A stretch of 47,577 nucleotides of DNA, from IMG/VR virus record IMGVR_UViG_3300046811_000336, positions 1 to 47,577 of that record. One strand, given 5' to 3'. The position numbers were made by a program, and so were the translations under genes. The first letter of the stretch is position 1. Each line of letters starts with the position of its first letter. Of the stretch, positions 1-47,577 are shown in pieces. This DNA is from a virus. The notes under the pieces are model-generated. The model was not told where the DNA came from, did no database searches, and saw only the letters and a list, made by a program, of their open reading frames with translations.

Positions 1-42
1 AGCGCCGAGATTTGAACTCGGGACCCCCAGTCCCCCAGAATG
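1..42 (-). other. tRNA 3'-end fragment, candidate att core
   Basis: Read on the minus strand this is the 3' part of a class II tRNA. It has the 3' strand of an anticodon stem (TTCTGG), a variable-arm hairpin (GGGAC..GTCCC), and a T arm CCGAG-TTCAAAT-CTCGG followed by acceptor bases CGCT. The 5' half is absent from the adjoining sequence, so this is a displaced 3' fragment, as left at one end of a prophage that uses a tRNA 3' end as attachment site. The integrase ends about 40 bp away. Resemblance to tRNA-Leu is tentative. Confidence 0.6.
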
Positions 43-79
43 GCGTCCTAACTCGAAGATCATGCTGTGCCCCAGCGGT

Positions 80-1264
80 TTATGCAAGCTTCCCCTTGCG
101 GCTCCGGTGGAAACTCCGGTGGTTTTGGTCACGGCTTTGCACTCCGGTGGCGCGTGCGGACCGACGCTGCTCGGCCAGCTTGTCGATCGCGTCGGCGACG
201 CCCTGTTCGTTCGCGGCGCCGTAAATGTTCAGCGTCGTCGCGACGTCGGCGTGGTCGAGCATCTTCTGGACGATCGGGAAGCCCTCCGCGGTGCCGATCG
301 CCTTGAGGGCCTTCCTGGCGGTGTCGTGCCGCAGATCGTGGAAGCGCATCCGGTCGGCGCCGACCAGCAGGCCCGCCTCGGCCCTGATGGCATTCCATAC
401 CTTGCGCAAGCCATCCCTGGTGATCGGGTAGCGCTGGCCCTCGACCCGGCCGTCACGGGTGCGCTGCGCCACGTAGGTGAACACCCGGGTGGGATGGTGC
501 CCGCGTAACGGCCACAGGATCTCACGGATGGTGTCATTGATCTTGATGGTGCTGATCTTGCCGCCGGCCCGGCCCTTGGTCCGCATCGTGATGGTGCGGG
601 TGTCCCAATTCACGCACGACCATTCGAGCGTCAGACTCTCGGTCTTGCGCTTGGCGGTGGCGCGGCAGAATTCGAACAGCGGCTCGTAATCCTCGCGCTG
701 GTTTGTGATCGCGGCTTCGAGGCGGCTCGTCTCGTCGGGGCCGAGCTCGCGGGCAGGGCGCTTCGGCTCGTCGAGCCACAGGTCCCGCCACTTCGGTTCG
801 TTCGGAAACCGGACGCTCGGCCGCAGGTAGGTGAACAGCTTCTTCAACTGCTCGATGGTGTCGTTGACGGTGTAAGCCGAGACCGGGCGCGGCGGTGTCC
901 CGTATGTGTGGCCGAGCCGCCAGCGCCGCAGCTTGAGCACGTCGTCGTGCGTGATCGCGGTGATAAGCTTGGTTGCCCCGAAGTAATCGACCAGCAGGAC
1001 GCAAAGCCGAAGCGTGTTGTCGGCGCCGGCATGACGCTCGCCAACATCCTTCATGTAGCGCACCGTCACGGGATCGAGCGCCAGCGATGTGTCCCCGTCG
1101 CTCTGCGCAGCCAATGCGGCGCGCAGTTCTGTCTCTAGCTCCCCGGCGCGTTTTTCCGCCTCGCGGCGACTCGTGCATCCCGTAGATCGTGAATGCTTGC
1201 GGCCGTCGATCCAGATGTCGGTTTGGATGAATTTCGACTTCTTGTCCTTGTAGACGCTCGGCAT
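80..1264 (-). CDS. int: Tyrosine site-specific recombinase (phage integrase)
   Basis: A 394-aa integrase of the lambda family, expected to integrate and excise the phage at the nearby tRNA-derived site. The N-terminal ~60 residues look like an arm-binding domain (WIDGRKHSRSTG), followed by a core-binding region and a C-terminal catalytic domain. Visible catalytic residues are a candidate first Arg near R206 (TAKRKTESL), the H-x-L-R-H box at 309-313, H338 in LDH, and the nucleophile Tyr348 in TTLNIYG. Length is usual for the family. It is the last gene of the leftward early operon and its start lies inside the preceding HTH gene. An AGAAGAG ribosome-binding site precedes the ATG. Confidence 0.93.
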   Translation of the reverse strand: MPSVYKDKKSKFIQTDIWIDGRKHSRSTGCTSRREAEKRAGELETELRAALAAQSDGDTSLALDPVTVRYMKDVGERHAGADNTLRLCVLLVDYFGATKLITAITHDDVLKLRRWRLGHTYGTPPRPVSAYTVNDTIEQLKKLFTYLRPSVRFPNEPKWRDLWLDEPKRPARELGPDETSRLEAAITNQREDYEPLFEFCRATAKRKTESLTLEWSCVNWDTRTITMRTKGRAGGKISTIKINDTIREILWPLRGHHPTRVFTYVAQRTRDGRVEGQRYPITRDGLRKVWNAIRAEAGLLVGADRMRFHDLRHDTARKALKAIGTAEGFPIVQKMLDHADVATTLNIYGAANEQGVADAIDKLAEQRRSARATGVQSRDQNHRSFHRSRKGKLA

Positions 1265-1452
1265 GGTTTTCTCTTCTTGCGCTGGCGGATGAATTCTTCG
1301 ATGTCGGCGGGCTCGAAAGCTCGGCGTTCACGCTTCTTGCCGCGGCCGATGTTGACGTAAACCAAGTCGCCGTCCGCCACATATCCGTCGAGAGTGTCGA
1401 GCGAAACGCTGAGCGCTGCGGCGGCTTCCTTCGGGGTCAGTAGGTTGCTCAC
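1135..1452 (-). CDS. Excisionase-like HTH DNA-binding protein
   Basis: 105 aa. The first ~62 residues form a MerR-like excisionase helix-turn-helix (LTPKEAAAALSVSLDTLDGY.. then FEPADIEEFI), typical of phage directionality factors or small activators placed before an integrase. The recognisable domain ends at a basic run (RQRKKRK) exactly where the integrase ATG lies. The remaining ~43 residues are read out of frame through the integrase start, an overlap of 130 nt. The tail has low complexity (Ser/Arg/Thr rich) and may be non-functional. Role as Xis is inferred from family and position. Confidence 0.75.
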   Translation of the reverse strand: MSNLLTPKEAAAALSVSLDTLDGYVADGDLVYVNIGRGKKRERRAFEPADIEEFIRQRKKRKPCRASTRTRSRNSSKPTSGSTAASIHDLRDARVAARRKNAPGS

Positions 1453-1461
1453 TTGTGACTC

Positions 1462-1647
1462 CTATAACATGAGAATCTCATTCGCGACCTCGAACAGCTT
1501 CTCTTCGGCGTTCACAAACCGCAGCCCGATATCTTGCGGGACGCTCTGGTCCTCATGCGGCGCGGTGTCGACGCAGCGCAGGAACGCCGCGCGCGCGTCG
1601 CGCCATTCGAGCAGCGCGGTCACGACATGGACCGGAAACTGGTTCAC
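1462..1647 (-). CDS. Small hypothetical protein
   Basis: 61 aa, no recognised family. It is acidic and probably helical (VTALLEWRDARAAFLR, NAEEKLFEVANEIL). Its ATG overlaps the stop of the upstream gene as ATGA (1644-1647), showing translational coupling in the leftward operon. Confidence 0.6.
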   Translation of the reverse strand: MNQFPVHVVTALLEWRDARAAFLRCVDTAPHEDQSVPQDIGLRFVNAEEKLFEVANEILML

Positions 1648-1847
1648 AATAATCGTTCCCCCTGCGCCTGCTTCTCGTAGTCGGCCGCGATCTCAACCAG
1701 GATATCGATCCGCCGCTTGGCGTCACCCGCCTCGATCTTGCCGATCTCGATCCAGTGCGGGTACAGCCGCCGGCGCAACTTCAGCTCGCGCTCGATCTCC
1801 CGCAGCTTATCCTCGGCCGTGATCACCATTGCTTTTCCCAAACCCAA
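1644..1847 (-). CDS. Small charged helical protein
   Basis: 67 aa, rich in Glu, Lys and Arg (DKLREIERELKLRRRLYP .. KRRIDILVEIAADYEKQA), so probably a short coiled coil. No function recognised. It overlaps both neighbours by a few bases in the leftward operon. An internal Met at residue 6 is an alternative start. Confidence 0.6.
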   Translation of the reverse strand: MGLGKAMVITAEDKLREIERELKLRRRLYPHWIEIGKIEAGDAKRRIDILVEIAADYEKQAQGERLL

Positions 1848-2050
1848 AAACCTTCCTCGTGATCTTCGTCGACAGGCTTGGTGGGCAACATCCCGTGCGG
1901 GTAGCTACAAATCGATGTTGCTTCAACAACTTCTGACTTGGGCCTCCCGCAGATGTGACAATTTCCCTTCCCGTGCACTCTCCGCAATTGGTCCCGAACA
2001 TCATTCATATTCAAATCCCCCTGTGCTCGCTCGTCACCATGACTTGTCAA
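1823..2050 (-). CDS. Small protein with a possible Zn-binding CxxC
   Basis: 75 aa, or 61 aa if it starts at the internal MNDVRDQL. It contains CHICG and a further Cys and His downstream (SICSYPHG), a possible zinc site. Function unknown. It overlaps the next gene by 25 bp and the previous gene's end by 17 bp. Confidence 0.55.
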   Translation of the reverse strand: MTSHGDERAQGDLNMNDVRDQLRRVHGKGNCHICGRPKSEVVEATSICSYPHGMLPTKPVDEDHEEGFWVWEKQW

Positions 2051-2222
2051 CCTTTTTGATAGCGGCGCGTGCGATCTCGCGGGCTTCGTATTTGGTCATT
2101 GTCGTCAGCGTTTTGTCGGGTGCCGGGTTTGCACCGCGAAAGCCCTCTACAATGGCCTCCAATGCATCGAGCAGATCAGGACCGGCCCTCCTGATGCGCT
2201 CAAGTTCTTCCAGGGTTTTCAT
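2034..2222 (-). CDS. 62-aa hypothetical protein, copy B of a duplicated gene
   Basis: The product starts MKTLEELERIRRAGPDLL and ends ARAAIKKVDKSW. It is nearly identical to the product of 3118-3306, and the two copies flank the methyltransferase gene. The start at 2222 is chosen because it matches the start of the other copy; in-frame ATGs at 2228 and 2231 are alternatives. Function unknown; probably helical. The start overlaps the methyltransferase 3' end. Confidence 0.65.
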   Translation of the reverse strand: MKTLEELERIRRAGPDLLDALEAIVEGFRGANPAPDKTLTTMTKYEAREIARAAIKKVDKSW

Positions 2223-3114
2223 GACCATCACTCATGTGCTCGCGCATCACGCGGACCCACTCGGCCGCGACTTGCGGGACGATGGCATTTCCGAAGGCGC
2301 GCAGCTTAGATGCTCGGCGCTGTACCCCATGAGCCAGCGGGTGAAGTCCGGGTTGAGTTGGCCGGGCTTTGCCGTCTGTGCAAGAGAGCCATTCGAGGTT
2401 GGACCACGGTGAACTACATGGTCGTTCAGTCGCATGCCACTTGTTGCAGGACGATTCTTTTTCCAGTTGCTTTCCAAAGACCCAGCCATTTTGTCGTCCG
2501 ATGCAGCCGGCGTTGGCCATGAGGCCAGCGTCACGTAGTCGTCCAGGTTCCGGCGCTGGCCGCCAGTCCGTTCTGGTTGGCCGTTCCGGCTGTACATCCC
2601 GTCCCGCGACTGTGGAGTGGGCCACGAACCACACTCGTTGCCTGATGTGCGGCGCGCCGACGCTGCAAGCTGGAAGTACGGCCGCCCCCGTGGCGTAACC
2701 CTCCGCCTCCAAGTCATGGCAAACAGCGTCGAGCCAGCCCCATCCAATCGCTTGTTCAACATTTTCGCCAAAGACGACGCGAGGGCGGCACTCGCGGATG
2801 AGACGGAACCAATGCGGCCATAGGTGACGTTCGTCGGCTGCACCTGTTCTTTTGCCCGCGGCGCTGAAGGGCTGGCATGGGCAGGAGCCTGTCCAAACAG
2901 GTCGGTCATCGCCCCATCCGGCGAGACGCAGGGCGACGCTCCATCCTCCGATGCCGGCGAAGAAGTGGCATTGTGTGTATCCTCGGAGGTCATCTGCCTT
3001 CACATCCTCGATGCTGCGCTCGTCGATGTCACCTGCCGCGATCTGCCCGGCCGCAATGAGATTGCGAAGCCACTGCGCGGCGTAAGGGTCGATCTCGTTA
3101 TAGTACGCGGCCAA
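2200..3114 (-). CDS. DNA cytosine-5 methyltransferase (Dcm type)
   Basis: 304 aa, expected to transfer a methyl group from S-adenosylmethionine to C5 of cytosine in a short recognition site. Motif I FFAGIGG lies at 51-57, motif IV with catalytic Cys80 in SCPCQPFS, motif VI ENV at 117-119, motif VIII QRVWF at 159-163, and motif X GNAIVPQVA near the C-terminus. The target-recognition region between motifs VIII and X is short. No restriction enzyme gene is adjacent, so it looks like an orphan, protective phage enzyme. A second long frame (2247-2993, same strand) is nested entirely inside it. The first ~45 residues precede motif I and could partly be upstream of the true start. Confidence 0.92.
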   Translation of the reverse strand: MAAYYNEIDPYAAQWLRNLIAAGQIAAGDIDERSIEDVKADDLRGYTQCHFFAGIGGWSVALRLAGWGDDRPVWTGSCPCQPFSAAGKRTGAADERHLWPHWFRLIRECRPRVVFGENVEQAIGWGWLDAVCHDLEAEGYATGAAVLPACSVGAPHIRQRVWFVAHSTVAGRDVQPERPTRTDWRPAPEPGRLRDAGLMANAGCIGRQNGWVFGKQLEKESSCNKWHATERPCSSPWSNLEWLSCTDGKARPTQPGLHPLAHGVQRRASKLRAFGNAIVPQVAAEWVRVMREHMSDGHENPGRT

Positions 3115-3117
3115 TCT

Positions 3118-3306
3118 TCACCACGACTTGCTGACCTTCTCGATAGCTGCCCGTGCGATCTCGCGGGCTTCGTATTTGGTCATTGTCGTCAGCGTTTTTC
3201 CGGGTGCTGGGTTGGCACCGCGAAAGCCCTCTACAATGGCCTCCAAAGCTTCGAGCAGATCAGGTCCGGCCTGCTTGATGCGCTCAAGCTCCTCCAGGGT
3301 TTTCAT
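3118..3306 (-). CDS. 62-aa hypothetical protein, copy A of a duplicated gene
   Basis: Product MKTLEELERIKQAGPDLL..ARAAIEKVSKSW, nearly identical to the copy at 2034-2222. The DNA is about 90 percent alike by eye over ~185 bp. The gene ends 3 bp before the methyltransferase start. Function unknown. Confidence 0.65.
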   Translation of the reverse strand: MKTLEELERIKQAGPDLLEALEAIVEGFRGANPAPGKTLTTMTKYEAREIARAAIEKVSKSW

Positions 3307-3320
3307 GATTTGCCACTCGG

Positions 3321-3509
3321 TCAGCTGCGCACCACGGGGTTTCGGTATCTGGCCGGCTTCTTCAAAGCCTTCTCAAGGGGCCACCCTCTTTTCAGTCGAG
3401 TGTAGACGAGCATGAGGGACACGTGCTGTTCACGACACAAATCTGCCAGGCTGATCACTCGATCCAGATAATTCACCCAAACTTTCTGGCGCGTTGAGCG
3501 AACGATCAT
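3321..3509 (-). CDS. Small HTH-like protein
   Basis: 62 aa. The centre (ISLADLCREQHVSLMLVYTRLKRGWPLEKAL) resembles the NUMOD-like helix-turn-helix segment found in phage HNH/AP2 proteins, where a GWPLEKAL-type ending is common. No nuclease motif is present, so it may be a stand-alone DNA-binding remnant. It lies 15 bp upstream of the duplicated 62-aa gene. Confidence 0.5.
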   Translation of the reverse strand: MIVRSTRQKVWVNYLDRVISLADLCREQHVSLMLVYTRLKRGWPLEKALKKPARYRNPVVRS

Positions 3510-3516
3510 ATTCGCA

Positions 3517-4071
3517 TCAAATCCCCATGTATTCCCGCATAACTCTTACCCATTGGGCCGGCGTTGCGTCCTCGGGCATGCCGTCCGCGGCGGCGTCGAG
3601 CACGGGGGCGAGCTTACGTATCGCGTGCAGCACCGTCGTATGGTCGAAACCGCCGGCTCGCCGGCCGAGATCGGGCATGCTCTTGCGCGTCAAATGCCGT
3701 GCGAGCGCGAAGGTCAGCGCCCGCGGCACCACCACAGCGGCGAAGCGCCTGCGCCCGAATAGCTCGTGCCGGGTGATGTGAAATTCGTCGCATACCGCCA
3801 TCACGATGCGCTCGAACCGTGACAACGGGTGGCGCAGCATCGCAGCGAATTGCACGGGTAGCTCCTCCACCGGATCGTCTGCCGCAGGTGGCGGCGCGGG
3901 CACCTTCGAGCGGTGGCGGCGCGGCGGACGAACTGTTTCAGGTGGTGCAGGCGGTGCGGGCGGCGCAGGCATGAGCTCTTGCCAAAATGCCGAATGAATA
4001 GCCCGGTATCTCGCCAGCATTTCCTCGGCGCTCGAATAATCCGACACGTCTGCAGCGGGGGTGACCTTCAT
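3517..4071 (-). CDS. DnaA domain IV-like DNA-binding protein
   Basis: 184 aa from the ATG at 4071, chosen because it lies 2 bp after the upstream stop; the longer frame runs into that gene. A Pro-rich linker (residues ~35-65) leads to a C-terminal domain resembling DnaA domain IV. It has the helix FERIVMAVCDEFHITRHELF, PRALTFALARHLTRKSMPDL, and the signature FDHTTVLHA (GGRDHTTVLHA in DnaA). The AAA+ part is missing, so it can bind DNA like DnaA but not hydrolyse ATP. It might bind phage or host origin boxes; this is inference. The last residues (QWVRVMREYM) closely match the C-terminus of the nearby methyltransferase. Confidence 0.75.
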   Translation of the reverse strand: MKVTPAADVSDYSSAEEMLARYRAIHSAFWQELMPAPPAPPAPPETVRPPRRHRSKVPAPPPAADDPVEELPVQFAAMLRHPLSRFERIVMAVCDEFHITRHELFGRRRFAAVVVPRALTFALARHLTRKSMPDLGRRAGGFDHTTVLHAIRKLAPVLDAAADGMPEDATPAQWVRVMREYMGI

Positions 4072-4073
4072 TG

Positions 4074-4274
4074 CTACGCCTCCCGCTCTAGATCGCTTTC
4101 GATCTCGTCCATGCGGACTATCAGATGGTCCAATGCGGTTTCGCGATCCTCGTGATGGGTCAAAAACCACAGAAGAATGGCGGCGAGCAGGCCCTCTCGA
4201 CCATCGTCGTCGAGGGGCGTTAGGATGCCCCGCATGGTGTCGAGGTCGCGATGCACCTGCGATTCTGATTTCAT
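4074..4274 (-). CDS. Small acidic hypothetical protein
   Basis: 66 aa starting MKSESQVHRDLDTM. The start at 4274 is supported by the ATGA overlap with the recT stop at 4271. It is acidic with a helical C-terminus (ALDHLIVRMDEIESDLERE). No family recognised. Confidence 0.6.
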   Translation of the reverse strand: MKSESQVHRDLDTMRGILTPLDDDGREGLLAAILLWFLTHHEDRETALDHLIVRMDEIESDLEREA

Positions 4275-5437
4275 CGGCGCGCCTCCGCTACCGCGGCGTT
4301 GATTTCTGCCGCCATCTCGTTGGTGTCGTCTGAGGTCATTTGTGCGCCGTTTCGCATCGCGCGCGCGTTCGGCCCGGCCCACCAGTTTGCGAGCGCGGTA
4401 ATCTCGCCGGCATGCTTCGCCGCTTCGATGATCTGCCGGGTGAGTAACTTGAAGGTCTCGGCATCCTTCGGCGGCCTTTTCTGCGCCATGCCGATCAGCT
4501 CGCCCATGGTCATTTCGGGCGCGTCCTGCGACGCCTCGCCGGTGTCGTCGGCGTGCTCGATCACGGTGTCGTCGCCGGGCCGTGGGTCGCCGGGATCATC
4601 CGCGGTGCCGCCTTCCGGCTCGCCGCCGCTGCCCCCGGCCCACTTCTCAAGCGCCGCCATGGCACTTACGGGCTGGCGCTTGGTGACCTCCTTGCCGCGC
4701 TCCGCCGCGCCCTTCATGTCGTAAAGTTCTTCGTCGCGTCTAATCACGTCATCAAGGTCCGTGCTCGTCGGCAACGACTTGCAATGCAGCCGTACTACGG
4801 TTTTCCTGCACATTTCCGGGTAGGCGATCGGATCGTTCCACGGTCCCTTTTTCGACTTCGAATAGCGTTTGCGGATGTCCTCAATTTCCTCGATCGACAT
4901 AATCTCGTAAGCCTTGGTGCCGTCCTTGAAGATGGCGATCGAATAGGCCGCGATTATCTTGCGCCCGCGCCCACCACGCAGCGACGGCCGGTGATGGATG
5001 TGCGGATCGTCGCCCAACTGATATTCGAAGGCGTCGCCCTCGTGCACGACGTGCGCATACAGATCGATTAGTTCGCCGCTGTTGCGCGCCTTCTTTCGAA
5101 TGCCTGCCACCATCGGCATCCACGCTGCTTGATCGCTGGCCTTGCGGCCGTCTTCGTTTTCGCCAAATGGAACGATCGCGCCTTCCCGCCCATCCGGAAG
5201 TAATCCATCAGCCGCAGCCTTCATGCATGCATTGAATATGGACGTTCGCGTGCACTTGAGCAGTGCCGGCGAATTTTGCAAAGCCGTCATCACCACACGA
5301 TTGAAACGCTCCAACGGGATGTGCGCCGGCAGCGCATATTGGAACTGCGGCCCCATCTTTTCCAGGTCGCGCCGGAATTGCTCGATGACAGCCTTCGGAC
5401 CTTGCGGAGCGGTGGTGACTTGATGCTGTTGATTCAT
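4271..5437 (-). CDS. recT: RecT family single-strand annealing protein
   Basis: 388 aa. RecT proteins bind ssDNA and anneal complementary strands, working with a 5'-3' exonuclease, here the YqaJ-type protein at 7653-8609. Characteristic stretches are SIFNACMKAAADGLLPDGREG, a region around WMPMVAGIRKKARNSGELI, AYEIMSIEEIEDIRKRYSKS and MCRKTVVRLHCKSLP. The C-terminal ~110 residues are an acidic, low-complexity extension ending in a helical segment. The start at 5437 (MNQQHQ) is preferred over 5464 because it overlaps the upstream stop as ATGA and has AGAGAAAG upstream. Confidence 0.93.
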   Translation of the reverse strand: MNQQHQVTTAPQGPKAVIEQFRRDLEKMGPQFQYALPAHIPLERFNRVVMTALQNSPALLKCTRTSIFNACMKAAADGLLPDGREGAIVPFGENEDGRKASDQAAWMPMVAGIRKKARNSGELIDLYAHVVHEGDAFEYQLGDDPHIHHRPSLRGGRGRKIIAAYSIAIFKDGTKAYEIMSIEEIEDIRKRYSKSKKGPWNDPIAYPEMCRKTVVRLHCKSLPTSTDLDDVIRRDEELYDMKGAAERGKEVTKRQPVSAMAALEKWAGGSGGEPEGGTADDPGDPRPGDDTVIEHADDTGEASQDAPEMTMGELIGMAQKRPPKDAETFKLLTRQIIEAAKHAGEITALANWWAGPNARAMRNGAQMTSDDTNEMAAEINAAVAEARR

Positions 5438-5949
5438 GGCGTGATCTTTCTCTTGGCTTCCCATGCTTTGCGGGCAGCAACGGCCTGATCAAACGTGCCA
5501 AAATAGCCGAGCCTGATTTTGCGGCTCTTGTTCCAATGATAGGCTTCCCATCTATCTGTTTGAGAATAGTAAGACACGCCGGGAACACCGCTGGTATTGG
5601 TGTTCATGAGGATGCCAACGCGTTTATTTTGCTGCTGTTCGGAACGCGTCGCCCACCGACAATTCGTCGGCTCATAGTCGCCGTCATTGTTGGGAAAACG
5701 ATCGAGCGAATGCTGCGGCGATGGTCTGCGGCCCATGTCGGCTAGAAACATCTCATAGCTGTTTTGCCAGCGTTCGCAAATAGCGATGCCGCGACCACCG
5801 TAATCCTTGAATCGCTTGTCCTTGGAATTGAGGCACCGCGACTTCATCTGATGCCAAGCTTCGTATTCCGGCGTCGGCGGATCACTCTCGCCGTGCGTCA
5901 GATCAAAACTGCCATCAATGTCGCGATGCAGAGAACTCATGTCGGTCAT
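5434..5949 (-). CDS. AP2/HNH-type phage DNA-binding protein
   Basis: 171 aa, start at 5949 (MTDMSSLHRD) set by the ATGA overlap with the upstream gene. The N-terminal half carries the conserved phage block YGGRGIAICERWQNS followed by SLDRFPNNDGDYEPTNCRWAT, which is common in HNH-like homing proteins. The C-terminal half is an AP2-like domain (GVPGVSYYSQTDRWEAYHW..LGYFGTFDQAVAARKAW). AP2 domains of this kind usually occur in homing endonucleases or their remnants. Nuclease activity is not assured because a full HNH triad is not obvious. It sits directly before recT. Confidence 0.75.
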   Translation of the reverse strand: MTDMSSLHRDIDGSFDLTHGESDPPTPEYEAWHQMKSRCLNSKDKRFKDYGGRGIAICERWQNSYEMFLADMGRRPSPQHSLDRFPNNDGDYEPTNCRWATRSEQQQNKRVGILMNTNTSGVPGVSYYSQTDRWEAYHWNKSRKIRLGYFGTFDQAVAARKAWEAKRKITP

Positions 5950-6272
5950 TCCTTCGCCCGCCTCGCCCACCGAGCAAAATCGCCCGGGAAGGTCGCGATG
6001 TCGATCGAAGACCGCCCATCGAAAAAGTCCTCGGCAAAGCCGATCAATTCCAAGAACGTCATCTTGTCGATGATGCACGCGATGGCCCGCTGGCGATGGC
6101 CGGTCGTGGTCATCAGGTCGACCATGCGGCGGTGATCTTCGTGTTCTAGGCGCGCTTCCCGCTTCACGGCGACCATTTCGATGATGGACGCATCAGGGGC
6201 AGGTCGACTCCAATCCAAGGCGCGGGGTTCGCTCAATTCATCTGCCAGTGCCGCCAGATGGTTCTCGGTCAT
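5946..6272 (-). CDS. Hypothetical early protein
   Basis: 108 aa starting MTENHLAALADELSEP, 10 bp after the preceding membrane-protein stop. The frame is open further upstream to 6314. Helical and charged; no motif recognised. It ends in ATGA overlap with the AP2-type gene. Confidence 0.6.
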   Translation of the reverse strand: MTENHLAALADELSEPRALDWSRPAPDASIIEMVAVKREARLEHEDHRRMVDLMTTTGHRQRAIACIIDKMTFLELIGFAEDFFDGRSSIDIATFPGDFARWARRAKE

Positions 6273-6282
6273 TTGTAAACCT

Positions 6283-6543
6283 TCAGGAGTGAGACGGGCG
6301 AAATAGAAGGGCAACTATGATGCAGAACACGTAAAATCCCAGGCCCTGGATCATCGACTGCCATCCACCGGTTTCCCAGTAGTAGCCAGCCAGCACCACG
6401 CCGAACAAGGCGAGAACGACATCGAAACGTCGCACATCGATGCGTCCGCGGCCCCCGCGAAGGCGGGGGCAGACGGGTGTATTCATCCAAGCGTCCGGCT
6501 TGGCGATTATCCTGATCAGCACGCTCGGTATTCGTATCTGCAT
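6283..6543 (-). CDS. Small membrane protein containing a palindromic repeat
   Basis: 86 aa from 6543, or 67 aa from the Met at 6486. Two membrane segments are visible, FDVVLALFGVVLAGYYW and GLGFYVFCIIVALLF. The soluble N-terminus includes the peptide CPRLRGGRG, encoded by a CCCCCGC-CTTC-GCGGGGG palindrome also found at the end of the next gene upstream. Function unknown; position in the early operon only. Confidence 0.5.
   Translation of the reverse strand: MQIRIPSVLIRIIAKPDAWMNTPVCPRLRGGRGRIDVRRFDVVLALFGVVLAGYYWETGGWQSMIQGLGFYVFCIIVALLFRPSHS
6451..6470. repeat. Palindromic repeat, copy 1 (in coding sequence)
   Basis: CCCCCGC-GAAG-GCGGGGG, a 7-bp stem with a 4-nt loop, within the small membrane-protein gene. 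An identical palindrome lies at about 6680-6699. It looks like a short dispersed palindromic element that inserted in frame, reading PRLRGG in both genes. Confidence 0.6.
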
Positions 6544-6558
6544 GACGGTTACTCAAAT

Positions 6559-6602
6559 GGCCCGCCCGGGGAGGACAGTTGCGGCTACCTTCCGGGCGGG
6601 CC
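6559..6602. promoter_or_regulatory. 11-bp inverted repeat between genes
   Basis: GGCCCGCCCGG at 6559-6569 is repeated exactly in inverted form at 6592-6602 with 22 nt between. It lies in the 118-bp gap between the VPLPA-CTERM gene and the small membrane-protein gene. No T-run follows, so it could be a processing or regulatory hairpin rather than a classical terminator. Confidence 0.5.
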
Positions 6603-6661
6603 TGTATGCCGACGACTGCGATTTACGGTGCTAGGAACACCAAGCCGTCGGCCTACCTGGG

Positions 6662-7324
6662 TTACGCGATACTGCCCAGGCCCCCGCGAAGGCGGGGGTT
6701 CTTGCGCTTGCGCATGAGCAGGCCGCCTAGGGCCAGCGCGCCGCCGAACAGCGGCAGCGTGGCGGGCAGCGGTACGGCGGATGCCGCGGCGACGTCGATG
6801 CGGTAGTGCTCGAAGTCGGTAATGTTGCCAAGCCCAAAATCGAACAGCCTGAAGTGGTCGATGGTCTCGCCGTTGATGGCCGTCAGGGTGAACCCGGACT
6901 GTGCGTTCGGGTCGATGTTGCCAAGATCGAACGTGAACAGCTTGAAGGTGCCGTCCGTTTCCCTCGCTGTCACGAACGCTGTCACATCGCCCGTGCCTTT
7001 CAGCGAGAAGACGTCCGTGGCAGTCTGCAGCACCTGGGTGCCGGCCGTGTTGAATACCTGGACTTGCAGATTGTTGGTGTTGGCGATCTTGATGTCGTTG
7101 CCGTTGGCGGCCCCGATGAAGTTCGGGTTGAGCGACAGGTCGGTGAAGTCGACCAAGCCTTGATGCTGGCCGTTGAAAGAACCAACGGCGAGGTTGCCGA
7201 ACAGACCTTGGAAGATCACGTTGTCGCCGGTGCCACTCAGGTGGTTGTCGAGGATAACGTCCGCCTTGGCTGACACTCCCGCTAGCGTCAGCAAGGCTGC
7301 TGTTGCTAAAAGATACTTTCTCAT
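6662..7324 (-). CDS. VPLPA-CTERM (exosortase-sorted) secreted protein
   Basis: 220 aa. A signal peptide (MRKYLLATAALLTLAGVSAKA) is followed by a beta-rich Asn/Thr/Asp-rich region. The C-terminus has the tripartite PEP-CTERM-type sorting signal: VPLPA at 184-188, a hydrophobic segment (LPLFGGALALGGLLM), and a basic cluster (RKRK). Such proteins are exported and handled by an exosortase, usually encoded by the host. The start at 7324 (ATG) is preferred over the upstream TTG. The last residues (NPRLRGG..) come from a palindromic repeat, so the tail was extended after an insertion. It is host-type cargo inside a phage early operon; its function in the lysogen is unknown. Confidence 0.75.
   Translation of the reverse strand: MRKYLLATAALLTLAGVSAKADVILDNHLSGTGDNVIFQGLFGNLAVGSFNGQHQGLVDFTDLSLNPNFIGAANGNDIKIANTNNLQVQVFNTAGTQVLQTATDVFSLKGTGDVTAFVTARETDGTFKLFTFDLGNIDPNAQSGFTLTAINGETIDHFRLFDFGLGNITDFEHYRIDVAAASAVPLPATLPLFGGALALGGLLMRKRKNPRLRGGLGSIA
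6680..6699. repeat. Palindromic repeat, copy 2 (in coding sequence)
   Basis: The same CCCCCGC-GAAG-GCGGGGG palindrome as at 6451-6470, located just after the codons for the basic cluster of the VPLPA-CTERM signal. It supplies the final residues of that protein. Confidence 0.6.
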
Positions 7325-7381
7325 TTTCAAGCCCTATCTTTGTTGAGGTTTATTGTCGTCAATCCGTGTGGTTAGTTTGCT

Positions 7382-7528
7382 TTAATTCTCATTCGCCCTC
7401 CCGTGTTTGTCGCGCACCGCAATTCGATCAAAACACTCCATCACCCACACCACCACGATTGCCGTCAGTTGGATGCCGAGCACGGCGGCGCAGAGCGCGG
7501 CGGCTATGTCGAGCATCTGCGGGGTCAT
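7382..7528 (-). CDS. 48-aa membrane protein
   Basis: The product begins MTPQMLDIAAALCAAVLG and has one long membrane segment (LCAAVLGIQLTAIVVVWVM) followed by a charged tail. The start overlaps the upstream stop as ATGA (7525-7528), which supports translation. Function unknown. Confidence 0.55.
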   Translation of the reverse strand: MTPQMLDIAAALCAAVLGIQLTAIVVVWVMECFDRIAVRDKHGRANEN

Positions 7529-7656
7529 GAAACGGTTTCCGAAAGGGGTGAGCCCGGCACCTTCTCATTGGGTTTCAAGAATAATTTGGCCGGGCTCGAC
7601 GGTCGCAAATCTCGGCTGGGCTTCACGCCATGGTTGGCGACCGTTTTCGTTTTCAT
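7525..7656 (-). CDS. 43-aa basic hypothetical protein
   Basis: Product MKTKTVANHGVKPSRD.. to ..SPLSETVS. Its ATG overlaps the exonuclease stop as ATGA (7653-7656), and its own stop overlaps the next start the same way, so it is part of a coupled chain. No family recognised. Confidence 0.5.
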   Translation of the reverse strand: MKTKTVANHGVKPSRDLRPSSPAKLFLKPNEKVPGSPLSETVS

Positions 7657-8609
7657 TGCTCGCGCTCCCGCACAGTTCTGAGCACGCGATAGCTGACGTG
7701 TTTCGCGGGCTTGGGCTCTTGGTCGAATTCCGTGGTGCGCAGCGAGACCTTCCATCCGTTGACGATGCCGATCTCGGCGTCGCCGAGCTTTTCGCGCATC
7801 TCGGTTTCGGCCGCCTTTTTGGCTTTCTCGGCGACTGCGATCATTGCGGCGTTGCGCTCGCGGATTTCGCACAGCTCCACGATGCGATTATCCATGCGCA
7901 GATCGATCACCTTGCCTTCGACTTCGCGTGGGTACATCAACCGCACCAGATCGCCGTCGCGGTCATAATCGATCGTCGGCACCTGGCCGGCTTCGAGCGC
8001 TTGCCAGAACATGTTGACGGCAACACGGATTTTGTGCTCGGCGTCCTTGTGGCGCGGGATCTCGATGAGATGGCAATCAAATTGGTAGTCGCCGATCACC
8101 AGGACGCCGATTGCGCCGAATGCGGCGTCCGCCAGCATCATTTCAACGGCGTTCTGCAGCACGATGGCGAGCGGCGCCGTGGGCTCGTCGCCGGTCTCGC
8201 CTCGCCATTCGCGCTTGAACTTGTAGCTGCCGACCGTCTTGGTCTGCAGCACACCAAGGCCGCGCGGGTCGCCATGTATCCAGAAATCTGGGGTTACGGC
8301 TAATCGATTTTTCTCATCGTACAAAAACTCATTTGCCTTGACGATTTGCCACTCAGGCCGCAGCTTGCCGACCTCGGCCGCCACTACGGTTTCGAGCGCA
8401 TTGCCGCGGCGAATTACGCTCGACTCCGGGTCGGGACCAGGCAGCTCAAGCCCACACTTCTCAGCATGAAGGCCAGCTATAGTTTGAAAATTATGAACGC
8501 CAAATAGAGCACCAATAGTGGAACCGTTTAGATAAGCCTTCCGACGTACCAGCCAAGCGGCACGTCCTGCTTCGGTGGATGTGTCGATCACGGCTCGCTC
8601 GACCGTCAT
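7653..8609 (-). CDS. YqaJ-type viral recombinase exonuclease
   Basis: 318 aa from the ATG at 8609, which overlaps the upstream stop as ATGA. YqaJ/lambda Exo-type nucleases resect dsDNA to give ssDNA for RecT. Visible core motifs are RRGNALE (Glu73), TPDFWI (Asp108) and LQTKT (Gln122, Lys124), then LQNAVEMMLAD. The position that is Glu in the classical PD-(D/E)XK motif appears to be Gln here, a variation I believe occurs in this phage family but cannot verify. The C-terminus is a charged helix. It pairs functionally with recT at 4271-5437. Confidence 0.85.
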   Translation of the reverse strand: MTVERAVIDTSTEAGRAAWLVRRKAYLNGSTIGALFGVHNFQTIAGLHAEKCGLELPGPDPESSVIRRGNALETVVAAEVGKLRPEWQIVKANEFLYDEKNRLAVTPDFWIHGDPRGLGVLQTKTVGSYKFKREWRGETGDEPTAPLAIVLQNAVEMMLADAAFGAIGVLVIGDYQFDCHLIEIPRHKDAEHKIRVAVNMFWQALEAGQVPTIDYDRDGDLVRLMYPREVEGKVIDLRMDNRIVELCEIRERNAAMIAVAEKAKKAAETEMREKLGDAEIGIVNGWKVSLRTTEFDQEPKPAKHVSYRVLRTVREREQ

Positions 8610-8776
8610 GATGCGGCCTCCGCTTGCCGGATGACTTTCCAGCACGCTGGGCAGAAGTGGAAAGACTTGAGCCCGACTGAACAGCGCGCCCATTCGAAAA
8701 AGGCGGCGTCATCCAGCGTGTGAGCGATGACATCGTAGTCGCAGCGATCGCAGCGGAAGTGGACGATCTCCGTCAC
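8606..8776 (-). CDS. Small zinc-ribbon protein
   Basis: 56 aa from a GTG at 8776. It contains two Cys pairs, FRCDRCDYD near the start and FCPAC near the end, typical of a small zinc ribbon. The GTG overlaps the upstream stop as GTGA and the stop overlaps the exonuclease ATG, which fixes the start. Role unknown. Confidence 0.65.
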   Translation of the reverse strand: MTEIVHFRCDRCDYDVIAHTLDDAAFFEWARCSVGLKSFHFCPACWKVIRQAEAAS

Positions 8777-8943
8777 GGGGCACCTCGGAGCGCGCGGGCG
8801 ACCTCGGCCAGCAGATCGGCCGACGGCTCGCTGCGATCGAACTCGGTCTCCCGCCACCAGCGCTGGCGCAGCGCCAACGGCAGCTTGAACCACTCCTCGC
8901 GGCTGCACGGCCAGTGACGGTCACGGCTGCGGTCATCGGTCAT
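8773..8943 (-). CDS. Small hypothetical protein
   Basis: 56 aa starting MTDDRSRDRHWPCSREEW. It is Trp- and Arg-rich. The start at 8943 follows the upstream stop by 13 bp; longer frames run into the upstream gene. No family recognised. Confidence 0.55.
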   Translation of the reverse strand: MTDDRSRDRHWPCSREEWFKLPLALRQRWWRETEFDRSEPSADLLAEVARALRGAP

Positions 8944-8956
8944 TATTGTTAGTTTC

Positions 8957-9220
8957 TCAGTCGGTATCTGGGCCATATTCACGGTCCCATTCCAGTAATT
9001 CCTGTAATTTCTTTTCGCCATTTCCTACGTCATCGGAAGAATTATGAGTATCAACCACATAGGCCTTGTCAGGATATCCGCCGTCAATCGGAGTGCCACG
9101 TACTAGCATCTCTGCAAGCGATTTTGCTGTTTTGCAGTCATCGGTTTGATACAGGTTGACGCTACTATCTCCATAGTCGTGATTCTCCAGTTCCATGTGG
9201 ACAACTAAATATCGGTTCAT
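8957..9220 (-). CDS. Small hypothetical protein
   Basis: 87 aa starting MNRYLVVHMELENHDYGDSS, with ATGA overlap to the upstream gene at 9217-9220. It is acidic and less GC-rich than its neighbours. No function recognised. Confidence 0.6.
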   Translation of the reverse strand: MNRYLVVHMELENHDYGDSSVNLYQTDDCKTAKSLAEMLVRGTPIDGGYPDKAYVVDTHNSSDDVGNGEKKLQELLEWDREYGPDTD

Positions 9221-9378
9221 TTTTCCTTTTCTTTCCCTAGTGGTGGAATCAGCGGGAGTTCGCGCCAGTCGATTTCTTTGCCGCCTCTGCGTTTCCGCTC
9301 CAGTTCGTAGGCGGCGCGGGCACGCTCGTACCAACGTGCCCACGCGCGTTGTCGCTCAATGTCGTCAACCCGTCTCAT
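9217..9378 (-). CDS. Small basic hypothetical protein
   Basis: 53 aa from the Met at 9378 (MRRVDDIERQRAWARWYER), or 63 aa from 9408. Probably helical. It overlaps the end of the upstream gene by 14 bp and couples to the next gene through ATGA. Confidence 0.5.
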   Translation of the reverse strand: MRRVDDIERQRAWARWYERARAAYELERKRRGGKEIDWRELPLIPPLGKEKEK

Positions 9379-10057
9379 CGAGGCCGACGGCCTGATCGCC
9401 TGGGGCAAGAAGTTGCTTCAGACCGCCATTACGTGGAACGACCGTTCCGGCATCCATCAGCATTTGGATCCGGTGTTCCAGCTTGGTGAGCTTGATGCCG
9501 ATGCGTTTCGCGCTGATCACGGTGTCGTCGACAAAGGCGTCAATGTCATCGTAGATTGCTTCGGCGATCGCCTGTTCGTGAACCGGCAAAGCCGACCAAT
9601 CCGCACTTTGCATCAGGTAGGCAAGTTGCTTGCGCTTGGTTACGGCAAGCGTTTGCAGTCGGTGCGGCAACTCGGCCCGGCTTGCCGCAACTTGCGGAGC
9701 CACAACTTCGAATCCGCCTTTTGTTGCCAGCAGGATGAAGGGTGTCGAGCCTTCCTCCGACATACGCGGGTGAGTGGCTGAGTTGTTAAGGCGGCCACGC
9801 ATGATGTGTCGCCGTTGCAGATGACCTAACCAGGCGTCCGAGTTTTTCGACGCCGCGAGAGGCGGAACAGTCAGCATTCCATGATCATGCAACCATTTGT
9901 CCAACTGTTCGGAGAGCAGTTTGGAGCCGATAGGGAAATCAGCCACGAATGTTTTGGCGAGATCGGTATGGCTTCTACCACGCCGATCGCTGGCCAATCC
10001 CCACTTGTCTTTATCTTCCGACAAATCGGTTTCCGGCAAGTCAAGTACACCACGCAT
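9365..10057 (-). CDS. Hypothetical early protein (230 aa)
   Basis: 230 aa with no recognised domain. The N-terminal half (KTFVADFPIGSKLLSEQLDKWLHDHGML) and a middle segment HLQRRHIMRGRLNNSATH look like a winged-helix or nucleic-acid-binding fold; the C-terminal half is helical. It follows the ParB-like gene by 39 bp in the leftward operon. Confidence 0.6.
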   Translation of the reverse strand: MRGVLDLPETDLSEDKDKWGLASDRRGRSHTDLAKTFVADFPIGSKLLSEQLDKWLHDHGMLTVPPLAASKNSDAWLGHLQRRHIMRGRLNNSATHPRMSEEGSTPFILLATKGGFEVVAPQVAASRAELPHRLQTLAVTKRKQLAYLMQSADWSALPVHEQAIAEAIYDDIDAFVDDTVISAKRIGIKLTKLEHRIQMLMDAGTVVPRNGGLKQLLAPGDQAVGLDETG

Positions 10058-10096
10058 TTAATGCTCCTCTTATGTGGGCTACTGCCCGGTTCTGTG

Positions 10097-11482
10097 TCAG
10101 ACGACACGGGCTTTTCGAATGAGCTTCAGGGCATCTTCGGCTTTGATGACAGCAGTGCGGAATTCGGCCGAGACGTGGAACGTGACACCGCCGGGCCGAT
10201 TCTTGTTGTGCTCCGCCAAAGACATTGCGGCAGCCAGCATGGTCCGCGCACCGCGCGCAAATTCATCCTGGTAGTTCTCGGCTTTAGCGTTCCAGTCGTT
10301 GCGCAGGAGCGCAGCCTTGTCCTCGGCATTGAACTTGCGTTCAGTGCTCCGCACGTTCATGGCCATAGCCATCACGTTTTCACGGATGTACCGACCGCTC
10401 AGCTCGACACCGGAAGGCAAGCCATTGACCAGCCGCTTGGCCAATGCGGCCTGCTTGGCGACCGGAAGGTAGGGCCTCAAGCCTTGACCGGTGACGATCT
10501 GCCGGAAGGTGTCGATGTGGCTGGCGTTCTTGAAGTGCTTGGCGACACCTTCGAAATCGAACGTGATCTCACGCTCGATGCCGAGTGCATCGTTCATTGC
10601 GCTCTGGCCTTTGCGCAATGCGTCGAACTCCTTCATCTTCTCTTCCGCCTCGGCCTTACGCTTGGCCGCAAGCTCACGCTCCTTCTCGGCCTTGGCGGTG
10701 GCGTATTCCGCATCGGCTTGCGCCTTTTCGGCACGCCGCTGATCGGCCTCCTCTTTGGCGGCACGCGCAATACGCGCTTGTTCCTTCTGTTTCTGCCGCT
10801 CCTCGTCGGCGCGTCGCTCGGCTAGCAACTGTGCCTCAGCCGCCTTGCGCTGTTCCTCCTCCAGGCGGGCAAGTTCGCGCAGCTGCTCTTTGTGCTCGAT
10901 ATCGATCTCGGCCTTCACGGCATCGACGATTTCGTCATAATCACCAGATGCCTTGAGGTTGGCGAGTTGCTGAATAACTGTATTTTTGTTGACGCCAGGT
11001 ATATCGATAAGGAATTCAAGAACGACATCCCAACCGATACCCCGGTCGGTCCCGGCCTGACCGAGCAGTGTTTCCAAGGCCTTCTTGGACCTTGCCGGAA
11101 ATCCGGCAAGGTTACCGGAAAATATTCCTTTCAGGAGAAACTTGATCGCCGAAGCCACAGTGCCGGCGAGCGCGGTGCCGGTGTTGCCGCGCTGGGTGGC
11201 GTTCTCGTTGGCGTACATCCGGATCATGTCGGCATCGGAGATGTCGACGACCTTGATGTCATCCTGCTGGATGCCGGCGGCACGCGCCGCCGCTACGCGG
11301 TGATGCCCAAACGCTAGTTGGATGACGTTGTCCTTGGTGCGGCGAGCGACGATACCGCCCCAGAAACCACCGGGGTTATCCTTGATGGAGCTCTTAAGAG
11401 ACTCGACAACCGCGGGATCGATCGGATCGACCTTAAAGTTACGGAACGGATTCGGCTTGAGAGCCTTGAGTTCGACGCGCAT
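10097..11482 (-). CDS. ParB-like nuclease-domain protein, first gene of the leftward operon
   Basis: 461 aa. Residues 1 to ~95 form a ParB/Srx-type N-terminal domain with the motif GHHRVAAARAAG (59-70) and NENATQRGN. A region around 140-180 is helical, then a long Lys/Glu/Ala coiled coil spans about 195-310. The C-terminal 150 residues are unassigned. No ParA partner is near, so plasmid-type partition is not implied; such proteins in early operons may be CTPases, nucleases or regulators. A good ribosome-binding site (AAGAGAAAGG) precedes the ATG, and a predicted leftward promoter overlaps the operator at 11558-11577. Confidence 0.75.
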   Translation of the reverse strand: MRVELKALKPNPFRNFKVDPIDPAVVESLKSSIKDNPGGFWGGIVARRTKDNVIQLAFGHHRVAAARAAGIQQDDIKVVDISDADMIRMYANENATQRGNTGTALAGTVASAIKFLLKGIFSGNLAGFPARSKKALETLLGQAGTDRGIGWDVVLEFLIDIPGVNKNTVIQQLANLKASGDYDEIVDAVKAEIDIEHKEQLRELARLEEEQRKAAEAQLLAERRADEERQKQKEQARIARAAKEEADQRRAEKAQADAEYATAKAEKERELAAKRKAEAEEKMKEFDALRKGQSAMNDALGIEREITFDFEGVAKHFKNASHIDTFRQIVTGQGLRPYLPVAKQAALAKRLVNGLPSGVELSGRYIRENVMAMAMNVRSTERKFNAEDKAALLRNDWNAKAENYQDEFARGARTMLAAAMSLAEHNKNRPGGVTFHVSAEFRTAVIKAEDALKLIRKARVV

Positions 11483-11534
11483 GGAAAACCTTTCTCTTGG
11501 TTACGTTGCTCCACAGAACAACTGACGATTGGAT

Positions 11535-11578
11535 CGTTCTACATGCATCATGTTAACGTGTCAACACGATATGTGTTA
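11535..11578 (-). promoter_or_regulatory. Leftward early promoter with operators (PL/OL-like)
   Basis: On the minus strand TTGACA and TAGAAC are 17 nt apart, a good -35/-10 pair pointing at the ParB-like gene. The -35 region overlaps two inverted repeats: AACAC-GATAT-GTGTT (11563-11577) and GTGT-CA-ACAC (11558-11567). The first matches the operator on the other side of the repressor gene (TACAC-GATGC-GTGTA), as expected for a shared repressor. Confidence 0.7.
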
Positions 11579-11806
11579 ATTGGGGGCGATGAATCGCAGG
11601 CGGCCGTAATGCCGTTCTTGCTTCCATCAAGATTTGGGCTAGACTTTTGGGGTGGAGGGGCGAGCGCTATCCCGCCCCTCCGGCTTCACGGCATCAGAAT
11701 CCATCGCACTCTGATAGTCAGTCTGGCGCGATGCTTTCTGACGGTTACACGGCACGGCCGCTCATCGCGCCGGGAGGTGCCTACCCTCCCGGCAGCGCCG
11801 CGAGGC
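11579..11806. other. Non-coding stretch with hairpins and a dispersed repeat
   Basis: There is no convincing gene between the leftward promoter and the 3' end of the repressor gene. The stretch contains a GGAGGGGCG..CGCCCCTCC hairpin (11654-11681), smaller inverted repeats (ATCAGA..TCTGAT, GTCAG..CTGAC), and a 37-nt block (11747-11783) repeated at 40390-40426 that runs into a CCGGGAGG..CCTCCCGG hairpin. The last hairpin could terminate the repressor transcript. Confidence 0.55.
11747..11793. repeat. Dispersed structured repeat, copy A
   Basis: The 37 nt at 11747-11783 are identical to 40390-40426. They begin ACACGGCACGGCC and end in GGTGCCTA. Both copies continue into CCTCCCGG, completing an 8-bp hairpin with CCGGGAGG. 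The upstream GGCAC can also pair with GTGCC at the edge of the hairpin loop, so a pseudoknot is possible. Read as protein the block gives TARPLIAPGGA in both copies. Confidence 0.65.
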
Positions 11807-12166
11807 TTATGTTAATCGTTTCAAGGATTTGCTGGCTGATGGGCGGGGCGGCGGATCGTCCCGATCCGCAACCAGCTGTTCTACCAATCTCACCAAATGA
11901 TCGAGTGTTTGGCTGATATGGCGCAGACTGTGATGCAATTCACTGTCGGCGCGGCGCCGATCTCCCCTGCCGGTAAGCAGCCAACCCGGGTCCACGTTGA
12001 AAGCCGCGCCATATCTCTCAGCAGTCTCGGCATCAAAATCATTCTGGCCGTTCTCATGTGCCAAATAAGTCGAATTCTTCCAATGCTGGCGCTTTGCAGC
12101 CGCGCTGGCTGATCTGAATCCAGCCTGTTCTCGCGCCCATTTCAGGCGCTTGCCCATCGTGTCCAT
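11807..12166 (-). CDS. CI-like phage repressor (XRE HTH)
   Basis: 119 aa from 12166 (MDTMGKRLKWARE); 12157 is an alternative. The N-terminal XRE-type helix-turn-helix (KRLKWAREQAGFRSASAAAKRQHWKNSTYLAHENG) is followed by TAERYGAAFNVDPGWLLTG, typical of phage repressors. The C-terminus is a short helix (ISQTLDHLVRLVEQLV) suited to dimerisation. There is no LexA-type peptidase domain, so RecA-driven self-cleavage is not expected; induction may use an antirepressor. It is transcribed leftward, divergent from the Cro-like gene and flanked by matching operators. Confidence 0.85.
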   Translation of the reverse strand: MDTMGKRLKWAREQAGFRSASAAAKRQHWKNSTYLAHENGQNDFDAETAERYGAAFNVDPGWLLTGRGDRRRADSELHHSLRHISQTLDHLVRLVEQLVADRDDPPPRPSASKSLKRLT

Positions 12167-12204
12167 GGGCTCAGTATCACAAAACCTGTAAGCAGAAATC
12201 ATGT

Positions 12205-12240
12205 TGACCGGTCCTACACGATGCGTGTAAATTTCCGCAC
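12205..12240 (+). promoter_or_regulatory. Rightward early promoter with operator (PR/OR-like)
   Basis: TTGACC (-35) and GTAAAT (-10) are 17 nt apart, and the operator TACAC-GATGC-GTGTA (12215-12229) sits in the spacer. Transcription would start almost at the ATG of the Cro-like gene at 12241, and no ribosome-binding site is visible, so its mRNA is probably leaderless. Confidence 0.65.
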
Positions 12241-12459
12241 ATGCAGACGGTTGACGATGTCTTCAAAAAATTTGGTGGTCCGACAGCATTGGCTGATGCT
12301 GTTGGCATCAAGATTTCGGCCGCATCCGAAATGCGGCGACGTAATTCAATCCCTGTTCGCTACTGGCCCCGATTGGTTGACGCGGCACGCGCTCGTCGGA
12401 TTCAACTCACCTACGATCATCTCGTTTCGATGCATTCAACGCCGCGGATATCAGCATGA
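12241..12459 (+). CDS. Cro-like regulator (carph-isopro type HTH)
   Basis: 72 aa. VFKKFGGPTALADAVGIK and EMRRRNSIPVRYWPRLVDA match the carph-isopro / YdaS-like HTH proteins found where Cro sits in alphaproteobacterial phages. It is the first gene of the rightward operon and probably antagonises the repressor at the shared operators. The likely leaderless start is set by the promoter. Its stop overlaps the next ATG as ATGA. Confidence 0.82.
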   Translation: MQTVDDVFKKFGGPTALADAVGIKISAASEMRRRNSIPVRYWPRLVDAARARRIQLTYDHLVSMHSTPRISA

Positions 12460-12986
12460 GTACCATCAGCATCCGCGTGCGCCGTGGCGCAAATCCCGCT
12501 GCCGTCCAACCGGACGGTAATCACCGACCAAAGCGCCGGTCGAATTTGCAAGCCATGCACGTCGCGCGCAGCTTGTGGCCGCGCAAGACGGCCGCCGAAT
12601 TGGCAACGCTTACAGGCGCTTCGGTTCGCACTGCTGAGCGCTGGCTCGCGGGCGATCGCGCGTTGTCGGCGGATGCGGTTGTGGCACTGATCCGCTCCGA
12701 ACATGGGCTCAATTTTCTAGTCGCAGTGATGGCTGGCGCCGAGCCCGCATGGTGGCGCCGGGTCAACGCTTATTTCGCCGCGATCGATGCGCAGCGACTT
12801 CAGCGCGCGGCACGCCGCAAGCTCAGGGAGGTGATCGATGGCGACACCGCGCTCTCAGGCGCCATCGCGCGTGCGGATGCCCTACTTGTTCAGGACGAGG
12901 ATTTCAGTCGCCCGTATGCTGATGCGCTCCGTTCAATGGCTCGCGTATCTGATCGCTCCAGAACTGCGTCCCCCAAAAAACGATAA
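12456..12986 (+). CDS. HTH regulator, CII-like position
   Basis: 176 aa. The middle contains an HTH (TAAELATLTGASVRTAERWLAGDRALSADAVVALI) and then LNFLVAVMAGAEPAWW. The C-terminal half is basic and helical. It occupies the position of cII or a second early regulator; its actual target is unknown. Coupled to the Cro-like gene by ATGA. Confidence 0.7.
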   Translation: MSTISIRVRRGANPAAVQPDGNHRPKRRSNLQAMHVARSLWPRKTAAELATLTGASVRTAERWLAGDRALSADAVVALIRSEHGLNFLVAVMAGAEPAWWRRVNAYFAAIDAQRLQRAARRKLREVIDGDTALSGAIARADALLVQDEDFSRPYADALRSMARVSDRSRTASPKKR

Positions 12987-13004
12987 TGGGGAGGGGCGGT
13001 CCTG

Positions 13005-13163
13005 ATGCTGATCGTTGTCAAGGCTGAATTCGATCCCGATTCCGAATCCTGGTGGGCCGAAGCCGAGATCGACGAACGGCACGCGCTGGCGACCGGCGCT
13101 GCAACATTGGACGGATTGCTGGAACGGATCCCGATCGTGTTGCGAGATCTTGTGGAACGATAA
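13005..13163 (+). CDS. HicB/DUF1902-like small protein
   Basis: 52 aa (MLIVVKAEFDPDSESWWAEA..IVLRDLVER). The pattern of a beta hairpin with D-x-x-S-x-x-W-W and then a helix containing LDGLLERIPIVL fits the DUF1902 / HicB-like partial RNase H fold. No HicA toxin is adjacent, so this is an orphan antitoxin-like protein or a regulator. Confidence 0.65.
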   Translation: MLIVVKAEFDPDSESWWAEAEIDERHALATGAATLDGLLERIPIVLRDLVER

Positions 13164-13176
13164 TGGGGAGAATCCG

Positions 13177-13617
13177 ATGGACAGCGCGCAAAGCAACGAC
13201 CTGGCGGCGAAGGCTGATCCGTTCATCAGGGTGATCGAGGAAATCGACTTCGACCTGGTCACCGAAAAGCGCGCGTACATGGATCGATGTCGCAGGCTGC
13301 GAGCGCAGCGCAAGGACGTGTTCGGCGCCGCCAAGGACGACGGCATCGCGGTGGCGCCGCTGAAAGCCATCGTGAAGCGGCGCAATCTCGAACGCAAGAT
13401 CGCCGCACTCCCCATGGATTTCGGCATGGACGAGAGCGCCCAGTACAACGCCCTTGCCAGCGCGTTTGCGGGCACGCCGTTCGGCGACTTCGCGGCCGCT
13501 CGCGCGCGTGCCGCGGCAGAGGACGGCGCGCGCCCCGACGAGGAGCACCTAGCAGCATTACGCGCGCGACTTACCGGGATCGGCCTCGATCCGATCGACG
13601 GGTTCGCCGGTCGCTGA
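13177..13617 (+). CDS. GapR-like (DUF2312-type) protein
   Basis: 146 aa starting MDSAQSNDLAAKADPFIR, with GGGGAGAA before the ATG. The longer frame overlaps the previous gene and was not used. Helices of the form FIRVIEEIDFDLVTEKRAYM and RKDVFGAAKDDGIAVAPLKA resemble GapR, an alphaproteobacterial nucleoid protein that binds overtwisted DNA ahead of replication and transcription. The C-terminal extension (Ala/Arg-rich) is longer than in GapR. Assignment is by pattern only. Confidence 0.55.
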   Translation: MDSAQSNDLAAKADPFIRVIEEIDFDLVTEKRAYMDRCRRLRAQRKDVFGAAKDDGIAVAPLKAIVKRRNLERKIAALPMDFGMDESAQYNALASAFAGTPFGDFAAARARAAAEDGARPDEEHLAALRARLTGIGLDPIDGFAGR

Positions 13618-13666
13618 CCCAAGAATAAGACCAGAGCCCCGCGGGCGCGGCGGGGGAGGCTGCGCG

Positions 13667-13723
13667 ATGATCACCGGCAAGCAGCTCTCGCTGTTCAAGG
13701 GCAAGCGTCAGGCGGCCGAATGA
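13667..13723 (+). CDS. 18-aa peptide with a beta-clamp-binding motif
   Basis: The complete product is MITGKQLSLFKGKRQAAE. It has a strong ribosome-binding site (GGGGGAGG) 7 nt before the ATG, no overlap with other genes, and ends 4 bp before a convergent gene. QLSLF matches the consensus by which DNA polymerases and other factors bind the DnaN sliding clamp (QL[SD]LF). The rest is basic. If translated, it could be a clamp-targeting micropeptide; this is inference. Confidence 0.45.
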   Translation: MITGKQLSLFKGKRQAAE

Positions 13724-13727
13724 AGCC

Positions 13728-13955
13728 TCATTCCACATCGATCAGGCCGAGCCGCTTCTCGATGCGCTCAAGGCGCTCGCCTTGCCGATCGAGCGTGCGT
13801 TGGATGCGGGTGATGGCGGTGACCAGGAAAGCGAACATGTCCTCGACGGCCAGCATTCGGGCTTTGAGTTCGTGGATTTCCTCGCCCTGGCGATCGAATT
13901 TTACGTCCAGATTGCGCAGTATCACAAGCACAAGGTTGTCGGGTTGGTCGGGCAT
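13728..13955 (-). CDS. Small coiled-coil protein
   Basis: 75 aa starting MPDQPDNLVLVILRNLDVKF. A continuous coiled coil follows (DRQGEEIHELKARMLAVEDM .. LDRQGERLERIEKRLGL), with the DRQGE segment occurring twice. It is the last gene of a small minus-strand block that converges on the micropeptide gene. Function unknown. Confidence 0.65.
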   Translation of the reverse strand: MPDQPDNLVLVILRNLDVKFDRQGEEIHELKARMLAVEDMFAFLVTAITRIQRTLDRQGERLERIEKRLGLIDVE

Positions 13956-13956
13956 A

Positions 13957-14103
13957 TCAATGCTTTCCAAAAGCCATCAAAGCCGAGAACAACAGTGCTG
14001 CGGTTATGCCTATGCGGACTGTCATGGTCAGCACCGCATTGGCAATTGCCGCTTCGAGTTTGGCGATGTCCGCCTTGGTGGCCATGTTGGGTTGGTCCAT
14101 CAT
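13957..14103 (-). CDS. 48-aa membrane-anchored coiled-coil protein
   Basis: The product begins MMDQPNMATKADIAKLEAAI and continues into a membrane segment (IGITAALLFSALMAF). The layout is like small DUF1640-type proteins: short coiled coil plus C-terminal anchor. It starts in TGATG overlap with the BrnA-like gene stop and ends 1 bp before the next ATG. Confidence 0.6.
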   Translation of the reverse strand: MMDQPNMATKADIAKLEAAIANAVLTMTVRIGITAALLFSALMAFGKH

Positions 14104-14303
14104 CACGTTTCTTCCAGCTTGCGGAGCGGGGACAATTTGGCGATGCGGCGTAGCGCGGCGTTGATCCGCGTTTGCCAGCCCCGCCCGCCAGCGCGGAAGT
14201 GTGCAAGCACATCGGCATCGAGGCGAAGCTTGATCGCCTGCTTCGGATTTGGCGAGCGCGGACGGCCACCGCGATTGACAGCGGCCTTGGCTGTTTCGGG
14301 CAT
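14103..14303 (-). CDS. BrnA-like antitoxin
   Basis: 66 aa starting MPETAKAAVNRGGRPRS. KQAIKLRLDADVLAHFRAGGRGWQTRINAALRR matches the BrnA ribbon-helix-helix antitoxin core. BrnA normally follows the RNase toxin BrnT, which I do not see, so this is an orphan and may act as a transcriptional regulator. Confidence 0.72.
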   Translation of the reverse strand: MPETAKAAVNRGGRPRSPNPKQAIKLRLDADVLAHFRAGGRGWQTRINAALRRIAKLSPLRKLEET

Positions 14304-14310
14304 TGCGGGC

Positions 14311-14502
14311 TCATGGAGTCGGCGCGGCTGGCGGAATGGGCGGCATGTTGATGATGATCGTGGGCGGCGCGGTTGGCGTCGAGCCGATCTTGTACCCCAC
14401 CGAACCGGCGGCCGCGCTGAAGATCGCAGCCGTTGCCGCAAGCAAAATCGCGATGTTGCGTGGGGTTTCCCAGAAACCTTGCTTTCGGCGCACGTCGGTC
14501 AT
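14311..14502 (-). CDS. Small single-pass membrane protein
   Basis: 63 aa starting MTDVRRKQGFWETPRN. One membrane segment (IAILLAATAAIFSAAAGSVGY) is followed by a Pro/Thr-rich tail. It is the first gene of the 14502-13728 minus-strand block and is divergent from the VRR-NUC gene. Function unknown. Confidence 0.6.
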   Translation of the reverse strand: MTDVRRKQGFWETPRNIAILLAATAAIFSAAAGSVGYKIGSTPTAPPTIIINMPPIPPAAPTP

Positions 14503-14605
14503 CCCGATTATGTACCCCCAAAAACCGCCGCCGTCAAGGCTGGGGGCATATTGTAACCGATCCCCGCCCTGAAGGCCGGGGTATCCAGCGGGGTTCCTAG
14601 GTGAC

Positions 14606-15019
14606 ATGAAACACGGACAGCTCGGTTTATTCTCCAAGCGCGTGTCGCGGCCGCCGCCTCCGCTCGAGTTTCATCTGCACGCTCTGCTCGCGGACATCTG
14701 CAAGCGGTGGATAAACCCGCGCTGGCGCTTTAGCCATCTTCCCTTCGGAGAGAAACGCGACGTCGCAACGGGCGCTCGGCTCAAGAGGCTTGGCGTGACG
14801 CCGGGCTGGCCGGACTTCATGTTCGTCGGCCCCGACTCCACGGTCTTCTGGCTCGAACTCAAGCGGCCGAAGAGCGGGCGCCTGTCGGATGCTCAGAGCG
14901 ACATCATCGGGCACCTCGTTGCCTGCGGATTCGGCGTGCTGGTCACCACGTCGATCGCCGACGCGGTCGCGACGCTCAAGCAGGCCGGGATATTGCGGGC
15001 AGGCGTGGAGGTTCAGTGA
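14606..15019 (+). CDS. VRR-NUC domain nuclease with N-terminal QLGLF
   Basis: 137 aa. The VRR-NUC (PD-(D/E)XK) core shows PGWPDFMFVGPDSTVFWLEL followed by KRPK, giving Asp, Glu and Lys of the active site, then LSDAQ. Such phage nucleases act on branched DNA such as Holliday junctions. The N-terminus MKHGQLGLFSKR carries QLGLF, a beta-clamp-binding type motif, so the nuclease may be recruited to replication forks. It is followed in TGATG overlap by a small basic gene. Confidence 0.85.
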   Translation: MKHGQLGLFSKRVSRPPPPLEFHLHALLADICKRWINPRWRFSHLPFGEKRDVATGARLKRLGVTPGWPDFMFVGPDSTVFWLELKRPKSGRLSDAQSDIIGHLVACGFGVLVTTSIADAVATLKQAGILRAGVEVQ

Positions 15020-15195
15020 TGATGGGACGGCGCGAGCGGCTGATCGACGGCGACGAGTACGACGCCCTCACACGCGGCGGGCGTCGCGTCCACCGGTTCC
15101 GCGCCGGTCAACGCGCATCTGCCAAGCGCAAGGTCAACAAGCGTGCTCGCAGGTCGCGCCTGCAAGCTTCTCGCGAGCAAGAAAACGTCGCATGA
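15019..15195 (+). CDS. Small very basic protein
   Basis: 58 aa (MMGRRERLIDGDEYDALTRG .. KRKVNKRARRSRLQ). The C-terminal half is Arg/Lys-rich and probably binds nucleic acid. It starts within the VRR-NUC stop as TGATG. No function assigned. Confidence 0.6.
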   Translation: MMGRRERLIDGDEYDALTRGGRRVHRFRAGQRASAKRKVNKRARRSRLQASREQENVA

Positions 15196-15275
15196 TCCTT
15201 CCTTCCGGCCATATCTTCGCCGGGCTGCCGGCGCGATCGGCCAGGGCAATCCTCGCGAGGCATCGCCATGGTTGA
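15192..15275 (+). CDS. Possible 27-aa peptide
   Basis: Product MILPSGHIFAGLPARSARAI plus seven residues. It is supported only by an ATGA overlap with the preceding gene and by filling the gap before the next gene. It could equally be chance. Confidence 0.25.
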   Translation: MILPSGHIFAGLPARSARAILARHRHG

Positions 15276-15840
15276 TTTTACCAAAATCGATCTGCAGGCG
15301 ATGGCCTCGTCTCCAACATGGGCTTTGGAGATCGGCAAGGCAGCGGAGCATCTTGTTTGTGCTGATCTCATCATTCAAGGTTTTCGATCGTTCCTGTCAG
15401 ATCAAGGATTACCATACGATCTCGTCGTAGACGTCTCGGAAAAATTGGTACGGGTACAAGTCAAATGTGCGTGTTTTGCGCGCAATGTGAACGCAAGCGG
15501 GCGTCGCGAACATATAGCCTACATGTGGAGCGTACGGCGTCGCGGAAGATCAAAGCGTGGTGCTCGGCTCTCATTAGAGCATTGCGATATTGTAGCTCTC
15601 GTCGCCCTCGATATTCGCGAGATTGCGTATGTGCCGGTCGCCGCCTGCAGCGAGACGGTGACGCTTCGGGCGCGCGCGGAGGCTGGACGATATGGCTATA
15701 CGATCCATGAATTGGGATCGTTTCAAAAAGCTCTGGATGGTCAGCCGCGTTCACTGAGCACAAAAGGGCGACGAGCCGGAATTCGTCGGAATGGTCAATT
15801 GACATTATTGACGGGAGGGATGGATGTTCCTTCCAAATGA
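15268..15840 (+). CDS. PD-(D/E)XK endonuclease-like protein
   Basis: 190 aa. EIGKAAEHLVCADLIIQGF, then LPYDLVVD and LVRVQVKC, match the group I intron-associated / resolvase-like PD-(D/E)XK family (catalytic Glu, Asp and the Q-V-K pair). The later part (DIVALVALDIREIAYVPV) also fits. The usual E-x-K is Q-V-K here. Expected role is DNA branch cleavage or repair. The GC content is lower than in its neighbours. It overlaps the start of the MT-A70 gene by 17 bp. Confidence 0.7.
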   Translation: MVDFTKIDLQAMASSPTWALEIGKAAEHLVCADLIIQGFRSFLSDQGLPYDLVVDVSEKLVRVQVKCACFARNVNASGRREHIAYMWSVRRRGRSKRGARLSLEHCDIVALVALDIREIAYVPVAACSETVTLRARAEAGRYGYTIHELGSFQKALDGQPRSLSTKGRRAGIRRNGQLTLLTGGMDVPSK

Positions 15841-16444
15841 TCACGTATTTTCTGGTCTGCAGCGCAATCACTATAAAGCCGTGCTTTGTGATCCGCCCTG
15901 GTATTTCCGAAGCTATACGGGCTTCGTGTCCGATCGCGATCCGCGCGGGCACTATAACGTGCTGACGCGCGATCAGATCATGGCGCTGCCGGTGCGCGAC
16001 ATCGCGGCGCCGGACTGCCACTTGTTTTTATGGGTGACCGGGCCGTGTCTTCCGCAGGCGTTCGACATTATCGAGGCGTGGGGTTTCAAATACTCTGGCG
16101 TGGCATTTACCTGGATCAAGCTGAAACCAGGGACCGATCCAGAGCGGTTCTATGCCGATGATTTCCATACCGGGCTTGGTTTTACGACGCGCAAGAACAG
16201 CGAGCAATGTTTGCTTGCTCGACGCGGCAATGCCAAGCGTGTGAGCAAGAGCGTGCGCGAGCTGATCATCTCGCCGCGCCGCGAGCACTCGCGCAAGCCG
16301 GACGAAATTCACGAGCGCATCGAGGAGTATTGCGCCGGGCCCTATGTCGAGTTGTTCGCGCGGTCCTCGCGCAAGGGATGGCGGACCTGGGGCGCAGAGG
16401 CCACGAAGTTCGACGCCCCGACGATGCGGGAGGCGGCCGAATGA
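15824..16444 (+). CDS. MT-A70 family adenine-N6 methyltransferase
   Basis: 206 aa. The catalytic DPPW motif occurs in KAVLCDPPWYFRSY, followed by HLFLWVTGPCLPQAFDIIEA, FTWIK and ELFARSSRKGWRTWGAE. These fit the phage MT-A70 family that methylates adenine in DNA. It probably modifies phage DNA against restriction or marks replication. It lies directly upstream of the replication protein and overlaps it as ATGA. Confidence 0.9.
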   Translation: MFLPNDHVFSGLQRNHYKAVLCDPPWYFRSYTGFVSDRDPRGHYNVLTRDQIMALPVRDIAAPDCHLFLWVTGPCLPQAFDIIEAWGFKYSGVAFTWIKLKPGTDPERFYADDFHTGLGFTTRKNSEQCLLARRGNAKRVSKSVRELIISPRREHSRKPDEIHERIEEYCAGPYVELFARSSRKGWRTWGAEATKFDAPTMREAAE

Positions 16445-17268
16445 CCACGACCGCCTGGGGCAAGTGGTTCTGGGCCGATTGGCTGGCCGATTCGGGGCTG
16501 CGGGCGTGCTCGGCGGCAGCCCGCGGCATCTGGATGGACCTGCTCTGCGTCGCAGCGTCCCATGAACCGCCAGGATACGTCGCAATCGGCGGCAGAGCCA
16601 TGACGGTCGAGGAAATAGCGCGACTATCCGGCGTTGAAACCGACATCGCCAGTCAACTGGTGGGCGAACTTAAAACCAAGAACGTCTGCAGCCGGACCGA
16701 GGACGGAACCCTCTATTCGAGGCGCATGATCCGTGATTCCGAAAAGAACGAGGAGCATGAAAAACAGGCGTGCGCACAATGCGGCGAGGTGCGTCAGCCA
16801 CAGCGATCCGGCGCACTCTACTGCTCTACCAAATGTAAGCAGAAGGCCTACCGTACACGAAAAAATAGTAACCGTAACGCATCCATAACGATATCCGTAA
16901 CAAATGAATACGGATACGTTACGGATAGCGTTACGGATAACGGCAAAAAACCCAAGCAAAATCAATCATTGTTACGGATGCCTCGCGCGCGCGCGCGGGC
17001 ACCACTTGCTAGAAAAGAAAGTAAGAAAGCTTCCTTCTCTGACCCAGACTATGAGCGGCGGGACCAACCGCAACGCCCCAGCCCAAGCAAGACCAACAAC
17101 GCCCAATCCCCGCCTGCCAGCGGGCCGGCTACGGCGCTACCTGACGGGCGCGCCGGCCCGCCAGTCGCGGACAGCCAAGCAAGCGAAGCAAGCAAGCGAC
17201 CCCACGAACTCACCAAGGCCGAGTTCGAGGCGAAGCTCGCCGCCAAACGCAAATCCGGAGAACCGTGA
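16441..17268 (+). CDS. Replication initiator-like protein with internal iterons
   Basis: 275 aa. The N-terminus (WFWADWLADSGLRACSAAARGIWMDLLCVAA) resembles phage replisome-organiser / DUF1376-like winged-helix proteins. Residues ~115-140 hold a zinc-finger-like CAQCG..YCSTKC. The C-terminal half is Pro/Ser/Lys-rich and disordered. The coding sequence contains seven copies of a GTTACGGATA-type repeat (16871-16980) followed by an alternating CG run. As in the lambda O gene, this is probably the replication origin to which the protein binds. Start set by ATGA overlap with the MT-A70 gene. Confidence 0.7.
   Translation: MTTTAWGKWFWADWLADSGLRACSAAARGIWMDLLCVAASHEPPGYVAIGGRAMTVEEIARLSGVETDIASQLVGELKTKNVCSRTEDGTLYSRRMIRDSEKNEEHEKQACAQCGEVRQPQRSGALYCSTKCKQKAYRTRKNSNRNASITISVTNEYGYVTDSVTDNGKKPKQNQSLLRMPRARARAPLARKESKKASFSDPDYERRDQPQRPSPSKTNNAQSPPASGPATALPDGRAGPPVADSQASEASKRPHELTKAEFEAKLAAKRKSGEP
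16871..16997. other. Iteron array, candidate replication origin
   Basis: Three leftward copies (GTAACCGTAAC-type, ending TATCCGTAAC at 16892-16901) face four rightward copies (ATACGGATA at 16908, GTTACGGATA at 16918 and 16930, GTTACGGATG at 16971). An A-rich tract (GGCAAAAAACCC, CAAAATCAATCATT) lies inside the array and an alternating CG tract follows at about 16984-16997. Iterons plus an AT-rich unwinding tract inside an initiator gene is the classic lambdoid origin layout. Confidence 0.65.
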
Positions 17269-17561
17269 TGGCTCGCCAACCCGACCTCTTCGCACAACCG
17301 CGCCCAACCATCGACGAACTCCGCGCCAAGCACGGCCCAACCTGGGGAATCAAAACCTTCGCCGACGTCGAACGCGCCGAAGCCCGAACCGCCGACGAAC
17401 GCCGCCAACGCGAAATGCGCGACCGCCACGTCCTCGCCGAATACGCCAAGCTCGGCCTCGAACCCGTCCACGCCAGCGACGGAACCCTCGTCTCGCTAGC
17501 CATGCTCCGAGCGCTCAATCGCATGCCAGCTAAACCACCCCACAACGAGGAAACCCAATGA
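17268..17561 (+). CDS. Small hypothetical protein, N-terminal QPDLF
   Basis: 97 aa starting MARQPDLFAQPRPTIDEL, in TGATG overlap with the replication gene (a GTG one codon earlier is an alternative). The N-terminal QPDLF resembles a degenerate clamp-binding motif. The middle is an acidic/basic helix (VERAEARTADERRQREMRDR). Function unknown; likely replication-associated by position. Confidence 0.6.
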   Translation: MARQPDLFAQPRPTIDELRAKHGPTWGIKTFADVERAEARTADERRQREMRDRHVLAEYAKLGLEPVHASDGTLVSLAMLRALNRMPAKPPHNEETQ

Positions 17562-17902
17562 AACTCACCCTCACCGTCATACCGTCCCGCAACCCCGATG
17601 GCACCCGCGCCTGCTCAAACCGCGGCCAGCTCTTCGACGCATACCTCGAGGACACCATCGTCGCCCGCCGATCCGCCCAGCCCCTCCTCGACGGATGCCG
17701 AGCCCTCATCGCAGCAGGCGCCGACCCAGACACCCCGGTCGCCATGCGCCACGCCGGTTCCGACCACGACGCCCTGACCTCCACCGTCGGAGCAGCCGCA
17801 CAGCTCACCGTCAAGGAAGGCGATAGAGCACCCTCCTTCAGCCAGTGGAAGCCGTCCCCCCATGCTCCGGTAAATCCGCCCAGCGATTTTCCAGAGGGCT
17901 AA
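17558..17902 (+). CDS. Hypothetical protein (114 aa)
   Basis: Starts MKLTLTVIPSRNPDGTRA with ATGA overlap to the previous gene. A beta-rich N-terminal half (FDAYLEDTIVARRSAQPLLDGCRALIAAG) and a low-complexity C-terminus. No function recognised. Last gene of the rightward early operon. Confidence 0.6.
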   Translation: MKLTLTVIPSRNPDGTRACSNRGQLFDAYLEDTIVARRSAQPLLDGCRALIAAGADPDTPVAMRHAGSDHDALTSTVGAAAQLTVKEGDRAPSFSQWKPSPHAPVNPPSDFPEG

Positions 17903-18440
17903 GCTAGGGGGGTGGCGGACAAGGCGGAAAACGCACCCACGGACTGACGGTAGCGGTTTTCCAGCGGCGGTGCACAAATACCAATTTGGTTTCCAGCCAA
18001 CCAATATTTCAGGGACACGTATTAAGAGCGCGGATGGGGGTGGCCTGTCCAGGGTAGGGGGGGGGAGGACCTGGGGGGGCCTAGGGGGCGGTCTCATTAC
18101 GTTCCCGCTGCCCCCGGAAAGCGCTAAAGCCCTGGTAGGGAAAACGCCTCATTGAAATCATTGGGTTATCGGCAACAATGTCCCGTCAGTGTCCCAAACG
18201 GATGGGAGCTGAAGGCGGCGAAGTGTGACGCGCAAGGCAGACGGGTCACACACAGTACGAAAGCGGAACATAGGGCAGCCTTACTGACCCTTTCGGGGCG
18301 GAAACAGACATAATCAGATATTCCCTATCTCAAACCATTTATGGCCATCCGCCCGTATTGTTTTCCTACATTTTCCCCATTTAAGACCGCGGCCTTTTAA
18401 CGATTGGCGGCGGCACCATTAACAAAACTATTAATGGCTG
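17903..18440. other. Non-coding region with a G-rich tract
   Basis: No convincing gene. It contains G runs of 3, 9, 7 and 5 within 18052-18088, able to form a G-quadruplex on the plus strand. The GC content then falls toward a T-rich/AT-rich stretch at ~18340-18440 that leads into the module promoter. An inverted repeat CCATTAA..TTAATGG occupies 18416-18437. Confidence 0.5.
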
Positions 18441-18471
18441 GTTTGCAAAATAATATCGCATCGCATATTCT
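18416..18471 (+). promoter_or_regulatory. Promoter and operator of the AAA+ module
   Basis: TTGCAA (18443-18448) and TATTCT (18466-18471) are 17 nt apart, a plausible sigma-70 promoter. Six bases upstream is a 7-bp inverted repeat CCATTAA-CAAAACTA-TTAATGG (18416-18437), a candidate operator. TTAA-N8-TTAA inside it is one base off the CtrA spacing. Confidence 0.5.
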
Positions 18472-18478
18472 AATGAGA

Positions 18479-18521
18479 CCGGATGCAGCAATATTCGGCG
18501 AGCAAACCATAACTAAGGACA
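18479..18521 (+). promoter_or_regulatory. CAGCAA-loop leader element 0 (AAA+ gene)
   Basis: Stem CCGGATG/TATTCGG (with two G-U pairs) closes the loop CAGCAA at 18486-18491. AAGGACA follows at 18515-18521, 7 nt before the ATG. Same layout as the four leaders at 20859-22396. Confidence 0.55.
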
Positions 18522-18528
18522 ACCCCAC

Positions 18529-19830
18529 ATGAGAACGCCGACCTTATCGCCCCAAGAGGCGGAAACCTTGCTTGGCCCGCGTGGTCTTTTGAAGGTATCG
18601 CGCGACAATCGGAACGACGTAAAGAAATGGTTAGTAGCGAACGGCTTTCCCGCGCTTTTCTGTGGAGGCCTTTCGTATATTGAGATGCAGCAGGCTTATA
18701 ACCAGACGGACGGGCGCGGCTTGACGCAGCTGCGAGCGAAGCTTGCGCGTTGCGAGGATGATAGTGGCGATGAACCTGGTCTTGATACTAATGATACGAT
18801 TGAGACCTCGGCGGCAAGCAATGGCAACGGCTATACTAACGGCAACGGCCATGCGACTAACGGCAACGGCCATGCCAGTGACGATGCTTCCGAGCTGCTG
18901 AATATTGTTAGCCGCATTGCCGGCAAGTCGCTATCGATTGAGCAAGTATCGGCGATTATCGATAGCAAGCTTGCGGCGGCCTTAAAAGACCACAAGACCG
19001 ATGCGGCGCCGCGGTTGGATATTGCGACTAACAATATCGTGACGGCGACGATCGAAGGGTACGTACACCAGAGCCTTCCGGAATTGATTGCGGCGTGCTC
19101 GGTTGGTTTGCCGGTCTTTTTAGCCGGTGGCGCGGGTGGCGGCAAAACGACTGCGATGGAGCAAGTAGCGACGGCGCTAGGCCTTCCGTTCTACATTCAG
19201 GGTGCGGTATCGGGTACGCATGAACTCTTGGGTTATAAGGACGCGGCTGGCGCGTATCACACGACGCCGTTCCGGCAAGCTTATGAGCACGGCGGGGTTA
19301 TGGGGTTGGATGAATTAGACGCGGGGGATGCTGGCGCATTATTGGTCTTGAATGCAGCGCTGGCCAACGGGCACATGGCTTTCCCTGACAATCCGTTGCC
19401 GGTCAAGCGTCACCCTGATTTTCGTTGCATCGCGGCTGGCAACACGTACGGGCAGGGAGCCGACCGGCAATATGTAGGTCGGAACCAGATGGATGCGGCG
19501 TTGCTTGACCGCTTCTATTTCATGGGCTGGGATTATGATCATGCGCTTGAGTTGGCGTTGTGTGGTGAGACCGGTCCTTATAATGACCGCCACGTCATTA
19601 AACCCGTGCCGCGCGCGATAACCGCGGCAATGTCGTCCGATTGGTGCAATCGGGTGCAGCGATTGCGAGGTGCGATACAGCCAGGCGACCGATTGATCAT
19701 ATCGCCGCGCGCGAGTCTTATGGGGATTAAGGCATTGTCTGCCGGTCTTAATAACCAACAGGTCGAGAACGCGTTGGTTTGGAAAGGCTGCAAGGCCGAT
19801 GTACGTCGGCGGATTGAGATAAGCATTTAA
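18529..19830 (+). CDS. MoxR/CobS-type AAA+ ATPase
   Basis: 433 aa. The ATPase core shows Walker A at 200-207 (GGAGGGKT), Walker B at 257-262 (VMGLDE), sensor 1 Asn305 in AAGNTYG, and LLDRF with a candidate arginine finger Arg328. This matches CobS/MoxR-type AAA+ proteins that remodel targets together with a VWA-domain partner. The N-terminal ~95 residues are a separate domain, joined by an Asn/Gly linker with repeats (YTNGNGHATNGNGHA, ~102-116). The next gene is a candidate partner. Many A/T-ending codons suggest a different origin from the flanking phage genes. Confidence 0.82.
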   Translation: MRTPTLSPQEAETLLGPRGLLKVSRDNRNDVKKWLVANGFPALFCGGLSYIEMQQAYNQTDGRGLTQLRAKLARCEDDSGDEPGLDTNDTIETSAASNGNGYTNGNGHATNGNGHASDDASELLNIVSRIAGKSLSIEQVSAIIDSKLAAALKDHKTDAAPRLDIATNNIVTATIEGYVHQSLPELIAACSVGLPVFLAGGAGGGKTTAMEQVATALGLPFYIQGAVSGTHELLGYKDAAGAYHTTPFRQAYEHGGVMGLDELDAGDAGALLVLNAALANGHMAFPDNPLPVKRHPDFRCIAAGNTYGQGADRQYVGRNQMDAALLDRFYFMGWDYDHALELALCGETGPYNDRHVIKPVPRAITAAMSSDWCNRVQRLRGAIQPGDRLIISPRASLMGIKALSAGLNNQQVENALVWKGCKADVRRRIEISI

Positions 19831-19865
19831 TATTAATATATTAACATGCTGGATTTTACAAACCG

Positions 19866-19888
19866 GCGAGTATGGACTATATACTCGC
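19866..19888 (+). promoter_or_regulatory. Stem-loop before the CobT/VWA-like gene
   Basis: A perfect 8-bp inverted repeat GCGAGTAT/ATACTCGC with loop GGACTAT lies in the 85-bp, AT-rich gap between the ATPase gene and its neighbour. The loop differs from the CAGCAA class. Confidence 0.45.
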
Positions 19889-19915
19889 TGGACAACGCGA
19901 ACGGAAAACGAGACA

Positions 19916-20842
19916 ATGACAACGGCAAAACACATATACCTGAACAGCGAGCGCGGGTTGGCGGATCATCTCCCGGCCATTACCGCCCAGAGCACGGTAT
20001 CGCATGCGCACTTTGCCAGCGTTGGGGATTGCGTGCGGTACGTGCAATCCATTCCGGCGGCCGATTGCTGGAACGATTTCTTTTTCGACAATTCAGACTC
20101 GGCGCGCGACCTTGTATCGGTAACCGGCCCTGAGGCTTGCGGGCTTGCGCTCAATGGATGGCATGACGGCGCCGCGCGGGTAGCGCGCCTACGCGATACG
20201 ATTGCGGCGACGCAGCCCGTAGCCGCCAAGATCGCGCGTTGGGACGTTGCGGGCGCAGTCCCGTCCGTCCCGCGCTACCTTGCCGGCAATCCGCTCGCCA
20301 TGCGGCGCCTCGCGAGCGCAGAGACGCGCAAGCGGCCGATACTGACGCTAGTCAACCATATGGGCGGGACACATAATGTCCCGGAGCAATGCTTTATCAA
20401 CCGGGCGGCGGTAGTGGCAGCAATCGCCGACGTGATAGAGGCTTCCGGTTACAGCCTCCACATTATCGGGACCAGTTATTGCGCCAAGGAAACATTCGCG
20501 CATGAAACCGCGGTAACGCTGAAGGATCCGGGCGCGCCGGTTGATATCGCGACGCTGGCGTTTGCGTTGGGCCATGCCGGTTTCTTTCGCCGCATTGTGT
20601 TAGGTGTGCGTTGTGCGACCGACGTCAACAAGCCGTTGGGCGGCGGCTTGGGATCGACGCAGGATTACAGCGGCGCATTGCCGCCCGACACTTACTTGCT
20701 GCCGTCGATGAACACCACCTCCGACTATTTCCTGTCTGAAAAGACCGCGGCGACGGCCGGGCTTGCGGCGATGATAGCGACGCTGGCGCGGCAGGGTTGC
20801 CCGGCTTTCCGGGATCATGAGAACTATGCGGAGGCTGCGTGA
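19916..20842 (+). CDS. Putative CobT/VWA-like partner of the AAA+ ATPase
   Basis: 308 aa. No strong motif, but RPILTLVNHMGG followed by AAVVAAIADVIEASGYSLHIIGTSYC and later GHAGFFRRIVLGVRC has the strand-helix pattern of a von Willebrand A fold. In canonical domains a D-x-S-x-S metal site ends strand 1; here it is degenerate (NHMGGTHN). The first ~120 residues include WNDFFFDNSDSARDL. Phage AAA+ genes of this class are often followed by a protein of this size. Assignment as a VWA-like adaptor rests mostly on context. Confidence 0.45.
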   Translation: MTTAKHIYLNSERGLADHLPAITAQSTVSHAHFASVGDCVRYVQSIPAADCWNDFFFDNSDSARDLVSVTGPEACGLALNGWHDGAARVARLRDTIAATQPVAAKIARWDVAGAVPSVPRYLAGNPLAMRRLASAETRKRPILTLVNHMGGTHNVPEQCFINRAAVVAAIADVIEASGYSLHIIGTSYCAKETFAHETAVTLKDPGAPVDIATLAFALGHAGFFRRIVLGVRCATDVNKPLGGGLGSTQDYSGALPPDTYLLPSMNTTSDYFLSEKTAATAGLAAMIATLARQGCPAFRDHENYAEAA

Positions 20843-20858
20843 CGGCTGACGCGCGACG

Positions 20859-20939
20859 GGCGCCGCTGCAATGCGGCGCCTATCGGGCGGCACGCCCAGA
20901 GGGAACGACAGCAATCGTTCTCGATAACTCGAAAGGACA
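20859..20939 (+). promoter_or_regulatory. CAGCAA-loop leader element 1
   Basis: Three hairpins in series: GGCGCCGC-TGCAAT-GCGGCGCC (20859-20880), GGGCG-GCA-CGCCC (20885-20897), and GGGAACGA-CAGCAA-TCGTTCTC (20901-20922). AAAGGACA follows at 20932-20939, 7 nt before the ATG at 20947. Confidence 0.7.
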
Positions 20940-20946
20940 AAAGACC

Positions 20947-21165
20947 ATGTTGTTAAGTTTCCGGACGCGCACCGACGCGGACTATGCGCAAGGCTACAGC
21001 GAAGGCCTTGCCGATTTCGACGCGCACCGTCTCAGCGGCTTTTGCTCGCAATCCTATCGTGAGGGATGGGAGCGCGGCCATTGCGATCGCGTCCTTGTTT
21101 TCAACAAGGTGGCCGAGCGCCTTGGCTATGCCGACTATGCGGACCTGAAGCAAAAGCACTGTTAG
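20947..21165 (+). CDS. 72-aa hypothetical protein
   Basis: Starts MLLSFRTRTDADYAQGYSEG. The start is fixed by the leader with AAAGGACA; the longer frame would read through the leader hairpins. YAQGYSEGLADFD and YREGWERGHCDRV suggest two similar helix-turn units. Function unknown. Second of the genes carrying the CAGCAA leader. Confidence 0.65.
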   Translation: MLLSFRTRTDADYAQGYSEGLADFDAHRLSGFCSQSYREGWERGHCDRVLVFNKVAERLGYADYADLKQKHC

Positions 21166-21175
21166 GACCGCATCA

Positions 21176-21213
21176 AGGCTTGCCAGCAAGCAAGCCTCCA
21201 CACTGAAAGGACA
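21176..21213 (+). promoter_or_regulatory. CAGCAA-loop leader element 2
   Basis: A perfect 8-bp stem AGGCTTGC/GCAAGCCT closes CAGCAA at 21184-21189. AAAGGACA follows at 21206-21213, 8 nt before the ATG at 21222. Confidence 0.7.
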
Positions 21214-21221
21214 AACGGAAA

Positions 21222-21623
21222 ATGAGAGTTCAACTATTCACCAAGGCGGACCTCACCAAGCTGGTCTCGAATGGCGACGTCAGCCGCGCCGCAATCGAGA
21301 AGGACGGCAACACGCCCGACCATGTTCCGGTGACCAAGCTGTTCACGCCGGCCGGCGGCTGCACGTGGTTGCTCACCGAATACGACGCGGAGAGTGGCCG
21401 GTTTTTTGGTCTCTGCGATCTCGGCCTGGGCTTTCCCGAATTGGGCTACGTCAGCCGCGAGGAGATCGAGGAGGTGGCGTTTTCGCGCAATCCGCAAGTG
21501 ATCGAGCGCGACCGCTATTTCAAGGGGATGCATCCGCTCAGTGTGTACGCGCAAGCTGCGCGTGAGCACGGCCACATCGTTGAAAGCACAAGCGCGCTTG
21601 TGTCGGCGGCGGTGCAATCATGA
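21222..21623 (+). CDS. DUF2958 family protein
   Basis: 133 aa. VTKLFTPAGGCTWLLTEYDA, then FGLCDLGLGFPELGYVSREEIEE, matches the DUF2958 pattern known from plasmids and phages. Biochemical role unknown. Translation is preceded by the CAGCAA leader, and its stop overlaps the next gene as ATGA. Confidence 0.8.
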   Translation: MRVQLFTKADLTKLVSNGDVSRAAIEKDGNTPDHVPVTKLFTPAGGCTWLLTEYDAESGRFFGLCDLGLGFPELGYVSREEIEEVAFSRNPQVIERDRYFKGMHPLSVYAQAAREHGHIVESTSALVSAAVQS

Positions 21624-21862
21624 CGATCACCGCAAAGAAGTCCCTACGCTCCACGCTGGCGCGCGCCGATGCCTTCCTGATGGAAACCAAGGGCGAGGGC
21701 TATTCGACGCACGACGGGGAGCCGGTATCCCGCAAGCTGGCCACTGCGGCGACGCAAGGCGAGCTGTTCGGCGACGTGCCGACGGCGCATGACCTGATCT
21801 TGGTCTCGAATGACGACGGTCTGTTCCCCGGCATGGGGCAGACCTGGAGGCTGGGGGAATGA
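21620..21862 (+). CDS. 80-aa hypothetical protein
   Basis: Starts MTITAKKSLRSTLARADAF in ATGA overlap with the DUF2958 gene and lacks its own leader. The middle SRKLATAATQGELFGDVPTA and the end NDDGLFPGMGQTWRLGE are unlike any family I recognise. Confidence 0.6.
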   Translation: MTITAKKSLRSTLARADAFLMETKGEGYSTHDGEPVSRKLATAATQGELFGDVPTAHDLILVSNDDGLFPGMGQTWRLGE

Positions 21863-21933
21863 GGCCTGATCGCGCAACACTTTGGCGCCTTCTGACAAGA
21901 CAAACACCGCCAAAGCGCTGAAAGATCGCAGCC

Positions 21934-22012
21934 CAAGTGCCGCGCCGTTTGCGGCACTTGACCGGCGATCCCGCCGAACCGGGCCAGCAAGCCCGGACAC
22001 CCGAAAAGGACA
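21934..22012 (+). promoter_or_regulatory. CAGCAA-loop leader element 3
   Basis: Hairpins in series: CAAGTGCCGC-GCCGTTT-GCGGCACTTG (21934-21960), CGGC-GATCCC-GCCG, and CCGGGC-CAGCAA-GCCCGG (21979-21996). AAAGGACA is at 22005-22012, 4 nt before the ATG at 22017. Confidence 0.7.
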
Positions 22013-22016
22013 ACAC

Positions 22017-22310
22017 ATGAACCGATACGCGCTGATCGACGATGCCAGCGGCTTTGTTTGGGGCGTCTGCTTTGCCGATGATCCGGTTACAGCATGTCGC
22101 CTTGTTGACGAAGGAATCGGCGAGCACGACCGCGACTATGAAGACATCGGCAATGCGCGCCTTGACGGCCGCAGCGGCTATCACGTCCACATTGTCCCGG
22201 CCGATATGATCATCGACGACGGGCAGGACGCGGACCAGATCGAAGCGGTGAGCCAATCGCCTTTTGCATGTCGCGTCGTCATTCACTGGACCGACCCGAC
22301 GGAGAAATGA
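22017..22310 (+). CDS. 97-aa hypothetical protein
   Basis: Starts MNRYALIDDASGFVWGVCFA. The start is set by the AAAGGACA leader. An alpha/beta small protein, acidic, with no family I recognise. Next-to-last gene of the AAA+ module. Confidence 0.65.
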   Translation: MNRYALIDDASGFVWGVCFADDPVTACRLVDEGIGEHDRDYEDIGNARLDGRSGYHVHIVPADMIIDDGQDADQIEAVSQSPFACRVVIHWTDPTEK

Positions 22311-22318
22311 TCGCAGCC

Positions 22319-22396
22319 CATGGCGCCCCCCGCGAGGAGCGCCATGACCGGCGATCATGCCGACCCGGGCCAGCAAAAGCCCGAATTGAAAGGACA
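22319..22396 (+). promoter_or_regulatory. CAGCAA-loop leader element 4
   Basis: Hairpins in series: CATGGCGC..GCGCCATG (22319-22346), CGGC-GATCAT-GCCG, and CGGGC-CAGCAAAA-GCCCG (22366-22383). AAAGGACA is at 22389-22396, 4 nt before the ATG at 22401. The middle hairpin and ACCGGCGATC are shared with element 3. Confidence 0.65.
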
Positions 22397-22400
22397 CTAA

Positions 22401-22523
22401 ATGAAAAAGATTATTGTCGCGCTAACGCTAGTGGCCGGTGTTGCCGTATGGACGGCGGTTCCGGCCAAGGCTGACTGTCCGTGGCGATGGAACGGCAATG
22501 GCTGGCAGCAGATTTGTCGGTAA
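22401..22523 (+). CDS. 40-aa secreted two-cysteine peptide
   Basis: A signal peptide (MKKIIVALTLVAGVAVW then TAVPAKA) leads to a predicted 16-residue mature peptide DCPWRWNGNGWQQICR. The two Cys at mature positions 2 and 15 could close a disulfide ring holding three Trp. It has its own CAGCAA leader and AAAGGACA, and is followed by a strong terminator hairpin. Secreted to the periplasm or outside. Possible roles are signal, antimicrobial, or superinfection/lysis factor; none is shown by the sequence. It was too short for standard gene callers. Confidence 0.7.
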   Translation: MKKIIVALTLVAGVAVWTAVPAKADCPWRWNGNGWQQICR

Positions 22524-22533
22524 ATGAAACACG

Positions 22534-22560
22534 GAAGGGGCGCGCGAATGCGCCCCTTCT
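22534..22560 (+). terminator. Terminator hairpin after the secreted peptide gene
   Basis: Perfect 10-bp stem GAAGGGGCGC/GCGCCCCTTC with loop GCGAAT, followed by TCTCTG. It closes the AAA+ module. Confidence 0.65.
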
Positions 22561-22623
22561 CTGAACGCCGACCGATGTGATAAGCATCCCGCGTACGATG
22601 GCGGTTGTTTCCGAGGGGCCGTT

Positions 22624-22700
22624 TGTCCTTCGGTCCCTCCTCGCGAAGGCGGGGAACGACTGTTCATCCAGGCTCTCCGGGATTGCTGTCCCGGGGAGCC
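22624..22700 (-). promoter_or_regulatory. Inverted copy of the CAGCAA leader element
   Basis: On the minus strand a 12-bp stem GGCTCCCCGGGA/TCCCGGAGAGCC (one G-U pair) closes CAGCAA (22683-22688). About 40 nt downstream on that strand is AAGGACAAACGG (AAGGACA at 22624-22630), the same string as in element 2. No good minus-strand gene follows, so this may be a relic or an element with another role. Confidence 0.45.
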
Positions 22701-22729
22701 GCCCCCCCGCTCCCCGCAAAGGCGCGCTG

Positions 22730-23215
22730 ATGACCGATGCTTTCGAGATCGCGATCCGGCTGGCCGATGAGGGTGTTCCGCTCGGGGCCATTGCGCGCTC
22801 GGTGCAACTGCCCTCTGAAGAGCTGCGCCGACATCTGTGTCTGGTGCGCGACGCTGGCCGCCTGATTTCGCTTCCGCGTGCTGATTGGCCGCCCGGCTTT
22901 CCGCGCGAGGAACGTGCGGTTGAGCTGTCGCGGCAGATCGTGAGCGACCGCGAGGCCTTGGCGATGGCGGCGAAGCAGATGTTTGATTTGACCCCTATTG
23001 AGGCCGATTTGTTCCTGCTGCTGCTGCAGCCCGGAACGATCCGGCATGATGTCGCGACGTCGATCCGCACTACGTATGTGCACATTCACAATCTGCGCCG
23101 CCGCCTCACCGCGTTCGGCCTCACGATCGCAAACATTTGGGGCTACGGCTATAAGCTGTCCGATCCAGACCGCCGCCGCGCAATGGATTTAATAATGGGG
23201 CGGGAGGCGGCCTGA
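22730..23215 (+). CDS. CtrA/OmpR-type winged-helix regulator
   Basis: 161 aa starting MTDAFEIAIRLADEGVPLG. The C-terminal half is a transcriptional-regulator winged helix of the OmpR/PhoB/CtrA type: LTPIEADLFLLLLQPGTI, then TYVHIHNLRRRL and IANIWGYGYKLS. The receiver domain is absent; instead the N-terminus holds a small HTH-like helix pair (PLGAIARSVQLPSEELRRHL). Because the phage has two CtrA-type boxes before late genes, it is a candidate late regulator or CtrA mimic. The longer frame to 22577 crosses an inverted leader hairpin and was not used. Confidence 0.65.
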   Translation: MTDAFEIAIRLADEGVPLGAIARSVQLPSEELRRHLCLVRDAGRLISLPRADWPPGFPREERAVELSRQIVSDREALAMAAKQMFDLTPIEADLFLLLLQPGTIRHDVATSIRTTYVHIHNLRRRLTAFGLTIANIWGYGYKLSDPDRRRAMDLIMGREAA

Positions 23216-23358
23216 ACGCCGTCATATGATCGACGCGCCCGGCGTGCTATCCCAGCCGAAAGCGTAACTCCCGACCCATAACTCTTCGACAATGAGCCGA
23301 TACGTGAGCATGAAGATCATACGCATGCGGGTAGCGCCAGCATGCATGGAGATCAATC

Positions 23359-23604
23359 ATGCGAAGTCGAGCATTTAGACGTCACCAGGTCAGCAGACAC
23401 ATGTGGCGTCGGCTGAAGGAAGATCGGAACCAGCATTACGATCAGTTGAATTGTCCTTGCTGGACCAATCGCAAGGCGATGGCAAGGTTCAAAGAGCAGC
23501 CGCAGGTTTGCAGCGGCGATTGTTGCGGAAATCAGCGACATGCTTTCGGTCGCAAAAACCCGACGATGCAGGAACGTCGGTTCATAACCAGCTATTCACT
23601 GTAA
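23359..23604 (+). CDS. Small Cys/basic phage protein
   Basis: 81 aa starting MRSRAFRRHQVSRHMWRRLK. The C-terminus VCSGDCCGNQRHAFGR then PTMQERR resembles a widespread short family with CSC..CGNPRR..TLQE. It probably binds metal and nucleic acid. Convergent with the minus-strand packaging block, overlapping its last gene by 9 bp. Confidence 0.65.
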   Translation: MRSRAFRRHQVSRHMWRRLKEDRNQHYDQLNCPCWTNRKAMARFKEQPQVCSGDCCGNQRHAFGRKNPTMQERRFITSYSL

Positions 23605-23841
23605 GTGTCCGTGCCGTTCGTGGCTTTCCAGTTCTTCGGCAAGCTCATCCTGCACCCGGCGGGTGGCGTCGATCGCCACCTGCTTGATGGCGTTGATTAT
23701 CGCCAGATCGTCCTTGGTCAGGGTGCCATTGGTTGCCTTGGTCTTGAAGAGCGCGACCGCTTCTTTCACCTTTAGCTTGATCTCATGCAGTTTTTCCTGG
23801 GCATCGATGACCGCGATGTGAGGGTCCTTGGTCGGCATCAC
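23596..23841 (-). CDS. Small helical protein after terL
   Basis: 81 aa (Met at 23838 is an alternative start). Helical throughout: IAVIDAQEKLHEIKLKVKEA and ATRRVQDELAEELESHERHG. Last gene of the minus-strand packaging block; function unknown. Confidence 0.6.
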   Translation of the reverse strand: MMPTKDPHIAVIDAQEKLHEIKLKVKEAVALFKTKATNGTLTKDDLAIINAIKQVAIDATRRVQDELAEELESHERHGHLQ

Positions 23842-23859
23842 CGTTTCTCCTTCGCGCGT

Positions 23860-25314
23860 TTACGTCCACCCTGCTGCGCTCACCCGCGGCCGTTCCTGCC
23901 TCCTGGTGCGCGGCACCAGCCGCCGCGCCATCTCCTGCACCAGCCCGCCGCTGACGATCAAAGAGGCGTATTGCAAATCATCGCAAACGTGTGAGAAGCC
24001 CTCCACGTCGAACTTTTCCGGCACCGCCCGCAGCGCGCCCTCGCGGTGGCGCTTGAACCGATAGCCCCCGTTCATGGCGCGCACCAGCATGGGGCACCCC
24101 GCGCCATTGATGACCAGCGCCGGGCCGCCGTTGACCTGGCGCCCGAGCAACTGCTCCACCGCCCGCAGCCGCTTGTCGATATCGTTGGTCGGCGCCGGGA
24201 AAGCCGGCAGCCCAAGCCGCTTCAAGGCATCGAAGCAGCTTTCTTCCGAGATGGTGCCTTTGGCGACCCCCGACGGGTCCCCGACCACCACGACCTTCAA
24301 TCCCGAATACTTTCCCGAATAAAGCCGCGGCCGCACGTTCTGCTCGATGTGCTTTTCCAGCCCGATGTTGGTGGCGGCGATTTCCTCGTGCACCAGCAGC
24401 CGGCCCAGATGGTCGACCTGGCAAATCAGCGTCCACGGATTGCGGCCGAAGTCCTGGGCCAAAATCAGATTGTAGCCCGGCACCACCATGGTATCCCGCA
24501 CGTGGAACGCCCGATTGAAGGTGGCCCGGAACACCGCCTCACCCGATGGGTCATTTCCATATTCGGCGTAAACGAATCTTTTCACCCAAGGGTGATCCGA
24601 GCCGTACATTTCGAGGAATCGCTCGTAATAGCGCCGCCCCTGCGCAATCCTGTCCGGATGCCCGACCGGCAGCTTGATGGTCGCATCTGTCTGTAGCAGC
24701 CAGTCCAAGTTCTCGGCCTGCGGGCTCACCCCCGACGGCTGGCGAAACAGCGACCAGTCGGGCGGCAGGTTCTCCATGAAGCGGTGCCAGTCGGTCTCCT
24801 CGGCCGGCATGTTGGTGTCGGCGATGATGCCCGAGAAGGTGGGCACGCCGCGCCCTCCCGATGGATAGCGCCCGATGCGGCCCGAGATCGGCGCCAGGAT
24901 GTCGAAGTTGCACTCGATGGCCTCCGAGATCCACGCCATCGTCAATTGCATCGATAGCAAGCGCGCTTGATCGGAGGCGTCCTCGAGCGGAATGAATATC
25001 CACTCACTCTTGACGTCGCCAAACTCGACCAGGAACGTATTCTCGGATACTCGCCACTGGGACAAACCCTCAAGCCACAAGCTGCAATCCTTGAGAACCG
25101 TGTCCTTGAGCTGCTTCAAGGTCTGGCGCACGATGGCGACTCGGCTCCAGCGGTATCCGTCTGGCGCCGGCGCCTGCTGGATCGCCCGTCGCAACAGCTC
25201 GATGACGCACGCCGTAGTTTTCCCGCTGCCGACAGGTCCAGCCGCAATACGCCCGAAACTGTCGGACCGCATGAACCGCCGCAGCGTCGGCGGCGCGTCA
25301 TAGAGCAGGGACAT
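23860..25314 (-). CDS. terL: Terminase large subunit
   Basis: 484 aa. The packaging ATPase has Walker A GPVGSGKT (26-33) after the short N-terminus, an aspartate/glutamate-rich Walker B region (LTMAWISEAIE), and a C-terminal RNase H-like nuclease with NLILAQDFGRNPW, VVVGDPSG and later acidic residues. It drives DNA into proheads and cuts concatemers. It lies on the strand opposite to portal and capsid, which is unusual but seen in some phages. Its ATG directly follows the TAG of the broken gene upstream. Confidence 0.92.
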   Translation of the reverse strand: MSLLYDAPPTLRRFMRSDSFGRIAAGPVGSGKTTACVIELLRRAIQQAPAPDGYRWSRVAIVRQTLKQLKDTVLKDCSLWLEGLSQWRVSENTFLVEFGDVKSEWIFIPLEDASDQARLLSMQLTMAWISEAIECNFDILAPISGRIGRYPSGGRGVPTFSGIIADTNMPAEETDWHRFMENLPPDWSLFRQPSGVSPQAENLDWLLQTDATIKLPVGHPDRIAQGRRYYERFLEMYGSDHPWVKRFVYAEYGNDPSGEAVFRATFNRAFHVRDTMVVPGYNLILAQDFGRNPWTLICQVDHLGRLLVHEEIAATNIGLEKHIEQNVRPRLYSGKYSGLKVVVVGDPSGVAKGTISEESCFDALKRLGLPAFPAPTNDIDKRLRAVEQLLGRQVNGGPALVINGAGCPMLVRAMNGGYRFKRHREGALRAVPEKFDVEGFSHVCDDLQYASLIVSGGLVQEMARRLVPRTRRQERPRVSAAGWT

Positions 25315-25315
25315 C

Positions 25316-25526
25316 TACTTCCCGATGCCGGGGAACTTCGCCTTGACCTTGGCGCGCACCGCGGCCTCGACCGGTTTGCCGGACGCGCGGGCGAGCGCGT
25401 TCCTGGCTCGCATCCGGGATCGGAAATGAACCGCTTCCCTTCCCGCTCTTGCCCTCGCCCTTGCCCGGCAGCGCGAACGAACTCGACGGCAGCCGGGAGC
25501 GGTCTTTTGTGGTCAGTTTAGCCATG
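25316..25526 (-). pseudogene. Frameshifted small packaging-region gene
   Basis: The first part reads MAKLTTKDRSRLPSSSFALP then PIPDAS, the start of a common short phage protein. After DAS the current frame turns into Arg/Gln-rich nonsense that would run into terL. The next frame reads RNALARASGKPVEAAVRAKV and KAKFPGIGK, the expected family ending, with a TAG immediately before the terL ATG. A small deletion (about 5 nt, if the family sequence DASHARNAL is the ancestor) explains this. Natural mutation, sequencing error or programmed shift cannot be separated here. Confidence 0.6.
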
Positions 25527-25554
25527 CTTGCCCTCGTGCAGACGGGGGATCCCC

Positions 25555-25773
25555 TCACGGCAGCGCATTGGCGGCGAGGCGCAGCTGCTCCGCGCAGCCG
25601 CCCGCCGCACGCTGATTGTAGACCAGCGCGCCGCTCACCCCCACGCGCATCTGCTCGGCCACCCCGCCCGCCGCGTACTGGCTGAGCGTGGACGGCACGA
25701 TGGCCGCAACGGTGGTGATCTGGCTGTGCGGGCCGCCCGGCGTATATTGGTCATAGATGATCGAATGAGCCAT
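25555..25773 (-). CDS. Small packaging-region protein
   Basis: 72 aa starting MAHSIIYDQYTPGGPHSQ. Two similar segments, QYAAGGVAEQMRV and QRAAGGCAEQLRL, suggest an internal duplication. A strong AGGAGG ribosome-binding site is 5 nt upstream. Function unknown. Confidence 0.65.
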   Translation of the reverse strand: MAHSIIYDQYTPGGPHSQITTVAAIVPSTLSQYAAGGVAEQMRVGVSGALVYNQRAAGGCAEQLRLAANALP

Positions 25774-25791
25774 TGAGTTCCTCCTCTCGTT

Positions 25792-26043
25792 TCAGGTCCC
25801 CGTCTCGTCGTTGCGCGGCATAATGTCGGGGGAATAGACGCTGTCGTCGCCGGTCTTTCGGCCCAGCACTCGTCTGCTGGTCTGCGTGTCGAAAGCGCCG
25901 CGGTTTTCTAGCGGTTCGGGGGCTGGAAAGGACGTTGGCCCGTCATCCTCATCATCATCCGGCCGGATGCCGGGCGATTTGCCGTCGTCGAAGCGGGGAT
26001 CGTTCTTGCCGTAGTCGCGCCTGTTTGGTTTCATCTCCCTCAT
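25792..26043 (-). CDS. Small acidic hypothetical protein
   Basis: 83 aa starting MREMKPNRRDYGKNDPRFDD, set by ATGA overlap with the gene upstream. Very acidic (PDDDEDDGP) and probably disordered. No family recognised. Confidence 0.6.
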   Translation of the reverse strand: MREMKPNRRDYGKNDPRFDDGKSPGIRPDDDEDDGPTSFPAPEPLENRGAFDTQTSRRVLGRKTGDDSVYSPDIMPRNDETGT

Positions 26044-26690
26044 GCCTTTCCCACGCCGCGCGAATAAATGCGCACCTTGCCCTTCTTTCCACCTTTCCAC
26101 TTCGGCCGAGGGAGCACCGGCGCCGGGATTGCCTCCGCCGCCCCGAGATCGACCGTGACCGCGTTGGCGGTATCGCTGGCCCCGAGGTCGACGTCGTTTG
26201 GCTTGACCTCGATCGACTTGTTGTACGTTTCTTGCTTGTCGCCGAGGTTGATGGTGATGACGAAGCGCTCGTTGCTCTTGGCATCGCCCTTGGCCTCGGC
26301 GCCGATGCCGGCGTTGCGCGCCATCAGCTTGGCGACCTCGGCGACCGAGGCCAGGGGCTCCATGCTTTTCATCCTGGCGCCGAGCATCGGCAGCGCATCC
26401 TCGAGCGCCGCGGCGGACAGCACCCGCACCCGGTCGGCCGTCGAGAGCGTCGAGTTCCATTCCAGGGCGAACTGCTCCATGGCGCGCTTGAAGAACTCGT
26501 GGCGCGTCGACAGCTCGTAATATTGCGTCTCGTCGATGCCGTAATCCGCAAAGATCGCAGCGGCGTCACGCACCCGCATGGCCATTTCCCGCGCCAGCGC
26601 GGCCAGCCTGGCCTCGTCCATGTCGGGCATGTCTGGCATCAAGTTCGTCTCCGTGGCCGCCAAGGACTGGCGCCCGGGGCGCTGGGCCAT
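26040..26690 (-). CDS. Probable terminase small subunit or packaging accessory protein
   Basis: 216 aa. The middle contains an HTH-like and helical region (FADYGIDETQYYELSTRHEF and FFKRAMEQFALEWN), common in TerS-like proteins. The C-terminal third is beta-rich and ends in a basic tail (PRPKWKGGKKGKVRIYSRG). It is the first gene of the block that ends in terL. The call rests on position and general pattern. Confidence 0.45.
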   Translation of the reverse strand: MAQRPGRQSLAATETNLMPDMPDMDEARLAALAREMAMRVRDAAAIFADYGIDETQYYELSTRHEFFKRAMEQFALEWNSTLSTADRVRVLSAAALEDALPMLGARMKSMEPLASVAEVAKLMARNAGIGAEAKGDAKSNERFVITINLGDKQETYNKSIEVKPNDVDLGASDTANAVTVDLGAAEAIPAPVLPRPKWKGGKKGKVRIYSRGVGKA

Positions 26691-26704
26691 TTTCTGCCCG
26701 AAAG

Positions 26705-26733
26705 GTTAAGAAACTCTTAACAGTTTGCTGTTA
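26705..26733. promoter_or_regulatory. CtrA-type box and overlapping palindromes before the portal gene
   Basis: TTAA-GAAACTC-TTAAC (26706-26721) fits the CtrA consensus TTAA-N7-TTAAC exactly. It overlaps a second inverted repeat TAACAG-TTTG-CTGTTA (26718-26733). The site lies between the divergent packaging block (start 26690) and the portal gene (start 26745) and could control both. Confidence 0.65.
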
Positions 26734-26744
26734 CACGCAATCTC

Positions 26745-29057
26745 ATGGCCGTCAATCCGCTCGGACAGCAGAGCGTCCTGCAGGTCGTGCCTCCGGCGGC
26801 GCTGGAAGCCCACCTCCAGGAGCAGGCGCGCGCCCGCTCGGCCGCCGCGGCTCCCCAGCAGCAACCCGCCCCCCCCGAGCTCGCCGGCTACGTGCGCGGC
26901 CAGTTCGAAATCATGCGCAACCACCGCAACACTGCGGCCGGCTGGTCGAACCGCATGCTCGCCGCGCTGCGCACCTTCAACGGCCAGTACGACCCCACCA
27001 AGTTCCAGGAGGTCTCCAAGTTCGGCGGCTCCCAAGTCTATGCCCGCCTTACCGCGCAGAAATGCCGCGCCGCCACCTCGCTGCTGCGCGACATCTACCT
27101 CGGTGCCGACCTGCCCTATGGCATCCGCGCGCCCGCCGATCCCGAGGTGCCGCCCGACATCGTCGCGAAGATCGACGCCCTGCTGGCGCACGAGCAGCAG
27201 ATGGTGATGCAGGTCACCGGCAAGGCGCCAGACGCGCAAGACATCACCAAACGCCGAGCGGCCCTCCTCGAATCCGCCTCCGAAGCCGCCAAGAAGAAGG
27301 CCCGCGACCAAGCCGGCATCGCCCAGGACAAGATCGAGGAAATCCTGCGCGAGGGCAGGTTCTATCACGCCCTTGCCGAATTCCTGGTCGACCTGCCGAT
27401 CTTCCCGTTTGCCTGCATCAAAGGCCCCACCGTCAAGATCATGCCGGAGGTGCGCTGGATCAACAGCCGGCCATCCGTGCAGCAGGTCCCGAAGATGATG
27501 TGGTCGCGGGTGTCGCCCTTCGACCTGTGGTGGACTCCGGGCGTCGCCGACATCGAAAGCGCCAACGTGATCGAGAAGTCGCGCCTCACCCGCGCCGAGA
27601 TCAACGACCTGCTCGACCTGCCGGGCTTCGACCACGACGAGGTCCGCGCCGTGCTGAGCGAGTACGGACGCGGCGGCCTCTACGACAACTGGGACACCAC
27701 CGACGCCGAGCGCGCCGTGCTCGAGAGCCGCGAGAACCCCGCCTGGAACCGCTCCGGCTTGATTACCCAGATGGAATTCCACGGCAACGTCTGGGGCGAG
27801 ACCCTGCAGGACTACGGCATGCCCGGCATCTCCGACCCCGAGCGCGACTACCGCGTCGACGTCTTCGTGATCGGCTCGCACATCATCAAGGCCAACCTGT
27901 CTCCCTCGCCGCGCGCACGACCGCCCTATTTTATAACCAGCTTCGAGAAAGTTCCCGGCACGCCCGTTGGCAACGGCCTCGTCGACATGATTGCCGACCT
28001 CCAGGACGTTGCCAACGCCACGCTGCGCAGCCTCGTCAACAATCTCTCCATTTCAAGTGGGCCCATGGTTGTCATTAATGACGATCGCCTCGCGCCAGAG
28101 GAGACGGGCGAGGAACTGTATCCCTGGAAGCGCTTTCATGTACGCAACGACCCGGTCGGCAACAACGCCAAGCCGCCGATCGAGTTCTTCCAGCCGCAGA
28201 GCAATGCCCAGGACCTGCTCACGGTCTTTAAAGCCTTCGTAGACCTCTCCGACGACGTCAGCGCCATTCCAAAATATATTGGCGGCCAACCCGGTGGCGG
28301 CGCCGGCCGCACCGCGTCGGGATTAGCCATGCTGATGAATAATGCGAGCAAGGTGCATCAAAGCGTGGCCGCCAATGTTGATCGCGAAATATTCGAGCCG
28401 GCATTGCAGCAACTCATCGACTTGGTGATGCTGACGGACACAACGGGGCTTTTGACTGGCGAAGAAGACGTCTCGGTCGAGGGAGTTTCCGTTGCAATTC
28501 AGCGTGAGACCGAGCGCCAACGACAGGTTGAATTTCTTCAATCCACAGCTAATCCAATCGATATGGGAATCATCGGAATCAAAGGACGAGGTTCAATATT
28601 GCGCAGCGTGTCGCAGACCATCGGGCTCGACGGCGACGCCATCGTGCCGTCCGACGACGAGCTGGAGAAGCAGCAGGCCGCCCAACAGCAGGGCGCCGAG
28701 CAGCAGGCGCTCGACAAGCGCGTCGAGGCGGGCGTCCAGATGGGCGTCCAGCTCGGCACCCAGAAGATCGCATCCGAACTCACCGCAGGGCTGCTGGCGG
28801 CTCACGGCGCCGGCCAGCCCGGCAATGGGCCCCAATCGGGCGCACCGCCCCCTCCTCCCGGCGGCGCACCCGCAGGGCCGCCTGGAAGCCCCGCCCCAGG
28901 CGGCCCGATGGACCAAGCCGCCAGGCAGGCACAGGGCAACCAGCCGTCTTCTATGTCTCAAGCAAAGTCGCTGCAGACCAACTTGGTAGGGAACCAATCG
29001 GCTCCGCCTGGCCCCGGTGCGCGTCCACCCGTGCCTGTTGGCGGCCCGCCAGGATAA
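26745..29057 (+). CDS. Portal protein
   Basis: 770 aa, typical of large podovirus-type portals. Recognisable parts are YARLTAQKCRAATSLLRDIY, PKMMWSRVSPFDLWWTPGV, VGNGLVDMIADLQDVANATL and GGQPGGGAGRTASGLAMLMN (a portal signature), followed by a helical region and a Gly/Pro/Gln-rich C-terminus. It forms the dodecameric ring through which DNA passes. First gene of the rightward structural unit, 24 bp after the CtrA-type box. Confidence 0.88.
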   Translation: MAVNPLGQQSVLQVVPPAALEAHLQEQARARSAAAAPQQQPAPPELAGYVRGQFEIMRNHRNTAAGWSNRMLAALRTFNGQYDPTKFQEVSKFGGSQVYARLTAQKCRAATSLLRDIYLGADLPYGIRAPADPEVPPDIVAKIDALLAHEQQMVMQVTGKAPDAQDITKRRAALLESASEAAKKKARDQAGIAQDKIEEILREGRFYHALAEFLVDLPIFPFACIKGPTVKIMPEVRWINSRPSVQQVPKMMWSRVSPFDLWWTPGVADIESANVIEKSRLTRAEINDLLDLPGFDHDEVRAVLSEYGRGGLYDNWDTTDAERAVLESRENPAWNRSGLITQMEFHGNVWGETLQDYGMPGISDPERDYRVDVFVIGSHIIKANLSPSPRARPPYFITSFEKVPGTPVGNGLVDMIADLQDVANATLRSLVNNLSISSGPMVVINDDRLAPEETGEELYPWKRFHVRNDPVGNNAKPPIEFFQPQSNAQDLLTVFKAFVDLSDDVSAIPKYIGGQPGGGAGRTASGLAMLMNNASKVHQSVAANVDREIFEPALQQLIDLVMLTDTTGLLTGEEDVSVEGVSVAIQRETERQRQVEFLQSTANPIDMGIIGIKGRGSILRSVSQTIGLDGDAIVPSDDELEKQQAAQQQGAEQQALDKRVEAGVQMGVQLGTQKIASELTAGLLAAHGAGQPGNGPQSGAPPPPPGGAPAGPPGSPAPGGPMDQAARQAQGNQPSSMSQAKSLQTNLVGNQSAPPGPGARPPVPVGGPPG

Positions 29058-29111
29058 ATTCGTTCAGGTAATCGATTGCACGCTGCATACCATAAACCAA
29101 AGGAGACGACC

Positions 29112-29366
29112 ATGACAGGAACCACGGGAGCTACGGGGTCTGCGACGTCCACTTTTGTCGTTAAATCACGCAAGACCTTACCGATCGTTCTTACGACCGT
29201 TACCGCTACCAGTCGCGAGGAAGCGATCGCGCAGTTGGTGAAAACGGCAGCCGTTGGCGAAGAAATCGAGGTCATGGATGCCAAGGAGGACATCAGTGGC
29301 ACGGCAGGCGGTCCAACCGGCGCAACCGGCGTAACCGGCGCGAGCGGACCCACCGGTAGCTGGTGA
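29112..29366 (+). CDS. Short protein with terminal collagen-like repeats
   Basis: 84 aa from MTGTTGATGSATSTF, with AGGAGACGACC as ribosome-binding site; the frame is open to 29076. A small globular centre (KTLPIVLTTVTATSREEAIA) lies between short Gly-X-Thr stretches, ending GPTGATGVTGASGPTGSW. It may be a minor virion decoration protein. Confidence 0.6.
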   Translation: MTGTTGATGSATSTFVVKSRKTLPIVLTTVTATSREEAIAQLVKTAAVGEEIEVMDAKEDISGTAGGPTGATGVTGASGPTGSW

Positions 29367-29367
29367 T

Positions 29368-31365
29368 ATGGTCGTCGTCGCCTGGTCGGCTATAGTAAAG
29401 AACGAAAGCGCCATCCTGCCGCGCTGCGTCGCCAGCCTGCTGCCGCACATCGACGCCGCCGTAGTGGTCGACACCGGCTCGACGGACGGAACCCCCGAGC
29501 TGCTGACGAGGCTGTTCGCCGACGCCGGCAAGCCGCTGGAGCTGGTGAAGGCGCCCTTCGTCAATTTCGAGCAGGCCCGCAACGCCGCCCTCAAGGCCGC
29601 GCGCGCGAGCCCGCTCGAATGGGAGTGGTTGATTTTATGTGATGCCGATATGTCTCTGAATGTTTCCGACCCCGATTGGGTGAAGAAACTCAATGGAGGA
29701 CCGGCCTACGACATGCGCCAGACCAGCGGCGGCGCCCTGAGCTACTACAACCGCCGCCTCGTGCACCGCTCCGCCACCGGCAAGTTCGTCGGGGTCACGC
29801 ATGAATTTCTTCAGGTGGACTCCGCTGGCCGAATCGAGGGCGCCGCGTTTATAGACCATGCCGACGGCGCCAACCGGCCAGAAAAACTACATCGCGACCT
29901 CGCCCTCCTCGAGAAGGCGCTGCGCACCGAAAAAAGACCGGGGCTCGTCGAGCGCTACACCTTCTATCTCGCCCAGACGCTTTACGACCTCGGCCGCTTC
30001 ACGGAGGCCATCAAAGCGTATCGCGAGCGTGTCGCGCTGGGCGGCTTTCCAGAGGAACGCTGGTACGCCCAGTTCCGGCGGGCGCTGTGCTGCCAGCACA
30101 TGGACCAGACCCACGCCTTCGTGTTCAACATGCTGGCGGCTTATCAGATGCGCCCGACGCGCGCCGAGCCGCTGGTCGCGCTCGCCAAGCACTACCGCGA
30201 GCGCGGCGACAACCACGCCAGCCTGCTGTTCTCGACCGCCGCGCTGGCGCTGCCATACCCAAAGGACGACCTGCTGTTCGTCGATGACCACGCGAACCGG
30301 CATGGCGCGAGGGACGAGTTCTCGATCTGCGCCTGGTACGAACCGCAACTGCGCTCACGCGGCGCGCAAGTGTGCGACGAGATTGTGCTGTCACGCACCG
30401 CATCGGCGCCCTCGCGCGAGCAGGCGCGCGCCAACCAGTATTGGTATCTGCAGCCGCTCAAGGAGCACGTGCCGTCATTCAAGCCACAACAGATCGAGAT
30501 TCCGGTGGCCGACGGCTACGCCGCCACCAACCCGTCGGTGGTCATTCATCTGGGCCGCATCACCGTGCTGGTGCGCGCGGTCAACTACGCCATCACGAGC
30601 GAAGGACACTACGTCGCCCGCACCCCCAACGGAACCGGCGCCGGCCCGGATTGCATACGGACCAGGAATTATCTGGTGTCATATCATGGGCAGGAACGAT
30701 CGGTTCATGAATTGGCGTTGCCGCCAGACTGGCCCGAGCCGCAATATCAGCTGGTGCGCGGGTTTGAGGACTCGAGGCTGTTTGAATGGAAGGGCACGCT
30801 GTGGACCTCCTCGTGCGTGCGCGAGCGCACCCCGGAGGGATGGTGCGAGCAGGTCATCGCACCGATTTCGGGGGATCAGTATGGTGTCGGCTGGAAGCAG
30901 GTGCTGCCCGCCGAGCGCCGCCACGAGAAGAATTGGATGCCGTGGGTCATCGACGGCGAGCTGGTGTTTGTCTATCGGCTCGATACGCTGGTCAACACCG
31001 AGGGCGAGGTGATCGCGCACTACGACCTCGACATCGAGACCGGCCACATCAGCGGCGGCTCGCAGGTCATCCGTGTCGCACCCCGCCGCTATCTCGCGCT
31101 GGTGCACGAAGCCCGCACCATCCCGGGCCGTCCCGGCAACCGCTACTACCAGCACCGCTTCGTCGCCTTCGGTCGCGCCAGCCTGCTGACGCATATCTCA
31201 CGGCCATTCGTGTTTCACGACCGCCAGATAGAGTTCGCCGCCGGCCTGGCGTATTTCCCGGCCGAGAAGCAGCTCATGGTCTCATATGGCGTACGGGATG
31301 CCGAGGCGTGGACCGCTGTGATGAGCGTAGACGAGGTGCTGACGTTCATGGGAGTGCCGCCATGA
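29368..31365 (+). CDS. Glycosyltransferase with TPR-like and beta-propeller-like regions
   Basis: 665 aa. Residues 1 to ~230 form a family 2 glycosyltransferase (DTGSTDGT at 35-42, metal-binding DAD at 92-94). A helical TPR-like segment follows (~190-300), as in SunS-like enzymes. The C-terminal ~270 residues resemble a five-bladed GH130-type propeller (GFEDSRLFEWKGTLWTSS near 465). It probably transfers a sugar to a protein or surface glycan. Lying between portal and lysis genes, it may decorate the Thr-rich collagen-like fibres, or modify the host surface against superinfection. Confidence 0.75.
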   Translation: MVVVAWSAIVKNESAILPRCVASLLPHIDAAVVVDTGSTDGTPELLTRLFADAGKPLELVKAPFVNFEQARNAALKAARASPLEWEWLILCDADMSLNVSDPDWVKKLNGGPAYDMRQTSGGALSYYNRRLVHRSATGKFVGVTHEFLQVDSAGRIEGAAFIDHADGANRPEKLHRDLALLEKALRTEKRPGLVERYTFYLAQTLYDLGRFTEAIKAYRERVALGGFPEERWYAQFRRALCCQHMDQTHAFVFNMLAAYQMRPTRAEPLVALAKHYRERGDNHASLLFSTAALALPYPKDDLLFVDDHANRHGARDEFSICAWYEPQLRSRGAQVCDEIVLSRTASAPSREQARANQYWYLQPLKEHVPSFKPQQIEIPVADGYAATNPSVVIHLGRITVLVRAVNYAITSEGHYVARTPNGTGAGPDCIRTRNYLVSYHGQERSVHELALPPDWPEPQYQLVRGFEDSRLFEWKGTLWTSSCVRERTPEGWCEQVIAPISGDQYGVGWKQVLPAERRHEKNWMPWVIDGELVFVYRLDTLVNTEGEVIAHYDLDIETGHISGGSQVIRVAPRRYLALVHEARTIPGRPGNRYYQHRFVAFGRASLLTHISRPFVFHDRQIEFAAGLAYFPAEKQLMVSYGVRDAEAWTAVMSVDEVLTFMGVPP

Positions 31366-32108
31366 TCGTCGCGGTCACCGGCTTTGTCCCGATCCCAGGG
31401 CACCCGCGCCCGGAAGCGGAGTACCGCGCGCTCGGCGCCAGGCTGCACATGGCGATTGGCGCTTCTTCTCACCCGCTCATCAAGCTCGAGGGCGAGGTGA
31501 GCGACTGCTGGCTGTGGGACTATCTGTGTATGAACCCCGACCTGGACGGGTTCGATCATGCGGTGGCGGACAATCCGCGCAAGAACTCGGTCCAGTATCA
31601 CATCGTGATGGCGCAGAAGATCGAGTGTCTGGTGCAGGTGGCCGAGCGGTTTGCGCTGTCCTCGCACGACGTGGCGTGCTGGATCGACTTCGGCATCTTC
31701 CATATCCCGGGGGTCACGGAGCAAATCGTCCGGGATTTCCTGCGGCGCGCCGAGAACGAGCGCGCCATCGCCATCCCGGGATGCTGGGACAAGCAGCGCA
31801 ACCACGACGACCGGCAGCCCAACTGGCGGTTTTGCGGCGGCGTCGTGGTGGTGCCATGCCGTTATGTCAGGAAGCTCGATAGCGCCGTCAAAACCGAATA
31901 CATGCGGTGCCTCAAGGAAGACAAGCTGCTGACCTGGGAGGTCAATATACTTGCACGTGTAGAGCAGCGCTGCCCCGATCTCCCGATCTGGTGGTTCCGC
32001 GCCAATCACGACTCCAGCATTTTCACCAGTTATCAGACCACGGAGGATGACAATGGCCGCGAAAAACAAGGCGCCCCTCTACGAGAACTCGAGGAAAGAC
32101 CTTGCTGA
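31362..32108 (+). CDS. HtrL/YibB-like putative glycosyltransferase
   Basis: 248 aa from the ATG overlapping the previous stop as ATGA. CWIDFGIFHIP near residue 107 is the D-x-D-like motif typical of the HtrL_YibB / WlaTC glycosyltransferase-like family. QYHIVMAQKIECLVQVAE and FCGGVVVVPCRYV also fit. Its last ~18 codons overlap the next gene in another frame. Probably acts with the preceding enzyme. Confidence 0.65.
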   Translation: MIVAVTGFVPIPGHPRPEAEYRALGARLHMAIGASSHPLIKLEGEVSDCWLWDYLCMNPDLDGFDHAVADNPRKNSVQYHIVMAQKIECLVQVAERFALSSHDVACWIDFGIFHIPGVTEQIVRDFLRRAENERAIAIPGCWDKQRNHDDRQPNWRFCGGVVVVPCRYVRKLDSAVKTEYMRCLKEDKLLTWEVNILARVEQRCPDLPIWWFRANHDSSIFTSYQTTEDDNGREKQGAPLRELEERPC

Positions 32109-32223
32109 AGACCGGCGCGGCGCCAAGAAGCGCGGCGTGTCGCTGAAAGACTACGAAGAAACCGCGCAGGACAAGGCCGAGGACCGCAAGGGACAGGCCA
32201 AAATGGGCGCCAAGAAAAAATGA
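32053..32223 (+). CDS. 56-aa highly charged protein
   Basis: The product begins MAAKNKAPLYENSRKDLAED and ends KGQAKMGAKKK. It has GGAGGAT upstream and overlaps the glycosyltransferase end by 56 nt. Probably a helical, nucleic-acid- or virion-associated small protein. Confidence 0.6.
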   Translation: MAAKNKAPLYENSRKDLAEDRRGAKKRGVSLKDYEETAQDKAEDRKGQAKMGAKKK

Positions 32224-32483
32224 CCGATCCCGCTGTCCTCTCGCTCGCTCCCAGGCCCAAGGCGGAAGACCAAGTCCGGGAGAGCATCGTCGCCATCCTG
32301 GCCACGGCCTTGAAAGAAGCGAGGAATGGAGAAATTACGTCGGTTATCATGATCCTTCAACATTCCGACGGAGACTGGTCAGATAGAGCGAGCGAGACAA
32401 TCAAGTTCACGGAAGCCATCGGCCGGCTGGAAATTCTGAAACAGGAATGGATTGCAGTTTATCTGGCAGACAGAGACCAGTGA
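32220..32483 (+). CDS. Small hypothetical protein
   Basis: 87 aa starting MTDPAVLSLAPRPKAEDQVR, in ATGA overlap. Helix-strand pattern (ESIVAILATALKEARNGEIT, SVIMILQHSDGDW). The 15-nt start (TGACCGATCCCGCTG) is repeated at 32480-32494, a hint of local duplication. Function unknown. Confidence 0.6.
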   Translation: MTDPAVLSLAPRPKAEDQVRESIVAILATALKEARNGEITSVIMILQHSDGDWSDRASETIKFTEAIGRLEILKQEWIAVYLADRDQ

Positions 32484-32520
32484 CCGATCCCGCTGCGCAT
32501 CATAGCACAGGAGAACAGAT

Positions 32521-32826
32521 TTGAGTCCTGGGATCGCTGAGCAGGGCGCTAAGGTTGCGAACACGTTGATCGACTCGATGAAGTCGCAACCTGTTACGCT
32601 CAGCTTGCTCGCTTTCAATCTCTTGTTTTCGACATTAGTGTTCCTCGGCAGCAAAGATTTCCGCGCCAACCAGCTCGAGCTGATGAAGATGATGATCAAC
32701 CTGACCGGAGATTCGCAGAAGCTGCTGGCGGAATGCGTGGTGCCGCAAGAGCGACGCGGCAGCCTGGAAATGTGGATGCTGCCGCCCGTGGTGCCGTCCG
32801 GCTCGATCGAGCAGGTCAAGCCATGA
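32521..32826 (+). CDS. Small membrane protein, possible holin
   Basis: 101 aa from a TTG with AGGAGAAC upstream. One membrane segment (PVTLSLLAFNLLFSTLVFLG) is followed by a helical, charged part (DFRANQLELMKMMINLTGDS). It lies directly before the amidase and overlaps it as ATGA. This position and layout fit a class III-like holin or spanin partner, not proven. Confidence 0.55.
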   Translation: MSPGIAEQGAKVANTLIDSMKSQPVTLSLLAFNLLFSTLVFLGSKDFRANQLELMKMMINLTGDSQKLLAECVVPQERRGSLEMWMLPPVVPSGSIEQVKP

Positions 32827-33908
32827 CCACTTTGCGCGGCAAGGTGTCTTGGTTCGGAGGCCCGGATGATGAAGGCGTTTCTCCCAGTGAAGGTCTTGCT
32901 TTCATCTACTCGGTCGACATGGCACCCGACCTGTTTCTGGACTACCAGCCAGCGGGCACCACCGGTTTGGCGCGGCGATTGGACCCCGACGAATACTACA
33001 TCGCGTGCCGCTGGGACTACGACGCCCCCGGCCTGTCCAAAGAAGACCTGCTCGACGTCCGGGTGCTAGTGCGCAACATCAAAACCGGCAAAGCGCTGGT
33101 GGCGCGGCCGTCCGACTGGGGACCGCACGACGAGACCGACCGCGTCGCCGATATCTCGCCCGGCCTGATGGATGCGCTCGATCTCACCACCGACGAGGAG
33201 GTCGAGGTCGTATTTCCGTTCGAACAAGGGGAAACCGCCGCTATGCCCTATGATCGCGTTGCCATTTCTTCCGGCCACGGCAAGCTGGTGCGCGGCGCCA
33301 GCGGCGTTCTCGACGAGGTCGACGAAGCGCGGCGCGTGGTCGAGGCTGTAGCCGACAAATTGGCCGCGCGCGGCGTCGACGTCGTGACATTCCACGATGA
33401 CACCTCAACCACGCAGAGCCAGAACCTCGACGCCATCGTGTCGTGGCACAACAAGCAGGACCGCGAGCTGGACGTGAGCGTCCACTTCAACGCCTACGTC
33501 GAGACCACGAAGCCGATGGGGACCGAGGTGCTGTACCTCACGCAAGGAGCGCTCGCGGGCGAGATGTCGGCCGCCATCGCGGACGCCGGCGACTTCATCG
33601 ATCGCGGCGGCAAGAAGCGGATGGACCTCGCGTTTCTCAACGGCACCGACATGCCGGCCGTTCTGATCGAGACATGCTTCGTCGACTCGACGGCGGACGC
33701 CGCGCTCTACGAGAAGCACTTCGACGTGATCTGCGAGTCCATCGCCCAGGTGCTCGGCGGGCCTCCGCAAACGGCCGAGCGGCCGCCGCCGGCCGGCGGC
33801 GAGCGGCCACCGCGCCCGCTGCCGCCAGCGCGGCCGGCGACGGTGCGAGTCGATATTGACGTGGTGGGCGAGGTTACGGTGCTCGTCAACGGGGTGCCGG
33901 TCACATAA
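32823..33908 (+). CDS. Endolysin: N-acetylmuramoyl-L-alanine amidase
   Basis: 361 aa. The C-terminal domain is Amidase_3: AISSGHGK (zinc-binding His, ~152), EARRVVEAVADKLAARGVDV, SVHFNAY (His, ~221) and VLIETCFVDS (catalytic Glu, ~281). The N-terminal ~140 residues form a double-psi beta-barrel-like module (VLVRNIKTGKALVARPSDWG). The end is Pro-rich with a short beta tail. It cleaves the amide bond between MurNAc and the stem peptide. No signal peptide, so export depends on a holin. Confidence 0.88.
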   Translation: MTTLRGKVSWFGGPDDEGVSPSEGLAFIYSVDMAPDLFLDYQPAGTTGLARRLDPDEYYIACRWDYDAPGLSKEDLLDVRVLVRNIKTGKALVARPSDWGPHDETDRVADISPGLMDALDLTTDEEVEVVFPFEQGETAAMPYDRVAISSGHGKLVRGASGVLDEVDEARRVVEAVADKLAARGVDVVTFHDDTSTTQSQNLDAIVSWHNKQDRELDVSVHFNAYVETTKPMGTEVLYLTQGALAGEMSAAIADAGDFIDRGGKKRMDLAFLNGTDMPAVLIETCFVDSTADAALYEKHFDVICESIAQVLGGPPQTAERPPPAGGERPPRPLPPARPATVRVDIDVVGEVTVLVNGVPVT

Positions 33909-33938
33909 CGTCAACCGAGGGCCAAATAGGAGGCTGTG

Positions 33939-34157
33939 ATGGCTGCCATGGCGGTGAATGTGCTCTGGTTCCTCATCGGTCTGATCGTCTTGGCCGGTGT
34001 CATCTATCTGGCAATTTGGGTTATCGAATCGTTCATTTATCCGCTCCCGGCGCAGGTCAAGAAGGGTGTTTGGGTGATCGTGCTGCTGCTTGCGCTGATC
34101 GCATTGATCGGTGTGCTGATGGGCGGCGGTACGTTTCATTTTCCTGCCATCCGATAG
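33939..34157 (+). CDS. Two-TM small membrane protein, holin candidate
   Basis: 72 aa. Two hydrophobic segments, LWFLIGLIVLAGVIYLAIWV and GVWVIVLLLALIALIGVLMG, are separated by a short loop (YPLPAQVKKG). AGGAGG precedes the ATG at 33939. The topology fits a class II holin, and the gene follows the endolysin. Confidence 0.65.
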   Translation: MAAMAVNVLWFLIGLIVLAGVIYLAIWVIESFIYPLPAQVKKGVWVIVLLLALIALIGVLMGGGTFHFPAIR

Positions 34158-34166
34158 GAGGCTGTC

Positions 34167-35246
34167 GTGTCGTTGCAGACCCTGTCGCTGACGATCCCTG
34201 CCGGGCACTCAATGTCGGGCGGGGTCGACTGCTCGGGCAGCACCAGGATCCTGCGCATCATCATGCCGCCGGATTGGGACGCGGCGCCGCTGACATTTCA
34301 AACATCCGTAGACGGCGTGGTCTACAACAACTTGCATCTTGCGGCCCCGATCGGGGACTTCACGACTTATCCGGCGACGATTCCGGTCGTGACGCCGGGG
34401 GCAGCCGTCACCATGCCGCCCAATACCGGCTACGGCATCTCCTGGCTGCGGTTTCGCTCCGGCACGTTCACGGCGCAGACAAAGCAGAGCGCGGACCGGA
34501 CTTTTTCTGTTGTGCTGGAGATGCCGGATGCAGCGACAGGTGGTGGTGGGGCTGGCACGGTGGGGCCGACCGGTGCGGTAGGACCGGCAGGGGCGGCAGG
34601 CCCGCAGGGACCGGCAGGACCCGCAGGGGCAGCAGGCCCGATGGGACCGACCGGCATGTCGGGGGCGATCGGCACTCAGGGCGCTACCGGAGCCACTGGG
34701 GCGTCGGGATCAGTGGGTCCACAAGGTGCGCAAGGCACGCTCGGTCCGCAGGGTATAGCCGGCCCGACCGGTCCGGCAGGTGTCGTCGGACCGACCGGGA
34801 CGTTCAACCTCAAGGGCGTCACCGACGGAAGCGATGCGGCGCCAGGGACGATCGGTGAGGTCATATCGGGCAGTAATTTCGCAGGCGTCGGGTTGACCAC
34901 GAACGTGGCCATGAACGTCACGACCATCACCTTGACCCCCGGTGATTGGACGGTCGGCGGGGTGGTGATTTTCACGCCGGTCAGCACCGGCCCAAACAGT
35001 GTGATTGCGGCGCTTAGCCAGACTGCCGCGACGCTGCCGTCCGATAACGACGTGGCGACCGGCAAGGGCATCATGCAGCAGATCTGGGCGTCCAGCATGC
35101 CGTCGGGCAAGACCCAGACCACGCCGACCAGCCTGATCCGGGTCAGCACCAGTACGTCGAAGTCGGTCTATCTGGTGGCGCTGGCGACCTTCGGGGGCGG
35201 CACCGTGACGGTGACGGGTTACATCAGCGCGCGCCGGGTGCGCTGA
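34167..35246 (+). CDS. Collagen-like virion protein with globular ends
   Basis: 359 aa from a GTG with AGGAGG. The N-terminal ~125 residues are beta-rich (LSLTIPAGHSMSGGVDCSGS). About 30 Gly-X-Y triplets follow (~130-220, e.g. [19 protein letters not shown]), and a C-terminal beta domain ends the protein (GEVISGSNFAGVGLTTNVAM). This is the architecture of trimeric phage fibres or head decorations with a collagen stalk. Confidence 0.8.
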   Translation: MSLQTLSLTIPAGHSMSGGVDCSGSTRILRIIMPPDWDAAPLTFQTSVDGVVYNNLHLAAPIGDFTTYPATIPVVTPGAAVTMPPNTGYGISWLRFRSGTFTAQTKQSADRTFSVVLEMPDAATGGGGAGTVGPTGAVGPAGAAGPQGPAGPAGAAGPMGPTGMSGAIGTQGATGATGASGSVGPQGAQGTLGPQGIAGPTGPAGVVGPTGTFNLKGVTDGSDAAPGTIGEVISGSNFAGVGLTTNVAMNVTTITLTPGDWTVGGVVIFTPVSTGPNSVIAALSQTAATLPSDNDVATGKGIMQQIWASSMPSGKTQTTPTSLIRVSTSTSKSVYLVALATFGGGTVTVTGYISARRVR

Positions 35247-35290
35247 ATGAAGTTACGCTGGGATTGGTTTTTGCTTGACGGGCGCATGCG

Positions 35291-35851
35291 CTAAGCAAGT
35301 TGCCTTCGAGCTATTTCGGCTTCTAGTTCTGCGGTGGTGAATTGTGCAAGCGTATGACGCCATTCTTTACGCGGGCGCCTGTTTTTCATTTGTTCACTAT
35401 GAGTAGACCATTTAACATTGCCAGGTTCATAGTCACCGTCGTTGTTGATGCGATCGAGAGACATGCCGGGTGGACGATCTCCAATACTGGTAAGGATGCC
35501 GTTTATGAAAACGGTAGGCTCATTCCATGGGTCGCGAAGTTTGATGCCTCGGCCACCATAGTCGTGGTAGCGTTTATTGCTTGGATTGTTGCATCGATCG
35601 CGTATGCCTATCCAGGTTTTGTAAAGCGGATGTTTTTTCCCTCTTTTGGCATAGCCATGTTCTAATGTGCCGCGTCTACAGCCGCAGGAATTATCTCTAG
35701 GTCGTTGAAGGTCGCCTGCGGGGATGGAATGAGTGTTGCCGCAATCGCATTGGCAAAGCCAGATTACGTTGCGTCCAGCTCGTCTATTGGTTGGCTGGAT
35801 TGCTGTCAGGTAGCCAAATTTTTGACCTGTGATATCTTTTAGCTTGGCCAT
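35291..35851 (-). CDS. HNH/homing-type protein inserted in the structural region
   Basis: 186 aa from MAKLKDITGQKFGYL. A cysteine-rich N-terminal module (LCQCDCGNTHSI, NSCGCRRG) is followed by YKTWIGIRDRCNNP, YHDYGGRGIKL and SLDRINNDGDYEPGNVKWST, the block shared with the gene at 5434-5949. It runs against the structural genes and is less GC-rich, typical of a free-standing mobile endonuclease gene. Confidence 0.72.
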   Translation of the reverse strand: MAKLKDITGQKFGYLTAIQPTNRRAGRNVIWLCQCDCGNTHSIPAGDLQRPRDNSCGCRRGTLEHGYAKRGKKHPLYKTWIGIRDRCNNPSNKRYHDYGGRGIKLRDPWNEPTVFINGILTSIGDRPPGMSLDRINNDGDYEPGNVKWSTHSEQMKNRRPRKEWRHTLAQFTTAELEAEIARRQLA

Positions 35852-35880
35852 TAGACCGCTCCTACGGTTTGAGGCAAGTG

Positions 35881-35910
35881 GCAGGATCGGTGTTAGCGCA
35901 CTGATCCTGC
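35881..35910. promoter_or_regulatory. 8-bp inverted repeat
   Basis: GCAGGATC (35881-35888) and GATCCTGC (35903-35910) flank 14 nt in the short gap upstream of the HNH-type gene. Possible terminator for the fibre unit or regulatory site. Confidence 0.4.
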
Positions 35911-35985
35911 TGCGCACTCTAGCGCAAATGACTAAAAAGCGCTAGTTTTATTGGCAATTGGCATCAGAATCGAAGGAGGCAGGTT

Positions 35986-36237
35986 ATGGCAAAGGGCAAG
36001 CAGGAGTCGGAGCATGACGTGACGTTTGCAGAAGGCGGCGATACCCCAATGTTTGGTGGGCCTGGGGACCATACGACTACTGCATCTTCCGACGCCGCCG
36101 GCGAGCAGACGCCGGGCGGCACCGCCCACAAGACCTCGGGCGGCGCTAAGCAGAAATTCGCCTCCGGCGGCAGTGGTAAGATGTTCGGATTCTCGCCGTC
36201 GGTGCCGGCTACGGCCGGGCAGACAGGTGCCCGCTGA
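35986..36237 (+). CDS. Small virion-associated hypothetical protein
   Basis: 83 aa, with GGAGGCAGGTT before the ATG. Gly/Ser/Thr-rich (TFAEGGDTPMFGGPGDH, FASGGSGKMFGFSPSVPA). Position in the head-gene cluster suggests a minor structural protein. Confidence 0.6.
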   Translation: MAKGKQESEHDVTFAEGGDTPMFGGPGDHTTTASSDAAGEQTPGGTAHKTSGGAKQKFASGGSGKMFGFSPSVPATAGQTGAR

Positions 36238-36239
36238 CC

Positions 36240-36449
36240 ATGGCGCGCGGGATGGGGCTGCGGACGATGCCCATGATGCGCCCGCCCAAGCCGGTCGATC
36301 CGGCCAAGGCCGTGACCAAGCCGCCACGGCTCAAGCCGATCTCGACCAGGGAGTATTCGAAAGGCTCCACGCCGCTGTCGGGCGCCCCCGACCTCGGCGT
36401 CCGCGGCGCTGGGATCGGTTACGGAGGGCCGAAACCATTTGGAGTTTGA
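36240..36449 (+). CDS. Small basic hypothetical protein
   Basis: 69 aa, starting 2 bp after the previous stop. Pro/Lys-rich (MRPPKPVDPAKAVTKPPRLK) with a Gly-rich end. No family recognised. Confidence 0.55.
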   Translation: MARGMGLRTMPMMRPPKPVDPAKAVTKPPRLKPISTREYSKGSTPLSGAPDLGVRGAGIGYGGPKPFGV

Positions 36450-36450
36450 G

Positions 36451-36852
36451 ATGCCGCCCAATCTCGTAGGGATGACAGACCTGCGAACCAGTTTCGTTGC
36501 CGACGAGGGACCATATGGCGACCCGGGGTTCCTGTGGGCCAAGTGGCTCGACACCCTGTCGCAGCAGGAACGCGAGGCGATGGAACGCCGTGACGATATG
36601 CGGAGGAAAATAGAGATGGTGTTCAAGAAAGACCTCAGTGCGCTGTCGAAGCACGGCCGCGTCATCAAGCACCAGGGCAAGGGCTCGTCGCGCCTGACGC
36701 CGGACCCGATGGCGGCCATGACCAATCGCTATCCGGCGGCACCACAGCCGACGGCGCCCCCAACCAGCGCGCCCCCGCTGGGCGGTCCAGCACTGGGCTC
36801 AGCGCCGCCGGCAGGGCCGCTCGGCACAGGAATTCCAGACGACGCGGCATGA
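36451..36852 (+). CDS. Hypothetical head-region protein
   Basis: 133 aa from MPPNLVGMTDLRTSFV (36439 is an alternative). A helical charged centre (LDTLSQQEREAMERRDDMRR) is followed by a Pro/Ala-rich tail. Coupled to the next gene by ATGA. Confidence 0.6.
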   Translation: MPPNLVGMTDLRTSFVADEGPYGDPGFLWAKWLDTLSQQEREAMERRDDMRRKIEMVFKKDLSALSKHGRVIKHQGKGSSRLTPDPMAAMTNRYPAAPQPTAPPTSAPPLGGPALGSAPPAGPLGTGIPDDAA

Positions 36853-37064
36853 GCTCGACCAAGGAGATCATCGACAACGCTCGGTTTTTGCGTAATGCGT
36901 CGCCGCAGGCATTCGATAAATTCATTGTCGCATTCGCGCAATACACCGCGCAGGCCACCGACAACCTGGTCAATACGACCACGGATTTGCCGGTGGCGCA
37001 GGGACGAGCGCAGCAATGCGTGAAAATCCTGCAAGCCCTCCAGGAGGCCAGGGACCATGGTTGA
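36849..37064 (+). CDS. Small helical head-region protein
   Basis: 71 aa (MSSTKEIIDNARFLRNASPQ .. KILQALQEARDHG), wholly helical. It overlaps both neighbours. Function unknown. Confidence 0.6.
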   Translation: MSSTKEIIDNARFLRNASPQAFDKFIVAFAQYTAQATDNLVNTTTDLPVAQGRAQQCVKILQALQEARDHG

Positions 37065-38106
37065 CGTGACTGTCGACGCCAAGCCGATGCCGCATCTGCC
37101 GATCGATCCGGACACCATCCCGGAAGCGGTCAGGAAGCGCGCCGCCGCGGTGGATGCGCTCTATGCCGCCCAGCCGCCGGCGAACGGCAATGCCGCGCAG
37201 GCGGAACCGCCGCCGCCCCAACCGGAGCCCCCGCCGGCGCCGGCCGAGGCCACCGCTCCGCCGCCGCCCCCCGCCCCCCCTGAAACTGCGCCGCCGCCGT
37301 CGCCCGAGGACGAGGCCGACTGGAAGCTTCGCTATGAGCGAATGCACGGCCGCTATAACGCGGCCCAGAAGACCATCGGCGAAATGCAGGAGCAGATGGC
37401 CCAGCTCGGCAGCGAGCTGCTGGCGGTCCAGCAGGTGGTGACGCAGCCGCGCTCGCCGCCCCGTCCGCCCACGCCGCCGCCGTCGTATCTGACCGAGCAG
37501 GATGTGCAGAACTACGGCGCCGACCTGGTGGACTTCACGCAGCGCGCCGCCGCCCAGGCGCTGGCGCCGACGATCCAACAGATCGAACAGCAGAACGCCG
37601 AGCTGCAGCGCCGTCTGGCGCTCGAAGCCCGGCGCACCATGGATCAGCGCGTCGAGCTCGCAGTGCCAAACTACCGCGAGATCGACCGCGATCCGCGCTG
37701 GCATAACTGGCTCTTGGGTGTTGACCTCTACTCCGGACGTGTTAGACAGCAATTGTTGAACGAGGCTATCGCTTCAGCTGATGCTCCACGCGCAATCTCG
37801 TTCTTCAGAGGCTTCCAACAAGAGGAAGTAGCTACCGGCCACAGCGAACCAGCGCCCGTCTCCCACCAGGCAGCGCCTCCACGGGAGCCGGCGATACCAC
37901 TGGCCTCACTTGCGGCCCCTGGCAGGGCAAGGCCGGCGACTGGAGGCGATGCCTCGTTGCCCCCCGAGAAACCCACCTACACGCGCGCCCAGATCGCGCA
38001 GCTCTACAGTGCGCACCGAAAGGGTGCGTATGTCGGACGCGAAGCCGAGTGGGCTCGGCAGGACGCCGACATCATTGCTGCAGGCCGCGAAGGGCGCATC
38101 CGATAA
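37057..38106 (+). CDS. Probable scaffolding protein
   Basis: 349 aa directly upstream of the coat protein gene. A very Pro-rich N-terminal third (residues ~45-85) is followed by a coiled coil (YERMHGRYNAAQKTIGEMQE and ~155-200) and a basic C-terminal region (YTRAQIAQLYSAHRKGAYVG). Length, helical content, disorder and position fit a podovirus scaffold that guides prohead assembly. Confidence 0.65.
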   Translation: MVDVTVDAKPMPHLPIDPDTIPEAVRKRAAAVDALYAAQPPANGNAAQAEPPPPQPEPPPAPAEATAPPPPPAPPETAPPPSPEDEADWKLRYERMHGRYNAAQKTIGEMQEQMAQLGSELLAVQQVVTQPRSPPRPPTPPPSYLTEQDVQNYGADLVDFTQRAAAQALAPTIQQIEQQNAELQRRLALEARRTMDQRVELAVPNYREIDRDPRWHNWLLGVDLYSGRVRQQLLNEAIASADAPRAISFFRGFQQEEVATGHSEPAPVSHQAAPPREPAIPLASLAAPGRARPATGGDASLPPEKPTYTRAQIAQLYSAHRKGAYVGREAEWARQDADIIAAGREGRIR

Positions 38107-38161
38107 ACCGGGGGCTGCTCAAGCCAGAGTGCTGACAGTCCCCCAGGCAATGAGGGACTTC

Positions 38162-40136
38162 ATGGCTATCCCCACTGCGGGCTTTGGCGTCGCAACATCA
38201 GGCACGACGCCTCCCCTAACCCCCGTCGGCTCTACCGCCAACACGCTGCAATCGACCGGGTTCATCCCTAGCCGTTACTAATTTTGGGGATGTTAAACCC
38301 TCTCTGATTCCGGGAACGCGTCATTGACGTCACCCGAGGGAACCACTATCCAGCATGGGTTTATTCCATAGGAGCAGACAGTGACTCCGGAATACCTGGC
38401 TGGGCTCTTCGACGGTGAAGGGTGTATCGACGTGCAGCGGATGTATCCGAAGACGGGCAGAAACAGACTGTATGTGCGACCTCGCGTTCGCATGTGCATG
38501 GCTGATAGCGCTCGTTCGATGATGGAGCTGCTGCGTGCCAGGTTTGGAGGCCACCTTGTCGGCCGTAAGGCCGGGAAGGCGAACCAGCAAAACAGCTGGT
38601 CGCTTGAGTGGCTGAATGGCGACGATATGCGTCGCATTCTGAACTTGATCCTTCCCCACCTGATCCTGAAAGCGGAGCAGGCCAAACTTGTTCTCTGGTG
38701 GCTGGATAATGCGTCTGGCCGGCAAACCAAAGACACTCGTTTTGGTCAGAATGCTTGCTTCGCGGGGATGGAACAGGCGCGCGCGGCTTTTGTTGAAGAG
38801 TTGCGCGCTATGAAGGTGGACCCGCAGAGACTGAGCGAGAGGGCGGCGGAGCGCATTGCTTCGTTGATGCGACAGTCCGACCCCCATGGCGACATGGGGA
38901 GGATGGGAGAAATGGCCATCCCGCTTGCGGTCTAGGGCGGCTGTAAGTTAAACGCGATTGACCGTCGCGTAGTAACAGAACGGAAATCTGGTCGGCAAAG
39001 TTGGTCGAAAAATTTTATGCGAGTACCTGCTTGTCCGCGATATCGAATACCGATTACGAGGGCGAGATACAGAATATGGGCGACCGGGTGAAAATCCGGA
39101 CAAAACCCACGATCACGATTCGACCCTACCTTGCCGACGGTTTGCTTGGGCTTGATCGCCCGTCCGGCGGCTCGGTCGAACTGTATATCGGAAACGGCTA
39201 CTACTTCAGCCTGATCCTCGACGACGTGATGGAGATCCAGTCGGATCTCAATCTGCTGAGCATTTGGTCGGATTAATTATAGTCCCCTTGCAGAGCAATC
39301 TGCATTGAACAAATCCGGGTGAATTCAGGGGAACGCCAGAACGGCCAATCCTGAGCCAAGCCGCGAAAGCGGAAGGTGCAACGACTAGAGCGAAAGCTCG
39401 TAGGGCCAAGCGGCCCGAAGCGCCCGGCCCCCGAAAGGGGTGATGATATAGTCTCCTCTGCATAGGAATATGCAGCAGCCAAAACGGCGGTGACGAGAGT
39501 TGCGTCTCGTTACGAAGATCAAGGGATGCAGCCCAGCAGTTAAAGATCACGGTCGACAAAGACGTGCTCGGCGGGATTGTTGCCAAGGCCAACGCGCTCA
39601 ACATGGGCGCGACGGCGGGCAACGTTTCCGGGAACCTGAACCTCGGCATCAAGGGCACGCCGCTCACCCTGGTGGGGGCGACGCCTACGACCGGGCAGAT
39701 AACGATCCTGGATTGTCTGCTGCGGATGGGGCAGTGCCTCGACGAGTTCAACATCCCGGAGATCGGCCGGTGGGTGGTGATGCCGTCCTGGGCCGGGCGG
39801 CAGATCAAGCAGAGCGAGCTCCGGCAAGCCTATCTGTCGGGCGATCCGGTGTCGATGCTGCGCAACGGCCGGCTCGGAATGGTTGATAGGTTCACAATAT
39901 ACATCTCTAACTTGTTGCCGACGTCGGTTCAGGACGCGACGCATTTTGCGGCTGGCGAATACCCGATCTTCGCAGGGCATGCCCATGCCCTGACGTTCGC
40001 GTCGCAGGTGAGTAAAATCGAAACGTTGAGGAGTGAGCTGACCTTCGGGCAAATTTTGAGAGGCCTACAGGTGTACGGCTACCAAGTCCTTGATAACACT
40101 GCGATTTGCCAAGCCCAGGTCATCTCAGGCGGGTAA
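38162..40136 (+). CDS. Major capsid protein, gene split by two insertions
   Basis: Three coding segments: 38162-38278, 38992-39273 and 39525-40136. Joined they read 336 aa with intact frame (IPSRY/SAKLVEKFY and LLSIWSD/DAAQQLKITVDKD). SNTDYEGEI, RTKPTITIRPY and the ITVDKDVLGGIVAKAN region match P22/N4-like coat proteins. The start MAIPTAGFG at 38162 has AGGGA upstream; 38150 is an alternative. The second gap is a clear group I intron, so its boundary is well supported. The first gap holds a LAGLIDADG gene and its exact splice points are inferred from protein continuity. Without removal of both insertions no functional coat protein can be made. Confidence 0.82.
38279..38991 (+). other. Intron-like insertion 1 with homing endonuclease gene
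   Basis: 713 nt separate ..IPSRY from SAKLVEKFY, with an immediate stop (TAA) after Tyr. A LAGLIDADG gene occupies 38381-38935. I do not find the group I core strings (P, Q, R, S) or a group II 5' GUGYG start, so the splicing class is unassigned. GTTAC at the left junction can pair with GTAAC at ~38972, near the right end. The boundaries may shift by a few bases. Confidence 0.6.
38381..38935 (+). CDS. LAGLIDADG homing endonuclease
   Basis: 184 aa from a GTG with AGGAG upstream. LAGLFDGEGCIDV near residue 6 is the LAGLIDADG motif, followed by LRARFGGHLVGRK, WSLEWLNGDDMRRILNLILP and LKAEQAKLVLWWLD, typical of intron-encoded members. One motif is evident, so it would act as a homodimer cutting intronless coat genes. 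It is nested in insertion 1 of the coat gene. Confidence 0.85.
   Translation: MTPEYLAGLFDGEGCIDVQRMYPKTGRNRLYVRPRVRMCMADSARSMMELLRARFGGHLVGRKAGKANQQNSWSLEWLNGDDMRRILNLILPHLILKAEQAKLVLWWLDNASGRQTKDTRFGQNACFAGMEQARAAFVEELRAMKVDPQRLSERAAERIASLMRQSDPHGDMGRMGEMAIPLAV
39274..39524 (+). ncRNA. Group I self-splicing intron in the capsid gene
   Basis: 251 nt, no ORF. Core elements are visible: P GAATTCAGGGGAA (39321-39333), Q AATCCTGAGCCAA (39347-39359), R GTGCAACGACTAGA (39376-39389) and S GATGATATAGTC (39442-39453). TTCAGG/CCTGA forms P4 and GACTA/TAGTC forms P7. Hairpins with GAAA loops are at 39361-39372, 39388-39399 and 39429-39440. The 5' splice follows U39273 of GAT, which pairs as U-G in P1 (GGAU/GUCC); the intron ends in G39524. 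It is an unusually small, ORF-less intron. Confidence 0.9.
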
Positions 40137-40181
40137 CTGATACCAGGACATACACACTGTTCAACAGGAGGCCTTTACAGC

Positions 40182-40235
40182 ATGAAAGAGAAGCCGGCTT
40201 TGCCCCATGGACGCGCCGTCGCGTCAGGACTATAA
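40182..40235 (+). CDS. Possible 17-aa peptide
   Basis: Product MKEKPALPHGRAVASGL, preceded by AGGAGG 11 nt before the ATG in the gap after the coat gene, and followed by a strong hairpin. The Shine-Dalgarno sequence is the main support. Confidence 0.35.
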   Translation: MKEKPALPHGRAVASGL

Positions 40236-40244
40236 ACCGGAGTA

Positions 40245-40274
40245 GGAGGGGGATGGTTCGCGCCACCCCCCTCC
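40245..40274 (+). terminator. Terminator-like hairpin after the capsid gene
   Basis: GGAGGGGG-A-TGG-TTCGCG-CCA-C-CCCCCTCC forms a long GC-rich stem with one internal mismatch. It is similar in stem sequence to the hairpin at 11654-11681. No T-run follows. Confidence 0.5.
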
Positions 40275-40501
40275 GCCGCTTAGATCAGGAAGCTTATCCA
40301 GAACCGGATCGACCAGCCGGTTCTAGTTTTCCTAATCGTCACGGCAATCGCTATGGGTACAGCCATTGCGATTCCTCCGACTTCAGCGGACACGGCACGG
40401 CCGCTCATCGCGCCGGGAGGTGCCTAGTCCTCCCGGTGGCGCCGCTGGCCCGGCGCTTCGCCTCGTGCCCGCCAAACCCAGCATAGCATCGACGCTGCCG
40501 A
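40275..40501. other. Structured non-coding region with dispersed repeat copy B
   Basis: It contains AGAACCGG..CCGGTTCT (about 40300-40325), AATCGC..GCGATT (about 40346-40372), and the 37-nt repeat (40390-40426) followed by CCGGGAGG..CCTCCCGG. An open frame runs through it (PVLVFLIVTAIAMGTAIAIP then TARPLIAPGGA and stop), but only a weak internal ATG (40353) exists. With a 1-nt shift the frame continues PPGGAAGPALRLVPAKP, so a degenerate small membrane-peptide gene is an alternative to a structured RNA. Confidence 0.5.
40390..40436. repeat. Dispersed structured repeat, copy B
   Basis: 40390-40426 are identical to 11747-11783, 28.6 kb away, and are followed by the same CCTCCCGG arm. The hairpin loop differs by one base in length (TGCCTAGT against TGCCTAC). 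Confidence 0.65.
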
Positions 40502-40517
40502 TTAAGATTTCCTTAAC
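40502..40517 (+). promoter_or_regulatory. CtrA-type box before the neck genes
   Basis: TTAA-GATTTCC-TTAAC, an exact TTAA-N7-TTAAC match, 37 nt before the start at 40555. It matches in form the site before the portal gene (26706-26721). Confidence 0.65.
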
Positions 40518-40554
40518 ACTTCCCGGGTAGGCTCGGCCCGGCACGAGGGAGCCC

Positions 40555-41001
40555 ATGGCGACGTCGCCGTCCTATTATGGGAACTACAGCGACCGCGACC
40601 AGCCGACGCTCAACACGGTCGCCGACTACATGGCGGACGCCAGAACGCTGCTGCAGGACACCATCCCGCCCTATCGCTACGACGATCCTTCCCTCCTCAC
40701 CGCGCTGAACATCACGCTGCTCGAAGCCCGCCGGCTGCGCCCCGACCTTTTCGTCTTCAACCTGGAGACCAAGGGGCAGACGCAGTCCTTCACGGAAGTC
40801 GACGAAACCTACGTCGCCATGGAGCCGCAGTTCCGGCTGGCCATCCTGCACGGGCTGTGCGCTCACGCGCTCGAGCGCGATCAGGAGGACGTGCAGGACG
40901 TGCGGGCGTCGTCGCTCATGGCGCAGTTCAACGCCGGGCTGGTTGGCCGCACGCTGGGCGGCGTTGCCGGCGGCTCCGGTCCGGGGAGGCCAGGACAATG
41001 A
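40555..41001 (+). CDS. Head-tail connector/neck protein
   Basis: 148 aa with GAGGGAG upstream. Helical, with TVADYMADARTLLQDTIPPY and LLTALNITLLEARRLRPDLF, a pattern common to podovirus head-completion adaptors. It ends in ATGA overlap with the endonuclease gene, which lies between it and the next neck gene. Confidence 0.65.
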   Translation: MATSPSYYGNYSDRDQPTLNTVADYMADARTLLQDTIPPYRYDDPSLLTALNITLLEARRLRPDLFVFNLETKGQTQSFTEVDETYVAMEPQFRLAILHGLCAHALERDQEDVQDVRASSLMAQFNAGLVGRTLGGVAGGSGPGRPGQ

Positions 41002-41594
41002 GCTTAGATGCTGCACGTTATATTGCCATTGACGCCATACCAGTATTTGTTACAAGTATCGGTATGGATGAATATGAGAAAATAAACGCTCGACGCATAG
41101 CGGCAGCTAAAGCGCGCTCTTGGCGGGCAGCCAATCCAGAAAAGGTAAAACTTCAAGCTGAGCGGCGTAAACAGCGGTGTGAAACTGATCCGGAATACGC
41201 GCAATTTATTCGAGAGTCCACGCTGAAGAGTAATGCTAAAAACCGTGAGAATAGGCGGCTGAGCTGGAAAACGTGGGCTGCTGAGAAACGAAAAGATGAA
41301 CCGCATTATTTCTACAATAAACGGCGTGCGAACAATTATAAGAATTTGTATGGCCTTACACTTGAACAGTACGAAGCGATGCTAGCAGCGCAAGATGGCA
41401 GATGTGCCATCTGTGGGCAGATGCAGACTCATGCGCGACATAAACATCTGTATGTTGATCATGACCACAAAACAAATAAAAACCGTGGGCTGCTTTGTTA
41501 TAACTGCAATGTTGGGATTGGTCATTTTAGAGATGATCTAAACATGCTTCTGGCTGCGGTAGCCTATATCGCGGCTCATAAGGAGCCAAATTGA
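40998..41594 (+). CDS. Recombination endonuclease VII-type homing nuclease
   Basis: 198 aa. The C-terminal domain YGLTLEQYEAMLAAQDGRCA with CAICG, YVDHDHKTNKNRGLLCYNCN and VGIGHFRDDLNML is a classic endonuclease VII (HNH superfamily) domain with a CxxC/CxxC zinc site and His-Asp-His core. It is AT-rich compared with both neighbours, so probably a recent insertion. Its first residues (MSLDAARY) look like the displaced start of the following neck gene. Internal Met at 41064 is a possible original start. Confidence 0.85.
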   Translation: MSLDAARYIAIDAIPVFVTSIGMDEYEKINARRIAAAKARSWRAANPEKVKLQAERRKQRCETDPEYAQFIRESTLKSNAKNRENRRLSWKTWAAEKRKDEPHYFYNKRRANNYKNLYGLTLEQYEAMLAAQDGRCAICGQMQTHARHKHLYVDHDHKTNKNRGLLCYNCNVGIGHFRDDLNMLLAAVAYIAAHKEPN

Positions 41595-42235
41595 TGGATA
41601 AAGGTGAGGGATATTGGCAAAAACTTATCGGCCAAGCCAATGTGGCGCTGAGCGGCGCGTCGCGCGCCGCGCTGCAGGTGCAGCTGTTCGACGTCCTGCA
41701 GGAATTCTTCGACCGCTCGAATTGCTGGCAGGAGGCCATCAACTTCACGGTCATTCCCAACACCCTCGAATATCCGCTGCGTCCGCTGACGGGGCGCATC
41801 CTGCGGCTTTACGGGGTGGTCGATCAGAACAACGTGGCGCAGCAGGCCGTCATGCCGGTGATCGGGACGGTGCAGTTCCTGTATCCCTACACCAACACGC
41901 AGCCGATGACCGCAGTGGTCGTCAAGAACGTGGCCGATCCGTTCGAATGCTATCCGCCGCACATTCCCGAATGGGTATTGCCGGCGCACGGCATTGGCAT
42001 CCTGGACGGCATCCTCGGCAACATGATGCTGCAGCCGGGGTTCGGCTACTCCAATATGGGGCTGGCGCAATTTCATCTGGCGAAATTCGCGGCTGCGATC
42101 GCCAAGGCGCGGACCGCCATGACGCGCGCCAATACGGTGGGGTCGCAGAACTGGGCGTTTCCGCAAGCTTTCCGGACCCACGGCCAGCGCGGCGGCGTGA
42201 GCACGGCCAACGTCAACCCGAACACGCTGCGATAG
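41594..42235 (+). CDS. Neck/tail tubular-like structural protein
   Basis: 213 aa. WQKLIGQANVALSGASRAAL and VQLFDVLQEFFDRSNCW, then ITFTVIPNT-like strands (INFTVIPNTLEYPLRPLTG), match podovirus head-tail connector proteins. The first codons (MDKGEGY) appear to have been re-created by the endonuclease insertion. TGATG overlap with the endonuclease gene. Confidence 0.68.
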   Translation: MDKGEGYWQKLIGQANVALSGASRAALQVQLFDVLQEFFDRSNCWQEAINFTVIPNTLEYPLRPLTGRILRLYGVVDQNNVAQQAVMPVIGTVQFLYPYTNTQPMTAVVVKNVADPFECYPPHIPEWVLPAHGIGILDGILGNMMLQPGFGYSNMGLAQFHLAKFAAAIAKARTAMTRANTVGSQNWAFPQAFRTHGQRGGVSTANVNPNTLR

Positions 42236-42237
42236 TC

Positions 42238-42633
42238 ATGAACCAGATGGCCACAACATGGAGCAGGCACAGCGTCACGTCGGCGAAGTACGACACGGCG
42301 GTCGATAATAACGGCAGTTGGTCGGAGGCGTTCCAGTTCGGTGATCCGGACGATTTGAGCTGGACCTTGACGGGCTGCAGCTTCGAGCTCGACATTCAAC
42401 GCAATCCGTATGACACCGTGCCCCTGTTGCAGCTGAACACCGGCAACGGGCGGATCATCATCGACGACGTCATACAGCGGGTGATTCATTTCGATGTTCT
42501 GGCTGCCGATATCCAGCTCGCGCTGCATCCCGGCACTTATTGCTACGATTTGATTATGCTGGACGCCAATGGGGTTCGAACTCCTCTAATGCACGGCGCC
42601 TTGACGATCCAGCAAGGGGTCACCTACCCCTGA
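42238..42633 (+). CDS. Small beta-rich structural protein
   Basis: 131 aa starting MNQMATTWSRHSVTSAKYDT. Alternating strands (LSWTLTGCSFELDIQRNPYD, GRIIIDDVIQRVIHFDVLAA) suggest an Ig-like or jelly-roll fold, possibly a tail or fibre-attachment protein. It leads directly into the collagen-like genes. Confidence 0.6.
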   Translation: MNQMATTWSRHSVTSAKYDTAVDNNGSWSEAFQFGDPDDLSWTLTGCSFELDIQRNPYDTVPLLQLNTGNGRIIIDDVIQRVIHFDVLAADIQLALHPGTYCYDLIMLDANGVRTPLMHGALTIQQGVTYP

Positions 42634-42642
42634 AGGTGACCG

Positions 42643-43452
42643 ATGCCGCTTCGCACGAATGAGCCCGCGCCTATCGCTACCCGACCGGTTGTTGTTGTGG
42701 GCGGTCATACCGGGCCGTCCGGCGGGCCGACAGGAACCACCGGACCGACGGGACCGACGGGTGCGGCGAGCACTGGGGCGACGGGTGCAGGAGCATTCAC
42801 CGGACCGACGGGGTTCACTGGGCCGGTAGGCGCGGCATCGACAGGCCCGACCGGGTCGATTGGATCGACTGGCCCTCCTGGGGTTGGGGGTCTTGGCCCG
42901 ACCGGGGTAGGGGCGACCGGGCCGACCGGCGATCCAGGCTTGTCGGGGCCGACCGGCCCCGCCGGAGCTGCTTCGTCGACCGGTGCCACCGGAACAACGG
43001 GTCCGACCGGTCGTGTTGGTCAAACTGGGCCAACCGGTACACCCGGATCTGCCGTCAATACGGGTGCGACCGGACCGTCGGGGCTTGCCGGGCCTGCCGG
43101 TCCGACGGGTCTTCCAGGAGCAGCGGGGCCGCAGGGGGTCGTAGGCCCTGCCGGTCCAGCCGGCGCGGCGGCTTTCACCGGCGCCACCGGGCCGACGGGA
43201 GCCGCGGGCAGTGGCGGCGGGACTGGCGGGAGCGGTGGTGGCTACACGGGTTCGAGCACGCCGCCGGCGTCACCGACGCCGGGTTATCTCTGGTACGATT
43301 TGACGACCGGCATTCTGTCGATCTGGATCGACGACGGTAATTCCACCCAGTGGGTGCAGGTGGCGCCGCCGCTGGCGGGGCCGACCGGTCCTGGCGGTGG
43401 CGGTAGCGGCGGGACTACGACGCTGCTTCTTGCCGGGGGATGGGTGGTCTGA
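42643..43452 (+). CDS. Collagen-like tail fibre protein 1
   Basis: 269 aa. The N-terminal anchor [20 protein letters not shown] is shared with two later fibre genes. About 55 Gly-X-Y triplets rich in GPTGATG follow, then a short Gly-rich hinge and a C-terminal beta module ([25 protein letters not shown]). Likely a trimeric triple-helical virion fibre. Confidence 0.8.
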
Positions 43453-44024
43453 TGGCGATCGATTTTCCCAGCTCTCCGTCCGTCGGCCAGGTCTACACGT
43501 ACGGTGGAATTACGTACACCTGGACGGCGCAAGGGGTGTGGGTGGTCGGCGTCACGACGGGTCCGGCGGGGCCGGTAGGGCCGACCGGTGTGTCGGGTGT
43601 GACGGGTGTGACGGGTGCCACGGGCCCGCCGGGTGCCGGGGCGACTGGGTCGGCAGGGGTTACTGGGCCGACGGGCGCACCGGGGGCGGGTAGTACGGGT
43701 CCGACGGGAGCAGGTGCATTTACCGGGCCGACCGGATCGACTGGTGCGGGTGGCGCCGGATCGCTCGGGCCGACGGGTAGCACGGGGGCGACAGGTTCGA
43801 CCGGCGCCGCAGGTAGTGTCGGCGGTGCAGGGGCGGCAGGCAGCACGGGGCCGACCGGATCGACAGGCGCGGCAGGGTCAGCCGGCGGAGCGGGCGCCCA
43901 GGGGGCGACAGGTCCTACCGGCATGACCGGAGCGGCGGGCGGCGTTGGTGGGGTTGGGGCGACTGGGCCGACGGGTATGACGGGGCCTTATTCAACGATG
44001 CTCGTGGCTGGAGGCATTTTCTAA
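43452..44024 (+). CDS. Collagen-like tail fibre protein 2
   Basis: 190 aa from the ATG in TGATG overlap with the previous stop. The N-terminal module [20 protein letters not shown] is a common phage-fibre cap. Some 45 Gly-X-Y triplets follow, ending [11 protein letters not shown], a motif nearly repeated in fibre 1 ([11 protein letters not shown]). Confidence 0.8.
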
Positions 44025-45818
44025 ATGGCCTTCTACGATCAGGTTTTCTACGCAAACGCGGGCGATCAGTCCACGACGGGCTATTACAGTGTAGCCAAGC
44101 GGCCTCAGAACACGGCTGTCGCGGCAGGTCAAATAGTTAGACAATTCACTGCTCCCGCTGTGGGAAGCGAAAGATGCTTTATTTGCATTATTGCGGGAAC
44201 GACCGCGAACGTCACCGACGCGACCTGGGTGATCACGCGCGGCGCCAAGACGACGGACGGCACTGCAACGTGGCAAGAGTGCACTGGCGCTAGCGCGGTC
44301 AATGGTGATCTGACCAACACGCCGACGTGGACGCAGGCTAAAGCAATCGGCAATCCTACGCTTGGGGCGATCATCCAGCGCAACAACGGTGCAAGCTACT
44401 GGATATGCAGCACGGCGGGCACGCTTGGTGCTTCAGAACCAGCTTGGGCAAACAACACGGCCGGGACGACGCAAACCGACAACACGGTGACGTGGACGTG
44501 TCTCGGTGTGGTAGGAAATTTTACTGGTGGCGGCGCTGCGTTCGCGCGACTGGGCGCCACCAATTTGAGCGCCACCGCCGGCAACACGATCTATGTCGGC
44601 GACAACCACGCCGAGTCGCAAACGACGGCTATCGCTATACAGCCAACATTGAGCCAAACGACGGTAACCAAGATCATATGCCATAATCATTCCGGCAGTT
44701 ATCCGCCGACGGCATCCGATCTGGCAACGACGGCAACGATCTCGACGACGGCGGCAGTGGCCATCAATCTCAATATGACCGCTGGGGCAATCTATGTTTA
44801 CGGGCTGACGTTCATCGCCGGGGTCGGGCAATCATCCACTATCCCGGCTGTGAACTTTGCTCTGAACATGGCTTATTGCCTGTTTGAAGCCTGCGTTTTC
44901 AAGCTGGCCACCACCGGCTCAAGTGCGGTCATCAATCTGGGCACGAGCACCGGCGGCGTTTTGACATGGAATAATTGTCAGGTCAGTTTTGGTGCCATCG
45001 GGCAAAGCATCACCATTGGAACTGATAGTTTTACTTGGCAGAACACGGCGCAGGTGCTGGCTACCGGATCGACGGTGCCGACGATTCTCTTGGGTCAAAC
45101 TACCGGCAACCTTGGTAACGTCATTCTCGAAACGCTTGACCTCAGCCAGTGGGCTTCCATTTTTCAGTCGATCCAGACTTCGATCGGTAATTGGGTTGTC
45201 AAAGACTGCAAGCTCAACGCTTCTGCGACATTTCCGACTCCCATCAATACTGGCCAAGTCATCCAAGTCATCCGCGCCGACGGTGGGGCCACGGCTTACA
45301 AGTCCGCCCGCTATGCAGTGGAGGGCACCGAGACCACCGAGACTTCGATTACGCGTGTCGGCGGCGCGAGCGATCCGACCGGGCAGGCGCAGTCGCGCAA
45401 GATCGTCACGACGGCGAACGCACAGTGGCTGCGGCCGTTCAAGGCCGAGCCCTATGCCCAATGGAACCCGAGAACAGCGACCAACGTCACGGTGACGGTG
45501 TGCGGCACGATCAATTCCGCTTCGCTGCCTAACAACGATGATTTGTGGTTGGAGGTCGAATATCTCGGATCGTCGACTTTTCCGCTCGGCACGATCAAGA
45601 CCACCACCAAGGCTACCTTGCTTTCTGCCAATGCCGCAGTGGCTTCGGACGGATCGACCTGGAACGGCGGCGGTTCCGGTGCCGGCTGGTCGCCTTTCAA
45701 ACTGACCGCCACGCTCTCTAGCCCGCAGCCCGGCATGGCTGGCTATATCCATGTGCGGGTGCGCGCCGCCAAGCCGAGCACGACCTGGTATATCGATCCA
45801 CAGATCACTTTGAGCTGA
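44025..45818 (+). CDS. Large beta-structured tail spike or fibre protein
   Basis: 597 aa directly after fibre 2. Thr/Asn/Ala-rich, with many short beta strands and repeated TWTC-type motifs (ATWQECTGASAVNG, VTWTCLGVVGNF), resembling a beta-helix or receptor-binding virion protein. A C-terminal beta-sandwich-like part (ARYAVEGTETTETSITRVGG .. AGYIHVRVRAAKPSTTWYID) could be a carbohydrate-binding jelly roll. No enzymatic motif seen. Confidence 0.65.
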   Translation: MAFYDQVFYANAGDQSTTGYYSVAKRPQNTAVAAGQIVRQFTAPAVGSERCFICIIAGTTANVTDATWVITRGAKTTDGTATWQECTGASAVNGDLTNTPTWTQAKAIGNPTLGAIIQRNNGASYWICSTAGTLGASEPAWANNTAGTTQTDNTVTWTCLGVVGNFTGGGAAFARLGATNLSATAGNTIYVGDNHAESQTTAIAIQPTLSQTTVTKIICHNHSGSYPPTASDLATTATISTTAAVAINLNMTAGAIYVYGLTFIAGVGQSSTIPAVNFALNMAYCLFEACVFKLATTGSSAVINLGTSTGGVLTWNNCQVSFGAIGQSITIGTDSFTWQNTAQVLATGSTVPTILLGQTTGNLGNVILETLDLSQWASIFQSIQTSIGNWVVKDCKLNASATFPTPINTGQVIQVIRADGGATAYKSARYAVEGTETTETSITRVGGASDPTGQAQSRKIVTTANAQWLRPFKAEPYAQWNPRTATNVTVTVCGTINSASLPNNDDLWLEVEYLGSSTFPLGTIKTTTKATLLSANAAVASDGSTWNGGGSGAGWSPFKLTATLSSPQPGMAGYIHVRVRAAKPSTTWYIDPQITLS

Positions 45819-45821
45819 CCA

Positions 45822-46298
45822 ATGGCATCACAATCCAGTGTCCCTGCTCCAATCATGGCTCAGCCGGTTGTCGTTGTTGGCGGACCGACCGGGCCTTCGG
45901 GCGGACCGACCGGACCGACCGGTGCGCAAGGCTCTGCTTCCGTTACGGGCGCGACTGGGCCGTTCGGCTCGACAGGCCGGACGGGTCCGACTGGCGCAAC
46001 GGGCGCTCCCGGTGCCGGGGCGTTCACCGGGCCGACCGGTTTCACGGGTCCGCCTGGAGGCGGTTCTCCCGGACCGGCAGGATTGCTCGGGCCAACAGGT
46101 CCGGCCGGTCCGACCGGGGCTGCGGATAGCCAGTCCGGCGTTGCCGGTCTTCCTTCCGCGAGCGCGTCTTCGGGTCAACGGATGATCGTGACCGACTCGA
46201 CTGTTGCGGGGGCTGGTAATTTTGGTGCGACTGTGGTTGGCGGCGGCACTCATGTCGTGCCGGTTTATTCCGATGGGACGAATTGGAAGATCGGCTGA
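45822..46298 (+). CDS. Collagen-like tail fibre protein 3
   Basis: 158 aa. The anchor [20 protein letters not shown] is close to that of fibre 1. About 28 Gly-X-Y triplets are followed by a small C-terminal module ([20 protein letters not shown] .. [14 protein letters not shown]) common at fibre tips. Confidence 0.78.
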
Positions 46299-47577
46299 TG
46301 AACAACCCGGCCCCCGCAGCTCCGATCATGACGCGCCCCGTGGTGGTGACGTCTGGTCCGACCGGGTCGTCTGGTGGCGCTGGTTCAACCGGGCCGACCG
46401 GTCCTGGTGGCGGCCCCGCCGGAGCGACCGGAGCGACCGGAGCACAGGGTTTGCTTGGCAATGTGGGTCCGATCGGGCCGACCGGGTCTCCCGGCTCTGC
46501 TGCCAATACCGGACCCACCGGTGCAGCCGGGCCGTCTGGAGCGACTGGACCGACTGGCATTCCAGGGCAGGCTGCGCTTGCGGGCGCGACTGGGCCGACC
46601 GGGCAGCCAGGGCCGCAAGGGGCAGTGGGTGCCATTGGGGCGAACGGTCCCATTGGGGCGACCGGTCCGGCTGGGGGGCCGGGACCAGCTGGTGTGACGG
46701 GCGCGTCCGGTTCTCCTGGGGCAGCGGGCTTGCTCGGGCCGATGGGGCCGCAGGGGATTGCCGGCATTGCGGGGGCGTCGGGAGCAACGGGGCCGACGGG
46801 TGCAGTGGGATCGGCCGGTGCAACGGGTCCTACAGGCTTCGGAGCGACCGGTCCGGCAGGGTTTGCGTCGACCACCGGGTCGACTGGACCGACCGGTCCG
46901 GGTGTCGGGGCGACCGGGCCGACCGGCGCTGCAGGCTACAATGGCATCGATGGGCCGACCGGATCGACGGGGCCGACCGGTCGCACCGGCCCGACCGGTG
47001 GGCCTGGCCTGATCGGTCCGACCGGCATGACGGGTCCGCCCGGCACCGGGCCGACCGGTCCCGGGGTGACGGGTGCGACCGGCAATACCGGTCCGACCGG
47101 ACCGGCAGGTCAGTCGGGACCGACCGGATCGACGGGGCCGATTGGGGTGACGGGATCGACGGGCATTACCGGTCCGACTGGCACCGCGCCGCCCGTCAAG
47201 GATGCGTTTCGGGCCAAGATGGCGTCGAACCAGACCGGCATTGCGGACAGCGTGAATACCAAGATGGCGTTCCACACCAAGGTATTCGACATAAATAATA
47301 AATACGATGCCACCAACTCGCGTTGGACGCCTGCTGCCGGGATCGTGCAGCTGGGCGCCGGGCTGTTCTTCTCGGCGGGGGTGCGGAACAACGTGTTCCC
47401 GCAGGCGATGATCTTCAAGAACGGGGTCTGCATCGCGCAAAATGGCGCGCAGTCCACTTCCAATGCGGCGTACACTCAGGTGGACACGCTCGATCAGGCC
47501 AACGGCACCGACTATTACGAGTGCTATGCTTATGCCCCTTCCAGCACCACCACGACGGTGGCCGCGATCAATTTCGT
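46298..47577 (+). CDS. Collagen-like fibre with C1q-like tip (partial)
   Basis: At least 426 codons; the gene runs off the window. Anchor [20 protein letters not shown], then ~95 Gly-X-Y triplets (to ~47187), then a globular domain [40 protein letters not shown] and FFSAGV. The latter is the pattern of the C1q/TNF-like jelly roll that trimerises and caps collagen stalks in C1q and in bacterial spore-coat proteins. Starts in ATG overlap with the previous stop (TGATG). Confidence 0.78.

Follow-up and report, generated by a model that had tools for sequence, protein, structure and literature searches.

Five phage leaders with a fixed loop and variable stems, and a complementary intergenic element as their probable antisense RNA partner

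The DNA analysed here, which we call the window, is a stretch of 47,577 nucleotides from a temperate soil phage contig in which an integrase (80-1264), a terminase and a portal are present. Five mutually unrelated genes of this window are each preceded by a leader of the same layout, consisting of a hairpin of 5-8 bp, a gap of 6-16 nt, the heptamer AAGGACA and a further 4-8 nt before the ATG (Table 1). All five were found where a preliminary description of the sequence had placed them, with variable stem, CAGCAA loop, AAGGACA and start codon. Its account of the hairpins was right for the five copies and needed correction in detail, since the loop of the fifth is 8 nt long (CAGCAAAA) and stems 1 and 2 include G-U pairs. 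A scan of the window with Rfam 15 at the gathering score had a group I intron at 39265-39475 as its sole match, and no credible family was found at the leader region.

Table 1. Leaders, candidate antisense element and neighbouring regulator gene in the window, with hairpin loops in square brackets.
Feature	Position	Strand	Remarks
Leader hairpin 1: CCGGATG[CAGCAA]TATTCGG	18479-18498	+	
Leader 1 AAGGACA, constant Shine-Dalgarno heptamer	18515-18521	+	ATG 18529, AAA ATPase of phrog_249 type
Leader hairpin 2: GGGAACGA[CAGCAA]TCGTTCTC	20901-20922	+	
Leader 2 AAGGACA	20933-20939	+	ATG 20947, 72-aa protein without family match
Leader hairpin 3: AGGCTTGC[CAGCAA]GCAAGCCT	21176-21197	+	
Leader 3 AAGGACA	21207-21213	+	ATG 21222, DUF2958 protein
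Leader hairpin 4: CCGGGC[CAGCAA]GCCCGG	21979-21996	+	
Leader 4 AAGGACA	22006-22012	+	ATG 22017, 97-aa protein
Leader hairpin 5: CGGGC[ CAGCAAAA ]GCCCG	22366-22383	+	Loop of 8 nt
Leader 5 AAGGACA	22390-22396	+	ATG 22401, 40-aa peptide with signal-like N-terminus
Candidate antisense RNA element, intergenic	22593-22701	+	109 nt identical in relative L126, unlike its flanks
Element hairpin I: GAGGGGCCG[ TTTGTCCTT ]CGGTCCCTC	22613-22639	+	Loop 22622-22630, complement of AAGGACAAA
Element hairpin II: GGCTCTCCGGGA[TTGCTG]TCCCGGGGAGCC	22671-22700	+	Loop 22683-22688, complement of CAGCAA
Winged-helix regulator gene	22730-23215	+	Downstream of the lineage A element; homologue also after the lineage B element

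The hexamer CAGCAA alone is not over-represented in the window (30 occurrences, 24.5 expected), and AAGGACA is (12, with 3.4 expected). CAGCAA hairpins number six against a mean of 0.59 in 300 dinucleotide shuffles, and complete leaders number five against none in 300 such shuffles; the sixth hairpin lies on the minus strand at 22671-22700, as part of the complementary element described below. When hexaloops preceding a Shine-Dalgarno (SD) sequence and an ATG were ranked over about 130 loci, TTGGCG came first with 12 different stems and CAGCAA followed with 9, the next having 4. Among the findings that would speak against it, the preliminary description had named CAGCAA hairpins being just as common elsewhere. 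None of 33 distinct CAGCAA hairpins at other loci was followed by AAGGACA and an ATG, and the leader therefore withstands that objection.

Relatives of the phage were collected with a portal-protein scan, which gave 80 related contigs, and the close relative L126 was retrieved by a direct search for CCGTTTGTCCTTCGG. Because unconstrained stems add little to a covariance model, loop and SD were scanned directly. Three lineages were distinguished: A, with the window and L126; B, with L084; and C, with L021, L022, L024, L027, L029, L037, L041, L083 and others. These are defined by one de novo scan, from which longer spacers or weaker stems could escape. No fourth lineage was found by de novo scanning among 43 winged-helix-protein loci and 11 loci of the 40-aa peptide. 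Contigs reached in viral contig searches through the DUF2958 and 72-aa proteins gave nothing useful, and the leader motif was absent from relatives of the ATPase. The portal had one match only in genome contigs, a distant Thiotrichales fragment, and the region of Rhizobium phage RHph_TM27A (portal identity 56%) held no recurrent leader.

The architecture of the leader is the same in all three lineages, with other letters in B and C. L126 has five CAGCAA leaders with GAAAGGACA; its stems are mostly new (only GCTTGC recurs), and none of its leader genes is homologous to the five of the window. In lineage B, differing stems present the loop CGACAA, with the SD region CGAAAGGTAA and the SD constant CGAAAGGUAA. 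Lineage C has about 36 distinct leaders with the loop (T/A)TGGC(G), that is (U/A)UGGCG, and the SD constant GCGAGGAC; three homologues of one of its genes have the unrelated stems TGGGCGCT, CGGGCACT and GGACATC. Across the eight distinct stems of lineage A, standard pairs fill 97.9% of pair cells versus 51.6% in shuffles, double changes occur at all six pairs, and sliding the partner abolishes the pairing signal. The pair cells of lineage C are paired in 100% of cases versus 66.8% in shuffles. This stem covariation is formally strong, and it bears out what had been claimed from the five copies, that there is covariation-type evidence for an RNA element.

Beyond the last leader lies the 109-nt intergenic element of Table 1. 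Its predicted fold on the plus strand has an outer stem enclosing hairpin I (9 pairs, loop UUUGUCCUU), and then hairpin II (12 pairs, loop UUGCUG), with hairpin I about 50 nt upstream of the TTGCTG hairpin. Read as plus-strand RNA, both loops are exact complements of constant parts of the leader, UUUGUCCUU of AAGGACAAA and UUGCUG of CAGCAA, and the order of the two complements fits antiparallel pairing with a leader in which the loop precedes the SD. The fold has an energy of -81.2 kcal/mol, compared with -69.1 for shuffles (z -2.75). In full contigs of the three lineages, including the B contig and two C contigs, this complementary two-hairpin arrangement occurs once per contig, and the other places flagged were leaders read backwards. 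By chance it arises 0-1 times per 100 shuffled genomes, and in none of 300 with stricter stems. These patterns suggest that the element is probably the RNA partner of the leaders.

We also considered whether the element might be a sixth leader on the minus strand, and rejected this: its AAGGACA lies 47 nt past the loop and inside a hairpin loop, and no ATG follows at a suitable spacing. Neither a sigma-70 promoter nor a U-run terminator could be recognised at the element in lineages A and C. An Rfam search of the element gave no credible match, and the elements were absent from the annotated phage genomes of INPHARED.

Each lineage has one element, whose two hairpin loops bear the two constants of that lineage, and in all three the leaders are at another locus than the element. 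L126 carries the same element as the window, L084 has its element at 5091-5181, and that of lineage C was found in at least nine distinct contigs, where it is conserved within otherwise divergent intergenic DNA. Within lineages, elements are complementary to the SD over 8.1, 9.5 and 7.6 contiguous nt, versus 3.4-5.9 nt across them, with 7-10 nt in all leaders of lineages A and B and 6-10 in those of C. The loops are complementary over 6.0, 6.0 and 5.4 nt within lineages versus 2.0-3.0 nt across, some lineage C leaders having AUGGC loops that pair over 4-5 nt only. Specificity between leaders and elements, as predicted from complementarity, is block-diagonal, strong within and weak between lineages, and with three different codes each antisense RNA should therefore act on its own lineage only. 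In four families, homologous genes carry their own lineage's leader: lineages A and C share the 40-aa peptide and two other families, and lineages B and C an ArdC-like protein. The leader therefore follows the element and not the gene. The DNA itself shows the leaders and the elements, that they are exactly complementary, that they match by lineage and that the stems covary.

Stem-loops ahead of ribosome-binding sites often stabilise mRNA. Perhaps, then, cassette shuffling has spread hairpins that do no more than stabilise mRNA or enhance translation, and the element is what remains of a decayed leader; this would agree with the general role of stem-loops and with the evident movement of leaders between genes. 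A stabiliser does not need a fixed loop, however, and a decayed leader would not be expected to stay identical over 109 nt between phages with differing genes, nor to have been remade in three lineages with letters that match. We regard this explanation as very improbable.

The strand from which an RNA would be made matters for what reads the leaders. In lineage A the element folds much better on the plus strand (-68.3 kcal/mol) than on the minus strand (-49.3), and hairpins I and II each contain one plus-strand G-U pair whose minus-strand counterpart would be an A-C mismatch. In lineage B the antisense strand is again the better folder (-61.0 versus -55.0), and in lineage C the fold energies favour neither strand. 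The lineage C element has a conserved AT-rich block, GATTAAACATTAACAG, on the side where the antisense strand would start, and conservation ends within a few bases of the opposite end; together these suggest the antisense direction. In both B and C the antisense strand of the element is opposite to the genes.

This last arrangement bears on an alternative in which the leader hairpin and SD are bound by a protein of the phage or its host. The element would then be transcribed from the leader-like strand and act as a leader-mimicking decoy RNA that titrates this protein. CsrB titrates CsrA in this way. The CsrA/RsmA regulon with its CsrB-type decoys is indeed similar in having GGA near the SD of many leaders and one RNA with the same letters in its loops. 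Since the leader-like letters share a strand with the genes in lineages B and C, read-through there would yield the mimic, and the lineage C element folds equally well on both strands. The mimic strand in the window, however, is 19 kcal/mol worse and loses the SD hairpin, and the element presents its SD letters in a hairpin loop whereas no stem surrounds the SD in the leaders. Moreover, a constant apical loop is not a CsrA feature, the SD constant of lineage B (AAAGGUAA) lacks the GGA that CsrA needs, and the favoured strand is complementary and not identical to the leaders. Finally, loop polarity is swapped in lineage C, where the leader strand carries the UUG-type loop that lineages A and B have on the antisense strand. 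Pairing between RNAs tolerates such a swap, which is hard to reconcile with a loop-reading protein and is expected if the pair is what selection acts on. We therefore favour RNA-RNA recognition over a protein, and consider a titrating decoy unlikely.

On the strength of these sequence patterns, we think it likely that a single antisense RNA encoded by the phage docks on the five leaders, covers the SD and represses a regulon of accessory genes. The RNA would be made from about 22593-22701 on the plus strand. The UUGCUG loop of its hairpin II would kiss the CAGCAA loop of each leader, and the UUUGUCCUU loop of hairpin I would pair with AAGGACAA(A), so that the SD is covered and ribosome binding blocked. 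If only the loop is read, stems could vary freely while presenting it, and any gene given the leader would join the regulon. Repression is the natural expectation, and activation would be possible instead. What we infer from these patterns is that the element is transcribed, kisses the leaders and represses, and, for lineages B and C, which strand is used. The earlier proposal, an RNA element with a protein or small RNA as its reader and co-regulation of translation as its effect, gains support from the complementary element and the matched pairs in relatives, the regulatory effect being a prediction.

The element could also act without a free small RNA, if its antisense sequence works within the 5' UTR of the winged-helix regulator mRNA, so that control or titration would run both ways between the leaders and this mRNA. 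Both in the window and in L126, the element is directly upstream of the regulator gene and on the same strand (the two regulator proteins are 84% identical), and no terminator was found between them in either. In lineages B and C, however, the genes downstream are on the other strand from the antisense sequence. This arrangement therefore cannot be general, and we judge it quite unlikely as the explanation.

Two features expected of trans-acting base-pairing RNAs were found, complementarity to the SD of several targets and complementary segments placed in hairpin loops in the predicted folds of A, B and C. The closest relatives in mechanism are known from bacteria. RNAIII of Staphylococcus aureus is established to form on coa both an SD duplex and a loop-loop contact (PMC2837412). 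As is proposed here for the element, RNAIII masks the SD with hairpin loops, makes a second, loop-loop contact in the same mRNA and has several targets; it differs in being a long RNA of quorum sensing encoded in the chromosome, in that no standard leader cassette is shared by its targets and in that the second coa contact is in the coding region (PMC2837412). For OxyS and fhlA, two contacts between small RNA and mRNA were proposed, one over the ribosome-binding site (PMC2946933). This double kissing complex resembles the system proposed here in both respects, but involves a single host mRNA and no leader family of variable stem and fixed loop.

Antisense RNAs of plasmid copy control are made from the strand opposite a single target and are fully complementary to it, whereas the element is at another locus, would pair by its loops only and would have many targets. 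The UUGGCG loop belongs to the copy-control RNAs of IncI and IncFII plasmids. Shared with these systems would be loop-loop recognition in which either partner can carry the U-turn loop; the lineage C leader loop UUGGCG contains YUNR. Loop-loop antisense systems generally have a YUNR U-turn in one partner (PMC4485353). The motif is absent from the hexaloops UUGCUG and UUGUCG of lineages A and B. Neither Rfam nor our literature searches yielded a standardised, re-coded leader regulon of this form, and the preliminary description had likewise named no described element like it. The class of mechanism itself is known from RNAIII-coa and OxyS-fhlA. We found no description of a plug-in leader that keeps its loop while its stem varies, of both partners being rewritten lineage by lineage, or of such a system serving phage accessory genes.

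More broadly, accessory genes of temperate phages would carry an exchangeable leader cassette, in some lineages behind a type-II hammerhead-like ribozyme. The loop and SD of the cassette would spell a code that differs between lineages and is read in each phage by a single antisense RNA, and at least twice both partners would have been recoded together. Such a code could also confer immunity, specific to a lineage, to accessory genes that incoming phages bring. We give this wider picture an even chance. If the proposal is true, one small RNA of the phage governs a variable set of accessory genes by means of a plug-in leader, and a newly acquired gene enters the regulon simply by landing behind the cassette. 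Genes of unknown function would gain a handle, as the DUF2958 protein and the 40-aa secreted peptide would share control with ArdC-like anti-restriction genes. The three orthogonal natural leader/RNA pairs would offer a test of how loop-loop and Shine-Dalgarno pairing divide and how codes co-change, and a parts set for synthetic regulation.

A structural pattern search of related contigs returned 25 distinct type-II hammerhead-like ribozymes, most of which sit directly upstream of the leader hairpins (variable stem, constant loop) of lineages B (L084) and C (L022, L029, L037 and others). The L084 copy matched the Rfam family Hammerhead_II at 29.7 bits (E 1.8e-4), below the gathering score, and the Rfam search with an L022 copy gave no match. 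Such ribozymes could cleave a long transcript and so turn every leader into a 5' end. In a published A. tumefaciens prophage, hammerheads lie next to ardA (PMC3088659).

The position held by hammerheads at some leaders is taken at others by another recurring element, a hairpin of variable stem with the constant flanks GAUNGCAGCCC before it and GAUCGGCGAUCNNGCCG after it. This element immediately precedes leaders in all three lineages, including lineage A (the window and its close relative L126). It had no Rfam match and may be a further ribozyme or an element for RNA processing. A repeat related to it, GA(C/T)GCGCGACGG – variable hairpin – CUAUCGGGC, precedes leaders in lineage A only.

Positions of the features by contig; the hammerhead-like ribozymes are examples, and others exist
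Feature	Contig	Position	Basis or region
Type-II hammerhead-like ribozyme	L084	1848-1912	structural pattern search
	L022	1841, 2459, 4157	structural pattern search
	L029	2064, 4213, 5084	structural pattern search
	L037	161, 2298, 3047	structural pattern search
GAUNGCAGCCC/GAUCGGCGAUCNNGCCG element	window	21929-21975, 22311-22358	
	L126	about 1693	
	L084	about 3281	
	L029	about 2350	
	L037	about 500	
GA(C/T)GCGCGACGG/CUAUCGGGC unit	window	about 20848-20893	
	L126	about 735-790, 1050-1098	
REP-like palindrome	L126	about 1746-1770, 3087-3107, 3224-3250	
G-rich runs and GGCCTGTCCAG	window	18030-18092	
	L084	70-205	
Group I intron	window	39265-39475	structural-gene region
	L022	20956-21170, 22011-22231	structural-gene region
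	L084	20400-20629, 21354-21679	structural-gene region

A REP-like palindrome, CCCCCGCCTGCGCGGGGGCAAGCT, is inserted several times in L126, close to the leaders and to the candidate antisense RNA element complementary to their constant segments, and is absent from the corresponding places in the window. In two lineages the leader-gene region is immediately preceded by long G-rich runs with a common GGCCTGTCCAG, perhaps an origin or packaging signal. Group I introns lie among the structural genes of the window, L022 and L084.
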